The notes beneath the pieces are model-generated. The model worked only from the letters and a program-made list of their open reading frames with translations. It did not search any database and was not told the DNA's origin. 64,000 nt of DNA from Lachnospiraceae bacterium P6B14 (lineage in GTDB: Bacteria > Bacillota > Clostridia > Lachnospirales > Lachnospiraceae). Of this stretch, positions 1 to 64,000 are shown piece after piece; position 1 is the first letter of the stretch; the number at the start of each line of letters is the position of its first letter. Made by a program: the position numbers and the translations under genes. The DNA is taken from contig JHWZ01000005.1 of the NCBI GenBank assembly GCA_000687695.1, positions 1 through 64,000 of the forward strand, written 5' to 3'.

Positions 1-11
1 TGACCCTTAAA

Positions 12-28
12 TGAAAAAGTCATTGCAA
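12..28 (+). repeat. Left terminal inverted repeat of the IS30-type element
   Basis: This 17-bp sequence pairs with bases 1506-1522 in inverted orientation with one mismatch. It lies about 120 bp before the transposase start. Confidence 0.7.
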
Positions 29-146
29 AGAAAATGACCATAAATCAGAAAAATCGTTGCAATGACTCTTGCAGAACAGGTAATTTGCTTTGATCGGATT
101 CATGGTGTATTATTCATAGGATTGCTATCTGCGGATAGGAGTTCAT

Positions 147-1448
147 ATGAGTAACAGAAACAGACTTAGTTTCAAGGAAAGGATTAGAATCGAAGCAGGA
201 ATCTATGCCAAGCTTTCTTTCAGCAGGATTGCCAGAGAGTTGGGCAGGCAGCCGTCTACCATCATCCGGGAAGTCAAGCAGAACAGCTTATTTGTTTCCG
301 GAGCGAGACCCCGAGGCATTGATTGTGTCTATGCGCCAAAGTGCCAAAAGAAAAATCTCTGTGGAGATGAGTTCTGCAATACCAGATGCTGGACATGCAG
401 AGAGTACAACTGCACAGAGCTGTGTGAAAGACACAGAGATCATCATTGTGAGACGCTGCTAAAGCCACCGTTTGTCTGCAATAACTGTAAGGAAAAACGA
501 CGTGCCGGGTGCAGCCTTGATAAGCGATACTATATGGCAGATAAGGCTGAAGCAAAGGCGAAGGCGACAAGATCCGAAGCGCGCAGAGGAAGTCGCTTGA
601 ATGCTGAAGAACTGAGGAAACTGGATGGGATCATATCGCCGCTGATCAAGCAGGGACAGCCGTTGTCTCATATATGTATAGTTCACAGAGATGAACTTGG
701 CGTATGTGAAAGAAGTGTATATAACTATGTAGAGCGGGGAGATCTTACGATAGGGAACCTTGATCTGCGCAGAAAAGTCAAGTATCGCAGGCGGAGAAAA
801 AAGCAGGATACCATACCGTGCAATAAGTTCTCGTATAGAAAAGGCCGTACATACGATGATTATCAGCGTTATATCGAGGTGAACCCGGACACCAGGATTG
901 TGGAGATGGATACAGTCAAGGGGAAACGCGAATATGGAAAAGTTCTGCTTACGATGATCTTCACCGACACAAATCTCATGCTGATGTTCCTGATGGAAGA
1001 TGGAACATGCGAATCAGTCATACAGGTATTTGACTGGTTGACAAAAGCATTGGGAATAAGGCGTTTCAGACGGTTGTTTCCATTGATTTTAACCGATAAT
1101 GGTGGAGAGTTCAAGGAAGTCCTTAAACTGGAATTCACCAAGAGTGGATCGCCGAGAACAAAGCTGTTTTACTGCGATCCGCAGGCATCCTGGCAGAAAC
1201 CACATGTGGAGAAGAATCACGAGTTTATAAGATATGTGATTCCAAAGGGGACCATCCTGACCCAGTATACGCAGGCACAGATAACAAATCTGTCAAACAA
1301 CATCAACAGTGTAAAGAGGGCCGGGTTGTCCAACCAGAGTCCATTTGATTTGGCTCAGGATAAAGACATAAAAAAACTGCTGGAGTTGATGGACATGTCA
1401 CCGGTGCCAGCCGATGACATCGTTCTCACACCAAAGCTGATGAAGTAA
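147..1448 (+). CDS. IS30-family transposase
   Basis: This DDE transposase would cut and join the ends of its own element. Residues 5-45 form a helix-turn-helix of the IS30 type (LSFKERIRIEAGIYAKLSFS, then IARELGRQPSTIIREV). A Cys-rich stretch follows at about 60-115, as seen in clostridial IS30 transposases. The catalytic core carries D in VEMDTVKG, D in LTDNGGEF and E in EKNHEF. At 433 aa it is full length for the subgroup and has no visible disruption, so it may be active. The start follows a GATAGGAG ribosome site. The gene fills nearly the whole element. Confidence 0.93.
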   Translation: MSNRNRLSFKERIRIEAGIYAKLSFSRIARELGRQPSTIIREVKQNSLFVSGARPRGIDCVYAPKCQKKNLCGDEFCNTRCWTCREYNCTELCERHRDHHCETLLKPPFVCNNCKEKRRAGCSLDKRYYMADKAEAKAKATRSEARRGSRLNAEELRKLDGIISPLIKQGQPLSHICIVHRDELGVCERSVYNYVERGDLTIGNLDLRRKVKYRRRRKKQDTIPCNKFSYRKGRTYDDYQRYIEVNPDTRIVEMDTVKGKREYGKVLLTMIFTDTNLMLMFLMEDGTCESVIQVFDWLTKALGIRRFRRLFPLILTDNGGEFKEVLKLEFTKSGSPRTKLFYCDPQASWQKPHVEKNHEFIRYVIPKGTILTQYTQAQITNLSNNINSVKRAGLSNQSPFDLAQDKDIKKLLELMDMSPVPADDIVLTPKLMK

Positions 1449-1505
1449 GCAAAACATCTACATGAAAAAGCAGATAGTAATCGCCTATAGACAATCGTAG
1501 GAGGG

Positions 1506-1522
1506 TTGCAATCACTTTTTCA
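1506..1522 (-). repeat. Right terminal inverted repeat of the IS30-type element
   Basis: Partner of the left end at 12-28, with a single mismatch. It lies about 60 bp after the transposase stop. Confidence 0.7.
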
Positions 1523-1623
1523 GACAAACTTGCAAGTCTCCGTTTTGTGATGCGAGAAAAAATGCCATTCTCAGCAGTTTTGAGGTAATTATACCACAAA
1601 AAGGAACGATATTGAAGAAAAAA

Positions 1624-1746
1624 ATGATATGTGATGGAAAAATCAATGGCGATTTTGCATCGAGTTTTTCATTCAACGAGGAGGAAATGACCGTATCAGA
1701 GATCGCAAAAGGAGGGATCATATGGCAGATTACACCGAAAGAATAG
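1624..1746 (+). other. Possible 40-aa leader ORF overlapping the Sel1-protein start
   Basis: The space between the insertion sequence and the Sel1-repeat gene holds one short open frame of 40 codons. It begins at an ATG in an A-rich stretch and runs 25 nt into the next gene in another frame. It has no good ribosome site and I recognise no family. It could be the 3' part of an older gene cut by the insertion sequence, a leader peptide, or chance. Otherwise I see nothing in this space. Confidence 0.2.
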
Positions 1747-2960
1747 AAACCAAGCCCCTTTCACAAGCCGAGTTCGAACGCCTCGTCGTAAGCAGATTCG
1801 AAGAACATGATTTTCTTCACAACAACAGGTTCGAAGTAATGTATGTTCCAAAAAGAGAAGATAATGTTCGTTATGTTGAAGCTGTGGTGATGATCGACGA
1901 CGAAAACAGTTATTGGGTCGAGATAGGAGTAGACCCGGGTGTCAAAAGAAAGAGAAAAAGATATTCCAGAGACTACGTACCAAAAGAAGAAGCTATCCGG
2001 ATTTTCAAAAGTGTTCTGGTGGACTATGAGATGCCCGACATTAAAGATTGGGATGACTTCACGGATGAGCAGGAATACTATCTGCATGCGGACCGGATCA
2101 TCAGCAGATTCCCATTCATAGAGAACCCGACTGAAGACGATGAGTTCGCCTACGTAGAAGCATTGGACTTCATGATCGATGAAATACAGGAAAACGAGAT
2201 CGAAAACATCAAAAAACTCGCCTGGTTTTACGGCGAGAGGCACCTCTTTGACCTCGAGCGCAAATACCTGGAGATGGCATACGATATAGGCGATACCGAT
2301 GCCGCCTGCGAGCTCGGATACATGTGGTATTATGGCCAGCATGGCGAAATCGATTACGAAAAAGCATATCACTACTTCAAGGAAGGCCTCAAAGGAGACG
2401 GCGCGAACGTCTACTACTGCCGATACAAGCTTGCCGATATGTACCGTTTCGGAAAGTGTGTGGATCAGGACACGGAAAGGTATCGCGACGCCATAAAACA
2501 AGCCCTCGAGGATATGGGCGAAGAGCCACCGGATCTCAGCTATCCCTACCCCGAACTCGCCTACCGCATGGCCGGTATCCGGGCAGATGAGGGAAACACC
2601 ACAGAGGCCATCTATCTCCTAAAGAAGGCCAGACATTTTCTTGCAGAACGGCTGGTAAGAGATAACTATTGGGGATCGATAAGTACCATGAAAAGGATCG
2701 TAAAAAAAATGCACGAGCTCACACCCGATTTTGACCACATCAAAAATATATATGACATCTTCCGACTGGAAGGTGATCCATGTAGCCTTACCTTCGCTTA
2801 TGACGGGACGGATCATGAAATCGAGATCGGTGATGACGGCGGGATCGCGCTGGATGGAAAGTGGTACAGATCTATGGAAGCGTTCTTTGAAAAATGCTCC
2901 GTAGGTGAACATAAACTAACATCGATATATTATGAACTCTATGGGCTGGCTTTAGCGTAA
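1722..2960 (+). CDS. Sel1/TPR-repeat protein of unknown function
   Basis: A cytoplasmic 412-aa protein without signal peptide or membrane segment. Residues about 165-265 carry Sel1-like helical repeats (ACELGYMWYYG, YEKAYHYFKEGL, YKLADMYRFGKCV), which usually act as protein-interaction scaffolds. A further repeat-like helical pair lies near 285-310. The N-terminal 120 residues are a charged alpha/beta region I do not recognise. The last 60 residues look beta-rich. A GGAGGGATCAT ribosome site sets the start. It is the first gene of a tight operon with a J-domain and a HIRAN-domain protein, so a role in protein quality control or DNA-damage handling is possible, but that is inferred from context only. 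Confidence 0.7.
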   Translation: MADYTERIETKPLSQAEFERLVVSRFEEHDFLHNNRFEVMYVPKREDNVRYVEAVVMIDDENSYWVEIGVDPGVKRKRKRYSRDYVPKEEAIRIFKSVLVDYEMPDIKDWDDFTDEQEYYLHADRIISRFPFIENPTEDDEFAYVEALDFMIDEIQENEIENIKKLAWFYGERHLFDLERKYLEMAYDIGDTDAACELGYMWYYGQHGEIDYEKAYHYFKEGLKGDGANVYYCRYKLADMYRFGKCVDQDTERYRDAIKQALEDMGEEPPDLSYPYPELAYRMAGIRADEGNTTEAIYLLKKARHFLAERLVRDNYWGSISTMKRIVKKMHELTPDFDHIKNIYDIFRLEGDPCSLTFAYDGTDHEIEIGDDGGIALDGKWYRSMEAFFEKCSVGEHKLTSIYYELYGLALA

Positions 2961-2983
2961 GCCGGCCCGGAAAGGAGGACCCT

Positions 2984-3772
2984 ATGACAGATTTGGTATC
3001 AAAAAAGGATCTCACATACGATCGGTACGAGGAACTCATCGTACAGCGCGATCAGCTCAGAAAAGACGCATCATCGATAGAGATCGGTTACAAAAAGGAG
3101 TTCGGAAGGCTCATCACCGACTCGTTCAAAGCAAAGATCGAGTGCATCAAACTCAAAAAGACCATCGCGAAGATCACTCAGTCGGTCAACCGTGGCGAAA
3201 AAGTCAATATGGCTCAGATCGAAAAAGAGATAAAGCACGAGATGTCAGCATACAACGAGCAATTGATGGCCATGATCATGGACGTCACCATGGCAAACGA
3301 GTCGAAAGCATCTCCGGCCTACGTCGTCGAAGAGGTAAAAAGGATCTACAGGCGACTCGCAAAAAAGATCCACCCGGACATCTACCCCGGTTTCGACACC
3401 GACAAAGATGCACAGAAACTGTGGGAGGAGATCCTGATCGCCTACGCGGCCAATGACCTCGACGCTATGCAGGACCTCGAGGTGATGGTGATGCGCCTCA
3501 TGGATGATGAAGAGGACCAAAAGCCGAAGCTCACATTCTCGGAATTGGAGGAGAGGATCGAGAGACTCGAGCGCGAGATCGACCGTATCCTCCACACGAA
3601 ACCGTACATCTTTGGCGAACTCCTCGAGGATGAAAAAGCCACTGAGAAACAGAAGCAGGAGCTGTCCGATGAACTCGAGGAATACAGGGCATATGTAAAG
3701 GAACTGTCAAATACTCTTGATGAACTTGTGAAGAGATCGGGGGTGAATCTGATATGGCAAATGAGATCATAA
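2984..3772 (+). CDS. J-domain protein with coiled-coil flanks
   Basis: Residues about 115-180 form a J domain. A helix rich in R and K (VKRIYRRLAKKIHPDIYPGF) contains the diagnostic HPD tripeptide, followed by a helix with LWEEILIAYAANDLDAM. J domains stimulate the ATPase of DnaK/Hsp70 and so recruit the chaperone to a substrate. Both flanks are strongly charged with coiled-coil character (residues 5-105 and 190-250). There is no zinc-finger or C-terminal DnaJ substrate domain, so it is not the housekeeping DnaJ. The 23-bp gap from the Sel1 gene contains a GGAGG site, and its end overlaps the HIRAN gene by 19 bp, which suggests translational coupling. Confidence 0.82.
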   Translation: MTDLVSKKDLTYDRYEELIVQRDQLRKDASSIEIGYKKEFGRLITDSFKAKIECIKLKKTIAKITQSVNRGEKVNMAQIEKEIKHEMSAYNEQLMAMIMDVTMANESKASPAYVVEEVKRIYRRLAKKIHPDIYPGFDTDKDAQKLWEEILIAYAANDLDAMQDLEVMVMRLMDDEEDQKPKLTFSELEERIERLEREIDRILHTKPYIFGELLEDEKATEKQKQELSDELEEYRAYVKELSNTLDELVKRSGVNLIWQMRS

Positions 3773-4149
3773 ATACGGGCGACGGAGCCCTTTCCATCAT
3801 TACTCACGGAGGAGAACTCGGTGATGTGCTGAAGCCCCTGACCAAGGAGATATTCCTGTTTGATTCCCATATCGCGGGGACTACGCATCTGGAGGATGGC
3901 TCGGTTCTTGATGAGGTGAAAGAAGGCGACCAGGTGATCCTGCAGCGTGAGGATAACAAGTATGACAAGAGGGCTATAGTCATATTTGATTCGAAGATGA
4001 GGAAGCTCGGATATGTCCCGGAGAGGGACAATGTGGTGTTTTCGAGGCTGATGGATGCGGGGAAGTGTCTGACGGCTAAGGTTTCAAAAAAAGTTACCGA
4101 AGGATGGTTTGTCAGGATCGGTATCAAAATATATATGGTTGATTTTTAA
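3754..4149 (+). CDS. HIRAN-domain protein
   Basis: A 131-aa protein that is almost entirely a HIRAN domain (residues about 30-125). Visible family features are FDSHIAGTTH, EGDQVILQREDNKYDKRAI and KLGYVPERDN. In HLTF and in bacterial nuclease/helicase fusions this domain recognises DNA ends or damaged DNA. Here it stands alone, so it may be a DNA-binding partner of the J-domain and Sel1 proteins encoded just before it. The start lies inside the 3' end of the J-domain gene, which suggests coupled translation. An apparent long palindrome begins 18 bp after the stop. Confidence 0.82.
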   Translation: MANEIINTGDGALSIITHGGELGDVLKPLTKEIFLFDSHIAGTTHLEDGSVLDEVKEGDQVILQREDNKYDKRAIVIFDSKMRKLGYVPERDNVVFSRLMDAGKCLTAKVSKKVTEGWFVRIGIKIYMVDF

Positions 4150-4167
4150 AAATGTTCCGACACAGGT

Positions 4168-4474
4168 GTCGGCTCCGTTGACAGCCATGCCTGCCAGACG
4201 CACGAACGCCGGTCGACTCGATGCACCTGTCGATACCTCATGCCCGCCCTCAGTCACAGGTCATCGCAAGCGATGACCGAACTTTGCTTCGCAAGAGTTC
4301 CTTCGCTTGCTGCGTGCGACGCGGCAGTCGCCACGCCTTATATGGCGTGCCTCCTGCCACCTCTTCGCAGCTGACGCTCAAACACGTTCCTCGGGAACGG
4401 GCATATCGACAGGAACCTCTCGTCTGACCTTGTTCGGCAAGTGTCTGTCAGACATGTCTTCAACGGAGCCTGAC
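4168..4474. repeat. Large imperfect palindromic element, copy 1
   Basis: A GC-rich element of about 307 bp whose first and last ~34 bases are inverted copies of each other: GTCGGCTCCGTTGACAG opens it and CTTCAACGGAGCCTGAC closes it. Several smaller hairpins lie inside, for example GTCATCGCAAGCGATGAC. It shares most of its length with the element at 5420-5683, including the sequence just past the right end (GGGTTGGCAATGTTTCAA). It has no convincing coding potential. It could be a structured RNA, a bidirectional terminator, or a MITE-like mobile repeat. The following 190 bp up to the SH3-protein gene show nothing I can name. Confidence 0.7.
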
Positions 4475-4667
4475 TGCGTGGGTTGGCAATGTTTCAAGTA
4501 CAGGGAGAAGATTTCTCTTGACATGATGAGTTTTGCGTAGTAGAGTTAAGGCGTATCGAGAGATACGACTGGTTTCCTTGCCAGGCAAAATGGGAACTAT
4601 ATCAGATGATGCGCTCTACAGGGTCAAGGAGAACGGTCGATGCGGCGTGGCGTTTGGCTGACGCGCA

Positions 4668-5315
4668 TCAATTACGTGGCGTAGCGTGTGTCACGAGATA
4701 GGATACCAGCGTATTGAAGTCGTGGCCGGAAAATCGTTTTCTCTCATAGCCGGATACGTAAATATGCGAACTGTATTCAGGATAAGTGCAGGTATCCGTT
4801 AGTGAAATATATACTTTGTATACAAACTTAGAGTTTGACAGCGTGATCCACAGACTGGCCATCGTTCCGATGTTCTCATATTTTGATATATCTATATCAC
4901 CGGCGCTGTCAAGCTTCCAACCGTGCTTTCTAGCGACATCGATAACTTTATTCTTATTCTTTTCCATGGCTGCTTTGAGACCGGCCTTGCTTATATTCTT
5001 TCTGAGCGTGTTCTTTCTGACGTAGCCGTATTTGCCGGAAGCATAGCAGATCTTTATCCATCCCCCACTGTTTGCAGAACCATATTGAATGACATCCTTA
5101 TCCTTCTTTAAAGTTATGACGACTTTACTGGAAGCGGAGGCTTTCTTGTGGACCTTCAGTTTGGCAGGCTTGACGAATCGCATGTATTTGGTCACTGCAG
5201 CTTTCGCTGTGGATGGGGCGATCGGGCCTGCAATCTCGGGAGCGAGTATTATGCTTCCGGAAGTCAGGCAGAAGGCTAGGATGATTGCGATTGATCTGTT
5301 CATAAGTTTACTCAT
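4668..5315 (-). CDS. Secreted SH3-like domain protein
   Basis: The N-terminus is a signal peptide (basic start, hydrophobic IAIILAFCLTSGSIIL, likely cleavage after the following Ala-rich stretch near residue 40). Residues about 50-105 resemble a bacterial SH3 domain (KLKVHKKASASSKVV, then GGWIKICYASGKYGYV), a module that usually binds cell-wall peptide or protein ligands. The C-terminal 100 residues are unassigned. I chose the ATG eight bases after a GGAGA site rather than the upstream GTG. It reads against its neighbours and is flanked on both sides by copies of the large palindromic repeat, so the gene and repeats may have arrived together. Confidence 0.72.
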   Translation of the reverse strand: MSKLMNRSIAIILAFCLTSGSIILAPEIAGPIAPSTAKAAVTKYMRFVKPAKLKVHKKASASSKVVITLKKDKDVIQYGSANSGGWIKICYASGKYGYVRKNTLRKNISKAGLKAAMEKNKNKVIDVARKHGWKLDSAGDIDISKYENIGTMASLWITLSNSKFVYKVYISLTDTCTYPEYSSHIYVSGYERKRFSGHDFNTLVSYLVTHATPRN

Positions 5316-5419
5316 AAGCACGGTCTCCTTTCCGAAAAAGGGTTATATGCTGATTGTAACATAAAGGTTGGTGAAAAACAACAAAAACAAAACGCTTTGA
5401 ATGAGGATACGACTCACGT

Positions 5420-5683
5420 GTCAGGCTCAGTTGACAGACATGCCTGACAGACGCACGAACGTCGGTCGACTCGACGCACCTGTCGATACCTCATGCCCGC
5501 CCTCGTCAAACTCGCTTGTTTCGTGCGACCCGACACTCGTCACGCGTCATCTCGCGTGACTCCTATCGGCTCTTCGGAACTGACGCTCAAACATGTTCCT
5601 CGGGAACGGGCATATCGACAGGCACCTCTCGTCTGACCTTGTTCGGCAAGTGTCTGTCAGACATGTCTTCAACGGAGCCTGAC
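5420..5683. repeat. Large imperfect palindromic element, copy 2
   Basis: Second copy of the element at 4168-4474, about 264 bp. The ends are again inverted copies: the left end starts GTCAGGCTCAGTTGACAG and the right end closes CTTCAACGGAGCCTGAC. The right third is nearly identical between copies, while the internal hairpins differ in sequence but keep the ability to pair (ACGCGTCATCTCGCGT here). Compensating differences of this sort suggest that the folded form matters. It lies between the SH3-protein promoter region and the AIPR promoter. Confidence 0.7.
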
Positions 5684-5733
5684 AGCGAGGGTTGGCAATG
5701 TTTCAAGAGCTATCATACATCCGCATTTTATAT

Positions 5734-5762
5734 TTGATCTCTTGAGTTGAATGTGTTATAAT
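5734..5762 (+). promoter_or_regulatory. Sigma-A-type promoter for the AIPR gene
   Basis: TTGATC, 17-bp spacer, TATAAT, ending 31 bp before the AIPR start. A GAGGAGG ribosome site lies between. Confidence 0.6.
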
Positions 5763-5793
5763 TTGAGTATCTTTATTTGAGGAGGATATTAAG

Positions 5794-7557
5794 ATGGAAA
5801 TAAGTAACAAGATTAAAGAGATGTGTAAAAACATAGATACACCAGAGGGAAAACTCACTGATCAATATCAGTTCACCTTGAATGCGGTAGATTTAAAGTA
5901 TTATAAGACAAATATTGGCGAAGTAGATATAAAATATGGATTTGTTGATGGAAAAAATGACGGAGGGATTGATTATATATATTCAGATGGGAGTATTATG
6001 AGTCTTATCCAAGGAAAATCGTCCGCCTCGCTCTCTTTAGAAGATATAAAAAATATATTCAGAAAGATGGATGAGACTGTAGGTACATTTGAAAATGGTG
6101 ATTATTCTAAATATTCTGAAAAATTGAAAAGCATATATATTAATACTTATGACGAGCTTGATGAGAATAAAAATATTGAATTGGTTTTGTTTACTAATAC
6201 ACAGATAACCGACGAAACAAGAAAAGCAATCGCTGAATTCGCAAAAAAAGCCCCGTATGATAACTATAGAATTAGAATGTATGATGAGTCAGATTTAGAT
6301 GAGATGAAGGCGATTATAGAGCAGGATTCAGATCTGGTTCAGGAAGATAGTATAAAAATATGGAAGAATACGGATAATAAGAACGATGCTTTATCATACG
6401 GAGATAACGGGATAATAGTTAATGTGCTCGCGTCGTCTGTAAAAAGATTATTTGATAAGTATTCAAAAAAAGGGTTGTTCAGTTATAATCTTAGAGAACA
6501 TATCAGTCAAAAGTCTGTTGATGATGCTATAGATAACACGATCAAAACTGATAGAAAAAACTTTTGGTATTATAATAACGGTATAACAATTGGATGTGAA
6601 GATTTTGATGTTGACGGTAATAAAGTAAAACTGTATGGTTTTTCAATAATAAACGGTGCACAAACTACAACAAAAATTGGAAAATCTAAAATAATCGATG
6701 AGAAAAACGATTTTCCACTTTCGTGCAAGATTGTGCGTGCGGAAAGATCTGTAGATGAAGATGGTGATTTTATTGGAAAAATTTCAGAAGCATCCAATTC
6801 TCAAAAACCGATTAAACAGAGAGATTTAAAGTCAAATACAAAAGAACAAAAGCTACTTCAATCAAAGTGTGCTAATAATGGAAAATACTCTCTTGCAGTT
6901 GAGATCAAGAGAGGTGTTAAGCCAAAGAATCATAAAAAGGTTGAAAACTGGCAGAGAATCACTAATGAGCAACTTGGACAACTCATTTATGCTTGCTTAT
7001 ATCAACATCCCGGTTCGGCAAGATCTGATAAGGCAAAGCTGTTTTCTTCTGAAAAGGTTTATAATAGTATTTTCAAGTCTACATATGATTATGACACATT
7101 GTATGATCTTGTAAGATTAGGGAATATGTATGATGCTTTTTTGAAAGACTACATAGATAATGAGAAGGATATAGACAAAATTGCAATTGCAAAGAATGGT
7201 AAACTTACTTGTCTTGCGACTTGTATATATCTTTGGAAGAAACAGTTGAATATTGTTTCAGATTATACCGATTCGAAGCTTCGGATTAATAATCTAAAGG
7301 GACTATTGGTTACAGATTATGATGGCGATGATTTGGAAAAGAGCGCAAATGATTTATTTGGTTTTATAGTACGGTTCTTGTTTAACCAGTATACTGGAAA
7401 AAAGGATAGTTTGAAAGTTACAAGCTGTTCCAATTTCTTTAAAAACGATAAAGTATATGAGGAAGTGATTCTTAAAGAAATTGATTCAGTAGATGATTAC
7501 GATCGGGAAAAGCTGGATAAGCTTATGGAATTGTTTTCAAAAAAGAAGGTAATTTGA
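5794..7557 (+). CDS. AIPR-family abortive phage infection protein
   Basis: A 587-aa cytoplasmic protein of the AIPR family, known from abortive-infection phage resistance. The central signature is plain: FWYYNNGITIGCEDF and FSIINGAQTTTKIGK near residues 250-300. The N-terminal 90 residues look like a Mrr-type PD-(D/E)XK nuclease fold, with DGGIDYIY followed by SLIQGKSS, where the D and Q-x-K would be the catalytic residues. Codon use is AT-rich, like the following restriction genes and unlike the rest of the window, which points to transfer. It has its own promoter and lies directly upstream of a Vsr/restriction-modification set, so a defence role is well supported by both family and context. 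Confidence 0.87.
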   Translation: MEISNKIKEMCKNIDTPEGKLTDQYQFTLNAVDLKYYKTNIGEVDIKYGFVDGKNDGGIDYIYSDGSIMSLIQGKSSASLSLEDIKNIFRKMDETVGTFENGDYSKYSEKLKSIYINTYDELDENKNIELVLFTNTQITDETRKAIAEFAKKAPYDNYRIRMYDESDLDEMKAIIEQDSDLVQEDSIKIWKNTDNKNDALSYGDNGIIVNVLASSVKRLFDKYSKKGLFSYNLREHISQKSVDDAIDNTIKTDRKNFWYYNNGITIGCEDFDVDGNKVKLYGFSIINGAQTTTKIGKSKIIDEKNDFPLSCKIVRAERSVDEDGDFIGKISEASNSQKPIKQRDLKSNTKEQKLLQSKCANNGKYSLAVEIKRGVKPKNHKKVENWQRITNEQLGQLIYACLYQHPGSARSDKAKLFSSEKVYNSIFKSTYDYDTLYDLVRLGNMYDAFLKDYIDNEKDIDKIAIAKNGKLTCLATCIYLWKKQLNIVSDYTDSKLRINNLKGLLVTDYDGDDLEKSANDLFGFIVRFLFNQYTGKKDSLKVTSCSNFFKNDKVYEEVILKEIDSVDDYDREKLDKLMELFSKKKVI

Positions 7558-7648
7558 TATACTAGAGGGGATCATACGAAGCTGTCGTAACGAGTTAATG
7601 GATGCAACTTTGTATTTCTGTATTCGGGAAAGATCGGAGAGAATGGCC

Positions 7649-8089
7649 ATGGATGTTTTGACGTCGGATCAAAGAAGAAAGAATATGAAGAGTATCCGCT
7701 CTAAAGATACTAAAATAGAAGTGTTGTTGAGAAAAGCATTATGGTCAAAGGGATATCGATATCGGAAGAATTATAAAGGGTTACCTGGCTGTCCTGATAT
7801 AGTATTGACAAAGTATAAAATTGCTGTGTTCTGTGATAGCGATTTTTTTCATGGAAAAGATTGGGAATCAAAAAAGAAGAAGCTTGAAATGAGCAATAAT
7901 GCAGATTATTGGATCAGTAAGATAGAGAGAAATATGGAACGTGATAGAGAAAATGAACATGATCTGCAAACATCAGGATGGACGGTTATTCGTTTTTGGG
8001 GATACGATATAATTCATGATATGGATTCCTGCTTGAAAACCATTGAGGAAGCAATTTTTGAGCAAAAGGTCTCTGATACGCTGGATTGA
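7649..8089 (+). CDS. vsr: Very short patch repair (Vsr) endonuclease
   Basis: Vsr nicks DNA at T:G mismatches that arise when 5-methylcytosine made by a partner methyltransferase is deaminated. The family pattern is clear: MDVLTSDQRRKNMKSIRSKD at the start, then SKGYRYRKNYKGLPGCPDIV, with the nuclease D in CPDIV and the FCDSDFFHGKDWE motif. At 146 aa it has normal length. I place the start at the ATG eight bases after GGAGA; an in-frame ATG two codons earlier is possible. It precedes a restriction enzyme and lies opposite a cytosine-C5 methyltransferase, exactly the setting expected for Vsr. Confidence 0.93.
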   Translation: MDVLTSDQRRKNMKSIRSKDTKIEVLLRKALWSKGYRYRKNYKGLPGCPDIVLTKYKIAVFCDSDFFHGKDWESKKKKLEMSNNADYWISKIERNMERDRENEHDLQTSGWTVIRFWGYDIIHDMDSCLKTIEEAIFEQKVSDTLD

Positions 8090-8099
8090 TGGAGGGCAG

Positions 8100-9314
8100 A
8101 TGAAAATGGCAGAGTTTTCAAATTCAGATAAATCAAATCATGGAAGAAGTGCACAAAAGAGTCTTGAAGATATCTTAAATGCATATGTAGAGATGGGGTA
8201 TATAAGAGTAATTAGTCCATTTCGGATCGGAAAAGAAGGATATTCAAATTTTGAACAGTTTTATGCACCGTTTGTTATTGTGTTTGAGGATAATAGTAAA
8301 TGGGCGTTGTTTACTACAACATCCATGAGAACAGACAGAATAAAGGGGCAACAGTGGGATGCGATGAATTTAAAGGAAATTGATTCATTTATTACAAGGG
8401 TATACTTAGTGTATAGTGACGGACTAAAGGATGAAGAAAAAAGAAAGTTTTCCAGACAAAACGAAAAATACCAGAGTAATGAAGAGTATTCAAAAATAGA
8501 TTCGATTATTTCTCAGGATATGTTGAGTAATCTGATTGAGGAATACGCTATCAGCGATAAATCAACAGGGCAAATTAAGGATATACAGGGTAATAATTTT
8601 GAAGAGCGAGTAGCACGAGTATTGAGTTACGCTCAGAATCTAAGAAAATGGAAAGATAATGATAAATTGGAGGAAGGGGTTCATTATAGTCTTTTCGAAC
8701 GAGTTGTAGAGTGTTTTAAATTAAACAAAGCATATACTAAGGAGATAAATGCAACATCTGATAAAACAAAGATTGGAAGATTACCGTCTGGTGGATATCC
8801 GAAGACGGATGTTTTAGTGGAAGTAACAAGTACTGATGGTATAGAGGATTACTATACAATTAGTTGTAAAAGAAGTAGTGAAAAGAGTGTAAGTATACAT
8901 CAATATAACGCAGATGCATTTGCAGATGTTTTGGATAAAAAAAATGACCACCTTCGTATGTTGCTAAGATACTTTCAAGAATGTGGGAGCAAAAAGAGAT
9001 TTGGAGAAACCAATTCTATCGAATTAACAAAAGAATTATCGCCGTATGTTGATAAATTATCTATGTGGGCGCTTGGAGGACATGGCGGAGATGGCGATCC
9101 TCAAAAACAAGTGGCAGATTATATTCTCACATATGACAATAATACTGGTGAAGCATCAATTTCAAGAATTGAGGATTACTGTAAACATCTTGTAGAATTC
9201 GGAGCGGAGGGCTTTTTTGGTACACCATTTAGTTGGACATATCCATCCAAACATCGTGGTGAGTATATACAATTAAAGACAAAGATTATTGGAGAAAATG
9301 GCGAGAGCGATTAA
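8100..9314 (+). CDS. MspI-like type II restriction endonuclease
   Basis: A 404-aa protein whose middle part resembles the MspI endonuclease family: GYPKTDVLVEV, then YYTISCKRSS about 20 residues on, matching the D...x-C-K active-site layout of MspI. The C-terminal half (ALGGHGGDGDPQKQVADYIL, GFFGTPFSWTYPS) is typical of the same group. It should cut unmethylated sites of the partner methyltransferase; MspI/HpaII enzymes recognise CCGG, but the actual site here cannot be deduced. The start is the ATG after GGAGGG, overlapping nothing and 10 bp after vsr. Its 3' end faces the methyltransferase gene with a 17-bp gap. Confidence 0.75.
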   Translation: MKMAEFSNSDKSNHGRSAQKSLEDILNAYVEMGYIRVISPFRIGKEGYSNFEQFYAPFVIVFEDNSKWALFTTTSMRTDRIKGQQWDAMNLKEIDSFITRVYLVYSDGLKDEEKRKFSRQNEKYQSNEEYSKIDSIISQDMLSNLIEEYAISDKSTGQIKDIQGNNFEERVARVLSYAQNLRKWKDNDKLEEGVHYSLFERVVECFKLNKAYTKEINATSDKTKIGRLPSGGYPKTDVLVEVTSTDGIEDYYTISCKRSSEKSVSIHQYNADAFADVLDKKNDHLRMLLRYFQECGSKKRFGETNSIELTKELSPYVDKLSMWALGGHGGDGDPQKQVADYILTYDNNTGEASISRIEDYCKHLVEFGAEGFFGTPFSWTYPSKHRGEYIQLKTKIIGENGESD

Positions 9315-9331
9315 ACGCTTTCGCCATTGGT

Positions 9332-10732
9332 TTACTTATGATCTTTTAATGCTTTTCGTATTTGTTTTGCAATTGCAAAAGCAAGTAATGGAGGAATAGC
9401 ATCGCCAATTTGTTCGTATTTATCTTGGACTTTTGAACTGTGAAACACAACATAGGGACCGGCAAATTGATACCAATCAGGGAAACTCTGAAGCCTAGCT
9501 GCTTCACGTGGTGTTATTGCTCTATTAAGGAATGGATGAAGTATTTCATCTAGGCAATGCGATGTGACAGTGAAACTGGGAGCATCATCCAGTAAACGAC
9601 GGTTTCTGCTGCCATATATAGTCTTTGGAAACAGATTCCTGTATTTTTCTAGCTTACCTTCCTCCTCCAACTTTTTGTAAGTACTTTTCATTGACTCGCG
9701 TTCAGGTATTAACGCTAGGAGTTTTTGTTTTCTTTCTATATGCCCGGGACCACGATGACTTGAAATTGAGGTTTTTGAGTATAGTTTATTTTCAATCAAA
9801 TGCTTTGGGGCTGATGTATGCATATCATTGTCGTTGTAGTCGCCTCTAACGATGCTTAAAAACTTTTTTTGGTTTTCATTTTTATACTCTTTTAGTGGAG
9901 TATAATTGGTACTCTCTTTACCCATTTCTACCTGATCAAGATCAAGAATGGCGTCTCCAACAGTTACAAATGGATGATCTCTGTTTGGACCATACTCTTT
10001 CTCCGGGTAGGAATATTCTACTGAGTCTAAATCACTCCGAATAGCAACTAAGAATAATCTCTCACGAAGTTGGGGGACGCCGTAATCGCAGGCTTTCAGT
10101 AGGATATCCTCTTGTTTCCTTGAAACAAGTCTATAAGTAGGAGTCACTTTTTTGTTCTCAAATTCGTTACATATGTCAGTGAAAATTGCTCCCTTAATGT
10201 TGTTTCTAGGCTTTGAAAATAGCCCTTTAACATTCTCAAATAATATCATTTTAGTATTAAGTGTTCTTGAGATTCGCAGAATATTACTGAAAAGGTCATC
10301 TCTGTCGTCGCCTTCAGTCCTTGTTCCTGCCATGCTAAAGCTTTCACATGGAGCACCGCCTGATACGACATCAATGGTTTCTGAATCCGAATCAATGCCA
10401 TACCTCTTCAATAAAAGCATTTTTATCATAGAGCTACTAACAAGATTAATATCTCCATGAATAAGTAGAGTTTGAGTGCTTTCAACTAAAAAACCATCTA
10501 AGTATTTTTTATTTGTTTTATTATTATGGTAATACTTTTCGAGTTCAAATACCTCAGCATTATGTGTTACGGAGTAGGTTTCTACAGTTGTGTCCGTCCA
10601 TTCAACAGCGATTAGAGGGAGTATTCCTGCCCATTTGAATCCTGTACAAAGACCTCCTGGCCCTGAAAACAAATCTATACTCAGAAGATTATAGTGTTCT
10701 TCTTTCATTCTTGTTTTTAAACTATTATTCAT
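9332..10732 (-). CDS. DNA (cytosine-5) methyltransferase
   Basis: A 466-aa C5-cytosine methyltransferase that protects host DNA from the convergent restriction enzyme. Motifs in order: AdoMet-binding LFSGPGGLCTGFKWAG; catalytic Cys in SGGAPCESFSMAG; ENV in ILFENVKGLF; the R-x-R element in PQLRERLFLVAIR; a target-recognition region; and the late motif PREAARLQSFPDWYQF. I prefer the start eight bases after GGAGG over an upstream GTG/ATG. This places the ATG inside the last codons of the XRE regulator gene, so the two are translationally coupled. Expression is driven from the regulator promoter at 10987-11015. Confidence 0.95.
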   Translation of the reverse strand: MNNSLKTRMKEEHYNLLSIDLFSGPGGLCTGFKWAGILPLIAVEWTDTTVETYSVTHNAEVFELEKYYHNNKTNKKYLDGFLVESTQTLLIHGDINLVSSSMIKMLLLKRYGIDSDSETIDVVSGGAPCESFSMAGTRTEGDDRDDLFSNILRISRTLNTKMILFENVKGLFSKPRNNIKGAIFTDICNEFENKKVTPTYRLVSRKQEDILLKACDYGVPQLRERLFLVAIRSDLDSVEYSYPEKEYGPNRDHPFVTVGDAILDLDQVEMGKESTNYTPLKEYKNENQKKFLSIVRGDYNDNDMHTSAPKHLIENKLYSKTSISSHRGPGHIERKQKLLALIPERESMKSTYKKLEEEGKLEKYRNLFPKTIYGSRNRRLLDDAPSFTVTSHCLDEILHPFLNRAITPREAARLQSFPDWYQFAGPYVVFHSSKVQDKYEQIGDAIPPLLAFAIAKQIRKALKDHK

Positions 10733-10955
10733 TGGAAACCTCCATAGTTTGACTGTGAGATATGTGCTCGACAATATCGCTTAAATCACAATTGAGTGCA
10801 TCACATATTTTATCTAGTGTATCAGTATTTACATTTTGCCCCTTGCTTAGTTTTGTAACAGCGGAGGTGCTTATATTTGCCATGTTGCATAGATCTTGTT
10901 TTTTCAAATCTCGGTCAATCAATAATTTGAAGAGTTTTTTGTATGATAATGCCAT
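10725..10955 (-). CDS. XRE-family regulator of the restriction-modification locus
   Basis: A 76-aa protein that is one Cro/CI-type helix-turn-helix (KQDLCNMANISTSAVTKLSK, then DTLDKICDALNCDLSDIV). It is first in a two-gene unit with the methyltransferase, with an 8-bp overlap. Small XRE proteins in this position often control timing of methyltransferase and endonuclease expression, as C proteins do; that role is inferred. A near-perfect promoter lies just upstream. Confidence 0.88.
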   Translation of the reverse strand: MALSYKKLFKLLIDRDLKKQDLCNMANISTSAVTKLSKGQNVNTDTLDKICDALNCDLSDIVEHISHSQTMEVSNE

Positions 10956-10986
10956 GAAGTGACTCCTTTCGGATGCTTTGTTCTTA

Positions 10987-11015
10987 ATTATACACCAGTA
11001 ATCGTGTTATGTCAA
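10987..11015 (-). promoter_or_regulatory. Consensus sigma-A promoter for the regulator/methyltransferase operon
   Basis: On the minus strand: TTGACA, 17-bp spacer, TATAAT, a perfect match to consensus. The ribosome site AAAGGAG follows about 20 bp downstream. Strong expression of the protective methyltransferase after entry into a new host would make sense. Confidence 0.85.
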
Positions 11016-11037
11016 CAAAAAATCTTGAGATAATATA

Positions 11038-11065
11038 TTAAAACCGGGGGAAAGCCCGGTTTTAA
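11038..11065. terminator. Bidirectional hairpin terminator between divergent promoters
   Basis: Stem TTAAAACCGGG / CCCGGTTTTAA with a 6-nt loop. It lies between the methyltransferase-operon promoter and the promoter of the HNH gene and would insulate the two. Confidence 0.65.
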
Positions 11066-11087
11066 TGGTTTGTAATTGTTATTTATC

Positions 11088-11116
11088 TTTACAAAATAGC
11101 ATTTTTAGAGTACAAT
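11088..11116 (+). promoter_or_regulatory. Sigma-A-type promoter for the HNH nuclease gene
   Basis: TTTACA, 17-bp spacer, TACAAT. About 130 bp of untranslated leader would follow before the gene; I see no structured RNA family in it. Confidence 0.55.
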
Positions 11117-11251
11117 ATGAATATGTATTTTTTGGATGAAATAATGAGTCTGAGTGTGATTCTAGGAAGCATCTATATAGTGTAACGTGTTTTCTGATGA
11201 CTGCTTATTGTTTATACGCGTTTGTTATGATTAAAATCAGCGAGGGGATAA

Positions 11252-12172
11252 ATGAAGATATTTGTTGGCGTTACAGATTCTGACTGGTATAATCAGTTGA
11301 GGGATAGTGATTGCGATGAAGTAAACTTTTGGAGGCCGGGTGGAAACTCTTATTTCAGAGCATTGCAACCGAATGATATATTCCTGTTTAAACTGCATTC
11401 TCCATATGATTACATTGTTGGTGGAGGTTTTTTTGTGCGTTTTTCTTTTTTGCCAACTTTTCTTGCTTGGGACGCATTTGGGGATAAAAATGGAACTAAG
11501 GATTATGATGAGTTGAACAGACGTGTTGAGAAATATAGAGCTAAAAACAATATGCTTAGTAATAATCCAATGATTGGGTGCATTATTCTAACTGAGCCAT
11601 TTTTCTTTGATGAAGAGGACTGGATTCCATGTCCGTCTGACTGGAAAAAGAATATAGTTCAAGGGAAAACATATGATATTGAGACTCCAATTGGAAGGGA
11701 ATTATACAAGAGTGTTACAGACCGTCTTGTAGTAGAAATAGAGACCATGCCTGAAAACCACGACCATATCAACAGATATGCGGAATCGTTAGTTAAGCAT
11801 CGATTAGGGCAGGGGGCGTTTAGGGTATCAGTAGCTGAAGCGTATCAGCGGCGTTGTGCGATTACAGGAGAAAAAACATTGCCTGTATTGGAGGCGGCAC
11901 ATATCAAACCATATTCGGAGAATGGTCCTCACCTGACCAGTAATGGAATCTTTCTGAAATCAGATTATCATACTTTGTTCGACAAAGGATATATAACTAT
12001 TGACGAACATATGAGAATAGATGTGAGCAAGAGATTGAATGAAGATTATGGAAATGGAAAGGATTATTATAAGCATCATGGAGAGCGATTGTTGATTCTT
12101 CCTGAGAATGTTAACGATAGACCTTCATTGGAATTCTTGAAATGGCATAATGAAAGTGTTTTCTTAGGATAG
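11252..12172 (+). CDS. HNH endonuclease with N-terminal PUA-like domain
   Basis: The C-terminal half (residues about 200-275) is an HNH_2 domain: RRCAITGE, LPVLEAAHIKPYSENGPH, then SNGIFLKSDYHTLFDKGYIT, with the H and N metal/catalytic positions visible. The N-terminal ~150 residues (MKIFVGVTDSDWYNQL, DIFLFKLHSPYDYIVGGG) look like a PUA/EVE-like fold. Such fusions are usually restriction enzymes that read modified bases, but the modification read here is unknown. A GAGGGG site sets the start. It closes the AT-rich defence block beside the restriction-modification genes and has its own promoter. Confidence 0.8.
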   Translation: MKIFVGVTDSDWYNQLRDSDCDEVNFWRPGGNSYFRALQPNDIFLFKLHSPYDYIVGGGFFVRFSFLPTFLAWDAFGDKNGTKDYDELNRRVEKYRAKNNMLSNNPMIGCIILTEPFFFDEEDWIPCPSDWKKNIVQGKTYDIETPIGRELYKSVTDRLVVEIETMPENHDHINRYAESLVKHRLGQGAFRVSVAEAYQRRCAITGEKTLPVLEAAHIKPYSENGPHLTSNGIFLKSDYHTLFDKGYITIDEHMRIDVSKRLNEDYGNGKDYYKHHGERLLILPENVNDRPSLEFLKWHNESVFLG

Positions 12173-12235
12173 AGTGTAAAGTAGTGAAAGTTTGATGGTG
12201 TTCAGTAAGGGCGTAAAAAAGAATAGAAATGAAGA

Positions 12236-12406
12236 AAGGATTCGGATAATCTGAAGCTTAGGTCATTGATGAAGCTCTTTGCAGAGGCGGCGGAGAATGA
12301 CGAGGATCGGAGCATTTTTCTGAAGGTGCTTGATAAGTTCTTTGATGGGAAGAAGGATACGAGGACACTAGCTATACTGAGGCGGATTGTGGAGGAGAGG
12401 TTGTGA
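12236..12406 (+). pseudogene. 3' remnant of a DUF1810 gene
   Basis: Reading frame DNLKLRSLMKLFAEAAENDE, then DRSIFLKVLDKFFDGKKDTRT and a stop, matching the last ~55 residues of the complete DUF1810 gene at 24867-25328. The 5' two thirds are missing and no start is present. This is the most divergent of five copies of this segment in the array. Confidence 0.8.
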
Positions 12407-12454
12407 TGGAAAGACCGAAAATGAAAGAGGTTTTGTTTTTTTTGTATAACCGCA

Positions 12455-12499
12455 CAGGCTATACAGCATGAGTTAGATCATCTGGTGGGTCATCATATA
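12455..12499 (+). pseudogene. Remnant with peptide-deformylase C-terminal motif
   Basis: One frame reads QAIQHELDHLVGHHI, matching the H-E-x-D-H zinc-site motif that ends peptide deformylases. No upstream deformylase sequence remains. A second, different deformylase tail lies at 27252-27332. It overlaps the ribosome-binding region of the following NERD gene. Confidence 0.55.
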
Positions 12500-12527
12500 A
12501 CAGTGGCACAGGAGATAATTCGAGAAT

Positions 12528-13346
12528 ATGGGAAAGGGATTACTTGACTTAATCGTAGATAGTATAATTGATGATGAGTGGGTTGGTAGACGTGGCGAGA
12601 GGCTTACTGAAAAAGAGTTAAAGCGAGTTGGACGTCGAGGACGTGAAGGAAAGATTCTTCGTAACATATACTTACCGAAAGAAAACGGAGAGACGTCGGA
12701 AGTTGATGTAGTATATATCACTCAGAAAGGGATATTTGTTATTGAGAGCAAGAATTATTCCGGGTGGATTTTTGGCGACGAAAAGAATAGAAACTGGACG
12801 ATGTCATTACCGAACGGACGGAAAAACTCATTTTACAACCCTATTGCCCAGAACAGAACTCATATTAAATGGATGAGGAGTTTTGTTGGAGATAGTGTCC
12901 CGTTGTTTTCGATTATCGTTTTTTCTGAACGTTGTGAACTTAAAAAGATAAGTGTTGAGTCTGATGATGTTTGGGTGATCAAAAGAGATCGACTTGGTCG
13001 CACTATTAGGATGATATGGGACGATGTTCCGGATGCTCTTTCCCTTGAACAGGTGGATGATCTGTATGAGTCATTGAGTGATCTAACAGACGTTGATGAA
13101 GCAGTAAAGTTAGCTCACGTGAAAAACATAGAGAAAAAGTATAAAAGGACAACGACAGATGTAATCATTTCAGAACCTGTTGATATGCAGGAAGTGATAA
13201 CAGATGACAAGTCAGATATGTTATGTCCTCGATGTGGAAATACCCTTGTATTGCGAACTGCGAAGAGAGGAAATAATACTGGAAATCAGTTTTATGGATG
13301 CAGTTCATTTCCGAAGTGCAGGTTTATTAAGCAGATTAGTGAATGA
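12528..13346 (+). CDS. NERD-domain nuclease-related protein with C4 zinc finger
   Basis: Residues about 35-150 form a NERD domain, distantly related to restriction-type nucleases: NIYLPKENGETSEVDVVYIT, then IFVIESKNYSGWIFG with the E-x-K pair. The C-terminus (about 225-268) is a topoisomerase-type zinc ribbon: MLCPRCGNTLVLRTAK, then FYGCSSFPKCRF. The combination suggests binding or processing of nucleic acid; the substrate is unknown. The ribosome site is weak. It is the first intact gene of the mosaic accessory array, all of whose genes read in the same direction. Confidence 0.85.
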   Translation: MGKGLLDLIVDSIIDDEWVGRRGERLTEKELKRVGRRGREGKILRNIYLPKENGETSEVDVVYITQKGIFVIESKNYSGWIFGDEKNRNWTMSLPNGRKNSFYNPIAQNRTHIKWMRSFVGDSVPLFSIIVFSERCELKKISVESDDVWVIKRDRLGRTIRMIWDDVPDALSLEQVDDLYESLSDLTDVDEAVKLAHVKNIEKKYKRTTTDVIISEPVDMQEVITDDKSDMLCPRCGNTLVLRTAKRGNNTGNQFYGCSSFPKCRFIKQISE

Positions 13347-13376
13347 GTGGAATTGAGCACGTGAAGGGGAAGCCGG

Positions 13377-13787
13377 ATGAAAACAGTGCATGTAGTGGCA
13401 GCGGTGATCAAGTCAGATAACAAGATTTTTGCTACGCAGAGAGGTTACGGTGAATATAAGGATGGCTGGGAGTTCCCGGGTGGAAAGGTTGAGCCGGGAG
13501 AGGCGTCTGAGGAGGCATTGTCCCGCGAGATCCGAGAAGAGTTGGATGTAGAGATAAAGGTTGGAGACTTGCTTGTAACTGTGGAGCATGATTATGAGGA
13601 TTTCCACCTTTCGATGGATTGTTTCTGGTGTGAGATCGTGTCAGGAGAGCTGGCTTTATTGGAGCATGAAGCGGCGCGTTGGTTGACGTTGGAGGAGATA
13701 TGGGACGTTGATTGGCTACCGGCGGATGTGAAGGTAGTGGAGGAGATAGTAAGGAAGAATGGAATGATATATACGGAGATTGGATGA
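13377..13787 (+). CDS. Nudix hydrolase, MutT-like
   Basis: A 136-aa Nudix enzyme with the full box GGKVEPGEASEEALSREIRE followed by EL. MutT relatives hydrolyse oxidised nucleotides such as 8-oxo-dGTP; the exact substrate here is unknown. The C-terminus is odd: it ends KNGMIYTEIG, the same tail as the 2'-5' RNA ligase at 22929-23441 (GKNGMIYTEIGYVDGR). MutT proteins do not normally end this way, so the end of this gene was probably replaced by recombination with the ligase gene. A piece of this 3' end is also found at 22873-22915. Confidence 0.9.
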   Translation: MKTVHVVAAVIKSDNKIFATQRGYGEYKDGWEFPGGKVEPGEASEEALSREIREELDVEIKVGDLLVTVEHDYEDFHLSMDCFWCEIVSGELALLEHEAARWLTLEEIWDVDWLPADVKVVEEIVRKNGMIYTEIG

Positions 13788-13802
13788 TGGAGGGAAAATA
13801 GA

Positions 13803-14105
13803 ATGGTTAAGCACGTTATTTTATGGACACTGAAGGATGAGTATTCAGAAGAACAGAAGAAGGAAATCAAGGACGGGATCAAAGCAGGCCTGGAAGGACT
13901 TGCAGGGGTGATACTGGGATTGAAAGAGATTAAAGTGAATATAGCTCCTTTGGAAAGTTCGAATTGCGACTTGATGCTGGATTCTACATTTGATGATGCT
14001 GACTCGCTAAAGGCGTATGCAGTAAATCCTTCGCATGTGGAGGTGGCTGATACTAAAGTAAGACCATACACTGCATCGAGGGTGTGTATGGATTATGAGG
14101 TTTGA
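13803..14105 (+). CDS. Dabb-domain (stress-response A/B barrel) protein
   Basis: A 100-aa single-domain protein starting MVKHVILWTLKDE, the usual opening of the dimeric alpha-beta barrel (Dabb) family, with VNIAPLESSNCDLML and KAYAVNPSHVEVAD following. Members bind small hydrophobic ligands or are stress-induced; no specific function can be given. A GGAGGGAAAATAG ribosome site precedes it. Its first ~70 bases and the leader recur at 22674-22742, attached to an unrelated sequence. Confidence 0.88.
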   Translation: MVKHVILWTLKDEYSEEQKKEIKDGIKAGLEGLAGVILGLKEIKVNIAPLESSNCDLMLDSTFDDADSLKAYAVNPSHVEVADTKVRPYTASRVCMDYEV

Positions 14106-14108
14106 TTC

Positions 14109-14399
14109 GTGGTTGAGGCTTACTGGCAGATTGGTAAATCTATTATTGAAGAGCAAGGTGGTGAAGATCGTGCTGAATACGGAACTGGTCTGATAAAGGA
14201 ACTATCTGCACAGATGACAAAGGACTTCGGTAAGGGCTGTACTGTTGCAAATCTAAAGAACATGAGGCAGTTTTATCAGACCTTTCCAAATGGCTACGCG
14301 CTGCGTAGCGAATTGAGTTGGACACATTATCGGCTGTTGATGAGAGTTGAGAACGATACCGCAAGGCAGTTTTATCTTGATGAAGCTGAAATAAAATGA
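14109..14399 (+). pseudogene. Internally deleted DUF1016 (YhcG-type) nuclease gene
   Basis: Nearly identical (two differences noticed) to the N-terminal part of the complete gene at 21114-22157, from VVEAYWQIGKSI to RQFYLDEA. The sequence then jumps directly to the last codons and the downstream flank of the full copy (GAAATAAAA...TGATGAGTGATG). The whole C-terminal PD-(D/E)XK nuclease half is missing, as is the first ~25 codons. The product, if made, would be only the DUF1016 N-terminal helical domain. Confidence 0.85.
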
Positions 14400-14405
14400 T
14401 GAGTG

Positions 14406-14495
14406 ATGAATGTTTATCAGGTTTGCCGGGAGAAGCTAGATTTTACTCGAGAGCAGGCGGCGGAGTTGTTGGAGGTGATCCAGCGGAGAGACTAG
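14406..14495 (+). pseudogene. N-terminal remnant of an XRE-type regulator
   Basis: A 29-codon ORF, MNVYQVCREKLDFTREQAAE followed by LLEVIQRRD and stop. It looks like the first helices of a helix-turn-helix regulator. The same first 20 residues occur at 22157, there joined in frame to the DUF1810 tail. Both copies follow the DUF1016 gene end and overlap its stop codon region. The 116 bp up to the FtsK-like gene show nothing further. Confidence 0.6.
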
Positions 14496-14611
14496 ATAGA
14501 GGGGATGTTGCGATAGCTTGGTTTCGATTCGTAACTTACATGTTTGCTCTTAGATCATTTGAAATGTAACTATGTAAAGGGTGTTATAGAAGCCAACGGA
14601 AGGAATGAAGT

Positions 14612-15673
14612 ATGAGGTCACCTAGTTCTTCAAGTACAATGATTGACAATACGATTATTATTGGATACAAAGATGAGGACTCTTTTTCGGTAGATCCGTT
14701 GAAAATATCAAACGTTTTGGTATCCGGGACTACGGGGAGTGGAAAGACGGCGTTTGTTCAGTCTATGATTACGCAGGTTGCAGAGCTGTACTCCAACCCA
14801 GAGAAAATCAAAGCTATTATAATTGATTCAAGAGGGATGGAGTATTCATACTTAGTAAAAAGTCCATACCTTATGACCCAGTTTATTATGGAACCTAGGA
14901 ATGCTTCGGGTTGTGTTGCCTGGTTGACGGCAGAGGCTCAAAGGAGAATCTCAAAAGAGATAGATGAGTCTAAATGGTATGACATATTTGTTGTTTTGGA
15001 TGACTATGGTGAAATCGCATATAACAATTCGAGAATTGATGAAGAAGTAATGGCGCTTCTTCGATTGACTCGAATCGCGCGGATTCACTGTATTTTTGTT
15101 ACATCTACACCTTCTTCGAGAGTTTTCTCAACGGACGTCATGGCAAATATTCCATATAGAGTTTCATTTAGAACAACTTCAAAGAATGTATCAAGGATGG
15201 TTATAGGGGATGCTGGTGCGGAGACACTTAGGGTTCCCGGTGAGATGATCGTTGTTTCTCCAAATAGGACGCTTCGACTGGATAGTTATTATTTAGACTA
15301 TGATCAGCTTATTGAGAAAGAAAAAGAGTTAACTAACAAGTTTTCTGAGTTCACTGGGCAAAGCGTTCTATCCATAGATGATATTATTTCGTACGATTCT
15401 TCGTGGATGTCTGAGTTTCCTTCGGATTATTCGATTGGTAACGACAGAGATGAGTATTTTGCTGAAGTCGGATACTTTATAATAGAAAAGCAAAAGGCTT
15501 CTATTGGTGCTATACAAAGGGCGTTTCGGATTGGATTCAATAGGGCTGCTCGTCTGATGGATCAGCTTTCAGATGCAGGTGTTATCGGGCCTGAGGAGGG
15601 AATGAGTGGAAGAGAGATTCTGATGGATAGGGAGGAGTTTGATGAGTATCTTGCATGTGGCCCGGATTGCTGA
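14612..15673 (+). CDS. Small soluble FtsK/SpoIIIE-like ATPase with FtsK-gamma domain
   Basis: A 353-aa ATPase of the FtsK/SpoIIIE type. The Walker A is SGTTGSGKTAFVQSM (residues about 33-50) and the Walker B-like strand is IFVVLDDYGEI. The last ~60 residues match the FtsK gamma winged helix that reads polar guide sequences on DNA: IEKQKASIGAIQRAFRIGFN, then RAARLMDQLSDAGVIGPEEG. There are no membrane segments and no linker, so it is far shorter than the chromosome translocase (usually 750+ aa). It may pump or position DNA for a plasmid/ICE-like element or a defence system, but no partner is nearby. The genomic context is the mosaic array. Confidence 0.85.
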   Translation: MRSPSSSSTMIDNTIIIGYKDEDSFSVDPLKISNVLVSGTTGSGKTAFVQSMITQVAELYSNPEKIKAIIIDSRGMEYSYLVKSPYLMTQFIMEPRNASGCVAWLTAEAQRRISKEIDESKWYDIFVVLDDYGEIAYNNSRIDEEVMALLRLTRIARIHCIFVTSTPSSRVFSTDVMANIPYRVSFRTTSKNVSRMVIGDAGAETLRVPGEMIVVSPNRTLRLDSYYLDYDQLIEKEKELTNKFSEFTGQSVLSIDDIISYDSSWMSEFPSDYSIGNDRDEYFAEVGYFIIEKQKASIGAIQRAFRIGFNRAARLMDQLSDAGVIGPEEGMSGREILMDREEFDEYLACGPDC

Positions 15674-15764
15674 GGGTTTTGGGATAAAGGTGGATATGGA
15701 GACTTCATGGGTGGATGGGAATTCTTGGAAACAAGCTTGAAGAAGGAAAGACTCTGGAGGTCGC

Positions 15765-16721
15765 GTGATGACGAATTATATGCTTCCCTGTACATGGAAG
15801 AGCAATCTCGGATATAAAGGATTTGCGAGTAGAGTTTACATGGATCTATTATCGGATTGGGAAAAACAAAACGAGAAATACCTTTCAGATAATGGTATTA
15901 TGAGAAAAGATTCTAATACTGCAAGTTTCGATTTCTTCAGATTCCAAAGAAGAATAATTCTTCCAAAGCCGCGCAAGATTAAGGTGGCAAGGGAGTTTAG
16001 TTGTCCGAAAGACTATGAAAGTACTCTTGAAAGATTGAAAAGAAGAATCAGAAATGGCGATAACATTAATCATTATTTGTCCAGAAGAATTCTAGATTTG
16101 AATAAAAATGATGGCTTGTTAGATGATTGGGGAATATATCATTTTCATCTATCGGATACAGTTTTAAAGAATGATCCTAGATTTATGGATCGTTCCGATT
16201 GGTTGCTTATGGCGTGGGTTACCGATGAATGCGTTTATTTTATAAAGTGTGTGGAACATGAATCTCCGACAGAACAGGTGTGGGTGAATGATAAATGGCT
16301 GGAAATCGTTCGCGATAATTGGCCTGAACTGATAGAATTCTCTAAGGTTTCTGATGCGGTAATGGAGAATGATATCCTTCCAATGGAAAGGTATAAAGCA
16401 AGAAAAAAAGGCATTTTGATGCCTACGAAATTGTCGGACGGTACTGTTCTCACTTTTCCGGGTGGAGGGTATAATTCGTGTGGATCATCTTTGATGGCGT
16501 GTAAGGCCTATAACCATTATTATAATAATTTGGCAGAGGTTGAAGTATTATTGAGGGAGTATTTCCCATCGATCATGATTGATTCGTCCGGAATAGACTA
16601 TCCTTGCTATTGTTTTAAACTGATTAAATATGAGGATAATATTTGGATCTTCGAGAAGAACATGAAGATGTTTGTCTGCGTGTATCAGGACGATGGAAAA
16701 TGGGCGTTGGATTGTTATTAG
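15765..16721 (+). CDS. Uncharacterised 318-aa protein
   Basis: I do not recognise this protein. It has no signal peptide or membrane segment, is rich in aromatic and charged residues, and has a Cys-containing C-terminal part (GGGYNSCGSSLMACKAY, IDYPCYCFKLIKYED). The middle stretch (DWLLMAWVTDECVYFIKCVE) looks like a beta-rich globular domain. It follows the FtsK-like gene by 91 bp and begins with two possible starts (ATG ACG...; GGAGG lies eight bases before). A functional link with the ATPase is possible but unproven. Confidence 0.6.
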   Translation: MMTNYMLPCTWKSNLGYKGFASRVYMDLLSDWEKQNEKYLSDNGIMRKDSNTASFDFFRFQRRIILPKPRKIKVAREFSCPKDYESTLERLKRRIRNGDNINHYLSRRILDLNKNDGLLDDWGIYHFHLSDTVLKNDPRFMDRSDWLLMAWVTDECVYFIKCVEHESPTEQVWVNDKWLEIVRDNWPELIEFSKVSDAVMENDILPMERYKARKKGILMPTKLSDGTVLTFPGGGYNSCGSSLMACKAYNHYYNNLAEVEVLLREYFPSIMIDSSGIDYPCYCFKLIKYEDNIWIFEKNMKMFVCVYQDDGKWALDCY

Positions 16722-16736
16722 AGGAGGATCAGTGAG

Positions 16737-16901
16737 ATGGAGATTTGTCCAAGGTGTGGGAATATTCTTAAAGACGGATTCTGTGATGCTTGCGGGTATC
16801 CGACTAATTGGATTATCATGAGGCTGCGTGTCGGCACATTTTTCAAAATCATAAACCGTGCGGATGATATGGAGGAGCTATGTTTGGGAAGAAGAGGATA
16901 A
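16737..16901 (+). CDS. Short zinc-ribbon protein
   Basis: A 54-aa ORF that starts MEICPRCGNILKDGFCDACG: two C-x-x-C knuckles of a zinc ribbon, followed by a hydrophobic/basic stretch. A GAGGAGG site sits seven bases before the start and the gap from the upstream gene is 15 bp. Its last codons overlap the next gene. The C-terminal 25 residues look unrelated to the ribbon and may come from a fusion, as with other genes in this array. Function unknown. Confidence 0.6.
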   Translation: MEICPRCGNILKDGFCDACGYPTNWIIMRLRVGTFFKIINRADDMEELCLGRRG

Positions 16902-17122
16902 GCGAGCTGGATGCTTTGTTTGAGTCGCTCGCGATGAATAAGTCGAATAATTATAAGGATGCGGCGAAGAAGGATTATGAGGATATCTGTGCGAAGCTTG
17001 AGGGGTATCGGGCGAGCGGGGAGTATTCGGAGAAGGTGCTGAAGCCGTATGTGGAGAGGATGATGGAGCTGGCGCCGGTGATGGAGAATTATAATCATCA
17101 GAATAATGTGAGGAGTTACTGA
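16880..17122 (+). CDS. Small helical protein of unknown function
   Basis: An 80-aa, mainly helical, charged protein (ISELDALFESLAMNKSNNYK, then AAKKDYEDICAKLEGY). The ribosome site GGAGG lies inside the zinc-ribbon gene. Its last ~12 codons and stop region (MENYNHQNNVRS) recur at 18268-18300 and 19898-19941 as detached fragments, so it has been a recombination donor. I recognise no family. Confidence 0.6.
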   Translation: MFGKKRISELDALFESLAMNKSNNYKDAAKKDYEDICAKLEGYRASGEYSEKVLKPYVERMMELAPVMENYNHQNNVRSY

Positions 17123-17146
17123 TGGAGAGTGTGTCGGGGTATTTTT

Positions 17147-17172
17147 ATAGGGCGTGATACGCCCTATTTTTG
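17147..17172 (+). terminator. Terminator upstream of Rpn gene copy 1
   Basis: Stem ATAGGGCG / CGCCCTAT with loop TGATA followed by TTTT. It separates the preceding cassette genes from the Rpn promoter and is repeated at 27363-27385. Confidence 0.7.
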
Positions 17173-17207
17173 TGTCTAAATGGTAGGATTCGATGTCTAA
17201 ATGGCTA

Positions 17208-17236
17208 TTGACTTAGTATTCCATTGGTGTTATCAT
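17208..17236 (+). promoter_or_regulatory. Promoter of Rpn gene copy 1
   Basis: TTGACT, 17-bp spacer, TATCAT, about 40 bp before the gene. The identical promoter precedes copy 2. Confidence 0.65.
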
Positions 17237-17275
17237 TTTATATAGCAACAAAGACCCTCCGGTAAGGAGGGAAAT

Positions 17276-18217
17276 ATGTATAATTTTAATGAGTTATCTT
17301 CACGTATCGATTCCTACGATGTACGTGCGAGGTACGATGCAGCTTGTAAACGCCTTTTGGCAAACCGGCAGATTTTAGCCAGGATTCTGAAAGCCTGCGT
17401 GTCGGAGTTTTTTGACTGTGATGTCGGGGATATCGAGGAAAAGTACATCGAGGGTACACCCGAGATTTCCGTGATTCCGGTTCATCAGGATGTAGAGTTT
17501 ATCGAGGGGATGAATACGGAGGATGCTTCTGAGTCGGAGGGAACCGTCTACTATGATATTCGCTTTTATGCGATATCTCCGGTGGAGGGTGGTTTGATTC
17601 GGCTTATTATCAATGTTGAAGCGCAGAACTCTTTCAATCCCGGATATCCTATCGTCAAGCGCGGGATTTATTATGGGAGCCGTATGATCTCGGCTCAGCG
17701 AGGGACGGTGTTTGACGGGCAGCATTACGAAAAGATCGAGAAGGTGTACAGCATTTGGATATGCCCTGATCCGCCTGCGAAAAGGAGAAACTCGATATGC
17801 GAGTATTCGTTTGACGAGAAGGTGCATGTTGGGTCCGGCGGTGAGAGCAAGGCGAACTATGATCTGATGACCGTGATGATGGTTTGCTTGGGTGGACCGG
17901 ATGATGAGAATTATTCAGGCGTGATCAAGATGCTTGATGTGCTTCTTTCGGATAGGATTGAACCGGGTGAGAAGAAAAAGGTTTTAAATGATGAGTTTGA
18001 TATTCGCATGACGAGTGATTTGGATGAGGAGGCGATGGATATGTGTAATCTTTCACAGGGGGTAATTGATCGTGCAACAATTGAGCATGTAATAAGTATT
18101 CATAAGAAAACCGGGAAAAGCTTAGAGGAGTGTATGGATTTGATAGGAGTTTCTGAGGAAATGTATGAGATGTATACAAGAAAGATCGAGGAGAAGATGG
18201 GGCTTCAGCCGGTATGA
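17276..18217 (+). CDS. Rpn-family PD-(D/E)XK nuclease/putative transposase
   Basis: A 313-aa protein of the Rpn group (recombination-promoting nucleases related to the transposase_31/PD-(D/E)XK transposase families). The nuclease core is at residues about 90-130: the strand with D in YYDIRFYAIS, then LIRLIINVEAQNSF with the E-x-Q pair, and YPIVKRGIYYGSRMIS after it. Residues 255-313 form a separate C-terminal region with an internal ribosome site and ATG. It has its own promoter, an AAGGAGGG ribosome site, and terminators on both sides, so it is a self-contained unit. A second copy with the same flanks lies 10 kb away. Rpn proteins of E. coli are DNA nucleases that raise RecA-independent recombination and can act in phage defence. 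Confidence 0.82.
   Translation: MYNFNELSSRIDSYDVRARYDAACKRLLANRQILARILKACVSEFFDCDVGDIEEKYIEGTPEISVIPVHQDVEFIEGMNTEDASESEGTVYYDIRFYAISPVEGGLIRLIINVEAQNSFNPGYPIVKRGIYYGSRMISAQRGTVFDGQHYEKIEKVYSIWICPDPPAKRRNSICEYSFDEKVHVGSGGESKANYDLMTVMMVCLGGPDDENYSGVIKMLDVLLSDRIEPGEKKKVLNDEFDIRMTSDLDEEAMDMCNLSQGVIDRATIEHVISIHKKTGKSLEECMDLIGVSEEMYEMYTRKIEEKMGLQPV
18041..18217 (+). CDS. Possible intragenic Rpn short product (antitoxin-like)
   Basis: Inside the Rpn gene, a GAGGAGG sequence (18026-18032) lies eight bases before an in-frame ATG. This would yield a 58-aa protein equal to the Rpn C-terminus (MCNLSQGVIDRATIEHVISI and onward). In E. coli, Rpn toxins are restrained by a short in-frame product made from an internal start, so this is the expected position for one. 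The same site is kept in copy 2 at 28243-28260. Seen: the site and frame. Inferred: translation and antitoxin role. Confidence 0.45.
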   Translation: MCNLSQGVIDRATIEHVISIHKKTGKSLEECMDLIGVSEEMYEMYTRKIEEKMGLQPV

Positions 18218-18233
18218 TTTAGTGTTTGATGGA

Positions 18234-18268
18234 TAGCAGGCAGTTCTGGTGGGCTGCTTGCTATTTTT
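18234..18268 (+). terminator. Terminator after Rpn copy 1
   Basis: Imperfect stem TAGCAGGCAG / CTGCTTGCTA followed by TTTTT. The same hairpin follows Rpn copy 2 (28535-28569), and a relative lies at 37231-37260. Confidence 0.7.
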
Positions 18269-18363
18269 ATAATCATCAGAATAATGTGAGGAGTTTTTGA
18301 TGGAGAAGGAGTATAATCAGTATCAGATGCGGTTGCAGTAGTGCGTACGCAGGAGGCGTAAAT
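18268..18363 (+). repeat. Patch of gene fragments after Rpn copy 1
   Basis: Bases 18268-18300 repeat the 3' end of the helical gene at 16880-17122 (AATCATCAGAATAATG...). They are followed by a piece like the 3' part of the EF-hand ORF at 24686-24862 (GGAGTATAATCAGTATC) and then GTACGCAGGAGGCGTAAAT, which supplies the ribosome site of the next gene. The whole patch is repeated at 19898-20007. Confidence 0.75.
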
Positions 18364-18579
18364 ATGGATATCAGATCGGCGCTTATTAAAGATACAACGA
18401 AGGAAGAGCGTGAGGATATCATCAGAAAGTCTTTGGACTGCGGTGGTGGTTGTGAGAACTGCTCGTCATGTTGGCTTGGTGGTGGTTCGCCCTGGGATAT
18501 GTATCAGGAATACATCGATGGAAAGAAAGAGATTGCAGAGATCAATATGGAATACAATGCAAGATATCTGCATGGGTGA
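18364..18579 (+). CDS. Small Cys-rich protein, paralogue 1
   Basis: A 71-aa protein with CGGGCENCSSCW (C-x-x-x-C-x-x-C spacing), probably a metal site, followed by a helix with DMYQEYIDGKKEIAEIN. It resembles the next gene (CISDCDMCGLC, AYRDYIEGNRSFDEV), so the pair arose by duplication. The ribosome site GCAGGAGGCG lies in a repeated fragment. Its 5' end alone is found again at 20005-20039. I recognise no named family. Confidence 0.65.
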   Translation: MDIRSALIKDTTKEEREDIIRKSLDCGGGCENCSSCWLGGGSPWDMYQEYIDGKKEIAEINMEYNARYLHG

Positions 18580-18604
18580 GTATTGACACGAGAGGAAACA
18601 CACT

Positions 18605-18802
18605 ATGGGGAATCCGCCGGAGATTCTAGAATCCACTGTTGATGAGAGAAGGGAATACATAAAGAAGCGTTATCCGTGTATATCAGATTGTGATATGTGC
18701 GGGTTGTGTACAGTATTCCGGGGAAAAGATCCGGAGTTGGCATATCGGGATTATATCGAGGGAAATAGATCATTTGATGAGGTATCAGCGTATTATAGAT
18801 GA
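18605..18802 (+). CDS. Small Cys-rich protein, paralogue 2
   Basis: A 65-aa protein, probably metal binding, with CISDCDMCGLC near the middle and the helix AYRDYIEGNRSFDEV shared with the preceding gene. The ribosome site is weak. The stop codon lies in a sequence (CAGCGTATTATAGATGAA) that also ends the EF-hand ORF at 24834, and six bases later the DUF1810 tail begins. The 3' flank is therefore a recombination joint. Confidence 0.6.
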   Translation: MGNPPEILESTVDERREYIKKRYPCISDCDMCGLCTVFRGKDPELAYRDYIEGNRSFDEVSAYYR

Positions 18803-18807
18803 ACTGG

Positions 18808-18905
18808 GAGGATCGGAACATTTTTCTGAAGGTGCTTGACAAGTTCTTTGATGGAAAGAAGGATACGAGGACGTTGGCGATATTGAGGCAGATTGGGGGA
18901 GTGAC
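18808..18905 (+). pseudogene. DUF1810 3' fragment carrying the next gene's ribosome site
   Basis: Identical to the end of the complete DUF1810 gene (25218-25315): DRNIFLKVLDKFFDGKKDTR and onward. It lacks the 5' two thirds. The final codons contain GGGGGAGTGAC, which is the ribosome-binding site of the membrane-protein gene that follows. Confidence 0.85.
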
Positions 18906-19250
18906 ATGTTTGGGTTGATTATTACCGGTGTGATCTTCGGTGTATGCGCTCTGATCATGTTCGGGATAGGTATATCGCAGTTTCGTAGTTCTGAGCCGGT
19001 CGGTTTTTATACGGGGATAAAACCTCCGACGCGGGATGAAATATCGGACGTGGAAGCATGGAACAAGAAACATGCGATCATGTGGATTGTTTATGGGTGC
19101 TGTATTGTTATTTCATGGATGATTGGCTTCTTTATCGGAAGCGGCAACATTCTCGTGGTGGTGCCATACTGTGTCGGACTGATTGTACCGATCATCGTTA
19201 TGGTTGTGTGTCACCATAGGCTTGTAAAGAAGTATTATGTGAAAGGGTAG
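18906..19250 (+). CDS. Small membrane protein, SdpI-like signature, copy 1
   Basis: A 114-aa protein with three predicted membrane segments (GLIITGVIFGVCALIMFGI; MWIVYGCCIVISWMIGFFIG; ILVVVPYCVGLIVPIIVMVV). Between them lies GFYTGIKPP...EAWNKKH, which recalls the conserved loop of SdpI-type immunity proteins. That assignment is tentative. Its first ~200 bases and all of the preceding DUF1810 tail are identical to copy 2 at 25316-25657. From position 19110 onward the two differ at roughly one base in five, a sharp mosaic boundary. Confidence 0.7.
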   Translation: MFGLIITGVIFGVCALIMFGIGISQFRSSEPVGFYTGIKPPTRDEISDVEAWNKKHAIMWIVYGCCIVISWMIGFFIGSGNILVVVPYCVGLIVPIIVMVVCHHRLVKKYYVKG

Positions 19251-19252
19251 CT

Positions 19253-19837
19253 ATGGTTATACCGTTAAGATATGGGAATACCAATACATTTCTAATCAAA
19301 GGTGGTAAGGGAAGTGTATTGGTGGATACGGACTATGCTGGTACGATGCCTGCGTTTTACAAAACGATCAAGGCAAAAGGGGTTAAGGTTTCCGATATTA
19401 CATATGTACTGGCTACACATTATCATCCGGATCATATCGGTTTGGTCAGTGAGCTGATGGATCAGGGGGTAAAACTGGTATTGCTGGAGTCGCAGACAAG
19501 ATCAGTTCATTTCTCTGATAGGATTTTTGAGAATGAATCGAGGATAGATTACAAACCGATTGATGAGAAAGCGGCTTTAATCCTTAGATTTGAAGAGAGC
19601 AGATCATTTTTTGAAGGTTTGGGTATAGAAGGAGAGATAATCGCTACGCCAAGTCACAGTGAGGACAGTATTTCTGTCATTCTTGATGAGGGAATATGCT
19701 TGGTCGGGGATCTCGAGCCCTACGAGTATCTTGAGGCATATGAGGATAATGAAAAGCTCCGGAAGGATTGGGAGAAGGTGATTTCATTTCATCCAAGGAG
19801 AGTATGCTATGCTCATGCAAATGAGAAGTTATTCTAA
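19253..19837 (+). CDS. Metallo-beta-lactamase-fold hydrolase
   Basis: A 194-aa enzyme of the metallo-beta-lactamase superfamily. The zinc motif is THYHPDHIG (H-x-H-x-D-H), with later ligands in ATPSHSEDSISV and LVGDLEP. Members hydrolyse thioesters, lactones or phosphodiesters; the substrate cannot be told. It starts 3 bp after the membrane-protein gene (GTGAAAGGGTAGCTATGG), so the two are probably co-translated. It is slightly short for the fold but appears complete. Confidence 0.88.
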   Translation: MVIPLRYGNTNTFLIKGGKGSVLVDTDYAGTMPAFYKTIKAKGVKVSDITYVLATHYHPDHIGLVSELMDQGVKLVLLESQTRSVHFSDRIFENESRIDYKPIDEKAALILRFEESRSFFEGLGIEGEIIATPSHSEDSISVILDEGICLVGDLEPYEYLEAYEDNEKLRKDWEKVISFHPRRVCYAHANEKLF

Positions 19838-19846
19838 TTCGAGTAG

Positions 19847-20093
19847 GAGGTGTGCGGTGTCTGTATATCAGGCGTTCCGGGATGTGAACACGGCCGGTGA
19901 TGGAGAATTATAATCATCAGAATAATGTGAGGAGTTTTTGATGGAGAAGGAGTATAATCAGTATCAGATGCGGTTGCAGTAGTGCGTACGCAGGAGGCGT
20001 AAATATGGATATCAGATCGGTGCTTATTAAAGATACATCGATGGGAAGAAGGATACGAGGACGCTGGCGATACTGAGGCAGATTGGAGAGTGA
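19847..20093 (+). repeat. Chimeric stretch of four gene fragments
   Basis: In order: a piece of the C_GCAxxG-family gene (frame SVYQAFRDVNTAGD, compare 26166-26235); the 3' end of the helical gene 16880-17122; the EF-hand-like fragment and leader also seen at 18300-18363; the 5' end of Cys-rich paralogue 1 (MDIRSVLIKDT); and the last ~54 bases of DUF1810. No complete gene is present. The end GGAGAGTGAC provides the ribosome site of the GNAT gene that follows. Confidence 0.8.
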
Positions 20094-20094
20094 C

Positions 20095-20685
20095 ATGATA
20101 AAGCGAGTTGAAAGCATTAACGAGAAGCAATTGGATTTTATCCGAAAAACAGTCGGTGAAGCCTTTGTAACGAACGAGTTGTTTCACGACTGGGGTTCTG
20201 TTTCAGAGCGTCGGGGCTCTGTTATGACCTATATGTCACTTTATGTTGATTACGTCTATCGAGCCCGGTGTCTGTTTGCGAATGAGGAAATGACTGGTTT
20301 TATTGGTCTTGAAGATTCCGGAAAAAAGAAAGTATGGCCACAGATACGGATGTTGTTTGGGATGGTTTTTAGGATAAGGCCATCCAAGGTTCGCCGTATG
20401 TTGCATTTTGCTAAACAAATCGGAAAATCCAACGATAGATATGCAAAGAAAAGACATTTGGATGTATTGATGGTTTGTGTTGACAAAGCACATCAGGGAG
20501 AAGGAATTGCCTCAGAACTGGTTCGTTTTGCAAAGAAAGTGTCTGATAAGAAGGGGATTCCGCTTCTGTTTGACACGGATATGAAGGATTATGCGGAGAT
20601 GTATCAGCATCTTGGGTGCGAGTTGTACAATACAGTAACGGCCGATAACGGCGTGACAAGGTATAGTTTGTGTTATCATCGATGA
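20095..20685 (+). CDS. GNAT-family acetyltransferase
   Basis: A 196-aa N-acetyltransferase. The acetyl-CoA region is near residues 125-150: KRHLDVLMVCVDKAHQGEG, then IASELVRFAKK, with the R/Q-x-x-G-x-A/G loop. A long N-terminal part with EMTGFIGLED forms the first strands. The acceptor is unknown. I start at the ATG directly after the DUF1810 tail, whose GGAGAGTGAC is a good ribosome site. It is one of four GNAT-type genes (one broken) in the array. Confidence 0.85.
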   Translation: MIKRVESINEKQLDFIRKTVGEAFVTNELFHDWGSVSERRGSVMTYMSLYVDYVYRARCLFANEEMTGFIGLEDSGKKKVWPQIRMLFGMVFRIRPSKVRRMLHFAKQIGKSNDRYAKKRHLDVLMVCVDKAHQGEGIASELVRFAKKVSDKKGIPLLFDTDMKDYAEMYQHLGCELYNTVTADNGVTRYSLCYHR

Positions 20686-20700
20686 ACAGGAGGTTGTGAG

Positions 20701-20841
20701 ATGGCAAATCATGGAGAATCAGCAAGAAAACTGCATATGAATGGAAACATGCGCGAAGGCAAAGTGAGGATGCTACAAGCTTGCTTGTAGGCATCCGAGC
20801 GCGCCCGCGACCGAGGACGAAGTCCGAGGTGTGCAGCGTCT
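20701..20841 (+). pseudogene. Broken C_GCAxxG-family gene start with inserted palindrome
   Basis: The first ~50 bases equal the start of the gene at 26136-26459 (MANHGESARKLHMNGN). At codon 17 the frame enters about 80 bp of foreign GC-rich DNA that folds into a hairpin (GATGCTACAAGC / GCTTGTAGGCATC) and stops the frame. Beyond it the gene sequence resumes (GTGTATCAGGCGTTT) and is then fused to an unrelated beta-sandwich-like domain. Confidence 0.75.
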
Positions 20842-21081
20842 GTGTATCAGGCGTTTAGAGATGTAAATACGACTGGTGAATACTATGTAGGAAGGGAACT
20901 TCCACCTGGAGAGTACAGGATATATGCTGATGAAGGCGAAGAATCCGGCTTTTTTGCCATTCTGAAGATGATGGCAGATGGAAAACGAAGTATTGTGACC
21001 AATGGTAGTTTTTCAAATCAAGCCTATGTAGAAGTTAAGGATGGACAGCTACTGGAGCTAAGGCGCTGTACACTGAAATGA
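20842..21081 (+). CDS. Small beta-rich domain fused to a C_GCAxxG fragment
   Basis: A 79-codon frame. The first ~12 residues (VYQAFRDVNTTG) come from the C_GCAxxG-family gene; the rest (EYYVGRELPPGEYRIYADEG, then SGFFAILKMM and NQAYVEVKDGQLLELRRC) belongs to a small beta-rich domain common in Firmicutes, often found in secreted proteins. Here the normal N-terminus and any signal peptide are missing. The only start is a GTG with a poor ribosome site, so it may not be expressed. Confidence 0.5.
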   Translation: MYQAFRDVNTTGEYYVGRELPPGEYRIYADEGEESGFFAILKMMADGKRSIVTNGSFSNQAYVEVKDGQLLELRRCTLK

Positions 21082-21113
21082 TTGCCAACTATTGGTTGAT
21101 AAGGAGTCAGGAT

Positions 21114-22157
21114 ATGGATAGAGAATTCTATGAAGGAATCAAGGAAATACTCGATTCTGCAAGAAATAAAGTATATCAGACAGCCAATTTCGCGATGGTT
21201 GAGGCTTACTGGCAGATTGGTAAATCTATTATTGAAGAGCAAGGTGGTGAAGATCGTGCTGAATACGGAACCGGTCTGATAAAGGAACTATCTGCACAGA
21301 TGACAAAGGACTTCGGTAAGGGCTTTACTGTTGCAAATCTAAAGAACATGAGGCAGTTTTATCAGACCTTTCCAAATGGCTACGCGCTGCGTAGCGAATT
21401 GAGTTGGACACATTATCGGCTGTTGATGAGAGTTGAGAACGATACCGCAAGGCAGTTTTATCTTGATGAAGCGGTGAAGTCGCAATGGAGTACCAGGCAG
21501 TTGGAAAGACAGATTAATTCATTTTTTTACGAGCGATTGTTATCAAGTAAGGATAGGGAAGCGGTGTCACAGGAAATTCAGACATTAGAACCTTCAAAAA
21601 GCCCGGAGGACATCATACGTGATCCATATGTGTTGGAGTTTCTCGGGCTTACTCCCAATGATGATTTTTATGAGAGTGATTTGGAGCAGGCACTGATTAC
21701 TCATTTACAGAAATTTCTTCTTGAGCTTGGTAGAGGTTTCTCATTTGTGGCGAGGCAGAAACGAATAACATTTGATGGACGACATTTTAGAATTGATCTT
21801 GTTTTTTACAACTATATTTTGAAATGCTTTGTCCTGATTGATTTGAAGATAGGAGATTTGACACATCAGGATCTTGGTCAAATGCAGATGTATGTGCATT
21901 ACTATGAGCGTGAGCTTATGAACGAGGGAGATAATCCTCCGATTGGTATTGTACTATGTGCTGACAAGAGCGATGCTGTGGTACGATATACGCTTCCTGA
22001 TGATGAGACACAGGTGTTTGCGTCAAAATACAAACTGTATCTTCCTACAGAGGAAGAACTGCTGAAAGAACTGAAACAAGAATACCAGGCGTTGGAGGCT
22101 GAAAAACAGGGTGATCCCGCACTCTTAGAATCTGAAATAAAACAAAATGATGAGTGA
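21114..22157 (+). CDS. DUF1016/YhcG-family PD-(D/E)XK nuclease
   Basis: A 347-aa protein with the two-part architecture of the YhcG family. The N-terminal DUF1016 helical domain is at about 15-150 (AYWQIGKSIIEEQGGEDRAE, LRSELSWTHYRLLMRVE). The C-terminal PD-(D/E)XK nuclease domain is at about 175-320 (PYVLEFLGL, RQKRITFDGRHFRIDLVFY, FVLIDLKIGDLTH), where D of RIDLVFY and D-x-K of IDLKIG form the active site. Such proteins occur with restriction systems and mobile DNA. The start follows AAGGAG. An internally deleted copy lies at 14109-14399. Confidence 0.9.
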   Translation: MDREFYEGIKEILDSARNKVYQTANFAMVEAYWQIGKSIIEEQGGEDRAEYGTGLIKELSAQMTKDFGKGFTVANLKNMRQFYQTFPNGYALRSELSWTHYRLLMRVENDTARQFYLDEAVKSQWSTRQLERQINSFFYERLLSSKDREAVSQEIQTLEPSKSPEDIIRDPYVLEFLGLTPNDDFYESDLEQALITHLQKFLLELGRGFSFVARQKRITFDGRHFRIDLVFYNYILKCFVLIDLKIGDLTHQDLGQMQMYVHYYERELMNEGDNPPIGIVLCADKSDAVVRYTLPDDETQVFASKYKLYLPTEEELLKELKQEYQALEAEKQGDPALLESEIKQNDE

Positions 22158-22318
22158 TGAATGTTTATCAGGTTTGCCGGGAGAAGCTAGATTTTACTCG
22201 AGAGCAGGCGGCGGAGACAGATGAGGATCGGAGCATTTTTCTGAAGGTGCTTGACAAGTTCTTTGATGGGAAGAAGGATACGAGGACGCTGGAGATACTG
22301 AAGCAGATTGGGGAGTGA
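22157..22318 (+). pseudogene. In-frame chimera: XRE N-terminus fused to DUF1810 C-terminus
   Basis: A 53-codon frame overlapping the DUF1016 stop. Residues 1-20 equal the XRE remnant at 14406; residues 21-53 (TDEDRSIFLKVLDKFFDGKK and onward to QIGE) equal the DUF1810 tail. The joint falls in GGCGGCGGAG, a sequence present in both parents, so recombination at short homology is visible. The last codons carry GGGGAGTGAC, the ribosome site of the next gene. Confidence 0.85.
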
Positions 22319-22321
22319 CAA

Positions 22322-22642
22322 ATGGTAGTGGCTATTATCATGTTTGCAATAGCAGGTGTGAACCTTATCATTGGATTCCTTCAGTTTTTTGAGAGAGGAC
22401 CACTGATGAATAATGCATATCTATATGCATCCAAACAACAACGGGAATCTATGAATAAAAAACCATATTATCGCCAGTCAGCGATTGTGTTTTTTCTGTT
22501 GAGTGTTATTTTTATCATTGTCGGTTTATCTGTGGTGATGGAAGACTATCGGATTACGTTTCTGGAGTTTCCGGTTATGACAGGGATCGTTATATATGCG
22601 ATAGTATCTTCTATGAGAATAAACAAGAAAGAAAAGAGATGA
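22322..22642 (+). CDS. DUF3784-type small membrane protein
   Basis: A 106-aa membrane protein with three hydrophobic segments (AIIMFAIAGVNLIIGFLQF; IVFFLLSVIFIIVGLSVV; FPVMTGIVIYAIV) and a polar loop after the first, as in the DUF3784 family. The ATG comes three bases after the stop of the chimeric ORF, whose GGGGAG is the ribosome site. Function unknown. Confidence 0.7.
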   Translation: MVVAIIMFAIAGVNLIIGFLQFFERGPLMNNAYLYASKQQRESMNKKPYYRQSAIVFFLLSVIFIIVGLSVVMEDYRITFLEFPVMTGIVIYAIVSSMRINKKEKR

Positions 22643-22673
22643 GCAGTCCTTAAATGACGGAGGGTTGAATTAT

Positions 22674-22920
22674 GGAGGGAAAATTAAATGGTTAAGCACG
22701 TTATTTTATGGACACTGAAGGATGAGTATTCAGAAGAACAGAACAAATGCTTGTTAATATGTGTAAAGGCTTTGGAGGGTCTTCTATAGATGCTGTTGAG
22801 CAGGTAGTCTCATCGTTAGGGATTTCCCGTACTGAAGCAGATAAGATGGTATCAAAGTACTGGTGATAGTTTACGGATGTGAAGGTAGTGGAGGAGATAG
22901 TAAGGAAGAATGGGAAAGAG
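22674..22920 (+). repeat. Chimeric stretch: Dabb start, unknown tail, Nudix end
   Basis: Bases 22674-22742 repeat the leader and first ~17 codons of the Dabb gene (MVKHVILWTLKDEYSEEQ). They break into the 3' end of an unknown gene (GISRTEADKMVSKYW and stop, in another frame). Bases 22873-22915 then repeat part of the Nudix gene 3' end (GATGTGAAGGTAGTGGAGGA). No complete gene is present in the 286 bp between the DUF3784 and ThpR genes. Confidence 0.8.
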
Positions 22921-22928
22921 ATTAGAAT

Positions 22929-23441
22929 ATGAGATTGTTTATTGCAATTCTTTTTGAAGATGATACGATACAGTCCCTGCAGGATGCACAGGAGAGATTG
23001 AGAGATGCTGGGATCGAAGGAAGTTTTATGCCCGAGGAAAACCTTCATATGACTCTGGCATTTATTGGTGATTATAGTGATCCGGATGATGTTCTGGATG
23101 TCATGGATGAGATACCTTTCAAGACTTTTTGTGTCAATACGGATAGGATTTATCCGTTCCGTGATATGTATATGATGTCATTTGCAGACTCTGATGATCT
23201 ATCGATGTATGTTCGTAGGCTTCGTAGAGCGCTAGCTCAGGCAGATATCCCGTATGACAGGAAGAAGTTTGTACCGCATGTTACTTTGGTCAGAAAGGCT
23301 TCTTCGAAGGTAAAGGATCTGATCGTACCTGATATTCATGAGCCGGTGACGCTTCAGGTTCGTGGGATATCGTTGATGAGGTCGGAGTTTGGAAAGAACG
23401 GGATGATCTATACTGAGATTGGATATGTAGATGGGAGATGA
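22929..23441 (+). CDS. thpR: RNA 2',3'-cyclic phosphodiesterase (2'-5' RNA ligase family)
   Basis: A 170-aa enzyme of the 2H phosphoesterase/ligase family. Both catalytic H-x-T motifs are present: HMTLAFIG near residue 38 and HVTLVRK near residue 117. The N-terminus MRLFIAILFEDD is standard. ThpR opens 2',3'-cyclic phosphates on RNA ends. Its C-terminus GKNGMIYTEIG is normal for this family and appears to be the source of the unusual Nudix tail at 13377-13787. It begins right after fragments of other genes, with GGGAAAGAG as ribosome site. Confidence 0.88.
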   Translation: MRLFIAILFEDDTIQSLQDAQERLRDAGIEGSFMPEENLHMTLAFIGDYSDPDDVLDVMDEIPFKTFCVNTDRIYPFRDMYMMSFADSDDLSMYVRRLRRALAQADIPYDRKKFVPHVTLVRKASSKVKDLIVPDIHEPVTLQVRGISLMRSEFGKNGMIYTEIGYVDGR

Positions 23442-23463
23442 AAGTGAGGATTGAGAGAGCAAA

Positions 23464-23763
23464 ATGATTTCAGATAAACGAGAGTGGATACAATCAAAAG
23501 ATGCACTTGTTAATGCAATAACTTCGCTGGGGTATCCGGTAGAGTTCGGGGAAGAGATAGCTAAGAATCTCGGAAGTCCCAAGGCTATGTATAGGATGAC
23601 TGTGTATCTTCGTGAGGTTCAGCCGAACACTCCGGAACTTATAGTGGATGAGATGATCGCTATCATCGAAGAGATAGCCGCCTGGCGACAGAAAAAGGAA
23701 GCAGAGGAGGCAAATGCCAGATATAATGACATGGTCTATCATGGACTGTGGGATTCTGAGTGA
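23464..23763 (+). CDS. Conserved hypothetical protein, 99 aa
   Basis: A small charged, mostly helical protein (IQSKDALVNAITSLGYPVEF, then EEIAKNLGSPKAMYRM and RQKKEAEEANARYNDMVYHG). I do not recognise a named family. It lies 22 bp after thpR with a weak GAGAGAG ribosome site and appears complete. No membrane segment. Confidence 0.55.
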   Translation: MISDKREWIQSKDALVNAITSLGYPVEFGEEIAKNLGSPKAMYRMTVYLREVQPNTPELIVDEMIAIIEEIAAWRQKKEAEEANARYNDMVYHGLWDSE

Positions 23764-23860
23764 TATGAAAAAGAATTAGATGAACAGTAGTAAAGGATAG
23801 AAAAATTATACAGGATATCAATTTGGCAAAATAGGAATGAGAGGTTAGCAAGAAAAAACT

Positions 23861-24655
23861 ATGAGTACATATGTCATAGGTGACATTCACGGATGTTATA
23901 CAATCCTCCAAGACATGATTCATAACGTCATCAATCTCTCTGATTCTGATACGCTTTATATGGTTGGTGACTATATCGACCGGGGTGAGCAGAATATAGA
24001 AATGATGAAGTGGCTGGAGCATCTGCCGGATAATATCCGTCCAGTACTTGGAAACCATGATGCAAACTTTGCCTACGACATTCATCTGATGAAGCAAGCA
24101 GATGCCATGGATGATAGATATATCACAGATCCCGATTCGAATGAAGATACGATAGAGTTGTATTTCGATACACAAAACAAGCTGAAATATATCGACCAGT
24201 GGTCCGTTGGGTATTTCGATATGTATGATACGCTGATTAACATACTGAGTACCGGCAAAGTTACACTTACCGATCTAGACCGGTGGGCGACGATGTTCAA
24301 CGGTTTTCCGCTGTATCGCGAGGTGGTTGTAAACGACAGGCGTTGCATCATCGTTCATGCCGGATATAAAGAAGGTATTGAAGATGATGAAGAACGCCGG
24401 GGATTTTTTCTCGAGGAGCGGGATTTTGCATACACGGAAGGTGGGATACTGGATGGCATGGTTGTAGCCGGTCACACTCCCACTCTTGTCGAGGGACAGT
24501 TTGTATTCAACGACGGAAAGGTATTCCGGTATTACGACGAACGGAAAAATTGCATCTTCTACGATATCGATTGTGGATGTGTGTTTCGCAAAAGAGATTC
24601 CAGAGGAAAACTGGCGTGCATTCGCCTTGAGGATGAGAAGGTTTTCTATGTTTAG
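23861..24655 (+). CDS. Metallophosphoesterase, PPP-type serine/threonine phosphatase-like
   Basis: A 264-aa phosphatase of the bacterial PP1/PP2A-like group. The ordered metal motifs are GDIHG (residue 7), GDYIDRG and GNHD (about 67), with histidines in VHAGY and VVAGHTPT. It could dephosphorylate proteins or diadenosine polyphosphates; the substrate is not readable. It is followed by an EF-hand-like ORF and the complete DUF1810 gene with gaps under 35 bp. Confidence 0.92.
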   Translation: MSTYVIGDIHGCYTILQDMIHNVINLSDSDTLYMVGDYIDRGEQNIEMMKWLEHLPDNIRPVLGNHDANFAYDIHLMKQADAMDDRYITDPDSNEDTIELYFDTQNKLKYIDQWSVGYFDMYDTLINILSTGKVTLTDLDRWATMFNGFPLYREVVVNDRRCIIVHAGYKEGIEDDEERRGFFLEERDFAYTEGGILDGMVVAGHTPTLVEGQFVFNDGKVFRYYDERKNCIFYDIDCGCVFRKRDSRGKLACIRLEDEKVFYV

Positions 24656-24685
24656 CAGATGGTTTGCTACTAAGGGAGGCGCACT

Positions 24686-24862
24686 ATGGACGGATTTGAC
24701 AGTATGTTTGACATGAACCGCGATGGAGAGCTTGATCTGGGTGAAAGAGCTCTTCAGATGGAGTTTCTCGACAGGGCGGCAGCCGGAGATGGTGATGTCG
24801 ATTGGGACAAGGAGTATAATCAGTATCGGTTTCAGCGTATTATAGATGAAATAGGAGGATAG
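24686..24862 (+). CDS. Small EF-hand-like protein
   Basis: A 58-aa ORF with a good AAGGGAGG ribosome site. Residues 9-21, DMNRDGELDLGER, match a calcium-binding EF-hand loop (D-x-N-x-D-G-x-L-x-x-x-E). A second acidic patch, GDGDVDWDKEYN, follows. Its 3' part recurs as fragments at 18300 and 19940, and its very end (CAGCGTATTATAGATGAA) at 18787. The final GGAGG is the ribosome site for the DUF1810 gene. Confidence 0.6.
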   Translation: MDGFDSMFDMNRDGELDLGERALQMEFLDRAAAGDGDVDWDKEYNQYRFQRIIDEIGG

Positions 24863-24866
24863 ATGA

Positions 24867-25328
24867 TTGAGTGAGGATAGGTTCAATCTGGAGCGGTTTG
24901 TCCGCCGACAGGAATCAGATTATGACAGGGCGTATAAAGAGTTGTCAGAGGAGAGTAAAAGATCTCACTGGATGTGGTGGATTTTTCCACAGATAACGGG
25001 ACTTGGGATGACTTCGACTTCACAGGAGTATTCGATAAAGAGTCTGGCAGAGGCAAAGGCATACCTGGAGCATCCTGTACTCGGTAAGAATATCCGTGAG
25101 ATATCGAAGTTACTGACGACGATACACAGCAGCAATGCATCCATCGTGTTTGGGTATCCGGATGACATGAAGCTGAGGTCATCGATGACGCTCTTTGCGG
25201 AAGCGGCGGAGAGTGACGAGGATCGGAACATTTTTCTGAAGGTGCTTGACAAGTTCTTTGATGGAAAGAAGGATACGAGGACGTTGGCGATATTGAGGCA
25301 GATTGGGGGAGTGACATGTTTGGGTTGA
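24867..25328 (+). CDS. DUF1810 family protein
   Basis: The complete member of the gene whose 3' end is scattered through the array: 153 aa with RSHWMWWIFPQITGLGMTS, AKAYLEHPVLGKNIREIS and PDDMKLRSSMTLF, all diagnostic for DUF1810. It starts with TTG after GGAGG. Family function is unknown. Compared with the other copies, one extra G near the 3' end changes the normal ending (QIGE-stop) so that the frame continues 13 nt into the membrane-protein gene. Confidence 0.88.
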   Translation: MSEDRFNLERFVRRQESDYDRAYKELSEESKRSHWMWWIFPQITGLGMTSTSQEYSIKSLAEAKAYLEHPVLGKNIREISKLLTTIHSSNASIVFGYPDDMKLRSSMTLFAEAAESDEDRNIFLKVLDKFFDGKKDTRTLAILRQIGGVTCLG

Positions 25329-25657
25329 TTATTACCGGTGTGATCTTCGGTGTATGCGCTCTGATCATGTTCGGGATAGGTATATCGCAGTTTCGTAGTT
25401 CTGAGCCGGTCGGTTTTTATACGGGGATAAAACCTCCGACGCGGGATGAAATATCGGACGTGGAAGCATGGAACAAGAAACATGCGATCATGTGGATTGT
25501 TTATGGGTGCTGTATTGTTGTCTCATGGGTGATTGGTTTCTTTATTGGGAGCGATGATATTCTTGTGGTGGTGCCGTATTGTATTGGATTGATAGTACCA
25601 ATCATCGTGATGGTTATTTGTCATCACAAGTTGGTAAAGAGGTATTTTAAGGATTGA
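25316..25657 (+). CDS. Small membrane protein, SdpI-like signature, copy 2
   Basis: A 113-aa paralogue of 18906-19250 with the same three membrane segments and GFYTGIKPP loop. DNA from 25218 to 25519 is identical to 18808-19109; the remaining 3' part differs at many, mostly silent, positions. The start lies inside the DUF1810 reading frame and uses its GGGGGAG. Confidence 0.7.
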   Translation: MFGLIITGVIFGVCALIMFGIGISQFRSSEPVGFYTGIKPPTRDEISDVEAWNKKHAIMWIVYGCCIVVSWVIGFFIGSDDILVVVPYCIGLIVPIIVMVICHHKLVKRYFKD

Positions 25658-25675
25658 GAAAGAGGAGATGAAGAC

Positions 25676-26134
25676 GTGATTCTGGTTATGAAAGCAGAAT
25701 ATGATGATTTGAAATCGATTCTTGATTTACAGTATCTGGCTTATCAGAGTGAGGCGGCTTTGTTTGGGACTAAAGATATTCCGCCTTTGAAACAGACTCT
25801 TGAAGAAGTTGTTGAAGAATACAGAAATGGTACAATTTTAAAGATGGTATCTGATACTGGGAATATAATAGGATCCGTCCGAGCCAGAGAGAAAGATGGG
25901 ACTGTATATATCGGGAAACTGATGGTTCATCCGGATTATCGGTGCAACGGATATGGGACGAGACTTCTTGATGAGATTGAGAAATACGTTCCTGGGAGAA
26001 GGTATGAGCTGTTTACAAGTACAAGGAGCAAGGATAATATCCGTTTATATGAAAAAAATGGATATGAGGTATTTGACCAGAAACCTATGGATGATGAATT
26101 GATATTTGTTTATATGGAAAAAACGGAGGTATGA
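25676..26134 (+). CDS. GNAT-family acetyltransferase
   Basis: A 152-aa acetyltransferase with the motif A region VYIGKLMVHPDYRCNGYGTR (residues about 80-100; R-x-x-G-x-G/A) and the C-terminal LYEKNGYEVFDQ typical of the family. It starts with GTG after GAGGAG; an in-frame ATG four codons later is possible. Its stop overlaps the start region of the next gene. The acceptor is unknown. Confidence 0.9.
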   Translation: MILVMKAEYDDLKSILDLQYLAYQSEAALFGTKDIPPLKQTLEEVVEEYRNGTILKMVSDTGNIIGSVRAREKDGTVYIGKLMVHPDYRCNGYGTRLLDEIEKYVPGRRYELFTSTRSKDNIRLYEKNGYEVFDQKPMDDELIFVYMEKTEV

Positions 26135-26135
26135 G

Positions 26136-26459
26136 ATGGCAAATCATGGAGAATCAGCAAGAAAACTGCATATGAATGGAAACAGCTGCTCGGCTTCTGT
26201 GTATCAGGCATTCCGAGATGTGAACACATCGGGTGACGGTAAGGTTCCGGCACCACGAAGCGATGGTGGAAAGTGTGGAGCTGTGTTGGCGGCAGAGAAA
26301 CTGATTCGGGAGATGAATCTTGGCGATGCTGCTGAGTTTGACGACAAGTTCATTGAGACCTATGGCTCTCTTAAGTGTGCGGAACTGCTTAAGGGACATG
26401 GTCGCAGGTGTAATGAGTTTGTAGGATTTGCGGCGGATTATGTTGAGGAGAGAATCTGA
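26136..26459 (+). CDS. C_GCAxxG_C_C family putative redox protein
   Basis: A 107-aa protein of the C_GCAxxG_C_C family with Cys at NGNSCSAS, GGKCGAVLAAEK, SLKCAELLKG and GRRCNEFV. These proteins are thought to bind metal or redox cofactors. I start at the ATG five bases after GGAGG rather than upstream. It is the intact member; its 5' part is found in broken form at 19847 and 20701. The C-terminal stop overlaps the next start (TGATGG). Confidence 0.82.
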   Translation: MANHGESARKLHMNGNSCSASVYQAFRDVNTSGDGKVPAPRSDGGKCGAVLAAEKLIREMNLGDAAEFDDKFIETYGSLKCAELLKGHGRRCNEFVGFAADYVEERI

Positions 26460-26802
26460 TGGCTATAACTCTGAAACCACTGACGTCAGATGACAGAGAG
26501 CAATTCATCCTTGATAATCAGGAGGCATTTCGGTATGGTGCTCTGGAAGAGTTTGGGATGAGAGATGATCATTTCGAAGAAGAAGGAGAAATCATCTCCC
26601 GAAAGACCATCGAGGATTCCATAGATCACGGGAAGGCGTATCGCATCATGCAGGATATTAATCCTGTTGGAGGTGTTGTGGCTTTCATATAGTTGAGTTT
26701 TATAACAGCCACCATCCGGATCCGAATGATCCTGATTTAGGAGGACACCATATGGATGAACAGTTCCCAGCAGGGATGTTCAGATTTGAAAAAAAATGTG
26801 AC
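26459..26802 (+). pseudogene. GNAT acetyltransferase gene with internal deletion
   Basis: The first 77 codons (MAITLKPLTSDDREQFILDN and onward) start an acetyltransferase, then stop. Directly after, in another frame, VEFYNSHHPDPNDPD and DEQFPAGMFRFEK match the C-terminal end of the same kind of protein. The central acetyl-CoA-binding part is missing, so the enzyme cannot work. Confidence 0.75.
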
Positions 26803-26826
26803 ATAAAAATAAGGAGGAGGGCAAAG

Positions 26827-27213
26827 ATGAAAGTAGCAGTTACTTATGAAAATGGAGAAGTGTTTCCACATTTTGGGAGAACACCACAGTTTAAGGTATA
26901 TGAAATAGAAAACGAAGCGGTAAAGTCTTCGCAGGTTATCGATACGGGCGAGACCGGACATGGTGCACTTGCGGGCTTCCTGAAGGAGCACGGTGCAGAT
27001 GTGATGATTTGTGGCGGTATAGGTGGAGGAGCAATCGCTACTATGGCGGAATCCAATATCAAGGTTTATGCCGGTGCATCAGGAAAAGCAGATGAGGTGA
27101 TAGGAGCGTATATTGCCGGAACTCTGGCTGAGAACGGAGATGCAACATGCGATCATCATGATCATGAAGGACATGGTGATCATATGTGTGGACATGGTGG
27201 ATGTCATCATTAA
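26827..27213 (+). CDS. NifX/NifB-associated (COG1433) dinitrogenase cofactor-domain protein
   Basis: A 128-aa protein with the iron-molybdenum cofactor-binding fold: MKVAVTYENGEVFPHFGRTP, then FKVYEIENE, GADVMICGGIGGGAIATM. The C-terminal His-rich tail (CDHHDHEGHGDHMCGHGGCH) suggests metal storage or delivery. Stand-alone members occur widely in anaerobes that do not fix nitrogen. I start at the ATG after AAGGAGGAGGGCAAAG; a longer frame upstream is the GNAT remnant. Confidence 0.88.
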   Translation: MKVAVTYENGEVFPHFGRTPQFKVYEIENEAVKSSQVIDTGETGHGALAGFLKEHGADVMICGGIGGGAIATMAESNIKVYAGASGKADEVIGAYIAGTLAENGDATCDHHDHEGHGDHMCGHGGCHH

Positions 27214-27251
27214 AGAATTAATTATGGAGTATTCAATATTTGCCGTTCAAG

Positions 27252-27332
27252 TGGCAGAAGCAGAAGTTCTCCGGGCCGATCGCGCAGGTGATTCAACATG
27301 AGTGCGATCATCTGGAGGGAATCATCATATAG
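27252..27332 (+). pseudogene. 3' remnant of a peptide deformylase gene
   Basis: Frame WQKQKFSGPIAQVIQHECDH, then LEGIII and stop, matching the C-terminal helix with the zinc-binding H-E-x-x-H of peptide deformylase. The rest of the gene is absent. It abuts the start of the duplicated Rpn unit. Confidence 0.75.
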
Positions 27333-27362
27333 TTAGTGAGGGCGTGTGTCGGGGTATTTTTG

Positions 27363-27385
27363 TAGGGCGTGATACGCCCTATTTT
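27363..27385 (+). terminator. Terminator upstream of Rpn copy 2
   Basis: Stem TAGGGCG / CGCCCTA with loop TGATA followed by TTTTT, as before copy 1. Confidence 0.7.
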
Positions 27386-27422
27386 TGTGTCTAAATGGTA
27401 GGATTCGATGTCTAAATGGCTA

Positions 27423-27451
27423 TTGACTTAGTATTCCATTGGTGTTATCAT
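27423..27451 (+). promoter_or_regulatory. Promoter of Rpn copy 2
   Basis: TTGACT, 17-bp spacer, TATCAT, identical to the promoter at 17208-17236. Confidence 0.65.
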
Positions 27452-28257
27452 TTTATATAGCAACAAAGACCCTCCGGTAAGGAGGGAAATATGTATAACA
27501 GAAATGAGTTATCTTCACGTATCGATTCCTATGATGTGCGTGCTAGATACGATGCTGCTTGTAAACGCCTTTTGGCAAACCGGCAGATTTTAGCCAGGAT
27601 ACTCAAAGCCTGTGTGTCGGAGTTTTTTGACTGCGACGTAGGGGATATCGAGGAAAAGTACATCGAGGGTACGCCTGAGATTTCCGTGATTCCGGTTCAT
27701 CAGGATGCAGAGTTTATCGAAGGGATGAATACGGAGGATGCTTCTGAGTCGGAGGGAACCGTCTACTATGATATTCGTTTATTCGCAGGATATCTCCGGT
27801 GGAGGGTGGTTTGATTCGGCTTATTATCAATGTTGAAGCGCAGAACTCTTTTAATCCCGGGTATCCGATCGTTAAGCGCGGGATTTATTATGGGAGCCGT
27901 ATGATCTCGGCTCAACGAGGGACGGTGTTTGACGGGCAGCACTACGAAAAGATTGAGAAGGTGTACAGCATTTGGATATGCCCTGATCCGCCGGCGAAAA
28001 GGAGAAACTCGATATGCGAGTACTCGTTTGCTGAGAAGGTGCATGTTGGGTCCAGCGGTGAGAGCAAGGCAAACTATGATCTGATGACTGTGATGATGGT
28101 TTGCTTGGGTGGACCGGATGAAGACAATTATTCAGGAGTGATCAAGATGCTTGATGTGCTTCTTTCGGATAGGATTGAACCGGGTGAGAAGAAAAAGGTT
28201 TTAAATGATGAGTTTGATATTCGCATGACGAGTGATTTGGATGAGGAGGCGATGGAT

Positions 28258-28518
28258 ATGTGTAATCTTTCAGAGGGTGTGTTTAATCGGGGGTTTAATA
28301 GCGGTTTTAATGATGGATTCAATGATGGATTCAATGATGGATTCAATGATGGGTTCAATGATGGAACGGATAGTGCGGTTGTATCTGTTCTGACCAGTAT
28401 GCGGCAGAAAACAGACAAGAGTATAGAGGAATGTTTGTATCTGATGGGAATACCTGAGGAAAAGTATGAGACCTATACCAGGATGATCGAGGAAAAGATG
28501 GGGCTTCAGCCGGTATGA
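28258..28518 (+). CDS. Possible intact intragenic short product of the broken Rpn copy
   Basis: GAGGAGG at 28243-28249 lies eight bases before this in-frame ATG. The 86-aa product (MCNLSEGVFNRGFNSGFNDG and onward) consists of the variable repeats and the conserved end KMGLQPV. If Rpn proteins here work as in E. coli, this would be an antitoxin-like protein kept while the toxin is lost. Translation is inferred. Confidence 0.45.
   Translation: MCNLSEGVFNRGFNSGFNDGFNDGFNDGFNDGFNDGTDSAVVSVLTSMRQKTDKSIEECLYLMGIPEEKYETYTRMIEEKMGLQPV
28291..28362 (+). repeat. 12-bp tandem repeat in Rpn copy 2
   Basis: Six units of the pattern GGNTTYAAYGAT, coding GFNS then five GFND. Copy 1 has no such repeat at the same place. 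In-frame 12-bp units can expand or contract by slippage without changing frame. Confidence 0.9.
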
Positions 28519-28534
28519 TTTAGTGTTTGATGGA

Positions 28535-28569
28535 TAGCAGGCAGTTCTGGAGGGCTGCTTGCTATTTTT
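28535..28569 (+). terminator. Terminator after Rpn copy 2
   Basis: Imperfect stem TAGCAGGCAG / CTGCTTGCTA followed by TTTTT; same as after copy 1. Its right half and the next ~20 bases (GATGAATGGAGGTATG) recur at 29225-29260 before the cupin fragment. Confidence 0.7.
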
Positions 28570-28588
28570 GATGAATGGAGGTATGAGC

Positions 28589-29068
28589 ATGAGTAATGTA
28601 TTGGTAGCGTTTTTCAGTGCGAGTGGTGTGACGGCGGGGGTTGCCGGCAGGCTTGCGGAGAGTATCGGGGCGGATTTGTTTGAGATCCGGCCTGAGCAGC
28701 CGTATACGAATGCGGATTTGAACTGGCAGGACAAGAAGAGTCGGAGCAGTGTGGAGATGGATGATCCGTCATCGAGGCCCACTATTGCGAACAGCGTTGA
28801 AGGTATGGACGGGTATGAGACCGTGTTTGTTGGTTTTCCGGTGTGGTGGTATCGGGAGCCTTCGATCATCGATACGTTTATGGAGGCGTATGATTTTTCG
28901 GGGAAGACGGTGATTCCTTTTGCGACTTCGGGATCCAGTCAGATCGGGAAGTCGGGTGAGAATATGCAGAAGTTGGCTCCGGGCGCGAAGGTTCTTTCCG
29001 GGAAGCGTTTTGCATCGAGTGTGTCGGCGGATGAGCTCGGCAGCTGGGCGAAGGGATTTATGGGATGA
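28589..29068 (+). CDS. Flavodoxin
   Basis: A 159-aa flavodoxin-like protein. The FMN phosphate loop is FFSASGVTAGVAGRLAE at residues about 6-22, where SASG-V-T-A replaces the classical T-x-T-G-x-T. VFVGFPVWWYREPSIIDTF and TVIPFATSGSSQIGKSG are typical of short flavodoxins used as quinone or flavin oxidoreductases in anaerobes. I start at the ATG seven bases after GGAGG. The ribosome site belongs to the repeated leader shared with the cupin fragment downstream. Confidence 0.88.
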   Translation: MSNVLVAFFSASGVTAGVAGRLAESIGADLFEIRPEQPYTNADLNWQDKKSRSSVEMDDPSSRPTIANSVEGMDGYETVFVGFPVWWYREPSIIDTFMEAYDFSGKTVIPFATSGSSQIGKSGENMQKLAPGAKVLSGKRFASSVSADELGSWAKGFMG

Positions 29069-29093
29069 GATAGAGGAGGGATGACATGGGCCG

Positions 29094-29213
29094 ATGGATG
29101 AGGTGCTGAAGGATGCTGATGTGATCCATCACTGTATGAATGATCTGTCAAAGGATGTTAAGGATAAGGAAAAAGCCCGGTTTGAGAGTTTGTGTAAAGA
29201 GTTTGGGATGTAG
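29094..29213 (+). pseudogene. 3' remnant of an HD-domain protein gene
   Basis: A 39-codon frame: MDEVLKDADVIHHCMNDLSK, then DVKDKEKARFESLCKEFGM. This resembles the end of HD-domain phosphohydrolases. The HD core is absent. A GGAGGG lies upstream, so a short peptide could be made. Confidence 0.5.
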
Positions 29214-29257
29214 TGTCGGGATTGGCGGGCTGCTTGCTATTTTTGATGAATGGAGGT

Positions 29258-29419
29258 ATGGTCGATGATCCGACTGTCATCGATAATGGGGAGGCTGTTG
29301 ATCTGAAGCCCGGTGACATGCATTTGTGTGCGAACGGGTCGAAGCATTCGATCGAGAACCGGACGGATAGGGATGCGGTTGTGATAGCGTTGATCCTGAA
29401 TGATCTGGCGGAGGGATGA
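29258..29419 (+). pseudogene. 3' remnant of a cupin gene behind a repeated leader
   Basis: The frame VDDPTVIDNGEAVDLKPGDM, then HLCANGSKHSIENRTDRDA, matches the second half of a small cupin. The first half is replaced by the leader GCTTGCTATTTTTGATGAAT and GGAGGTATG, copied from the region before the flavodoxin gene. The ATG lies too close to GGAGG for good initiation. Confidence 0.7.
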
Positions 29420-29466
29420 GATGTTTGGGGTATGCCGCGTTTGCTAAAAGAAGAGGGAATTAATGT

Positions 29467-30138
29467 ATGAAAAAGTATTTGATTAAGAATTGCAGACGTA
29501 TCGGCATGTCGCTTTTGGGTGTGATCATCTGCGCGGTAAGTGTGGGTGTATTTAAGCGGGCAGCGCTCGGTGTGGATCCGTTCCAGTCGTTTATGAGCGG
29601 GATGGATGCGCTGATTCCGATTGGTTTTGGAACTCTGTATATGATCGTGAATGCTGTACTTCTTTTGTTTAGCCTGATCGTAGACCGTCACAATATAGGT
29701 ATGGCAACATTTATCAATCTGTTTTTATTGGGGTATATCACTCAGTTTTCATATGAGTTTCTCCAGTGGTTGATACCGGAGCCTTCTATGGTGATCAGGA
29801 TCATATGTCTGATAGTCGGGATAGTTGTTATATGTTTTGGTTCGGCGCTATATATGACGGCTGACCTCGGTGTATCAACTTACGATGCTGTTGCGATTGT
29901 GATGTCCGGTAAATGGCATTGGGGAAAGTTTAAGTACATACGTATCGCGACGGATCTGGTGTGTGTGATCGCAGGGTGCGGATTATTTTTACTGGCCGGA
30001 CATGAGATAGGAGAGATACCTACGATTGCCGGTGTCGGTACGATAGTAACGGCATTTTTCATGGGACCATTGATCGAGTTTTTCAATGAAAAGGTTGCCA
30101 GACCGATGCTTAATTCCGGACGCGAGGAAGCAATATGA
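29467..30138 (+). CDS. YczE/YitT-like membrane protein
   Basis: A 223-aa membrane protein with five to six hydrophobic segments, of the YczE-like group: MSLLGVIICAVSVGVFKRAA, then LGVDPFQSFMSGM near the N-terminus, and the related half-repeat MTADLGVSTYDAVAIVMSG. Family function is unknown; some members lie near transporters or antibiotic genes. The ribosome site is GAGGGAATTA. It marks the end of the fragment-rich stretch: from here on genes are intact. Confidence 0.82.
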   Translation: MKKYLIKNCRRIGMSLLGVIICAVSVGVFKRAALGVDPFQSFMSGMDALIPIGFGTLYMIVNAVLLLFSLIVDRHNIGMATFINLFLLGYITQFSYEFLQWLIPEPSMVIRIICLIVGIVVICFGSALYMTADLGVSTYDAVAIVMSGKWHWGKFKYIRIATDLVCVIAGCGLFLLAGHEIGEIPTIAGVGTIVTAFFMGPLIEFFNEKVARPMLNSGREEAI

Positions 30139-30152
30139 GGAGGAAATGAAAT

Positions 30153-30638
30153 ATGAATCCAATGTTTATACAGTATAAAAAACTATCGGAAAATGAATTA
30201 GATCAGATCATAAAAATGAGAATAGATCAGCTGACGGAGGAGTATGTTTCGAGTGGCAGAACAGTACCGGAAGATGTAGATCTTGAAATGTCATTAATGG
30301 ATTTTTATAAACGGAACATGGCTGCCGGAACTTATGTATCGTGGCTTGCACTCGATGGGGATAAAATCATCGGAACAAGTGGGATGTCATTTGCAGAGAA
30401 ACCGCCGTATTTTACCTGCCCTACCGGGAAGCTGGGAGTTCTGTCCAGTATGTATACGGATCCGAATTACAGAAGGATGGGAATCGCTACCGAGCTTCTT
30501 GACAGAGTGGTAAAGGAAGCAAAGGATTATGGTTGCGGAACGATATATATCACGGCGTCGGATATGGGCGTAAAGCTTTATGAATCCTATGGATTCAGGC
30601 ATAACGGAAACTTTATGCAGTATGATATCAGCTTTTGA
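30153..30638 (+). CDS. GNAT-family acetyltransferase
   Basis: A 161-aa acetyltransferase with a clear motif A: GVLSSMYTDPNYRRMGIATE (R-R-M-G-I-A) and the end KLYESYGFRHNG. It follows the YczE-like gene by 14 bp with an AGGAGG site, so the two form an operon, closed by the terminator just downstream. Acceptor unknown. Confidence 0.9.
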   Translation: MNPMFIQYKKLSENELDQIIKMRIDQLTEEYVSSGRTVPEDVDLEMSLMDFYKRNMAAGTYVSWLALDGDKIIGTSGMSFAEKPPYFTCPTGKLGVLSSMYTDPNYRRMGIATELLDRVVKEAKDYGCGTIYITASDMGVKLYESYGFRHNGNFMQYDISF

Positions 30639-30660
30639 GTGAAGGGAGCAAATACATGAA

Positions 30661-30690
30661 AAGAGGGGACATCGTCCCCTCTTGTTTTTC
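30661..30690. terminator. Strong terminator between convergent genes
   Basis: Perfect 10-bp stem AAGAGGGGAC / GTCCCCTCTT with a 3-nt loop, followed by GTTTTT. The plus-strand GNAT gene and the minus-strand secreted-protein gene converge here. Confidence 0.85.
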
Positions 30691-30691
30691 G

Positions 30692-31390
30692 TCACTTTTT
30701 CACTTTAACATAGCAGACCCTATTGGTCTCCGGCAATCCTTTTATCATACAACTGATGATGCATGTGCCTTTTTTCTTTGCGGTGATAACACCGTTCTTT
30801 ACTGTAGCAACTTTCTTATTCGATGATCGCCATACAAATACAGGAGACTCCTCGGTGCCGTAAGTAACGGTGGGTTTCAACGTCTTTTTCTTTCCCTTTT
30901 TGATCACGATCTCAGTCTTGTTCAGTTTAAGTTCAGTGAGCTCGGTCGGGTCCACATACTTAGCAAAATCTGCTATGTCTACAAGTTTAATGCCTGTGAT
31001 TTGGCAAAATCCATTTAAATCCTCATAGATGTACATAAGCTCGTAGCTGTACACGGGGTTTGGAATAATGGCGCTTCTTTTGCAGAGGATGCAGTGGTTT
31101 GTCCCTGCCACAATCTGATAGCTGATATAGGCAATCGGTTTGTGGCTGACGCCGAGAATACCCATATTTGCATCCGAAACAAGCTGTCTGATCTTGTCCG
31201 TCACGGTGTGATCCTCAGCCTCGATCCATCCGCCGTCAGGCTGCGGTTCCTCCGGGCTGAATGTGCTCTCGGAAGGCGCTGTGGTTTCGGTGGTGGCTAC
31301 GGCCTTTTTGGGTGCTGCTCCACCGATCGTTACGAGTCCAAGTGCCAGTGTGAGTCCTAAGGATGCCGCCTTCATAGCTTTTTTCTTCAT
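30692..31390 (-). CDS. Secreted protein with cystatin-like motif and Ig-like (Big_2) domain
   Basis: A 232-aa exported protein. The signal peptide is MKKKAMKAASLGLTLALGLV and beyond. Residues about 70-145 contain YISYQIVAGTNHCILCKRS, then YELMYIYEDLNGFCQI. This has the Q-x-V-x-G core of cystatins and is shared with the lipoprotein at 62626-63033. Residues about 150-232 are a bacterial Ig-like group 2 domain (LTELKLNKTEIVIKKGKKKT, WRSSNKKVATVKNGVITAKK). I start at the ATG after GGAGGAAG, five codons into the longest frame. A role as surface or secreted protease-binding protein is possible but untested. Confidence 0.72.
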   Translation of the reverse strand: MKKKAMKAASLGLTLALGLVTIGGAAPKKAVATTETTAPSESTFSPEEPQPDGGWIEAEDHTVTDKIRQLVSDANMGILGVSHKPIAYISYQIVAGTNHCILCKRSAIIPNPVYSYELMYIYEDLNGFCQITGIKLVDIADFAKYVDPTELTELKLNKTEIVIKKGKKKTLKPTVTYGTEESPVFVWRSSNKKVATVKNGVITAKKKGTCIISCMIKGLPETNRVCYVKVKK

Positions 31391-31470
31391 ATTTTCTTCC
31401 TCCATATCTTTTGATTTTTTTGCGGGTTTTCCGCGCTTTCACATATAAGATGCGCGAGAGTATAAAAGTG

Positions 31471-31500
31471 TTGCAAAAAATATGGAAAATGGGATATAAT
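31471..31500 (+). promoter_or_regulatory. Promoter of the DUF4317 gene
   Basis: TTGCAA, 18-bp spacer, TATAAT, ending 33 bp before the start. Confidence 0.55.
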
Positions 31501-31533
31501 AATCAGGTAAACGAAAAAGGAGGCCGACAGTAA

Positions 31534-32667
31534 ATGATAAGAGGCGAGATAAACGAGATCAAATCTCTTTTTGATTCTATAGCGGACCAGGGTATCCGCC
31601 GGCTTGCGGGCTGTTATGTGAACGGTGAGAAGCAGAAGGTCAAGACCTTTAGCGTGCCATTCTATGAGATCCCCGAGGAAGAAATGCATAAATACTTAGA
31701 GATCTTTAGAAAGACGCTGTCCGGGACTCTCGGAAAAAATCTCCTTGATATGAGTTTCGTAGATCAGGGCGAAGAAGAGGAGTCGGTGGGAAAAGGTCTT
31801 CTGAAAAAAATGCTCCGCTCGGAGCTGGAGGACGAATCCGCGCTGGAAGATTTTTACAACAAGGTCATAGGGACGTACAACTATGTCGGAAATTATCTGA
31901 TCCTGGTTATTTTTCAGCCGTATGATGTTCCGGTTGTCACAACTGATGGTGTTGAACTCGACGATGCTTCGGACGAGGTGTACAACTACATCCTTTGCAG
32001 CATCTGCCCGATGAAGCTGACCAAGCCGGGGCTGGGATTCGATGATGATCTGGCGGAGATCCACACGCTGAAGCAGGTGTTCGCGGTGGAGCTGCCGGAG
32101 ACAGGCTTTTTGTATCCGGCCTTTAACGACAGAAGCGCCGATGATACAGAGATCCTTTATTCAAATAAAAAAGCAGATATGCTGCAGGATGCTTTTTTGG
32201 AAAAAGTGCTCGGAGTGCCTACGGAGCTCCCTGCAAAAGAGCAGAAGGAGGGCTTCAAGGAGTTTGTATCTGATGTCCTCGGAGATGAGGCCGACTTTGA
32301 GACGGTGTTGTCCATACAGGAGAACTTAAAGGAGACCGTACACGACATCAAAACGGAGTCCCCGGGAGGCGCGGTGTACTTTGACAAGGACACGATGAGA
32401 GATGTGTTTGAGCGAAGCGGAGTGTCCGAGGAGCGACTTCAGAGGTTCGACCGCAGGTTTGATGATCAGTTTGATATGGAGCAAAAGTTCTTCGCCGACA
32501 ATGTGGCGCCGACCAGAAGCCTCGAGGTGAGAAATAACAATATGGTGCTCCGCGTAAATACAAAGCACACGGATATCATAGAGGCACGGATCATCGACGG
32601 TAAAAAGTGCCTGGTCATCGAGGTGACGGACGACCTTACCGTAAACGGCGTGCCGGTTGAAGGATAA
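31534..32667 (+). CDS. DUF4317 family protein
   Basis: A 377-aa cytoplasmic protein of the DUF4317 family, typical of Lachnospiraceae and relatives: ADQGIRRLAGCYVNGEKQKV, VYNYILCSICPMKLTKPGLG, then TGFLYPAFNDRSADDTEILY. The function is unknown. It has its own promoter and an AAAGGAGG site, and cysK follows 24 bp after, perhaps co-transcribed. Length is normal. Confidence 0.85.
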   Translation: MIRGEINEIKSLFDSIADQGIRRLAGCYVNGEKQKVKTFSVPFYEIPEEEMHKYLEIFRKTLSGTLGKNLLDMSFVDQGEEEESVGKGLLKKMLRSELEDESALEDFYNKVIGTYNYVGNYLILVIFQPYDVPVVTTDGVELDDASDEVYNYILCSICPMKLTKPGLGFDDDLAEIHTLKQVFAVELPETGFLYPAFNDRSADDTEILYSNKKADMLQDAFLEKVLGVPTELPAKEQKEGFKEFVSDVLGDEADFETVLSIQENLKETVHDIKTESPGGAVYFDKDTMRDVFERSGVSEERLQRFDRRFDDQFDMEQKFFADNVAPTRSLEVRNNNMVLRVNTKHTDIIEARIIDGKKCLVIEVTDDLTVNGVPVEG

Positions 32668-32691
32668 AACAGATACACAGGAGAACAGGAA

Positions 32692-33624
32692 ATGATACAT
32701 AACAATATTCTGGAAGCAATAGGACATACACCGGTTATCAGGCTTTCACGCATGGTAGATGAGGACAGTGCTGAGGTCCTGGTAAAGTATGAGGGAGTAA
32801 ATATCGGCGGCTCGATCAAAACGAGAACCGCGTTCAATATGATCGAGGAGGCAGAGCGTGCCGGGGAGATATCACCTGATCACACGATCATAGTGGAGCC
32901 GACGAGTGGGAATCAGGGAATCGGTCTGGCACTCGTAGGCGCGGTCAAGGGATATCGCACGATCATAATCATGCCTGATTCCGTGAGCGAAGAAAGGGCG
33001 AGACTGGTCAGACACTATGGGGCAACCGTAAAGCTTATTCATGATGCGGGTGACATCGGAAAGGCCATCGACGAGTGCCTGCAGCTGGCGCTGAAGATGC
33101 GTGATGAAAATCCGGATGTGTACGTGCCCCAGCAGTTCGACAACCCGAACAATACGATGGCTCATAAAAAAGGCACCGTGCTTGAGATTTTTGAAGATGT
33201 GGAGGGCCCGATACACGGGTTCTGTTCAGGCATAGGTACCGGAGGGACGCTCACGGGTGTGGGAGAGGTCATCAAAGAAAAATATCCCGAATGCGAGATC
33301 TGGGCTGTGGAACCCGAAAAGGCAGCGATACTCGCCGGGGGCACCATTGGAACCCACATGCAGATGGGAATCGGTGACGGTATCATCCCGGGAATTCTTA
33401 ATCGTGATATCTATGATGAGATCTGCGTGATCACCGATGAGGAGGCGATCCATACATCAAAAGAGCTGGCGTCCAAGGAGGGTATCCTGTGCGGAATATC
33501 ATCAGGAACAAATGTCGCGGCGGCGCTGAAGCTGGCAAAAAAACTCGGTCGCGGAAAGACTGTTGTGACGATACTGCCGGATACGGGCGAGAGGTATTTT
33601 TCTACACCGTTGTTTACGGAGTGA
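32692..33624 (+). CDS. cysK: Cysteine synthase (O-acetylserine sulfhydrylase)
   Basis: Makes L-cysteine from O-acetylserine and sulfide, using PLP. The Schiff-base lysine is K43 in GGSIKTRTAF. The substrate loop is EPTSGNQGIGLALVG and the PLP phosphate loop GIGTGGTLTG; the end contains GISSGTNVAAALKLA. At 310 aa it is full length. The usual N-P-G-G-S-x-K-D-R motif reads N-I-G-G-S-I-K-T-R here, a small departure that leaves the lysine intact. It lies between DUF4317 and hslO with short gaps. Confidence 0.95.
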   Translation: MIHNNILEAIGHTPVIRLSRMVDEDSAEVLVKYEGVNIGGSIKTRTAFNMIEEAERAGEISPDHTIIVEPTSGNQGIGLALVGAVKGYRTIIIMPDSVSEERARLVRHYGATVKLIHDAGDIGKAIDECLQLALKMRDENPDVYVPQQFDNPNNTMAHKKGTVLEIFEDVEGPIHGFCSGIGTGGTLTGVGEVIKEKYPECEIWAVEPEKAAILAGGTIGTHMQMGIGDGIIPGILNRDIYDEICVITDEEAIHTSKELASKEGILCGISSGTNVAAALKLAKKLGRGKTVVTILPDTGERYFSTPLFTE

Positions 33625-33639
33625 GAGGAGAATCAGACA

Positions 33640-34515
33640 GTGAGTGATTACAGGATCCGTGGGACGGCGGCGGACGGACAGATCAGGTTTTTGGCCGCGA
33701 CCACGTGCGGAATAGTTGAAGAGGCGAGAAGCCGGCACAACACCAGTCCCGTCATGACGGCGGCGCTGGGGAGACTGATGACAGCAGGGCTTCTGATGAG
33801 CGCGGATATGAAAGGCGAGAAGGATCTTTTGACATTGCAGATCCGCGGAGATGGCCCGGGGCAGGGACTGATCGTGGCAGCGGACTCGCGTGGGCATGTC
33901 AAGGGCTATCCGATCGAGCCGCATGTACTCATCGGTCCAAATGATAAAGGGAAACTCGATGTGAGCGGAGCGCTCGGACACGGGACGCTCAGTGTGGTCC
34001 GTGACAGCGGATACGCGGAACCGTACTCCAGCCAGATCGAACTGATCTCCGGCGAGATCGCGGAGGACATAACATATTACTACGCTACGTCCGAGCAGAC
34101 ACCATCGTCGGTGGCACTTGGTGTTTTGATGAACAAAAATAACACGGTCGCGCAGGCCGGCGGATACCTCATACAGCTTCTGCCGGGAACGGACGACTCG
34201 GTGATAGATATGCTGGAGGAAAGACTGAAGGGGATCGATTCCGTGACGACACTTCTCCAGTCAGGGCGATCACCCGAGGACATCATCGAGGAGATACTCG
34301 AGGGGTTGTTCCCACAGTTTGCCGAGGAAAAGCAGGACGTGTCATTTTTCTGTGACTGCTCGAGAGAGAAGGTCGGCAAGGTGCTCATCAGTCTCGGAAA
34401 GAAAGAGCTGATGGACATGGTAAATGACAAAAAGCCTGTGGAGGTGCATTGCCATTTTTGTAATTCGAACTATATTTTTTCGATACATGAAATAGAGGAG
34501 ATCATCAAAAAATGA
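33640..34515 (+). CDS. hslO: Redox-regulated chaperone Hsp33
   Basis: Hsp33 is a cytoplasmic holdase activated by oxidation. At 291 aa it is complete: the N-terminal substrate domain (GGTAADGQIRF-like start, TSPVMTAALGRLMTAGLLMS, RGDGPGQGLIVAADSRGHVK) and the C-terminal zinc switch with FFCDCSREK and EVHCHFCNSNY (C-x-C ... C-x-x-C). It starts with GTG after GAGAGGAG, 15 bp downstream of cysK, and overlaps the next start by ATGA, so the cysK-hslO-cyclase genes are probably one operon. The pairing of cysK with hslO makes sense for thiol stress. Confidence 0.95.
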   Translation: MSDYRIRGTAADGQIRFLAATTCGIVEEARSRHNTSPVMTAALGRLMTAGLLMSADMKGEKDLLTLQIRGDGPGQGLIVAADSRGHVKGYPIEPHVLIGPNDKGKLDVSGALGHGTLSVVRDSGYAEPYSSQIELISGEIAEDITYYYATSEQTPSSVALGVLMNKNNTVAQAGGYLIQLLPGTDDSVIDMLEERLKGIDSVTTLLQSGRSPEDIIEEILEGLFPQFAEEKQDVSFFCDCSREKVGKVLISLGKKELMDMVNDKKPVEVHCHFCNSNYIFSIHEIEEIIKK

Positions 34516-35828
34516 AAGAAATTTTAATTGTCGGAACAATTGAAGATGATGTCAGACAATTAGAAGGAGAATTATCTGATACATACAGTTTTGTGGAGTT
34601 TGAGCAGATCAAGGAAGGTTTTATCCATCTTTTGGAGAACACCGGGCGCTATTCCGCCATTCTGATCGATCATCCTTCAAAGCAGAACGATGATGTAGTC
34701 GTGGTTATTGATTATCTCTCAGAGAACAGTCTCGGTGAGGATGCTGTTCCGGTGCTGATCTTCACGGATGAGGAGTATGCGGAAAATGACGTTACCTATC
34801 TCGGAGGTGCGGTGATAGACTGCATCGAGAGGCCGTTTATTCTTTCGGTAGTCAAAAACAGGATCAATAGAAGTTTTGAGTGGATCAACTCAATTTCCTT
34901 TGGAGGGTTCGCTCGGATGCTGAAGGCCTTACCTGCAAATGTGTATCTGAAGGATCGTTACGGTCGTTATGTTTTTTCAGCGCAGACCTGGCATCACCTT
35001 GATACCGGCGATGATCCGAACTGGTCTATCGTCGGAAAGACAGATCTTGATATCAGAAAAGATAAGGAAAACGCGAAAAAAGCTCTCGATTCTGACCTGA
35101 AGCTCATCGAGACGGGAGTCGGTAGCAACTATATCATTCAGGAGGGTACGGAGGATGATCCCGAGTACCTTCAGATCATCAAAGAGCCTCTTTTTGAGAA
35201 AAACGGCAAGACAGTAAAGGGCATCATCGCTCTTATAAATAATGTGACCGAGCAGGAACTGATGAGGCAAAAGCTCCATAAGCTTGCTGTCACGGATAAC
35301 CTCACCGGTCTCTATAACAAGGTTTATGCGGTAAATATGGCAAATGAGTTCGAGGGAAGAGAATACAGCTTAAAGGAAGGGGCTTCCTTTGCCATATTGT
35401 ATGCGGATATGAACCATTTCAAGCCCGTAAATGATACTTATGGTCATGAGGTCGGAGACGTCATTTTGAAGAAAATGGGCGAAAGGCTGAAGGAGCTTCC
35501 CGATGATTACATAGTGATTCGTATAGGAGGGGATGAGTTTCTCATTGTCCTCAAAAACGCCGGTGACAGGGATGAGATAATTGAAAAGGCTAAAGTTGTA
35601 CGGGATATTTTTAAGGAGCCCGTTTCTTATGAAGAATTGAGGTTTGAACTATCCGCGAGTATCGGTATTTCGCGGTTTCCGGATGATGGGACGGATACGC
35701 GATATCTGGTAAGATGTGCGGATGCCGCGATGTATGATGTGAAGAGAAGTGAGAACCGTGAAGATATCAGATTCTTTGAGCCGTATATGATGGAGATGAT
35801 GGAAAACGTAAAGCAAGAGCTGGATTAG
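34512..35828 (+). CDS. Diguanylate cyclase with receiver-like and PAS domains
   Basis: A 438-aa soluble signalling protein. Residues 1-125 resemble a response-regulator receiver (ILIVGTIEDD; D in SAILIDHPSK). Residues about 130-250 are PAS-like (LKALPANVYLKDRYGRYVFS, then LINNVTEQE). Residues 265-430 are a GGDEF cyclase: LAVTDNLTGLYNK, YADMNHFKPVNDTYGHEVGD and IRIGGDEFLIVL. The active-site GGDEF is intact, so it should make cyclic di-GMP from GTP. No R-x-x-D inhibitory site is seen just before it. It overlaps hslO by 4 bp. Confidence 0.92.
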   Translation: MKEILIVGTIEDDVRQLEGELSDTYSFVEFEQIKEGFIHLLENTGRYSAILIDHPSKQNDDVVVVIDYLSENSLGEDAVPVLIFTDEEYAENDVTYLGGAVIDCIERPFILSVVKNRINRSFEWINSISFGGFARMLKALPANVYLKDRYGRYVFSAQTWHHLDTGDDPNWSIVGKTDLDIRKDKENAKKALDSDLKLIETGVGSNYIIQEGTEDDPEYLQIIKEPLFEKNGKTVKGIIALINNVTEQELMRQKLHKLAVTDNLTGLYNKVYAVNMANEFEGREYSLKEGASFAILYADMNHFKPVNDTYGHEVGDVILKKMGERLKELPDDYIVIRIGGDEFLIVLKNAGDRDEIIEKAKVVRDIFKEPVSYEELRFELSASIGISRFPDDGTDTRYLVRCADAAMYDVKRSENREDIRFFEPYMMEMMENVKQELD

Positions 35829-35899
35829 GACACGTATGTGTGGCGGTAATCCACGTGAATAAAAACAGTCATAAAAATGCCAAGAAAGAGAGGTGTACT

Positions 35900-36292
35900 A
35901 TGGAAAAAGTAGCTAAGTTTTTGAAGGATGCGGAAACGTATTATCTGGCAACGGTTGACGGCGATCAGCCGAGAGTAAGACCGTTCGGCACCGTGAACAT
36001 ATTCGACGGAAAGCTGTACATCCAGACCGGAAAGGTTAAGGATGTATCAAAGCAGATTCATGCGAATCCGAAGGTAGAGCTGTGCGCGTTCAAGGATGGC
36101 CGGTGGCTGCGCGTGGCCGGCGAGCTCGTCGAGGATGAGCGTATCGAAGCCAAGCAGGCGATGCTCGATGCATATCCGTCGCTGCAGGGCATGTACAAGG
36201 CCGACGACGGAAACACAGAGGTGTTCTACTTCAAGGATGCCACTGCAACGTTCAGTTCGTTTACGGCCGCACCGGAGAGTTATAAGTTTTGA
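35900..36292 (+). CDS. Pyridoxamine 5'-phosphate oxidase-family flavin-binding protein
   Basis: A 130-aa split-barrel protein: VAKFLKDAETYYLATVDGDQ, then PRVRPFGTVNIFDGKLYIQT and NPKVELCAFKDGRWLRVAGE. These proteins bind FMN or F420-like flavins and are often oxidoreductases of unknown substrate. I start at the ATG after AGAGAGGTG, since the 20 upstream codons look non-coding. It lies alone, 71 bp after the cyclase gene. Confidence 0.88.
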   Translation: MEKVAKFLKDAETYYLATVDGDQPRVRPFGTVNIFDGKLYIQTGKVKDVSKQIHANPKVELCAFKDGRWLRVAGELVEDERIEAKQAMLDAYPSLQGMYKADDGNTEVFYFKDATATFSSFTAAPESYKF

Positions 36293-36347
36293 TCCCTTCG
36301 GCGTAAATCCGGATTTTAAGCCGCAACAAGAGTAATAAAATTCCCTC

Positions 36348-36376
36348 TTGACAAAACGAACAAATGTTCGTATAAT
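36348..36376 (+). promoter_or_regulatory. Consensus promoter with embedded LexA box
   Basis: TTGACA, 17-bp spacer, TATAAT. The spacer contains CGAACAAATGTTCG (36357-36370), a perfect match to the Firmicute LexA (DinR) operator CGAAC-N4-GTTCG. A repressor bound here would block polymerase, and DNA damage would release it. Confidence 0.88.
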
Positions 36377-36408
36377 AGTATTCCAACCACTTGGGAGGTG
36401 AGGGATAC

Positions 36409-36690
36409 ATGGCAAAAAGGGAATCGATTGATGTGATATGTCAACACTCAAAGGATGGCACAGTTATACCGCTAAAGATTCGTGTCCAGGATGACGATGG
36501 GGAGTATCAGGCTTACGCCATCCAGGGATTCGAAGAACAGGAGCGTCGCGGCGGAATCACGACGAAGGACGGTGTGTATATCAGCTCGCATGTGACGGTG
36601 TACGAGTGCAGGATTACGACATTCGGCTACAAGAGGCGAATCAGGCTCTATTACGATGAGCAGAGTGGCATCTGGTCGATGTGTGGGTAA
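36409..36690 (+). CDS. LexA-controlled small protein of unknown function
   Basis: A 93-aa protein beginning MAKRESIDVICQHSKDGTVI, then PLKIRVQDDDGEYQAY and ECRITTFGYKRRIRLYYDEQ. It looks like a small beta-barrel. I do not know a named family for it. The ATG follows GGGAGGTGAGGGATAC. A LexA box in its promoter makes it a likely member of the SOS regulon, probably acting in DNA repair or damage tolerance; that is inferred from the operator. Confidence 0.75.
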   Translation: MAKRESIDVICQHSKDGTVIPLKIRVQDDDGEYQAYAIQGFEEQERRGGITTKDGVYISSHVTVYECRITTFGYKRRIRLYYDEQSGIWSMCG

Positions 36691-36713
36691 AAAGAAACAC
36701 CGTCAATGTCCGT

Positions 36714-36742
36714 TTGACATTACCCCCATACCGTGATATGAT
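36714..36742 (+). promoter_or_regulatory. Sigma-A promoter
   Basis: TTGACA, 17-bp spacer, TATGAT, about 70 bp before the small secreted-protein gene. Confidence 0.7.
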
Positions 36743-36814
36743 ATACACCGTAACTCACATACCATATTTATGGTAAAAGCTGAAGCTATGTCGCATAGCG
36801 GATAGGAGGAGAAC

Positions 36815-37207
36815 ATGAAAAAACGTATACTCACACTGGTACTGCTGTTAGCGCTGGTTCTCGGACTGGCTCCGAAGACAACTACACTCGCAAAGACAGT
36901 CACAAAGATTAAGAACGGCGGGTATTCTGTTGAGTTCACATCTGCCAAGATCAAAAGCGGTAAGCTGGTGGTCAAAGGAAACGTGACAAACTGGGCGAGA
37001 GCAGCATCTACTCCGGAGTACTCCAAGAAAGGAACATTCAAATTCAAGCTTGCAAAGAACTGTGAGATCCTGGACGGATACAAGGATTCAGAGGAAGCGA
37101 TCACTGCAAAGCAGTTCAACTCTCTCTGCAAGGATCCCGATGAGAATCACAAAAGTATCGCGTTCATGGTATCGAAAAACAAAGTAACACTGGTTAGGTT
37201 CTGGTAA
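36815..37207 (+). CDS. Small secreted protein
   Basis: A 130-aa exported protein with signal peptide (MKKRILTLVLLLALVLGLAP) and a Lys-rich, beta-type mature part (KIKNGGYSVEFTSAKIKSGK, LVVKGNVTNWARA). It recalls the small Ig-like proteins of Clostridia, but I do not recognise a named family. GGAGGAG ribosome site and own promoter. A hairpin of the GCAGGCAG...CTGCTTGC type follows. Confidence 0.65.
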   Translation: MKKRILTLVLLLALVLGLAPKTTTLAKTVTKIKNGGYSVEFTSAKIKSGKLVVKGNVTNWARAASTPEYSKKGTFKFKLAKNCEILDGYKDSEEAITAKQFNSLCKDPDENHKSIAFMVSKNKVTLVRFW

Positions 37208-37230
37208 AACGCAGATTGACAAGATATGTA

Positions 37231-37260
37231 GGCAGGCAGTCCTGTGATGGGCTGCTTGCT
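37231..37260 (+). other. Hairpin related to the Rpn-unit terminators
   Basis: GGCAGGCAG...CTGCTTGCT, the same arms as at 18234 and 28535, but here without a clean T-run. It may act as a weak terminator between the two secreted-protein genes. Confidence 0.45.
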
Positions 37261-37289
37261 GTTATATTGCGGGAGAAACGGAGGAATAT

Positions 37290-38039
37290 ATGAAAAGAAG
37301 GATCTTAGCCTTGCTTATGGTCGCACTGCTGTGCGTAGGGTGTCTGCCCGAGGAAAATCGTGTGCATACAGTGTCGTTTGACGGACATGAGGATGCGTTC
37401 GAGTATGAGGACACACAGTACAAGGCCGGACAGAACGTCAAAGTATATTTCACGGCCGTAGGAACAGATACGGACTACAGCTTTTTTATGAACGGGAAGG
37501 AGATCGACCCGGAGTATGAAGGCGAAAAAGGTTACCGTATCGAGTTCGAGATGCCGGCGAACGACGTGGTGATCTCGTATCAGGCACATGGCTCTATAGA
37601 TCCTGCAGGTGAGGATGACGGTATGAAAAATGGTGGAGAAGATTTCGCGATGAATCCGCAGATGATACCCAGTCTCGTGATCGACGGAAAGTGGTATACC
37701 ATAGAGACGGAGGAGAACGCGACGGCCGGGGAATTTTTCAAAAAGGTAAGCGCAGGCGAGCTGCCGACGCTCACGATGACCGATTACGGTGAGTTTGAGA
37801 AAAATGCCGACCTCCCGTGGGAGTTATCTACCGACCTGGATACAAGGATGATGGTAGAGACGGGAGATATCGTACTGTATAAAGGAAAGACATTGGCGCT
37901 GATCTACGACATGAATACTGCAGACTACACGAAGCTCGGACGCCTGGAGATGACTCTCGATAAGAGAGACGAACTGAAAAAAACTCTGAAAGATAAAAAA
38001 GACATCAAGGTCGATGTGGTAGTCGAGTTTACTGAGTAA
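37290..38039 (+). CDS. Lipoprotein with cyclophilin-like domain
   Basis: A 249-aa lipoprotein: signal peptide with lipobox LLCVGC, so Cys18 would be lipidated. Residues about 25-100 form a beta-rich repeat domain (AGQNVKVYFTAVGTDTDYSF). Residues about 130-245 match the bacterial cyclophilin-like fold (VIDGKWYTIETEENATAGEF, LPTLTMTDYGEFEKNADLPW, TGDIVLYKGKTLALIYD). This fold is often a redox or electron-transfer partner in anaerobes and need not be a prolyl isomerase. The next gene starts 18 bp after, so the two may be an operon. Confidence 0.75.
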   Translation: MKRRILALLMVALLCVGCLPEENRVHTVSFDGHEDAFEYEDTQYKAGQNVKVYFTAVGTDTDYSFFMNGKEIDPEYEGEKGYRIEFEMPANDVVISYQAHGSIDPAGEDDGMKNGGEDFAMNPQMIPSLVIDGKWYTIETEENATAGEFFKKVSAGELPTLTMTDYGEFEKNADLPWELSTDLDTRMMVETGDIVLYKGKTLALIYDMNTADYTKLGRLEMTLDKRDELKKTLKDKKDIKVDVVVEFTE

Positions 38040-38057
38040 GTCCGGGAGGATATTTAT

Positions 38058-40832
38058 ATGAAAAAATATTTGATAAAAACCTCAGCAACAGTTGTGCTTT
38101 CATTCTCACTTCTTTTGTCGGGAGTGAGTGTAACTACGCCATGTAATCCTGTGGCAGTGGCAAAAAAAAGTGCGCCGGTCAGTCTTGCAAAAAATAAGTT
38201 TTCACTCGCCGTAAAACAGAACGCGAATAAGAAAACCTACTCTACCGCAAAAATAAAAGTAAAAAAAATAAAGGGAGTAAAGATCAAAAAGATCTCTTAT
38301 TATTCGGATACCTTTATGGTCGCAGGTGTAAACGCCGCAGGAAAGATTACCGCATATGACGCGGGAGCTGCTGCGATCACCGTAACGGTAAAGTACACCT
38401 ATAAAAACAAAAATTATACAAAAAAACTCAAGTGCAAAGTAAGAGTAAAACTCACTTACAAAAACATATTTAAAGCCATAAGATTTAATCATAAAACATA
38501 TGCTACATATGTCGGAAATTCAGAAGGTATATGCCCATGTTATAAAAGTGATGTGAAGCTGGACGAGACGTTTTATGCATGGAACTGTCTGAAGATGGAT
38601 GTCGCGGATACATCTGTTATAGAGCAGGGAATAAACGGATATGTTCTCGCAAAAAAGGTCGGAGAGACTACGGTTACTATTCACTCTACCGACGGAACAA
38701 ATCTTACCGATACCGCAACCGTAAAAGTCTATGCGTCGGCGGCTGATATACCGCCGCAGGAGGACCTCTATGAGAGTGAAAAAAGCGAGTTCATGGAGCA
38801 GCTCGAAGGCAGGTGGACAGAAGAAGAAAAACAACAGTTTATCGATGAAGACGGGAATGTAAGATGGGATTATGTATCTGAGTCGGATTTACAATATGCC
38901 ATAAAGATTAACCGGATGTATGACGAGTATCTGGACGGAAAGATAACCGATCATCCGGACGGATCGGCAAAGGATGTCGTGCTTTCCTTGTACACCACCA
39001 GAAAGGAAATGCTTGAAAACAAGGATTCGGATCAGGCTTACTTTGATGTCTTAAAAGAAAAAATAGTAAAGCCCATCATGGATTCAAAGAATCTCTCCGA
39101 GCTGAAGGATGTGTGTGCATCGATGTCTGATGAGGGCATATATCCGATTATCGGTACGGGTGATTATGAACTGTATAGGACAAATGAAGATGTCATAAGA
39201 GCCATAGACGACGGCATGGAGAAGGTAACCAAAGAGCCACTGGATACGGAAGAGATCGGCCTCGCAAAGGTGGACGCGGATGCCATGGCGGATATGACCT
39301 TTATCAATGGTGCAAACAAGGATAAGGTGGAAAAAGAATACATAAAAGCCGTCCTCGGTTATATGGGTATAACAGATGCCGCCACCGTAAAGGCCACGCA
39401 GAAGTTTATAGTGGATGCGATGAATGCTGTCAGAAAAAAGAGTGAATTTCAGGATCACAAGACCATAAATAAGCTTGATAAAAAGTACCCGAATATAGGC
39501 CTGAAGGATTGGATGGATAAAACCGGATACAGTGTTGACGGGGATTCCGTAGTTCTTTTCCTGGGAAATACCATGATGAAGCAGCTGGATACTGCGTTTA
39601 AATCAGAGAAAAACCTTACTGCCCTGAAGGGCTACGCTGTTTTATCCGCAGTGAAAGAGCTGATGCCCTATTCCAGAAAAGGCCTGCAAACGTCAGTCGA
39701 GACATTTTTCCCTGAGATGTTTAAAGGAGAAACCAAAGAAAAGATCGCAGAGAGTGTCGAGGGTCAGCTGGCGGAAAACGCACAGAGTCTGAATAATGAG
39801 GTAAAATGGGATATCGATCAGGCGTATACCGATAAGTTTTACAGTAAGACCTATAAAAAAGAATTTGAAAACATGGTCGATCGTTTTGCAAAGACCTATC
39901 GTGAGGCGATAGAGAACTGTGAGATGAGTAAAACCGCCAAAGAGTCCATGTTGAAAAAACTTGATAACATGCATCACTATTGTCTCTATCCGACTGCTGA
40001 AGAGTACCAAAAGCTCAGGGTTCAAAAGGATTTAAAAACAGCCGATGAGGGTGGAACGTTTGCTGATACGGTGCTTGCGATACGCGAATACAGGGCGTAT
40101 TTGGACAGACTTGTCGTCGGAAAAATAACAGGCAGTACAGCCTGGCTGTTACCGAGCGATCCCGCTAGTCCGGATGAAGTGGCTCCGTGGACCTCTAATG
40201 CGTTTTTCCAGCCGTATTTAAACGTAACCGTGTTCTGTCATGTTTGTCTTGCTCCTATTTTTGAGGATAACCCGACTCATTCCGAGAAAACAGACGTGAA
40301 AAACATAGCGTACATGGCAACTACAATCGGACACGAGATAGGTCATGCTTTCGATCCTACGGGAAGTTGTTTTAACGAAAAAGGACAGATACAGAAGATT
40401 TGGGAAGATTCGGATGAGGATATTTTTGATAAAAAAATGAAAAAAGTAGTTGACTTTTACAGCGCGTATGTGGCTTTTATATCCGATAGTGACAAGACCG
40501 CCATTTATCAGAACGGCGATGTGGTAAAGGAAGAGGCGACGGCCGACCTGGGAGGAGCTGAGATCGCTCTCAAGCTTCTCAAAAAGACTTATCCGAACAA
40601 TGACGAGTATATCAGGCAGTTTTTTATCATGTTTGCGAGACAGTGGATAAGCACCACTGATGATAACAAGCCTGCCGAGGAGCTGGAGGACTTCGTTGAA
40701 GATGTGCATCCTCAGTCACGCGCCCGAGCAAATATAGTATCATTTATTGATGAGTTTTACAGAGTATTTGATGTAAAGGAAACTGATGCGATGTATATCG
40801 CGCCGGAGGATCGTGTAGAGTTATGGAAATAA
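38058..40832 (+). CDS. Secreted M13-family (neprilysin-like) metallopeptidase
   Basis: A 924-aa exported zinc peptidase. After the signal peptide (residues 1-36), two Ig-like (Big_2-type), Lys-rich domains cover about 38-230. The rest is an M13 peptidase. The zinc motif is HEIGHAFDPTG at about residue 758 and the third ligand is in EEATADLGG near 824 (E-x-x-x-D). The N-A-F/Y substrate element is SNAFFQPYLN, and the late R lies in HPQSRARAN. M13 enzymes cut peptides of up to about 40 residues; here they may serve nutrition or signalling at the cell surface. Its end overlaps the ClC gene by 10 bp. Confidence 0.9.
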   Translation: MKKYLIKTSATVVLSFSLLLSGVSVTTPCNPVAVAKKSAPVSLAKNKFSLAVKQNANKKTYSTAKIKVKKIKGVKIKKISYYSDTFMVAGVNAAGKITAYDAGAAAITVTVKYTYKNKNYTKKLKCKVRVKLTYKNIFKAIRFNHKTYATYVGNSEGICPCYKSDVKLDETFYAWNCLKMDVADTSVIEQGINGYVLAKKVGETTVTIHSTDGTNLTDTATVKVYASAADIPPQEDLYESEKSEFMEQLEGRWTEEEKQQFIDEDGNVRWDYVSESDLQYAIKINRMYDEYLDGKITDHPDGSAKDVVLSLYTTRKEMLENKDSDQAYFDVLKEKIVKPIMDSKNLSELKDVCASMSDEGIYPIIGTGDYELYRTNEDVIRAIDDGMEKVTKEPLDTEEIGLAKVDADAMADMTFINGANKDKVEKEYIKAVLGYMGITDAATVKATQKFIVDAMNAVRKKSEFQDHKTINKLDKKYPNIGLKDWMDKTGYSVDGDSVVLFLGNTMMKQLDTAFKSEKNLTALKGYAVLSAVKELMPYSRKGLQTSVETFFPEMFKGETKEKIAESVEGQLAENAQSLNNEVKWDIDQAYTDKFYSKTYKKEFENMVDRFAKTYREAIENCEMSKTAKESMLKKLDNMHHYCLYPTAEEYQKLRVQKDLKTADEGGTFADTVLAIREYRAYLDRLVVGKITGSTAWLLPSDPASPDEVAPWTSNAFFQPYLNVTVFCHVCLAPIFEDNPTHSEKTDVKNIAYMATTIGHEIGHAFDPTGSCFNEKGQIQKIWEDSDEDIFDKKMKKVVDFYSAYVAFISDSDKTAIYQNGDVVKEEATADLGGAEIALKLLKKTYPNNDEYIRQFFIMFARQWISTTDDNKPAEELEDFVEDVHPQSRARANIVSFIDEFYRVFDVKETDAMYIAPEDRVELWK

Positions 40833-42088
40833 AGAAAAAGGTCAAGCACAAGGTTAAACATACCGAGGAACGCTATATCGAGATGGCGAGAGGTGTCATA
40901 TTCGCACTGTTCATGGGTGCGATACTGGGCGTCGTCGGCGGAGCGTTTTATATATGCATAGTGAGGGTTACGGAGTTTCGTGAGGCGTATCCGTGGATGA
41001 TATTTTTCCTGCCGGTGACGGCTGTTATCATCCTGTTTTTCTATCATATGTTGCATGGCGACCGCGACAAGGGAACCAACCTCGTGCTGGCGTCCATCCA
41101 GTCGGATGAGGATGTGCCGCTCAGGATGTCGGCGCTTATTTTCGTATCGACTGTGCTGTCACATCTGGTCGGAGCATCGGTCGGACGTGAGGGGGCTGCG
41201 CTGCAGATAGGCGGTGCGGTAGGCAATTTCCTCGGGAGACTTTTTAAGTTTTCAAATGAAGAAAAAAAGACGCTCACGATGGTCGGCATGTCGGCGATGT
41301 TCTCGGCGCTTTTCGGGACACCGATCGCGGCTGCTTTTTTCTCGCTCGAGGTGGTGAGCGTGGGTATCATGCACTACGGGGCGCTGCTGCCGTGCGTGCT
41401 TGCTTCATTCGTGGCCAGAGGCGTGGCTGATTATATGGGTGCGCCGTCACCGTTTTTCAATATCGGCAGTCTGCCGGGATTTGACGGTATGTCAGCATTA
41501 AAGATAGCGGGACTGGCTGCCCTATGCGGGATCGTATCGATACTGTTTTGCGTTCTGCTTCGCTATGGTGAGATATTCGGAAAGAAGTTTTTGAAAAATA
41601 AATACATCCGTGCTGCTGTACTCGGAACCGTGGTACTCGGGCTCACGCTGCTCGTCGGCGACCAGACCTATAACGGAGCGGGTGTTGATTATATCAATGC
41701 ATGTGTGGCAGGTAAAGAAGTGCCGCTGGGCTTTTTGATAAAGATAGGCTTTACTGTGCTCTCGATCGTCGCGGGATACCGCGGAGGCGAGATCGTGCCG
41801 TCATTTTTCATAGGGGCGTCGTTTGGCTGTCTCTACGGAAATCTGCTTGGCTTCGAGCCGGCGCTGTGCGCGGCCATAGGTATGGGAGCTGTGTTCTGCG
41901 GTGTGACGAACTGCCCTGTGACATCGCTTTTGATATGCTGTGAGCTGTTCGGATTTGAAGGAAGTCTGTACTTCCTTTTGGCGTGTGCCGTGTCCTATAT
42001 GTTCTCGGGATACTACGGCCTGTACACGAGCCAGAAGATAGTGTATTCCAAGTTCAAATCAAACTATATAGATAAAAAGGTACAGTAA
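40823..42088 (+). CDS. ClC-family chloride channel/transporter
   Basis: A 421-aa integral membrane protein with about ten membrane helices. The ClC selectivity motif reads VGREGAALQIGG, where most members have GREGP. Other conserved parts are SALFGTPIAAAFFSLEVVSV and YRGGEIVPSFFIGASFGCLY. It moves anions, probably in exchange for protons; fluoride-specific types have different signatures. The start lies within the end of the peptidase gene, with the ribosome site inside that frame (GTGTAGAGTTATGG is weak), so expression is probably coupled. Confidence 0.88.
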   Translation: MEIKKKVKHKVKHTEERYIEMARGVIFALFMGAILGVVGGAFYICIVRVTEFREAYPWMIFFLPVTAVIILFFYHMLHGDRDKGTNLVLASIQSDEDVPLRMSALIFVSTVLSHLVGASVGREGAALQIGGAVGNFLGRLFKFSNEEKKTLTMVGMSAMFSALFGTPIAAAFFSLEVVSVGIMHYGALLPCVLASFVARGVADYMGAPSPFFNIGSLPGFDGMSALKIAGLAALCGIVSILFCVLLRYGEIFGKKFLKNKYIRAAVLGTVVLGLTLLVGDQTYNGAGVDYINACVAGKEVPLGFLIKIGFTVLSIVAGYRGGEIVPSFFIGASFGCLYGNLLGFEPALCAAIGMGAVFCGVTNCPVTSLLICCELFGFEGSLYFLLACAVSYMFSGYYGLYTSQKIVYSKFKSNYIDKKVQ

Positions 42089-42113
42089 ATCCGGAAAGGA
42101 TATTATTATTTAT

Positions 42114-42689
42114 ATGAGTATTGTAAGCTTTATCATAGACAGCTTTTTCCTGGGTGTGGGGCTCGCGATGGATGCATTCTCGGTATCCCTTGCAAACGGG
42201 CTTAAGGAGCCACACATGAAGGGTGGCAAAAGGCTGAAGATCGCGGGAGTATTTGCGGGATTTCAGTTTCTGATGCCGATGTTAGGCTGGGTGTGCGTGC
42301 ACACGATAGTGGAGATGTTTTCATCCGTACAGAACTACATACCGTGGGTGGCACTCGTTTTGCTTTTGTTCATCGGAGGAAAGATGATCATCGAGGGCAT
42401 CAAAACCTGGAGTGATACCGAGTCTCCGGATGCGGAGATCGGTCACGGGATGCTGATCGTGCAGGGGATAGCGACGTCCATCGATGCTCTGTCAGTCGGA
42501 TTTACCATTGCGTCATACTCACTTGTATCGGCTCTGATATGCGGTGCGATCATCGGTGTCGTGACGTTTTTGATATGTATGATAGGACTGTTTCTCGGAA
42601 GAAAACTCGGCATGAAGCTCGCGGGCAAGGCATCGGTGCTCGGCGGGATCATACTGGTTGCGATAGGGATTAAAATTGTTATTGGTTAA
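42114..42689 (+). CDS. mntP: Manganese efflux pump MntP
   Basis: A 191-aa membrane protein with six helices in two related halves: SFFLGVGLAMDAFSVSLANG in the first and QGIATSIDALSVGFTIASYS in the second. The two Asp of M-D-A-F and I-D-A-L are metal-binding. It exports Mn2+. Only 25 bp separate it from the ClC gene, so no yybP-ykoY riboswitch lies directly upstream. Ribosome site GGAAAGGATA. Confidence 0.93.
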   Translation: MSIVSFIIDSFFLGVGLAMDAFSVSLANGLKEPHMKGGKRLKIAGVFAGFQFLMPMLGWVCVHTIVEMFSSVQNYIPWVALVLLLFIGGKMIIEGIKTWSDTESPDAEIGHGMLIVQGIATSIDALSVGFTIASYSLVSALICGAIIGVVTFLICMIGLFLGRKLGMKLAGKASVLGGIILVAIGIKIVIG

Positions 42690-42713
42690 CAGGAGGCTAA
42701 TCAGGAGGCTAAT

Positions 42714-43703
42714 ATGAAGTGGATACGTTTTACCATTCATACGAAGGTGGAGGCCGTTGATGTGCTGAGCTACGAGCTCGACGCGATTGGTGTTGAGGGG
42801 ATCGAGATCGAGGACAGCCTGCCTCTGAGCGATGAGGACAAGGAAAAAATGTTCGTTGACATCCTGCCGGATCCCGTGGAGACGGATGATCTGGCGCGGG
42901 TGAGCTTTTATAAGGATGCCGGGGACTGTGATCCCGAGAGCATGATCGCAAAAGTGCAGGAGATACTGTCCGACGTCGGATCCTATATGGATATAGGCGA
43001 GGGACGCGTCGTCATCTCCGAGACGGAGGACAAGGATTGGATCAACAACTGGAAGGAGTTTTTCAAGCCGTTTCAGGCGTCCGAGCACATCTACGTGTGT
43101 CCGACATGGATCGAGGACAGAGAGACTCAGCCTGAGGGCGTAGAGACGCTGCTCATCGACCCGGGAATCGCTTTCGGTACCGGCTCGCATGAGACAACGA
43201 AGCTGTGTATACAGGCGATCGACAGGCTTATGGCAGAGTACGACCACGTGCTCGATATCGGGTGCGGCAGCGGGATACTCTCGATAGTGTCTTTACTTCT
43301 CGGAGCATCGTTCGCTACAGCGATAGATATTGACAAGGTGGCGGTCGAGGTCGCGAAGGATAACTTCGATGTGAACGGCGTAGATCCGTCCACGTACGAG
43401 CTTATCGCCGGCAATATCCTCTCCGATGATGATTTCGCGGGTGACATACGTAAAAAGGCCGCGGAGTGCCCTGCCGGCGGATATGACGTCGTGGTTGCGA
43501 ATATCCTTCCGGATGTCATCGTGCCGCTGACGCCGATGGTGCCGGGATTTCTGAAGGATGGTGGTATCTATATCACTTCGGGGATACTCGCCACACGTGC
43601 GCACGAGGTCGAGGAAGCCCTGAAAAAGAGCGGGTTTGAGGAGATAGAGTGCATCCCGATGGGTGAGTGGGTTGCATTTACGTCAAAAAAGACTTGCAAA
43701 TAG
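42714..43703 (+). CDS. prmA: Ribosomal protein L11 methyltransferase
   Basis: Trimethylates ribosomal protein L11 with AdoMet. At 329 aa it is complete, with an N-terminal substrate-recognition part (WIRFTIHTKVEAVDVLSYEL) and a class I methyltransferase core: DPGIAFGTGSHETTKLCIQA, then VLDIGCGSGILSIVSLLLGA and the N-P-P-Y-type motif as VVANILPDVIVPL. AGGAGGCTAAT is repeated twice before the start, giving a good ribosome site. The gene is followed by tRNA-Cys. Confidence 0.95.
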   Translation: MKWIRFTIHTKVEAVDVLSYELDAIGVEGIEIEDSLPLSDEDKEKMFVDILPDPVETDDLARVSFYKDAGDCDPESMIAKVQEILSDVGSYMDIGEGRVVISETEDKDWINNWKEFFKPFQASEHIYVCPTWIEDRETQPEGVETLLIDPGIAFGTGSHETTKLCIQAIDRLMAEYDHVLDIGCGSGILSIVSLLLGASFATAIDIDKVAVEVAKDNFDVNGVDPSTYELIAGNILSDDDFAGDIRKKAAECPAGGYDVVVANILPDVIVPLTPMVPGFLKDGGIYITSGILATRAHEVEEALKKSGFEEIECIPMGEWVAFTSKKTCK

Positions 43704-43722
43704 AAAAATAATGTGGTATGAT
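43694..43722 (+). promoter_or_regulatory. Promoter of tRNA-Cys
   Basis: TTGCAA, 17-bp spacer, TATGAT, overlapping the last codons of prmA and ending 29 bp before the tRNA. Confidence 0.55.
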
Positions 43723-43751
43723 AAGCCTTGTCGTGAGAAAATGACAAGTAT

Positions 43752-43823
43752 GGCGACTTAGCCAAGTGGTAAGGCATGGGACTGCAACTCCCCGATGCGC
43801 CGGTTCAAATCCGGCAGTCGCCT
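43752..43823 (+). tRNA. tRNA-Cys (anticodon GCA)
   Basis: Cloverleaf with acceptor stem GGCGACT / AGTCGCC, D-arm AGCCAAGTGGTAAGGC, anticodon loop CTGCAAC (anticodon at 43784-43786) and T-arm GCCGGTTCAAATCCGGC. The CCA end is not encoded. The tandem repeat and the terminator follow directly. Confidence 0.95.
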
Positions 43824-43833
43824 TAAAAAAAGA

Positions 43834-43932
43834 CGCGCGAGCCCAAACGCGCTGAGGACGCGCGAGCCCAAACGCGCAGGGAACGCGCGAGCCCAAACGC
43901 GCAGGGAACGCGCGAGCCCAAACGCGCAGGCT
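43834..43932. repeat. 25-bp tandem repeat next to tRNA-Cys
   Basis: Three full units and one partial unit of CGCGCGAGCCCAAACGCGCA-GGGAA; the first ends TGAGGA instead. Each unit can pair within itself (GCGCG...CGCGC). A GGATTCC-TGC-GGAATCC hairpin ends the run. It is not coding. Its position between tRNA and terminator suggests it is transcribed with the tRNA precursor. Confidence 0.9.
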
Positions 43933-43980
43933 CGGATTCCTGCGGAATCCTCGCTGTACGTTTGGTTCACATGTAAACAA

Positions 43981-44025
43981 AAAAGAGTTCACATGCATAC
44001 AAGTATGCAGTGAACTCTTTTTATT
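43981..44025. terminator. Bidirectional terminator between tRNA-Cys and degV
   Basis: Long stem AAAAGAGTTCAC / GTGAACTCTTTT with inner pairing GCATAC-AA-GTATGC and T-runs on both strands. It would end both the plus-strand tRNA transcript and the minus-strand degV transcript. Confidence 0.85.
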
Positions 44026-44038
44026 TCCATACTCGCGC

Positions 44039-44875
44039 TTAATCGCGCACGTATCCAATCCCTAAACAATTCGGGCCGATGTGTGTTCCTACGATAGGAC
44101 CGATGCAGTTCGTGATAAACGTGTTTTTGATGCCGGCGTCCTTTATCTGCTGCTCGAGCTGCTCTGCCTGATCGAGAGCGTTCGAGTGACCGATAACGAT
44201 CGGATAGTTCGGATTTGCAGGCTCGTCGAGGAGCTTGTTTATCAGCCATGCGTTGCAGGATTTCTTTCCCTTAACCTTGTCAACCGGTGATGCACCATCC
44301 GGAAGGATCTTCAGTACCGGATGAACTCTCAGGAGTGATCCCACGAGGGCTTTGGTTCCGGAGATACGTCCGCCGCGCTTCAGATACTCCATTGACTCCA
44401 CTACTATGTAGGTCATTACCTTCGGGAGCAGCTCGCGGATATTTTTCTCGATGGTGTCTGCGTCCATCCCCTCGTCGCGCATCCTTACGGCTGTCTCGAC
44501 CAGGAGTCCCTGACCCATGGTCGCGTTCTCGCAGTCGATGATGCGGATGTGCGGAGAGTCAAACTCCGAAGCTGCGATAACTGCGTTCTGGCAGGTCGCG
44601 CTCATTTTTGATGAGAACATGATGCATACCATCTCATCGCCGGCGTCGAGGTATTTTTTGAAAACCTCTGTGAATGCTGCCGGGTTCACCGCTGAGCTAG
44701 CCGGCGGATTCGGGTTCGTCGTGAGCTTCTCGTAGAACTGCTCATTTGAGAGCTCCTTTCCGCATATGTATTCCTCGTCGCCGAAACGGACATTCAGACA
44801 CATGATATCGATGTCAAGCTCTTTGCCCCTCTCGAGGGTCAGATCGCTGAGACTGTCTGTTATAATTCTTACCAT
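44039..44875 (-). CDS. DegV-family fatty-acid-binding protein
   Basis: A 278-aa DegV protein, probably a fatty-acid carrier (FakB-like) that presents acyl chains to a FakA kinase. The N-terminus MVRIITDSLSDLTLERGKEL, the SSAVNPAAFTEVFKKYLDAG loop and KRGGRISGTKALVGSLLRVH are standard. The final residues (FITNCIGPIVGTHIGPNCLG) fit the C-terminal cap. It starts after GGGAGG and has a plausible promoter at 44919-44947. It stands alone between tRNA-Cys and dnaB. Confidence 0.9.
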   Translation of the reverse strand: MVRIITDSLSDLTLERGKELDIDIMCLNVRFGDEEYICGKELSNEQFYEKLTTNPNPPASSAVNPAAFTEVFKKYLDAGDEMVCIMFSSKMSATCQNAVIAASEFDSPHIRIIDCENATMGQGLLVETAVRMRDEGMDADTIEKNIRELLPKVMTYIVVESMEYLKRGGRISGTKALVGSLLRVHPVLKILPDGASPVDKVKGKKSCNAWLINKLLDEPANPNYPIVIGHSNALDQAEQLEQQIKDAGIKNTFITNCIGPIVGTHIGPNCLGIGYVRD

Positions 44876-44918
44876 ATTGTGTTCCTCCCAATATATGTTT
44901 TTAACTTACGCGGTCTCT

Positions 44919-44947
44919 ATTCTCTCTTATTTCATTAAAAATGTCAA
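44919..44947 (-). promoter_or_regulatory. Possible degV promoter
   Basis: Minus strand TTGACA, 17-bp spacer, GAGAAT. The -35 is perfect and the -10 is poor. Confidence 0.4.
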
Positions 44948-44955
44948 GTACTTTA

Positions 44956-46308
44956 TCATGACTCTTTTCTGTATTCCAGATTAGCAAATTTGGTGAGGCT
45001 GTCGAGCCAGCGGAGACGTACGGTACCGACCGGACCGTTTCTCTGCTTGCCTATGATGACCTCCGTGATTCCTTTCTCCTCGGACTGATCCTTTTTATAG
45101 TACTCGTCGCGGTACAAAAACATAACGACGTCGGCATCCTGCTCTATGGCTCCGGACTCACGCAGATCGGACAGCATCGGGCGTTTGTCAACACGGGACT
45201 CGGGGCCTCGTGACAGCTGTGAGAGAGCGACTATCGGGCACTCGATCTCACGCGCTATGGCTTTCAGCCCTCGCGATATGGCGGATATCTCCTCCTGACG
45301 TCCGCTGGCCTTGCCCTCACCGACCATCAACTGCAGGTAGTCGATGAATACGAGCTTTAAGTCATGTTGAGCTTTGAGCTTGCGGCATTTGGTACGCAGC
45401 TGTGTGAGCGTGATACCCGGTGTATCGTCGATATAAAGCTTTGAGCTCGCGTACAGGTTGGCACTTTCCGATACCTCGCGCCACTCGTCGAATGAGAGCT
45501 GGCCGGTACGGATCTTCTGCGAGTCGACATGAGAGTTCATCGACAGAAGTCTCTTTGCGAGCTGTGTGGCACTCATCTCGAGTGAGAATATGGCCGTGGG
45601 CACATCATGCTTAAGCGCGGCGTTCTCGGCGATGTTCAGCGCGAATGCCGTCTTTCCCATGGAAGGACGGGCTGCGATAAGTACGAGATCCGATGGCTGC
45701 AGGCCTGCGATCTGCTCGTCGAGATCGCGGAAACCGGTAGGGATACCGGTGACTCGGCCTCCGGCTTCGGAAGCTTTTTCTATATCCTCGATAGTCTCCA
45801 TCATGATGTCCATGATCTCCATGGACTGGTGGCTTTTGCCTGTGGAGAACTGCTCGGAGAGTTCGAATATCTCTGCTTCGGCGCTCTGCATGAGGTCAGC
45901 GGCGTCCTTTTCGTCCTTGTAGCCCTGGTTCTGCAGCTGCTCTGAGAGTTGGATGACTTTCCTTGAGTAGGATTTGTCGCGCACGATCTGCACGTACTGA
46001 GCGACGTTGGTCGAGGTCGGGACGGTGTTCAGTATCCCGGTCAGAGTCTCGGGCGAGCGTGTATCCTCGGACGCACCGAGGCTTGAGAGCTTCGCGGACA
46101 GGGTTACTATATCTACCGGCTTTGCCTCTCTGTAGAGCTCATTTATCCCATGAAAAATAACCTTACACGTGTGATCATAGAAATCATCATCGGTAAGTTT
46201 ATCACATACGTCCGGGAGTGTCTCGTTGTCAAGCAGTATCGATCCCAGGACGGACTGTTCAGCCTTCAGATCATGGGGCATGATCCTTCGGATCACTTCT
46301 TCTTCCAT
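44956..46308 (-). CDS. dnaB: Replicative DNA helicase DnaB
   Basis: The hexameric helicase that opens the replication fork. At 450 aa it is full length: N-terminal domain (PHDLKAEQSVLGSILLDNET), then the RecA-like core with Walker A ARPSMGKTAFALNIAENAAL, Walker B LKLVFIDYLQLM and SQLSRGPESRVDKRPMLSDL near the end. It is the last gene of the gdpP-rplI-dnaB operon, a common order in Clostridia, with a 19-bp gap from rplI. (In Bacillus this helicase is called DnaC.). Confidence 0.96.
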   Translation of the reverse strand: MEEEVIRRIMPHDLKAEQSVLGSILLDNETLPDVCDKLTDDDFYDHTCKVIFHGINELYREAKPVDIVTLSAKLSSLGASEDTRSPETLTGILNTVPTSTNVAQYVQIVRDKSYSRKVIQLSEQLQNQGYKDEKDAADLMQSAEAEIFELSEQFSTGKSHQSMEIMDIMMETIEDIEKASEAGGRVTGIPTGFRDLDEQIAGLQPSDLVLIAARPSMGKTAFALNIAENAALKHDVPTAIFSLEMSATQLAKRLLSMNSHVDSQKIRTGQLSFDEWREVSESANLYASSKLYIDDTPGITLTQLRTKCRKLKAQHDLKLVFIDYLQLMVGEGKASGRQEEISAISRGLKAIAREIECPIVALSQLSRGPESRVDKRPMLSDLRESGAIEQDADVVMFLYRDEYYKKDQSEEKGITEVIIGKQRNGPVGTVRLRWLDSLTKFANLEYRKES

Positions 46309-46327
46309 AGTTTATCGTATCCTTATA

Positions 46328-46777
46328 TCAGTTTAAGTCTTTTACTACTACCTTGAGTTCGGCAGTAACCTGTGGGTGGAGCTTTACGGGCACCTGATAG
46401 GTTCCGAGCGCCTTGATGGGCTCCTTGAGAACGAGCTTGTGTTTGTCAATCTCCATATCGAGCTGTTCCTTTGCAGCGGTCGCGATCTCCTTTGTGGATA
46501 CCGCGCCGAAAGCTCTTCCGTCCTGGCCTGCGCGGATCTTTACCTCTACGGACAGATCGGCGAGACGAGCCGCGAAATCCTTTGCTTCAGCGAGCTTTTC
46601 GGCTGCCACCTTCTCGTCGTTTTGCTTTTTCAGCTTCAGGTCGTTCAGAGCTTTTGGTGTAGCCTCGGCTCCGAGCTTCTTTTTAAATATAAAGTTTCTC
46701 GCGTAGCCATCGCTGACTTCCACGATATCATCCTTTTTCCCAAGTGATTTTACGTCTTCAAAAAGTACTACCTTCAA
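46328..46777 (-). CDS. rplI: 50S ribosomal protein L9
   Basis: A 149-aa L9 with the N-terminal rRNA-binding domain (MKVVLFEDVKSLGKKDDIVE, then VSDGYARNFIFKKKLGAEAT), the long connecting helix, and the C-terminal domain (VEVKIRAGQDGRAFGAVSTK). Its start overlaps the gdpP stop by 4 bp (ATGA), so it is translated by coupling. Confidence 0.97.
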   Translation of the reverse strand: MKVVLFEDVKSLGKKDDIVEVSDGYARNFIFKKKLGAEATPKALNDLKLKKQNDEKVAAEKLAEAKDFAARLADLSVEVKIRAGQDGRAFGAVSTKEIATAAKEQLDMEIDKHKLVLKEPIKALGTYQVPVKLHPQVTAELKVVVKDLN

Positions 46778-48858
46778 ATGATCTCACCTTCCTTTCTCAT
46801 CTCGGTCAGAACTGCCTTGACCCTTTCTTTTGCTTCTTCGATCGAGCAATCAGCGAGCTGCGCTCCGGCCATATTGATGTGACCGCCGCCGCCGAGTTTC
46901 TCCATCACCAGCTGAACGTTCAGCTCATCTATGGAGCGCGCGCTGATGAAAATCTTTTCGTTGTATTCGGTAAACACGAAGGATGCCTTCACACCTTGGA
47001 TGTCCAGGAATGTATTTGCTATCTTCGATCCGATGATGGTCGGGTCGGGGAAAGCATCCGCATGACAGGTGGCGAACGCGTATGAATCCATAAAAAGACT
47101 CATATTCTGCACGGCCTCTGCCTGCACCTTGTATTCCTCGATGTCCGTTCGGAACATTTTTCTGATACGTATCATCTCAGCGCCGCATCTGCGTAAAAAT
47201 GCCACGGCCTCGAATGTTCTCACACCCGGCTTGTTCATAAAGTTGTTCGTGTCAACCATGATTCCGGAGTAGAGCGCGTCTGCCTCGAGTGTGCGTAAGT
47301 GAACCTCGTCGCCGGAGTACTGTATGATCTCGGCGACCATCTCGCAGGCCGATGAGGCGAATGGCTCCACGTAGGAGAGTGTCGGATTGACGAATGCTTC
47401 GCCTGTCTGACGATGATGGTCGATGACAACCAAAGATGAAACCTTGTCTATGAGTTCCGGCGCGTCGGTAAATGACGGCTTGTTTACGTCCACTACGACG
47501 AGCAGCACGCCGATGCCGTTCCCGACATAGTCCGATGCCTGCGAGGCAGTCAAAAACAGATCGTCGGGGTAGTCCTTATTCCCTTTAAAAAGTTCAAGCA
47601 GGGGCTCCAAAGCCGATGTCACCGAGTTAACCACGATACGTGCGGGCTTGCCGAGGTCGGTTGCGATCCTGTAGATACCGAGGGCGCTTCCGATAGCGTC
47701 GACATCAGGCATTTTGTGGCCCATGATGATCAGGCGGTCTGCCACCTCGATGGAGTCACGCAGCGCGTGAGCCTTGACACGTGCCTTGACGCGGGTGTTT
47801 TTCTCTTGCTCTATACTCTTTCCTCCGTAGTAGAGGGTGTTGTCTCTGGTCTTGATCACGACCTGATCGCCGCCTCGTCCGAGAGCGAGGTCGATGGCTG
47901 ATCTCGCGTATTCCTGGCGTTTGCGATAGGTGTCAGCCTGTGAGCCGATACCCATGGAGATCGTGATTCCTGTCTCCTCGGCGGATCCGGCGTTGATCGT
48001 CTTTATGTCCTCAAGGATTGAGAACTTGTCAGCCTGCATCTGCGCGAGGTATTTATGCTGTATCATGAATATGTATTTGTCTTTTTCGAGTTTTCTGATG
48101 ATGGCGTCGTAGCCGAGCATGTATTTGTTTATCTTTCTGTCGGCCAGAGCGACCAATAGTGCCCGCCTCACGTCATCGACGGTATCTAAACTCTCTTCGT
48201 AGTTGTCGATGTAGAGAAGACCGACATCCAGACGCTGGTCGTAGTTCTCCTGGATAACACGTACGAGATCGGTCTCGTTGTAGATGTAGAGCACGAAAAG
48301 CTGTCCCGATATACCGATATGCGAAGCACGTCGTGCGAGCTCTTTTTCCACCTTTTTATCCGAGTTCAGAGCCTGATCGAGATCAAGTCTTTTAAGGATA
48401 GCGTGGTAGAAAGCTGTATTTACTTCAAAATGCATCTCGCCGATCTCATCCTCGTTTTTTGGCATGCTTCTTTCATCTATCTCGGGGATGGCTTCGGATA
48501 CGTTGAATCTCTTTCCGAGGTCCGAAGCAAAGGTTTTTCTGAATGCGTTGTTGTCCCAGATGCTGATGAGATTTGAGTCCATGATACACATCGGGAGCTC
48601 AAAATCCGTCGCTATCTGCTTGGTCGCCAGGTGGAAACGCATGGCGTAGCTCACCAGGTCTTTCAGGACGGCACGTCTTTTGATCATGAACAAAAGAAGA
48701 GCAAAGATCAGGTACACTCCGACGTAGATCGTGATGATCATCGCGATCTGTGTGTCGAGCGTGTACATATGGATATTCATTATTATGAGCAGAAGCCCCA
48801 GTATCAGCGGCCAGCGCAGATAATTGGTGAGGGCTTTTCGCATCTTTTCAGTATTCAT
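46774..48858 (-). CDS. gdpP: GdpP-type cyclic di-AMP phosphodiesterase
   Basis: A 694-aa membrane-bound enzyme that degrades c-di-AMP. Two membrane helices lie near the start (WPLILGLLLIIMNIHMYTL; IAMIITIYVGVYLIFALLLF). A PAS-like domain and a degenerate GGDEF domain (about 170-300, without GGDEF) follow. The DHH/DHHA1 phosphodiesterase comes last: MGHKMPDVDAIGSALGI, LVVIDHHRQTGE, and GGGGHINMAGAQLAD. I start at the ATG nine bases after GGAGGAA. It heads the operon with rplI and dnaB, transcribed from the promoter at 48896-48924. Confidence 0.93.
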   Translation of the reverse strand: MNTEKMRKALTNYLRWPLILGLLLIIMNIHMYTLDTQIAMIITIYVGVYLIFALLLFMIKRRAVLKDLVSYAMRFHLATKQIATDFELPMCIMDSNLISIWDNNAFRKTFASDLGKRFNVSEAIPEIDERSMPKNEDEIGEMHFEVNTAFYHAILKRLDLDQALNSDKKVEKELARRASHIGISGQLFVLYIYNETDLVRVIQENYDQRLDVGLLYIDNYEESLDTVDDVRRALLVALADRKINKYMLGYDAIIRKLEKDKYIFMIQHKYLAQMQADKFSILEDIKTINAGSAEETGITISMGIGSQADTYRKRQEYARSAIDLALGRGGDQVVIKTRDNTLYYGGKSIEQEKNTRVKARVKAHALRDSIEVADRLIIMGHKMPDVDAIGSALGIYRIATDLGKPARIVVNSVTSALEPLLELFKGNKDYPDDLFLTASQASDYVGNGIGVLLVVVDVNKPSFTDAPELIDKVSSLVVIDHHRQTGEAFVNPTLSYVEPFASSACEMVAEIIQYSGDEVHLRTLEADALYSGIMVDTNNFMNKPGVRTFEAVAFLRRCGAEMIRIRKMFRTDIEEYKVQAEAVQNMSLFMDSYAFATCHADAFPDPTIIGSKIANTFLDIQGVKASFVFTEYNEKIFISARSIDELNVQLVMEKLGGGGHINMAGAQLADCSIEEAKERVKAVLTEMRKEGEII

Positions 48859-48895
48859 TCTGTCTGATTCCTCCATCTCAGGCGAGTGTATTCCT

Positions 48896-48924
48896 AGTAT
48901 ACCACTTTTAATCAGAATAATCAA
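48896..48924 (-). promoter_or_regulatory. Promoter of the gdpP-rplI-dnaB operon
   Basis: Minus strand TTGATT, 17-bp spacer, TATACT, about 40 bp before the gdpP start. Confidence 0.6.
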
Positions 48925-49004
48925 TATAATATCATTGACTATATTTCAAAAATATGAGAGAATATCATATGTGTTTGTAACTCTTGACGATAAGGAGATA
49001 AAAA

Positions 49005-49874
49005 ATGAGACGACCAGGAGACAGATTTGATGCAAAAAAGATCAGAGATGTGGATGCACTCCACTTTCTGATGCCCGTCATCTATCCGGGAAGGACCGCA
49101 AATGAGGGCTATATCAAGGAAACCATTGACCTCACTGAGACCATGAAATTTCTTGAGAAGAAAAATGAAGGGAATGATGGCTATCACTATACATTTTTCC
49201 AGCTGATGGTCACGGCTGCGCTGAAGATCCTTGTGCTCAGACCACAGCTCAACCGTTTTATAAAAAGTGGCTCGATGTACCAGCGTAACCATATTTCCGC
49301 GGCTTTCACGGTAAAAAGAAAGTTCGAGGATTCCGGGGATGAGGGACTTGCCTTCATCAAGGGATTCCGTGTGGATACACTCGATACCATCCACCAGAAG
49401 ATGTATGATCAGATATATCAGGCTCGTAAGGGCGACGGCGGAGATGCCGTAGACAGCACAAACCTTTTGAGAAAGTTCGGCTTCATCGGAAAACTCATCC
49501 TGCGTTTGGTGGTATTTTTGGAGAAGAGAAACATAGTGATCCCTGCGCTTACGGTGGGTGATCCGGGGTACTCATCCGTTTTCCTTTCAAATCTCGGTTC
49601 CATCGGTATGAGAGCCGGTTATCATCATCTGTCAAATTGGGGGACAAACTCCGTGTTTATCGTTATCGGACAGATCAAAAAGCGCCCGTTCTACGATGAA
49701 AACGGAAAGGTTGAGATGAAGATGAGCGTGGATCTGGGGCTTACGGTCGATGAGAGGATCGCGGACGGGTATTATTTTTCCAAATCCGTGAGACTTTTGA
49801 AATATCTTTTGGAGCATCCTGAGGAGCTCGAAAAGAGACTCGAGGAAAAACCGAAGAAACTTAAAGAAAAATGA
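49005..49874 (+). CDS. E2-like (CAT-fold) acyltransferase without lipoyl domain
   Basis: A 289-aa protein with the fold of 2-oxoacid dehydrogenase E2 / chloramphenicol acetyltransferase catalytic domains: NHISAAFTVKRKFED, VFLSNLGSIGMRAGYHHLSN, then SVFIVIGQIKKRPF and VDLGLTVDERIADGYYFSKS. The catalytic H-x-x-x-D-G of this superfamily reads E-R-I-A-D-G here, so the active-site His is replaced, and no lipoyl domain is present. The acyl-CoA ligase gene follows 46 bp downstream; the two are likely a functional pair in acyl transfer, but activity is uncertain given the missing His. Confidence 0.78.
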   Translation: MRRPGDRFDAKKIRDVDALHFLMPVIYPGRTANEGYIKETIDLTETMKFLEKKNEGNDGYHYTFFQLMVTAALKILVLRPQLNRFIKSGSMYQRNHISAAFTVKRKFEDSGDEGLAFIKGFRVDTLDTIHQKMYDQIYQARKGDGGDAVDSTNLLRKFGFIGKLILRLVVFLEKRNIVIPALTVGDPGYSSVFLSNLGSIGMRAGYHHLSNWGTNSVFIVIGQIKKRPFYDENGKVEMKMSVDLGLTVDERIADGYYFSKSVRLLKYLLEHPEELEKRLEEKPKKLKEK

Positions 49875-49920
49875 ATATAATCATAAAAATAATAACATTA
49901 TAATACAGGCGGAATGAAAA

Positions 49921-51651
49921 ATGAGTGAAATAAAACGTAAATGGAACGACAAACCGATCACGGCGAAGATGCCGTGGGCGCCGCATTTGGGCGAGGTGCC
50001 CCTTACTGTACCGTATTTTGAAGGAACGATGTATGAGATGGTAGAGCAGGTGGCGGAACAGCATCCTGACTATGTGGCGTTTGACTTTATGGGACGCCCG
50101 ACTACCTATAAAAGACTTATCACGGAGATCCATAAATGCGCGAGGAGCCTTCGCACCATCGGAGTGAGAGCAGGCGACCGTGTCACCATCGCCATGCCGA
50201 ACTGTCCGCAGGCGATATTCATGCTGTATGCAGTGAATCTCATCGGTGCGGTGGCGAACATGATCCATCCTCTGTCTGCCGAGAAGGAGATCGAGGACTA
50301 CTTAAACATGTCGAACAGCGTAACGGCCATCACGCTGGATCAGTTCTACAGTAAGTTTGAGAGCATCCGTGCAAATACGAAGGTGGTAAATATCATCATC
50401 GCAAGTGTAAAGGATGAGTTGACAAAACGTCTCAAGGCCGGATATATGCTTACCGAGGGACGAAAGATAAAGATCCCTTCGGATGCGCCTGTGATCAGAT
50501 GGCAGGAGTTCATCCGATTGGGCAGATGTTGTTTCTACAATTATAAAGTAAAATCACATGCGAACGATCCCGCGGTCATCCTTTATTCAGGAGGAACGAC
50601 CGGTACGACAAAGGGTATCGTGCTTACCAATATGAACTTCAACGCACTGAGTACACAGGTGCTTGCGGCGAATCCGATGTTCAGACCGGGAGACAAGATG
50701 CTCGCTGCGATGCCGCTTTTCCACGGGTTCGGTCTGGGCGTGTGCATCCATACGATGCTTTCGAACGGCGGAAGGTGTATCCTGGTGCCACGTTTCACCG
50801 CGGACAGCTACGCAAAGCTGATCACCAAGTACAAATGTAACTTTATCGCGGGCGTGCCCACTTTGTATGAGGCGCTGTTACGTATCAAATCGATGGACGG
50901 AAAGGATCTCAGTTTCCTGAAGGGAGTATTCTCGGGAGGGGATTCGCTTTCGATAGAGTTAAAAAAGAAGCTGGATCATTTTTTGAACGATCATCATTCG
51001 GTCGTTATGGTGCGAGAGGGCTACGGCACGACAGAGACCGTTACGGCGTGTTGCCTGACTCCGCCGCATATGTTTAAGGAGGGAAGTATCGGACTTCCGT
51101 TCCCTGATACATTTATAAAGATAGTAAAGCCCGGAACCGATGAGGAGGTGCCATACGGCGAGGAAGGTGAGATCCTGCTCGCAGGTCCTTCTGTTATGAA
51201 GGAGTACATGGACAACCCTGAGGAGACTGCCCAGACTCTGCGTGAGCATGCAGACGGTCTTACCTGGGTATATACGGGAGATCTCGGCACGATGGACTCG
51301 GAGGGATTTATATTCTTCAAGGGCAGAGCAAAGAGGATGATCGTATCCTCCGGCTACAACATTTATCCGGCGCAGCTTGAGAACATTATCGATGCTCATG
51401 AAAAGGTACAGATGAGCTGCGTTATCGGCGTACCTGACGCCTATCGTATGCACGCGGTAAAGGCATTCGTCATGTTAAAACCGGGAGTGCCCGCAGACGA
51501 TGCCACACGCGATGAGATCATGGCTTATTGCAAAAAGCATCTGGCGAAATACGAGATGCCACGAGAGATAGAGTTCAGAGCTGAGCTGCCGAAAACTCTG
51601 GTAGGTAAGGTCGCATACAGACAGCTCGAAGAAGAGGAGTTAGGCAAGTGA
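49921..51651 (+). CDS. AMP-dependent acyl-CoA ligase (fatty-acid/acyl-CoA synthetase)
   Basis: A 576-aa adenylate-forming ligase. The P-loop-like motif is ILYSGGTTGTTKGIVLTNMN, with REGYGTTETVTACCLTPP, YTGDLGTMDSEGFIFFKGRA and the C-terminal catalytic Lys in PKTLVGKVAYRQLE. It activates a carboxylic acid, probably a fatty acid, with ATP and CoA. The partner E2-like protein directly upstream may use or transfer the product. It ends 65 bp before a large palindrome and converges with purC. Confidence 0.92.
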   Translation: MSEIKRKWNDKPITAKMPWAPHLGEVPLTVPYFEGTMYEMVEQVAEQHPDYVAFDFMGRPTTYKRLITEIHKCARSLRTIGVRAGDRVTIAMPNCPQAIFMLYAVNLIGAVANMIHPLSAEKEIEDYLNMSNSVTAITLDQFYSKFESIRANTKVVNIIIASVKDELTKRLKAGYMLTEGRKIKIPSDAPVIRWQEFIRLGRCCFYNYKVKSHANDPAVILYSGGTTGTTKGIVLTNMNFNALSTQVLAANPMFRPGDKMLAAMPLFHGFGLGVCIHTMLSNGGRCILVPRFTADSYAKLITKYKCNFIAGVPTLYEALLRIKSMDGKDLSFLKGVFSGGDSLSIELKKKLDHFLNDHHSVVMVREGYGTTETVTACCLTPPHMFKEGSIGLPFPDTFIKIVKPGTDEEVPYGEEGEILLAGPSVMKEYMDNPEETAQTLREHADGLTWVYTGDLGTMDSEGFIFFKGRAKRMIVSSGYNIYPAQLENIIDAHEKVQMSCVIGVPDAYRMHAVKAFVMLKPGVPADDATRDEIMAYCKKHLAKYEMPREIEFRAELPKTLVGKVAYRQLEEEELGK

Positions 51652-51715
51652 TCAGGCAGACAGCCGAAACCGATAACAGCCGAAAACAATAACAGCTGAA
51701 CAAGTGCCAAACAAA

Positions 51716-51873
51716 AACAGCCATCCGAAACACATATTGTACGAGGACCGTTTTGCAAGCGTCGTTGCGCAGGCGAGGTTAGGAAACTCGAAGAGTTTCC
51801 TTCGAGCCGCACAACGTGACGCTTGGAACCGAGCGAAAGCGTGTCCGAGTAAATATGTGTACGGATGGCTGTT
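51716..51873. repeat. Large imperfect palindrome between convergent genes
   Basis: The arms AACAGCCATCCG and CGGATGGCTGTT pair at the edges, and the pairing continues with interruptions to a central GGAAACTC-GAA-GAGTTTCC hairpin; GCGTCGTTGCGCAGGCGAGG opposes CCTTCGAGCCGCACAACGTG. About 158 bp in all, not coding. It may end transcription from both sides, but its size and detail exceed an ordinary terminator. Related in style to the elements at 4168, 5420 and 20750. Confidence 0.8.
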
Positions 51874-51920
51874 ATAATAGTACTAGTATAGCGATGTCCG
51901 GTTATTCTGCGATCGCTGTA

Positions 51921-52799
51921 CTAGTCTAACGGTTTTCCTGTCAGCTTCTCGAATCCTTCGAGATAAATAGCGATAGTCTTGTCGAGGACATCCTGCGGCA
52001 GCGTCCAGTCATGGTTGCCGTCATTTGCCTTCAGCCAGTCTCTCGCGAACTGCTTGTCATATGAAGGCTGACCGTGTCCCGGCTCATATCCGTCGAGCGG
52101 CCAGAAACGTGATGAATCAGGAGTCAGCATCTCGTCAGCAAGAACGATGTTGCAGCCCTCATCGAGACCAAACTCAAACTTCGTGTCGGCTATGATGATA
52201 CCTTTTGTATAGGCATAGTCGGCGCATTTTTTATAAAGAGCGATCGTATAGTCGCGAAGCTTCTCGGCGTACTCCAGACCTTTGCCCGGGAAGCTCTTCT
52301 CCAGGTGGTCGATGCTCTGCTCGAATGAGATGTTCTCGTCGTGCTCACCGATCTCAGCCTTGGTAGAAGGTGTATAGATGGGCTCAGGGAGCTTGTCAGA
52401 TTCCTTCAGGCCTTCAGGCAGCGTGATGCCGCAGACGGTGCCGTTCTTCTGATAGCTGGCCCAGCCGCTGCCGGTGATGTATCCGCGGACGATACACTCG
52501 ATCGGGAGCATTGTGAGCTTTTTGCAAAGCATGGAGCGTCCCTCGAAGCGGTCTGTGCGGAAGCCTTCCGGCATATCTGAGGTATCCGTGGAAATCATGT
52601 GGTTCGGCATGATATCGGAAGTAAAGTCGAACCAGAACTTGGACATCTGTGTCAGAACACGTCCTTTGTCCTTGACTTCATTATGAAGGATCACGTCGAA
52701 ACAGCTGATGCGATCGGTGCAGACCATGATCAGCGAATCGCCGTTATCATATATCTCTCGAACTTTGCCCTCAGCAATGGGTTTTGGTGCGTTACTCAT
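51921..52799 (-). CDS. purC: Phosphoribosylaminoimidazole-succinocarboxamide synthase
   Basis: Purine biosynthesis enzyme that joins aspartate to CAIR with ATP. At 292 aa it is of the longer (eukaryote-like) bacterial type. Motifs: GKVREIYDNGDSLIMVCTDR, then ISCFDVILHNEVKDKGRVLT, IECIVRGYITGSGWASYQKN, and LADEMLTPDSSRFWPLDGYE. AAGGAGG lies 9 bp before the start. It stands alone here rather than in a pur operon. No purine riboswitch is seen in the 160 bp upstream. Confidence 0.96.
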   Translation of the reverse strand: MSNAPKPIAEGKVREIYDNGDSLIMVCTDRISCFDVILHNEVKDKGRVLTQMSKFWFDFTSDIMPNHMISTDTSDMPEGFRTDRFEGRSMLCKKLTMLPIECIVRGYITGSGWASYQKNGTVCGITLPEGLKESDKLPEPIYTPSTKAEIGEHDENISFEQSIDHLEKSFPGKGLEYAEKLRDYTIALYKKCADYAYTKGIIIADTKFEFGLDEGCNIVLADEMLTPDSSRFWPLDGYEPGHGQPSYDKQFARDWLKANDGNHDWTLPQDVLDKTIAIYLEGFEKLTGKPLD

Positions 52800-52892
52800 G
52801 GGAAAAACCTCCTTATATAAGAAAAGATAGTATCATTTTATTACAAAAATGTAAAAAGTGCAAATATTTCCTTAAAAAACTTAACAAAATCC

Positions 52893-52921
52893 TTGACAAA
52901 TGGCGGAAAAAGGCGTATAAA
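52893..52921 (+). promoter_or_regulatory. Promoter of the hup gene
   Basis: TTGACA, 17-bp spacer, TATAAA, followed about 100 bp later by the hup start. Strong, as expected for an abundant protein. Confidence 0.8.
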
Positions 52922-53021
52922 TATATATGCAGGGTCGATTTGGGCGTAACAGAAATGAAAAATGTTACATATTGATCGACACATCAAATCAAATCTTTAT
53001 AAGTCGAGGAGGACTATCACA

Positions 53022-53300
53022 ATGAACAAGACTGAATTAGTTGATGCAATTGCAAAGCAGGCAGACCTTACAAAGAAGGATGCTGAGGGCGCTCTCAAGG
53101 CGTTCATCGATACTGTAACCAAGGAGCTCAAGAAGGGCGGTAAGGTTCAGCTCGTAGGCTTTGGTACATTCGAGGTAGCTAAGCGTGCTGCACGTGACGG
53201 CGTTAACCCTCTTACAAAGGAGCCGATGCACATCGCTGCTTCAAAGGCACCGAAGTTCAAGGCTGGTAAGGCTCTTAAAGAGGCTGTCAATAAAAAATGA
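53022..53300 (+). CDS. hup: DNA-binding protein HU
   Basis: A 92-aa HU protein that bends and packs DNA as a dimer. MNKTELVDAIAKQADLTKKD, then the arm KVQLVGFGTFEVAKRAARDG and NPLTKEPMHIAASKAPKFKA. I start at the ATG after CGAGGAGG; 20 codons upstream in the same frame are leader. Monocistronic, with its own strong promoter and terminator. Confidence 0.97.
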   Translation: MNKTELVDAIAKQADLTKKDAEGALKAFIDTVTKELKKGGKVQLVGFGTFEVAKRAARDGVNPLTKEPMHIAASKAPKFKAGKALKEAVNKK

Positions 53301-53302
53301 TT

Positions 53303-53492
53303 AGCGCGTTAACAGCGTGAGACTGTATTTAATAAGAGCTCATCGTATGCTTGCATACAGATGAGCTCTTTTAAATACAGGTGAACCTGACGCGTGACAC
53401 GTGAGCGCTGCTCACGTGTAGACGCGTCAGGTTCTGCTGTTAACGCGTCGGGCTCGGTCGGAATCCGAGTCGACGCGTCAGGTCTCACGCTG
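53303..53492. repeat. Nested palindromes after hup
   Basis: Three hairpins stand in a row: 53323-53380 (CTGTATTTA...TAAATACAG enclosing AAGAGCTCAT / ATGAGCTCTT, the probable hup terminator); 53383-53434 (GAACCTGACGCGT / ACGCGTCAGGTTC enclosing ACACGTGAGC / GCTCACGTGT); and 53443-53478 (ACGCGTCG / CGACGCGT). Outer pairs CGCGTTAACA / TGTTAACGCG and CAGCGTGAGAC / GTCTCACGCTG enclose these. The word ACGCGTCAGGT occurs twice. No coding potential; transcribed between hup and rqcP. Confidence 0.85.
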
Positions 53493-53514
53493 TATTTAAG
53501 GGGGTTGGTTATAT

Positions 53515-53754
53515 ATGCGTCTGGATAAATACTTAAAGGTGTCGCGTCTGATCAAGCGTCGCACTATCGCCAACGAAGCCTGTGACGCAGGACGCGTCCT
53601 CGTCAATGACAAAGTAGCCAAGGCTTCCTATGACGTCAAGGCAGGCGATGTGATAGAGATCATCTTCGGTGACAGGAGCACCAAGGTGGAGGTTTTGAAC
53701 GTCCGGGAGACTGTAAAAAAAGAAGATGCAAGTGAAATGTATAAAAATCTATAG
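53515..53754 (+). CDS. rqcP: S4-domain ribosome quality-control protein RqcP (YabO)
   Basis: A 79-aa protein that is a single S4 RNA-binding domain: MRLDKYLKVSRLIKRRTIAN, then EACDAGRVLVNDKVAKASYD. RqcP works with RqcH on stalled 50S subunits to add alanine tails. The position just before divIC is the same as for yabO in Bacillus subtilis, though yabP/yabQ are not between them here. GGGGG ribosome site. Confidence 0.92.
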   Translation: MRLDKYLKVSRLIKRRTIANEACDAGRVLVNDKVAKASYDVKAGDVIEIIFGDRSTKVEVLNVRETVKKEDASEMYKNL

Positions 53755-53793
53755 AAAAAATTGCAAAAATTTGACAAAATATCGGATTTTTCC

Positions 53794-53822
53794 TTGACTT
53801 TTATGTTAAAATTGCCTATAAT
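53794..53822 (+). promoter_or_regulatory. Promoter for divIC-tilS-hpt-ftsH
   Basis: TTGACT, 17-bp spacer, TATAAT, 25 bp before the divIC start. It may drive the whole downstream cluster, whose genes are close or overlapping. Confidence 0.75.
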
Positions 53823-53846
53823 TATGAAAGGAATGGGGGTGACGTC

Positions 53847-54149
53847 TTGAAAAAACTTAATAATAAGCGCAGGCGTCGCACCAGCCTGTACCTTGTGGCT
53901 ATACTTGCAGCAATATTCGTTGCGACCATGGTGGTGCAGGGCGTATCGTTGTCAGCCAACTGTGATAAGTTGTCAGCCGAGCAGACAGAGCTTGAGGCAA
54001 AGAAGAAAGAGTTGGAAGAGCAACGTGAGGAGATACAGAGCAAAGCCGAATACATGAAAACGGATGCCTATATTGAGGATGTGGCACGTGAGAAGTTCGG
54101 ACTCGCATATGATGATGAGATTATATTTAAAGCAGCGGACAACGAGTGA
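53847..54149 (+). CDS. divIC: Cell-division protein DivIC/FtsL-like septum initiator
   Basis: A 100-aa bitopic membrane protein: short basic N-terminus (KKLNNKRRRRTS), one membrane helix (LYLVAILAAIFVATMVVQGV), then an extracellular coiled coil (LSAEQTELEAKKKELEEQRE). This is the DivIC/FtsB layout; DivIC forms a complex with FtsL and DivIB at the division site. It starts with TTG after GGGGGTGACG. Its context between rqcP and tilS matches Firmicute gene order. Confidence 0.9.
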   Translation: MKKLNNKRRRRTSLYLVAILAAIFVATMVVQGVSLSANCDKLSAEQTELEAKKKELEEQREEIQSKAEYMKTDAYIEDVAREKFGLAYDDEIIFKAADNE

Positions 54150-54197
54150 TGTCCGCTGTGTTACTTTTTATAGAAGGGTAATATCGGGAAAACACAG

Positions 54198-55616
54198 GTG
54201 AAAAGAACTGATCTATCCGAAAGATTTAGAGAGTTTATCGACAGAGAGAAACTAATCCGACCGGGACAGACCATAGTCATCGGTTTATCAGGCGGAGCAG
54301 ATTCTGTCTGTCTTTTTGATTTATTGTCCGACATCTCTGAAGAATACGAGATCACGTTGGTTCCGACCCATGTGCATCACGGGATCAGGGGGGATGAGGC
54401 CGATAGGGATGAGGAGTTCGTAAGGCGTATCGTAGCCGAAAAAGGCATGGAATGTGTGGTCTGCAGTGTGGATGCACCGGGCTTTGCAAAAGAGAAGGGA
54501 CTGACTTTGGAGGAAGCCGCAAGGATCCTCAGATACGGAGAGCTTGAAAGGATCCTTGAGGAAAGAAATGCCGATTCTATCGCTATAGCGCATCATAGGG
54601 ATGACCAGGCTGAGACTGTTTTGATGAATCTTTTCAGGGGGACCGGAGCAACAGGACTCTCCGGGATCAGGCCGAAATCGGGAGACAGGATCAGGCCGAT
54701 GCTGTTTGCGTCAAAGAAAGAGATATTAGAGTATTTATCGGAAAATAATATAATATTCGTGGAAGATTCTACAAATAATTGCCCCGATCATACGAGAAAC
54801 AGAATACGATCCGAGCTTATCCCGATGATAGAGGAGCTGTATCCGCAGGCTGTATCTCATATCGCAGCGGCCGCTGAGGATGTGGAGGTCTGGCGGGAGT
54901 ATATATCAGATGAGGCGATAAAAGCCGGACCGTCTGCAGAGTGTATGGCTGTAACCGAGTCGGATGACGGAACGGTTGCCCGTATCGACAGGGGTGCATT
55001 TTTAAGTGAGAGCAGGGCAATAAGAGAAGAGTGGCTGAGGAGTGCTGTGGAAAAGGTGATCCCCGCGAGAAAGGATGTGACCAGAGACCACTACAGGATG
55101 CTGGCGGATCTGCTTGAGAAAAACGTGACGGGCAGACGAATCGACCTGCCCGCACTGTGCTATGCGCAGAGGACTTATGACGGTCTGGTCATCGGACGCA
55201 AGAGTGCCCTGAAAAAAAGCGTGATAAGTGCCGAAGACACGAGCTTTGCCACGGAATTGTTCGATGCGGACATTTTTAATGAAGAAATTAACATTTTTTC
55301 TGAAGAAAAAGACTATACGAAATACATTGATTATGATAAAATAAACAATGGTCTTGTGCTCAGACATCCGAGAGAAGGCGATTATTTCGTTTTCGATGAC
55401 AAGGGTGGGACGAAAAAGCTGAGTCGGTTCTACATCGATTCCAAAGTTCCAAAAGAGCAAAGGCCCGAATGCCTGGTTATCGCGGATGGATCGCATGTCG
55501 TATGGGCGCTGCCCGACAGACTCAGTGAGTATTACAAGGTGACCGGCGAAACAAAGAGGATTCTCAGGATAAGCAGGGACGGTGAAGGGGCTCCTGTTGG
55601 AAAGGATTTGTCATGA
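54198..55616 (+). CDS. tilS: tRNA(Ile)-lysidine synthase
   Basis: Changes C34 of the CAU-anticodon tRNA-Ile to lysidine with ATP and lysine, so that the tRNA reads AUA. The PP-loop motif is VIGLSGGADSVCLFDLL near residue 27. Next come THVHHGIRGDEADRDEEFVR and IAIAHHRDDQAETVLMNLFR, all family signatures. C-terminal domains complete the 472 aa. It starts with GTG; the ribosome site is weak (AAACACAGG). Its stop overlaps the hpt start by 4 bp. Confidence 0.95.
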   Translation: MKRTDLSERFREFIDREKLIRPGQTIVIGLSGGADSVCLFDLLSDISEEYEITLVPTHVHHGIRGDEADRDEEFVRRIVAEKGMECVVCSVDAPGFAKEKGLTLEEAARILRYGELERILEERNADSIAIAHHRDDQAETVLMNLFRGTGATGLSGIRPKSGDRIRPMLFASKKEILEYLSENNIIFVEDSTNNCPDHTRNRIRSELIPMIEELYPQAVSHIAAAAEDVEVWREYISDEAIKAGPSAECMAVTESDDGTVARIDRGAFLSESRAIREEWLRSAVEKVIPARKDVTRDHYRMLADLLEKNVTGRRIDLPALCYAQRTYDGLVIGRKSALKKSVISAEDTSFATELFDADIFNEEINIFSEEKDYTKYIDYDKINNGLVLRHPREGDYFVFDDKGGTKKLSRFYIDSKVPKEQRPECLVIADGSHVVWALPDRLSEYYKVTGETKRILRISRDGEGAPVGKDLS

Positions 55617-56143
55617 AGGAAATGATCACCGAGCGTATCAGGGAAGATGAAATCCTGAAAAGGATACGTGAGCTGGCTGAAGAGATCAATCGTGATTATG
55701 AGGGCATGAAGCTTCATCTTGCCTGTGTTCTGAAGGGTGGAGTGTATTTTGCCTGTGAGCTGTCAAAGCATTTGACTGTGCCGGTGACTATAGATTTTAT
55801 GAGCCTTTCGAGCTATGGCGACGGGATGACCAGTCAGGGTGTTATCACGCTGAATCAGGATCTGACGCAGAACATAGCCGGGAAGCATGTCCTTTTGGTG
55901 GAGGATATCATCGACAGCGGGAGGACGCTCTTCTATGTGGAAAACATGCTGAAAAAGCGTGAACCTGCTTCGCTTGAGGTGTGCGCGCTGCTTGACAAAA
56001 AGTGTAAGCGTGAAGCGGATGTGTCCATAAAATATGTGGGCTTTGAGATCGAAGATTACTTTGCGGTTGGCTTCGGACTTGACTATGCGCAAAAATACCG
56101 CAATCTCACATACATCGGAGAATTACAGTTTAAGGAGGATTAG
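55613..56143 (+). CDS. hpt: Hypoxanthine(-guanine) phosphoribosyltransferase
   Basis: Purine salvage enzyme of 176 aa. The PRPP-binding motif is HVLLVEDIIDSGRTLFYVEN, with LACVLKGGVYFACELSKHL near the start and YAQKYRNLTYIGEL at the end. In Firmicutes hpt commonly sits between tilS and ftsH, as here; Hpt and TilS can form a regulatory complex at the ftsH promoter in Bacillus. Overlaps tilS by 4 bp and precedes ftsH by 5 bp. Confidence 0.96.
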   Translation: MKEMITERIREDEILKRIRELAEEINRDYEGMKLHLACVLKGGVYFACELSKHLTVPVTIDFMSLSSYGDGMTSQGVITLNQDLTQNIAGKHVLLVEDIIDSGRTLFYVENMLKKREPASLEVCALLDKKCKREADVSIKYVGFEIEDYFAVGFGLDYAQKYRNLTYIGELQFKED

Positions 56144-56148
56144 GTTTC

Positions 56149-57987
56149 ATGAGTTCAAGAGGTTACGGGTTTATGATCCTGGTTATCGCGGTGGTCGCGA
56201 TCCTGGTCGGGACCTCGTTATACAGCAGGGGGGTAGATAAGGAGTCTTATTCGTACTCTCAGTTTCAGGAAGATCTGAAGGAGAAAAGAGTTACAGATGT
56301 ATACGTTCGACAAAACGAGGAGGTTCCGACGGGACGCCTCGTTGTTGTGCGTGAGGGGTTAGGTGAGCAGACTTTGTATGTGCCTGACGTCCAAAAGGCA
56401 CTCGAGGAAGTGAGATCTGCCGGAGTGCAGAGCATCCTGATCGATGATGTGGATCGTACCCCGTGGTATATGCAGCTTTTGCCGTATCTGTTCGGCTTTA
56501 TCATGATACTGCTTCTGTTCAGCATGCTCTCAGGTCAGGGCGCTGCAGGTGGCGGTGGCGGCGGTTCCATGATGAACTTCGGAAAGAGCCGCGCAAAGAT
56601 GTTCTCTCCGGAGGACAAAAAGAAAAAGACCTTCGCGGATGTGGCAGGTCTGTACGAAGAAAAGGAGCAGCTCGGCGAGGTCGTGGATTTCCTTGCAGCT
56701 CCTGACAAATATACGAAGCTCGGAGCCAGGATACCGAAGGGCATCATCCTCGTAGGACCTCCGGGAACAGGTAAGACGCTCCTTGCCAAGAGTGTGGCGG
56801 GAGAGGCCGGCGTGCCATTTTTCAGTATCTCGGGTTCTGATTTCGTGGAGATGTTCGTCGGTGTCGGTGCATCCCGAGTGAGAGACCTTTTTGAGTCGGC
56901 GAAGAAAAATGCGCCGTGTATCGTGTTTATCGACGAGATCGACGCGGTGGCAAGACGTCGTGGATCAGGTCTCGGCGGTGGTCATGACGAGCGTGAGCAG
57001 ACGCTCAACCAGATGCTTGTGGAGATGGACGGTTTCGGCGAGAACGAGGGTATCATCGTGATGGCTGCCACAAACCGTGTTGACATACTTGACCCGGCGA
57101 TCCTCAGACCGGGACGTTTTGACAGACGTATCTACGTGGGAGTGCCTGATGTCAGAGGGCGTGAGGAGATCCTGCGTGTACATGCGAAAAATAAACCGCT
57201 TGCCGACAACGTTGATCTCGACGAGATCGCGCGTACAACGGCAGGCTTTACGGGAGCTGATCTTGAGAACCTGATGAACGAGTCTGCTATCAGTGCGGCG
57301 CGTGATGAGAGAGCGTTCATCACGGATGAAGATATAAAGAAGTCCTTTATCAAGGTCGGTATCGGAACAGAGAAAAAGAGTCGTATCATTTCCGACAAGG
57401 ACAAAAGGATCACGGCTTTCCACGAGGCAGGACATGCCATATTGTTCCATGTGCTTCCTGATGTCGGGCCGGTATACGCGGTTTCCGTTATCCCGACAGG
57501 ACAGGGCGCGGGCGGATATACGATGCCGCTTCCCGAGAAGGATGAGATGTATATGACCAAGGGGCGTATGCTCCAGAACATAACAGTATCTTTGGGCGGA
57601 CGTATCGCCGAGAGTCTCGTATTCGATGATGTGACTACGGGCGCGTCCATGGATATTCATCAGGCGACTGAGGCTGCCAGAGATATGGTGACGAAGTACG
57701 GATTCTCTGACGAGCTGGGTATGATAAACTACCAGACATCCGGTGACGAGGTGTTCCTCGGCCGCGATATCGCGCATACCAAGAACTTCAGTGAGGGCAC
57801 ATCGGAGATCATTGACCGTGAGGTTAAGCGTATCATCGACAGCTGTTATGAGAAGGCAACACGTATTCTGCGTGAAAACTTCGAGCTTCTCCACACTATC
57901 GCCGAGAGGTTGATAGAGAAGGAGCGTATAGGGAAAGACGAGTTTGAGTCTTTGTTTGAGGATGCTGAGCCTGTAACTGCAGACTGA
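56149..57987 (+). CDS. ftsH: ATP-dependent zinc metalloprotease FtsH
   Basis: A 612-aa membrane-anchored AAA protease. Two membrane segments flank a small external domain ([40 protein letters not shown]). AAA: Walker [21 protein letters not shown], Walker [19 protein letters not shown], second region of homology [20 protein letters not shown]. The protease zinc site is [10 protein letters not shown], with a later D in [17 protein letters not shown]. It removes damaged or regulatory membrane proteins. Ribosome site AAGGAGG; last gene of the division/tRNA/purine cluster. Confidence 0.97.
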
Positions 57988-58008
57988 TGCAGACAGGCGG
58001 GAGGATAT

Positions 58009-60183
58009 ATGTACGAAAGATATCAAATGCCTTTTACCATGAAGAATGACAAGGCAGAAGATAAAAACGAACATATAGATGGATCTCAGGCAGGTGTGCC
58101 GGAGGCGCGCTTGGAGACCCCGAAAAAGGATGATACTCCTATCAACCGGCTTGCTATTTTTTCGGATAATACGGCGCTTTTCCAGACACCTGACGAGCCG
58201 GAGCCTTTTTCTACGGTCAGGATACGTGTGAGAGTAGGACGCGATGATGTCGACGAGGTGATCCTGGTCGCGGATGGTGTTAACTATCCCATGAAAAAAG
58301 CCCCGGAGATGACTACATCCCGCTTTGATTTTTACGAGACATCACTTCCTTTGGAAGACAGGATGGTCACGTATTTTTTCAAGATAAACAAGGGCACACA
58401 GACTGTATATTTTAACAGGCGCGGAGATGTGGACGGGATCGATCCGTATTTCAACTTTTCGATATTCCCGGGATTCCATATACCGAAATGGGCCAAGGGT
58501 GCCGTTATGTATCAGATATTTGTCGATCGTTTCTCGAACGGTGACAAGGATAACGATGTCGTCGACAACGAGTACACCTACATCGGCGAGCACGTGCATC
58601 ACGTCGACAACTGGAGGGAGTACCCGGCATCCATGGATGTCCGCAATTTCTACGGCGGTGATCTGGCAGGCGTACTGAAGCGCCTTGACTATCTGCAGGA
58701 TCTCGGTGTTGAGGTGCTGTATTTAAATCCGATATTCGTTTCGCCGTCGAACCACAAATACGACACGCAGGATTATGATTATATAGATCCGCATTTTACC
58801 GTGATCACCAGAGACGGTGGAGAGCCGCTCGCGGATGATGATAATAATAACGCGCACGCGTCGAAGTACATCCAGCGTGTGGCTGATTTCGGAAATCTTG
58901 AGGCGTCAAACGCCTATTTCGCGCGCTTTATGGATGAGGTTCATAAACGCGGTATGAAGGTTATCCTTGATGGAGTTTTCAACCACTGCGGGTCATTCAA
59001 TAAATGGCTTGACAGGGAAAAGATATATTACAAGGCCGGCGGATATGAGCCGGGTGCATATGAGACTGAAAAAAGTGCGTATCACACATTTTTTAAGTTC
59101 CATGATGGCGGTGAGTGGCCGAACAATAATTATTATGATGCATGGTGGGGAAACGATACGCTTCCCAAGTTGAATTACGAAGGGTCGACGAAGCTGTATC
59201 AGTATATCCTCAGAGTTGCGACCAAGTGGGTTTCGCCGCCGTATAATGTTGACGGGTGGCGTCTCGATGTGGCAGCGGATCTCGGACACTCGCAGGAGTT
59301 CAACCACAAATTCTGGAAGGACTTCAGAAAGGCTGTAAAAACAGCAAATCCTGATGCGATAATACTCGCGGAGCATTATGGTGATCCTTCGGGGTGGCTT
59401 GATGGATCGCAGTGGGATACCGTGATGAACTATGACGCTTTTATGGAGCCTGTCACATGGTTCCTTACCGGTATGGACAAGCATTCCGATGTGTCAAAGC
59501 CGGAGCTCAGAGGAAATCAGGATGCGTTCTTCGCTGCGATGACAAACAACTGTGCGAGGTTGCCTTTGCATTCTCTGCAGGCGGCTATGAACGAGTTGTC
59601 AAATCACGATCATTCGAGGTTTATGACAAGGACAAACTTCACTGTGGGACGAACTGCTTTTTCCGGACCGATGATGGCAGAACAGGGAATCCATCCTGAG
59701 ATATTCAGGCAGGCAGTGATATTACAGATGGGTTGGGGCGGAGCACCTACCATCTACTATGGTGATGAGGCAGGACTCTGCGGATGGACCGATCCCGATA
59801 GCAGAAGGACTTATCCGTGGCATCACGAGGATACCGATCTGATACGCTTCTGCAAGGAGGCAATACGTATCCATCGAGACTATCAGATGTTTAAAACAGG
59901 ATCTCTGATCTACCTATACAGCGAACCCGGAGTGATTGGCTTCGGAAGGACAGACGGAAGAGAAAGTGCGATAATCATGGTTCAGGTCGAGGGCTCTGAC
60001 CGTGATATAGAGATAGATGCATGGAGACTGGGTCTGGAGGATGGAACAAACATCGTTCGCATGATCTACACTGACTCAGGCGGGTATACGCTGCAGACAG
60101 AAACACAGAGAGTTACGGATGGCCATGTGAAGATACATTTGGGTCACAACTCGGCTGTTATATGGAAGAGTATAGATTACTGA
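58009..60183 (+). CDS. Glycoside hydrolase family 13 (neopullulanase/cyclomaltodextrinase-like)
   Basis: A 724-aa intracellular alpha-glucan hydrolase; no signal peptide. Residues about 50-165 form an N-terminal beta domain (TVRIRVRVGRDDVDEVILVA) as in neopullulanases. The (beta/alpha)8 barrel carries YQIFVDRFSNGDKDN, FNHCG, the nucleophile D in VDGWRLDVAADLGHS, the acid E in IILAEHYGDP and the transition-state D in ELSNHDHSR. It probably breaks imported maltodextrins or cyclodextrins. GGGAGG ribosome site; 21 bp after ftsH but with no functional tie to it. Confidence 0.93.
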   Translation: MYERYQMPFTMKNDKAEDKNEHIDGSQAGVPEARLETPKKDDTPINRLAIFSDNTALFQTPDEPEPFSTVRIRVRVGRDDVDEVILVADGVNYPMKKAPEMTTSRFDFYETSLPLEDRMVTYFFKINKGTQTVYFNRRGDVDGIDPYFNFSIFPGFHIPKWAKGAVMYQIFVDRFSNGDKDNDVVDNEYTYIGEHVHHVDNWREYPASMDVRNFYGGDLAGVLKRLDYLQDLGVEVLYLNPIFVSPSNHKYDTQDYDYIDPHFTVITRDGGEPLADDDNNNAHASKYIQRVADFGNLEASNAYFARFMDEVHKRGMKVILDGVFNHCGSFNKWLDREKIYYKAGGYEPGAYETEKSAYHTFFKFHDGGEWPNNNYYDAWWGNDTLPKLNYEGSTKLYQYILRVATKWVSPPYNVDGWRLDVAADLGHSQEFNHKFWKDFRKAVKTANPDAIILAEHYGDPSGWLDGSQWDTVMNYDAFMEPVTWFLTGMDKHSDVSKPELRGNQDAFFAAMTNNCARLPLHSLQAAMNELSNHDHSRFMTRTNFTVGRTAFSGPMMAEQGIHPEIFRQAVILQMGWGGAPTIYYGDEAGLCGWTDPDSRRTYPWHHEDTDLIRFCKEAIRIHRDYQMFKTGSLIYLYSEPGVIGFGRTDGRESAIIMVQVEGSDRDIEIDAWRLGLEDGTNIVRMIYTDSGGYTLQTETQRVTDGHVKIHLGHNSAVIWKSIDY

Positions 60184-60280
60184 CATGTGGAGGTATAAAC
60201 TACCGGCATGTGAAAGGGTATAAACTGTTGATGAGCAGTGCTTGGTATTTTTCAGAATATAGAAGTAAAGGAGAATAGAG

Positions 60281-61567
60281 ATGAAAGCTTATACCGAAAT
60301 GGACAAAGAGGAGCTCAGAAGCGAGCTGGCCGCCTTGAAAATGGAGTTTGAGACCTATGAGAGGATGGATCTGCATCTGGACATGAGCCGTGGAAAGCCG
60401 TGCCGTGAGCAGCTGGATCTGTCTATGGGAATGATGGATGTTTTGAACTCGGAAGTGGATTTGAGCTGTGATGATGGTACGGACTGCCGTAACTACGGAG
60501 TGCTCGATGGTATCGCCGAGGCGAAGCAGCTGATCGGTGATATGATGGAGAACAATCCTGACAATATTATCATCTACGGAAACTCCTCACTTAACGTTAT
60601 GTATGACACCGTGTCACGTGCCATGACTCATGGTATCATGGGAAATACCCCATGGTGCAAGCTTGACAAGGTGAAGTTTTTGTGCCCTTCACCGGGTTAT
60701 GACAGACATTTCGCGATCACTGAGTATTTTGGTATAGAGATGATCCCGGTTCCGATGACTGAGAACGGACCGGATATGGATATTGTCGAGGAACTGGTTT
60801 CAAAGGATGAAGCGATCAAGGGTATCTGGTGTGTGCCGAAGTACTCAAATCCGCAGGGATATTCGTACTCTGACGAGACGGTTTACCGTTTTGCCCACCT
60901 GAAGCCAAAAGCACCGGATTTTCGTATCTTCTGGGATAATGCATATGGTATTCACCATCTGTATGATCACGACCAGGATTACATTCCGGAGATCCTCATG
61001 GAGTGTAAAAAGGCCGGCAACCCGGATATGGTTTATAAGTTCGCGTCAACGTCAAAGATCACCTTCCCGGGAAGTGGTATCGCGTCACTCGCAACATCGC
61101 TTAACAACCTTGAGGATATAAAGAAGCAGTTAAAGAATCAGACTATCGGTCATGACAAGGTTAACCAGTTGCGTCACGTGAGATTCTTCGGAGATATCGC
61201 GGGCATGGTCGCTCATATGAGAAAGCATGCATCTGTGATCAGACCGAAGTTTGAGGCCGTAGAGAGTATTTTTGAAAAGAATCTGGCAGGACTCGGCATC
61301 GGTGAGTGGACTCATCCGATGGGAGGCTATTTCATCAGCTTTGAGACTATGGAGGGTTGTGCAAAGAAGACGGTTCACCTGGCTATGAAGGCCGGCGTGA
61401 AGATGACTGAGGCAGGCGCGACATGGCCGTATCATGATGACCCGAAGGATTCGAATATTCGTGTGGCACCGACATATCCGCCTCTGGAGGATCTGAAGGT
61501 GGCAGCGGAGCTGTTCACGCTCTGTGTAAGGATCGTCAGTGTGGAGAAGCTGCTGGGGATCGAGTAG
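60281..61567 (+). CDS. PLP-dependent aminotransferase (aspartate aminotransferase-like, class I)
   Basis: A 428-aa aminotransferase of the larger, MocR-independent group related to aspartate aminotransferases. HLDMSRGKPCREQLDLSMGM at the start, YGNSSLNVMYDTVSRAM near the cofactor, WCVPKYSNPQGYSYSDE (N-P-x-G), FWDNAYGIHHL, and the PLP lysine in KFASTSKITFPGSGIAS. The last part includes NIRVAPTYPPLEDL with the substrate-carboxylate Arg. Specificity cannot be fixed. GGAG ribosome site; monocistronic, closed by a terminator at 61678. Confidence 0.9.
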   Translation: MKAYTEMDKEELRSELAALKMEFETYERMDLHLDMSRGKPCREQLDLSMGMMDVLNSEVDLSCDDGTDCRNYGVLDGIAEAKQLIGDMMENNPDNIIIYGNSSLNVMYDTVSRAMTHGIMGNTPWCKLDKVKFLCPSPGYDRHFAITEYFGIEMIPVPMTENGPDMDIVEELVSKDEAIKGIWCVPKYSNPQGYSYSDETVYRFAHLKPKAPDFRIFWDNAYGIHHLYDHDQDYIPEILMECKKAGNPDMVYKFASTSKITFPGSGIASLATSLNNLEDIKKQLKNQTIGHDKVNQLRHVRFFGDIAGMVAHMRKHASVIRPKFEAVESIFEKNLAGLGIGEWTHPMGGYFISFETMEGCAKKTVHLAMKAGVKMTEAGATWPYHDDPKDSNIRVAPTYPPLEDLKVAAELFTLCVRIVSVEKLLGIE

Positions 61568-61677
61568 TAGAGAGTGAGTAGTTGTGCTCTATGCTCTACA
61601 GAGAGTATGTAGCTGTGCTCTATAGAGAGTTAGTAATTGTTTGCGTTAGAAAGTGATTAATTGTGTTCTTTAGAAAG

Positions 61678-61706
61678 AAGGCCCGCCGTCAGGCGGGCCT
61701 TTGTTA
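61678..61706 (+). terminator. Terminator after the aminotransferase gene
   Basis: Perfect stem AAGGCCCGCC / GGCGGGCCTT, loop GTCA, then TGTT. The 110 bp between the stop codon and this hairpin contain degenerate repeats of GAGAGTNNGTAGTTGTGCTC. Confidence 0.85.
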
Positions 61707-61733
61707 TGCAGCTGCGGAGGTCCGGGATGAGGT

Positions 61734-62190
61734 GGAAGCAGAGGCCGTTCCGACTAAATGAGCAAAAATCACAGAAAAGTCGGAACAATCGTCGCTTCCG
61801 GCCTGCGCCTGATGTGATGGAAGCAGAGGCTGTTCCGACTAAATGAGCAAAAATCACAGAAAAGTCGGAACGATCGCCGCTTCCGGCCTGCACCTGATGA
61901 GATGGAAGCAGAGGCTATTCCGACTAAACAAGCAGAAAAACTAAAAAAGTCGGAACGACCTCTGCTTCCAGGCATCCTGCCCAACAGGGCAGGGAGAAAC
62001 TATTCCGACTAAACAAGCAGAAAAACCAAAAAAGTCGGAACGACCTCTGCTTCCAGGCCTCCTGCCCGACAGGGCAGGGAGAAACTATTCCGACTAAACA
62101 AGCAGAAAAACTAAAAAAGTCGGAACGACCTCTGCTTCCAGGCCTCCTGCCCGACAGGGCAGGGAGAAACTATTCTGACTAAACGAGTAA
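61734..62190. repeat. 85-bp tandem array of hairpin units
   Basis: Five full units and part of a sixth repeat at an exact spacing of 85 bp. Each contains the stem TTCCGACT...AGTCGGAA around an A-rich loop and an outer GGAAGCAGAG...CTTCC pairing. Units 1-2 resemble each other and units 3-6 form a second subtype with CCTGCC...GGGCAGG between stems. No reading frame persists. Function unknown; it could be a transcript of repeated hairpins, a protein-binding array, or slippage-amplified DNA. Confidence 0.92.
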
Positions 62191-62223
62191 AAAAACTAAA
62201 AATTCCGCCTAAATGAAACAAAT

Positions 62224-62258
62224 AACCCCGGCAGCCTAGTGTCATAGCTGCCGGGGTT
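62224..62258. terminator. Terminator-like hairpin closing the 85-bp array
   Basis: Stem AACCCCGGCAGC / GCTGCCGGGGTT with an 11-nt loop; no good T-run on the plus strand. It lies just past the last repeat unit. Confidence 0.6.
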
Positions 62259-62381
62259 GGAGAGGTGGAGAAATAAGCGTATTGACATAATTATTATCGC
62301 ATATCTTACACCTTATAAAATGTATTCTATCAGAGTTTGTCCTTGATTTGTTATGCCACAAGCATAATTAAAAACATTTTA

Positions 62382-62410
62382 TTGACATCGATTTTTTTAT
62401 AAAGTATCCT
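62382..62410 (+). promoter_or_regulatory. Possible orphan promoter
   Basis: TTGACA, 17-bp spacer, TATCCT in a 370-bp non-coding stretch before the lipoprotein gene. No gene starts downstream before the next promoter at 62550, so it may give a small RNA or a long leader. Confidence 0.4.
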
Positions 62411-62549
62411 ATAGTTATCGGATATTACGATTCTGTGTGTGAAATAAACAACGAGGTGCGCGCGAAACATATAAGTATAAAAATAAAAATGGCAAGCGCG
62501 TGAGTGATACACATGTGACTGTCGGGTGGGGCTGATCCACGAGAGCCAC

Positions 62550-62578
62550 TTGCTATTTTCCCTTTTGTGGAGTATAAT
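62550..62578 (+). promoter_or_regulatory. Promoter of the cystatin-like lipoprotein gene
   Basis: TTGCTA, 17-bp spacer, TATAAT, 47 bp before the start codon. Confidence 0.65.
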
Positions 62579-62625
62579 CTTCCCGTAAGGACAGTGTAAA
62601 TCGAAACAAAATTGGGAGGAAGAAT

Positions 62626-63033
62626 ATGAGAACAAAAAAAGTCATAGCATGCACATGCTTAGCGGCAGCACTTGTTTTCGGACTTGCAGGATGCGGCGAT
62701 AAAGAGCCTTCAGCGAATACTTCATCAGGCAACGAAGAAAGTGAACAGTTAAGTGGCGGCTGGTCTGACTCGAGCTCGACTGAGCTGACCGGAGAACAGG
62801 AGGAAGTATTTAAAAAGGCGCTGGAGACGTCCGGTGGTGACTATACTCCCATCGCATATCTCGCGAGCCAGGTTGTAGCCGGTACAAATCATTCATTCCT
62901 TTGTAAGTCGGGAGATGATCAGTTTTTTGTCATTAAAGTTTACGAGGATCTACAGGGGCACTGCGAGATCACCGAAGTTGATGATGCAGACATGAATAAA
63001 TACGGCGACCTGATAAGAAGCGCCTCAGAATGA
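62626..63033 (+). CDS. Lipoprotein with cystatin-like motif
   Basis: A 135-aa lipoprotein: MRTKKVIACTCLAAALVFGL, then lipobox AGC at Cys23, followed by a Ser/Glu-rich linker. Residues about 65-130 contain YLASQVVAGTNHSFLCKSGD, then DQFFVIKVYEDLQGHCEI. The Q-V-V-A-G-T-N string is the hallmark first hairpin of cystatins (Q-x-V-x-G), which insert it into the active site of papain-type proteases. The same domain is in the secreted protein at 30692-31390. A true inhibitor role is inferred from motif similarity only. GGGAGGAAG ribosome site. Confidence 0.75.
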   Translation: MRTKKVIACTCLAAALVFGLAGCGDKEPSANTSSGNEESEQLSGGWSDSSSTELTGEQEEVFKKALETSGGDYTPIAYLASQVVAGTNHSFLCKSGDDQFFVIKVYEDLQGHCEITEVDDADMNKYGDLIRSASE

Positions 63034-63123
63034 AACTGGATACGCACGGGGAAAAGACGTTGGGGTGAGTCGTTGGGACTTGAATCAAAACAGTTTGTGA
63101 TTTATTTATAGGAGGTATGAACT

Positions 63124-64000
63124 GTGGATATTGATTATTTGTTGTTACTTCAGGGGCTTCGAGAGGCCACCGGCGGAATATTTGATGAGCTGTTTAATGC
63201 CATATCAAAGTTTGCCGTGGATATCCTTCCGTTTTTGCCATTCGTTGTTTTTTGGTGTGTGGATAAAAAATGGGGATATCGTTTCATCACGACTTTGTTT
63301 ACGGGTGAGGTGATAAATGGCGTAGTAAAGCTGACCGTGTGTGCGTACCGTCCCTGGATCAGATCGGATCTGATAGAACCCGCGGGCGACTCGAAGGTAG
63401 CTGCTACCGGGTACTCTTTCCCGAGCGGTCACACGATGTGTGCGACAACGATGTACGGCACGACCGCCGTGTGGCAGTGGAAAAGGAGGCGGGCCATCGC
63501 CATATTCTGTATCGTGATGATCGCCCTGACAGGGTTTTCGAGAAACTTCTTAGGTGTCCATACGCCGCAGGATGTGCTCGTGGGTATGGGCGAGTCGATA
63601 CTTATCGTATTGATAGTTGGATTTGTAGCCAAAAAGGTTGAAGGAAACGACAAGGCACTCGATATACTTACGCTTATCGGTATATTTTTCATAATAGCAG
63701 TTATATTATACGTTATGTTCAAGCCGTATCCGATGGACTATGTAAATGGCGAACTGCTCGTAGATCCGTTAAAGATGCAGAAAGACTGCTTCGGTGGTTG
63801 CGGTGGTGTCTTTGGTCTTTTGGTCGGAAGCTATATTGAGAGACATTTCCTGCATTATGAAATGCCGAAGGGAGCACCGAATCTCGCATTACTTTCATGC
63901 GTGGGTCTCGGGATCCTGATCGCTTGGGATCAGTGGTTCGCAGGTGCGACAGTCAAACTTCTTCTCGGCAGCAACTGGGGTACATACGTTACAAAATGCT
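63124..64000 (+). CDS. PAP2-family membrane phosphatase (3' end beyond the window)
   Basis: Partial, at least 292 aa. It starts with GTG eight bases after GGAGG; an ATG seven bases earlier is out of frame and stops at once. The three acid-phosphatase motifs are visible: KLTVCAYRPW (K-x6-R-P), FPSGHT (P-S-G-H) and SRNFLGVHTPQD (S-R-x5-H). Several membrane helices follow (ALDILTLIGIFFIIAVILYV). It probably removes phosphate from lipid substrates such as undecaprenyl diphosphate or phosphatidate at the outer membrane face. The C-terminus runs out of the window. Confidence 0.87.
   Translation, partial: MDIDYLLLLQGLREATGGIFDELFNAISKFAVDILPFLPFVVFWCVDKKWGYRFITTLFTGEVINGVVKLTVCAYRPWIRSDLIEPAGDSKVAATGYSFPSGHTMCATTMYGTTAVWQWKRRRAIAIFCIVMIALTGFSRNFLGVHTPQDVLVGMGESILIVLIVGFVAKKVEGNDKALDILTLIGIFFIIAVILYVMFKPYPMDYVNGELLVDPLKMQKDCFGGCGGVFGLLVGSYIERHFLHYEMPKGAPNLALLSCVGLGILIAWDQWFAGATVKLLLGSNWGTYVTKC

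Follow-up and report, generated by a model that had tools for sequence, protein, structure and literature searches.

The gene at 17276-18217 in the window (the whole analysed stretch of 64,000 nt from Lachnospiraceae bacterium P6B14) is very probably an RpnL/RpnS gene-within-gene toxin-antitoxin unit, to judge from its sequence and that of its homologues. Its reading frame, taken from the list of open reading frames and the sequence, codes for 313 aa. As the sequence-only reading had noted, a GAGGAGG motif stands 8 nt before an in-frame ATG, and inspection of the sequence confirms both the spacing and the 58-aa product. This ATG is codon 256 of the long protein (M256), and the C-terminal protein that would start there is MCNLSQGVIDRATIEHVISIHKKTGKSLEECMDLIGVSEEMYEMYTRKIEEKMGLQPV, beginning with MCNLS. 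The same reading had proposed the design of an Rpn toxin with an intragenic antitoxin. At the level of sequence the design is matched by the internal site, by start-codon conservation and a synonymous codon bias at that site in homologues, by the catalytic residues, by stand-alone small genes, by tetrapeptide repeats and by swapping of C-termini. From these features we infer production of the small protein, toxicity of the long form and a block of one by the other.

Table 1 Features of the two rpn units, in window positions.
Feature	Position	Strand	Basis
Whole rpn unit (promoter, leader, gene, terminator)	17129-18268	+	Alignment of both copies; repeat families D4, D7
Terminator-like hairpin 5' of the promoter	17147-17167	+	Hairpin scan; found in both copies, travels with the unit
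Sigma-70-like promoter TTGACT-17-TATCAT with TG	17208-17236	+	Consensus match only, 10/12
36-nt 5' leader, same sequence as that of the comM-like gene in this genome	17240-17275	+	
Hairpin CCCTCC-GGTAA-GGAGGG pairing the Shine-Dalgarno sequence of the long form	17255-17271	+	Shine-Dalgarno unpaired probability 0.00, 121-nt fold
rpnL, 313-aa Rpn-type PD-(D/E)XK nuclease (predicted catalytic D21/D94/E115/Q117/R129)	17276-18217	+	Motif comparison with RpnA
135-nt block, 100% identical in both copies, including the internal Shine-Dalgarno sequence and ATG	17921-18055	+	Copy alignment
Internal Shine-Dalgarno sequence GAGGAGG	18026-18032	+	Sequence; selection seen in homologues
rpnS, internal-start ATG, putative 58-aa C-terminal protein (MCNLS...)	18041-18217	+	Homologue start codons; three helices predicted
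Variable C-terminal segment, unlike the second copy; 3' limit approximate	18056-18165	+	Copy alignment
Inverted repeat (18233-18264) and T-run, presumed terminator	18233-18268	+	Read from sequence; kept in second copy
Second rpn unit copy	27344-28569	+	Own-genome search, copy alignment, repeat families D4, D7
Truncated rpnL2 frame, 107 aa, frameshifted near 27778-27790	27491-27814	+	ORF reading, copy alignment
Internal Shine-Dalgarno sequence, copy 2	28243-28249	+	
rpnS2, intact 86-aa small protein, internal start 28258	28258-28518	+	
Tetrapeptide repeats FNRG, FNSG, 5x FNDG, from 8 residues after the internal Met	28282-28365	+	

Promoter, gene and terminators had been described as a self-contained unit. 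An alignment and a repeat search show a second copy of the whole unit, which the sequence-only reading does not mention, with the same promoter, leader and terminator in both. The promoter is a consensus match only, and the scan that found it returned four promoter-like sites against 3.0 expected, a count not above that in shuffled sequence. The downstream inverted repeat has a 10-nt loop; the loop limit of the hairpin scan was 8 nt. The terminator-like element upstream (17147-17213) is a dispersed repeat: some twelve partial copies, 78-100% identical, are scattered over the rest of the genome. The unit of the window gene is flanked by a 39-nt direct repeat (17090-17128 and 18268-18306, 37/39 identical), and the surrounding sequence also exists in uninterrupted form at 19893-20044. 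On inspection, the second copy shows no such flanking repeat.

The internal ATG is among the strongest of its kind in the window. Three of the 448 in-frame internal ATGs, counted on both strands in reading frames of at least 150 codons, reach its pairing score: 18041 itself, the internal start of copy 2, and 26827, by its look the genuine start codon of a different gene. The alternative in-frame ATG, at 18035, follows the Shine-Dalgarno (SD) sequence at a distance of 2 nt and scores weakly (-7.7). In the window gene alone, the SD energy at 18041 (-15.3) is 1.9 below that of synonymous shuffles (Z -0.6), and the internal site of this one gene could be due to chance.

The signal is very strong in the homologues, where codon usage indicates selection for the internal start among divergent Rpn proteins of the Lachnospiraceae type. 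A first set of homologues was taken from 140 loci, which cover part of the family-genome matches described below and contain 143 distinct homologous ORFs; the alignment was built from the 127 that reach 180 aa or more. All 125 sequences with a letter at the M256 column, including the two copies of the window, carry a start codon (114 ATG, 8 GTG and 3 TTG); two further rows are gapped. The 11 residues other than Met are thus encoded exclusively by start codons, the eight Val by GTG and the three Leu by TTG, while in these genes GTG makes up 32% of Val codons and TTG 20% of Leu codons. The joint chance of this outcome is about 9e-07 if the cases are independent. Because several of the Val cases stem from similar genes, we also counted them as four lineages, a number of our choosing, which gives about 8e-05. 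In a second set of 84 sequences from named genomes and viral contigs, partly overlapping the first, the column again holds start codons throughout (82 ATG and 2 GTG), including both residues other than Met. Homologues without the internal site had been named as evidence against the proposal; the start codon is kept in 125/125 and 84/84 sequences of these overlapping sets.

Conservation extends to the codons upstream of the start. We compared the anti-SD pairing before every alignment column with that of synonymous-codon shuffles within each gene for 124 genes (one was dropped for an N). At M256 pairing is stronger than in the shuffles by a mean of -4.0 kcal/mol (t -17.5), and it is better than the shuffles in 118 of the 124 genes. 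The four strongest columns of the alignment are 255-258, all preceded by the same upstream stretch (t -16.0 to -20.2), with column 257 at the top. For the 87 representatives under 70% identity, t is -14.5 at M256; outside columns 255-258 none of 319 columns goes beyond -5.7, and the gene's own start, at about -5.3, is weaker than these four. M256 has t -9.4 in another 33 representatives, drawn from named genomes and viral contigs, and ranks fourth of 321 columns, behind 257, 258 and 255. For a positive control we used E. coli rpnA: its start at M244, proven by mutation in Zhong et al. 2023 (PMC10327210), comes out on top of 22 internal start codons when scanned in this way. The conservation of the internal SD sequence and ATG that had been suggested as a check is thus found in the homologues, both as a retained start codon and as a bias of synonymous codons toward SD pairing. 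A smaller, unexplained excess of SD pairing over shuffles occurs at column 263 in both sets (t -5.7 for the 87 and -7.5 for the 33 representatives).

The same data bear on two explanations that do without internal translation. The SD-like sequence might be a by-product of a conserved protein sequence (E-E or E-V before MCNLS), with the Met kept for folding. The Met does belong to the conserved MCNLS motif, and the Z score of the window gene alone would fit such an origin, but shuffles that hold the protein fixed leave the excess at M256 at the t values given for the 87 and the 33 representatives, and on this ground a by-product was rejected. Moreover, the upstream amino acids vary while pairing and spacing stay: in the 87 representatives the internal SD sequence is encoded by 69 different tetrapeptides in all three phases, at a distance from the start of 8-11 nt in 86 (8 nt in 60) and of 1 nt in one. 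With the use of start codons for Val and Leu at the Met position also against it, we regard this explanation as very improbable. Least probable, in our assessment, is that the conserved nucleotides form a recombination or nuclease target site for the exchange of C-termini and not a ribosome site. The two copies in the window are 100% identical over the 135-nt block and divergent directly after it, as such a site might require, but what is conserved among homologues is anti-SD pairing at a near-fixed spacing, achieved by many sequences and phases and not by one motif, and start-codon use is not predicted by a target site. The diversity of sequences and phases disfavours the recombination-site explanation.

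The long protein carries the PD-(D/E)XK active-site pattern of D, D, E-x-Q and a downstream R. Its residues D21, D94, E115, Q117 and R129 are invariant in an alignment of 36 sequences (A3); in the ungapped rows of the 128-row alignment they are kept in 119/121, 123/123, 126/127, 127/127 and 126/127 sequences, respectively. By motif and spacing, not by alignment, they correspond to D11, D63, E82, Q84 and R94 of RpnA, positions at which changes were tested by Kingston et al. 2017 (PMC5350276). Family profiles recognize the protein poorly. It matches PF12784 (PDDEXK_2) with E 6.8e-05 and 23.1 bits, below the curated cut-off of 27.4, and has no NCBIfam match. Of its aligned homologues, 35/52 match PF12784 and 23/52 TIGR01784 (Rpn family) at E up to 0.001. 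Standard profiles barely recognize these divergent Rpn proteins. PADLOC gave no match for the window rpn protein or for copy 2, and the three weak Rfam matches all lie far below gathering scores.

A scan of genome contigs with the window protein as single query returned no relative, while an alignment of closer sequences as query gave 341 matches; among the best 80 of these, the five top named relatives belong to Lachnospiraceae or Lachnoclostridium. Matches to rpn were found in 16 of 39 genomes of the genus and 117 of 397 of the family, with the window's own genome counted in both.

The structure model of the full-length protein (mean pLDDT 78.0) gives nothing but weak matches, with a best Foldseek E of 0.16 and VIA-align Z scores of 5.8 at most; among the top ones are many PD-(D/E)XK nucleases, for example EndoMS and the nuclease subunit of McrBC. 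A sequence search of solved structures returned no match for the window protein, and its full-length profile found one weak match, to a designed repeat. For the 58-aa protein, AlphaFold2 predicts helices at residues 4-24, 28-35 and 39-52 (mean pLDDT 79.9). Searched against solved structures, the small protein and its profile gave mainly weak matches, the best of them to designed repeat proteins, and the RpnA small-protein structure 7TH0 was absent among the listed matches of structure searches with the 58-aa model.

The second copy of the unit repeats the internal start next to a damaged nuclease frame. The reading frame of its long ORF is lost at about 27778-27790, with a stop at 27814, and its small ORF is whole; the frameshift may be an assembly or sequencing error. 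Changes between the copies are largely synonymous, in 15 of 17 changed codons before the frameshift (95 colinear codons compared) and in 12 of 16 after it (161 compared). The copies part immediately after codon 5 of the small ORF and re-converge toward the terminator. Copy 2 carries tandem tetrapeptides in this part, which are absent from the window gene. The two units share the internal start but differ in their C-termini, and the nuclease gene of one is frameshifted, which makes them a natural pair for the study of antitoxin specificity and of solitary antitoxins.

Small genes without a nuclease portion also occur in other genomes. From 244 loci, 16 short ORFs were picked by pattern. Nine of them, in seven loci (L008 and L230 with two each, L041, L047, L063, L220 and L225), are stand-alone small ORFs downstream of rpn; L008 belongs to the window's genus. 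Those in L017 and L025 have no rpn upstream within the locus, and five of the 16, none with a start codon at the motif, were judged to be chance matches. In eight of the nine downstream ORFs there is no in-frame ATG before the Met of MCNLS, and in six at most 10 codons precede it, with earlier GTG or TTG starts possible. The ORF in L225 has no obvious SD sequence, and one of the copies in L230 has a weak one.

Repeats and exchange of the C-terminal part are widespread. Of 198 distinct homologous proteins, pooled from both sets, 110 have a C-terminal part with two or more tandem tetrapeptides, compared with a mean of 13.4 and a maximum of 22 in 100 shuffles, and for 96 of these 110 proteins the start of the longest run falls 8-20 residues past the Met. 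In 340 of 368 pairs with an N-domain identity from 85% to below 100%, the C-terminal part is less identical than the N-domain. Non-zero length differences between close pairs, which are not independent of one another, are multiples of 4 in 238 of 269 cases. Both the tetrapeptide repeats and the C-terminal variability match the description of Rpn by Zhong et al. 2023 (PMC10327210).

Taken together with the E. coli precedent, these features suggest the following mechanism. One mRNA would yield two proteins: the full-length protein from ATG 17276, a predicted PD-(D/E)XK DNA nuclease, and a small protein from ATG 18041, where ribosomes would initiate by means of the strong GAGGAGG. The 58-aa product, a predicted three-helix protein identical to the C-terminal domain of the nuclease, would pair with its counterpart within the nuclease and hold the enzyme inactive as long as no trigger, probably phage infection, upsets the balance and releases it. 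The C-terminal domain differs between copies through swapping and four-residue repeats; in E. coli these set which small protein fits which nuclease (Zhong et al. 2023, PMC10327210).

The internal start could also be real and the small protein a structural subunit or oligomerization partner of an Rpn complex. The precedent is the type I-D Cas10d/Cas11d pair, which, as cited in PMC10327210, likewise involves a small C-terminal protein made from an internal start; compared by description, Cas11d has a complementary role as a subunit and is not an antitoxin. We consider such a role improbable here. E. coli RpnS blocks growth inhibition, SOS induction and cleavage (Zhong et al. 2023, PMC10327210), and the small gene kept beside a frameshifted nuclease gene in copy 2 and the occurrence of solitary small genes would both fit an antitoxin better than a subunit.

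The toxin-antitoxin reading follows a system established in E. coli in a preprint (Zhong et al. 2023, PMC10327210), which agrees with the statement of the sequence-only reading that E. coli Rpn toxins are blocked by a short protein from an internal start. The window gene resembles E. coli RpnA in the D..D..ExQ..R pattern, in the SD sequence and in-frame ATG near the 3' end and in the small C-terminal protein of three helices, here predicted and reported for RpnAS in the same preprint; separate rpnS copies in some members and a variable C-terminus are further likenesses to E. coli Rpn. In contrast, sequence similarity to RpnA is very low, with a profile comparison aligning only the C-terminal third, and E. 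coli RpnA is without the MCNLS motif at the start of the small protein. An internal promoter for a short transcript is described for E. coli Rpn (PMC10327210), whereas our consensus scan found no plus-strand promoter between 17276 and 18041.

The suggestion that the design extends to a divergent clostridial Rpn gains support from sequence, but its novelty does not stand, because Zhong et al. 2023 (PMC10327210) already describe an RpnS from C. difficile rpn cloned in E. coli, which was lost on changing the ribosome-binding site and start codon. That gene, also a Firmicute Rpn with an RpnS, is likened to ours by description and not by sequence. To our knowledge, the codon-level selection in divergent gut Firmicutes, the natural experiment of two copies and the comM-like leader are new. 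Our literature searches, which left subscription papers mostly outside their coverage, found no earlier work on a recombination-promoting nuclease of Lachnospiraceae and, on internal starts and toxin-antitoxin systems, besides Zhong et al. only a restriction-modification review. Given the codon-level selection across divergent Rpn proteins, the mechanism known from E. coli is probably widespread among Firmicutes of the gut.

The long form of the window gene may be subject to a second control. The SD sequences of the two starts score equally (-15.3 each), and in 121-nt folds their probability of being unpaired is 0.00 at 17276 and 0.36 at 18041, with 0.63 at the internal start of copy 2. From the locking of the first SD sequence in a hairpin and the partial accessibility of the internal one we infer an excess of the small protein. 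Hiding of the long-form SD sequence is not supported as a rule for the family. Scoring was possible for 79 of the 87 representatives, their starts being picked by a script, and gave unpaired probabilities of 0.51 for the long and 0.56 for the inner SD sequence (p 0.10). In the same comparison the inner SD sequence is the stronger (-13.0 vs -11.5, p 0.001).

The leader that forms this hairpin is shared with a gene of the same genome that has Mg_chelatase and ChlI domains and that we take to be comM-like. ComM is a DNA-uptake helicase. In copy 2 the leader lies at 27455-27490. With as many as 3 mismatches allowed, a 27-nt leader pattern is present in 3 of 39 genomes of the genus, before the comM-like gene in all three (judged by near-identical N-terminal sequence in G018 and G025), and also before both rpn copies of the window; among 397 sampled genomes of the family it is found in one, the window's own. 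In G025, a sister genome, the leader also precedes a distant PDDEXK_2 gene (PF12784, E 9e-14), and upstream similarity ends with the leader. The leader-bearing loci beyond the window are L151/L245 and L247. It is conceivable, though rather doubtful, that in this small clade two brakes, the internal antitoxin and the SD-burying leader hairpin, would act on the toxic long form, and that nuclease output would follow the same post-transcriptional signal as DNA uptake, with release when foreign DNA enters. Since the leader is scarce and SD hiding is not a family rule, we treat shared control with the comM-like gene as a lead and not as a result; it is a testable lead on what releases RpnL.

The neighbourhood of the rpn unit fits a role in defence. 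The gene at 15765-16721, 0.4 kb upstream of the unit, matches the PADLOC anti-phage model PD-T4-7 (E 3.9e-41), and a YhcG/DUF1016 PD-(D/E)XK nuclease is encoded at 21078-22157, with a partial duplicate of its N-terminal part upstream at 14109-14399. Between 12000 and 31000 the sequence is a mosaic of duplicated segments, some of them 100% identical, as if gene modules had been copied repeatedly; for example, 18808-19107 equals 25218-25517, and 14110-14386 is 99% identical to 21196-21472.
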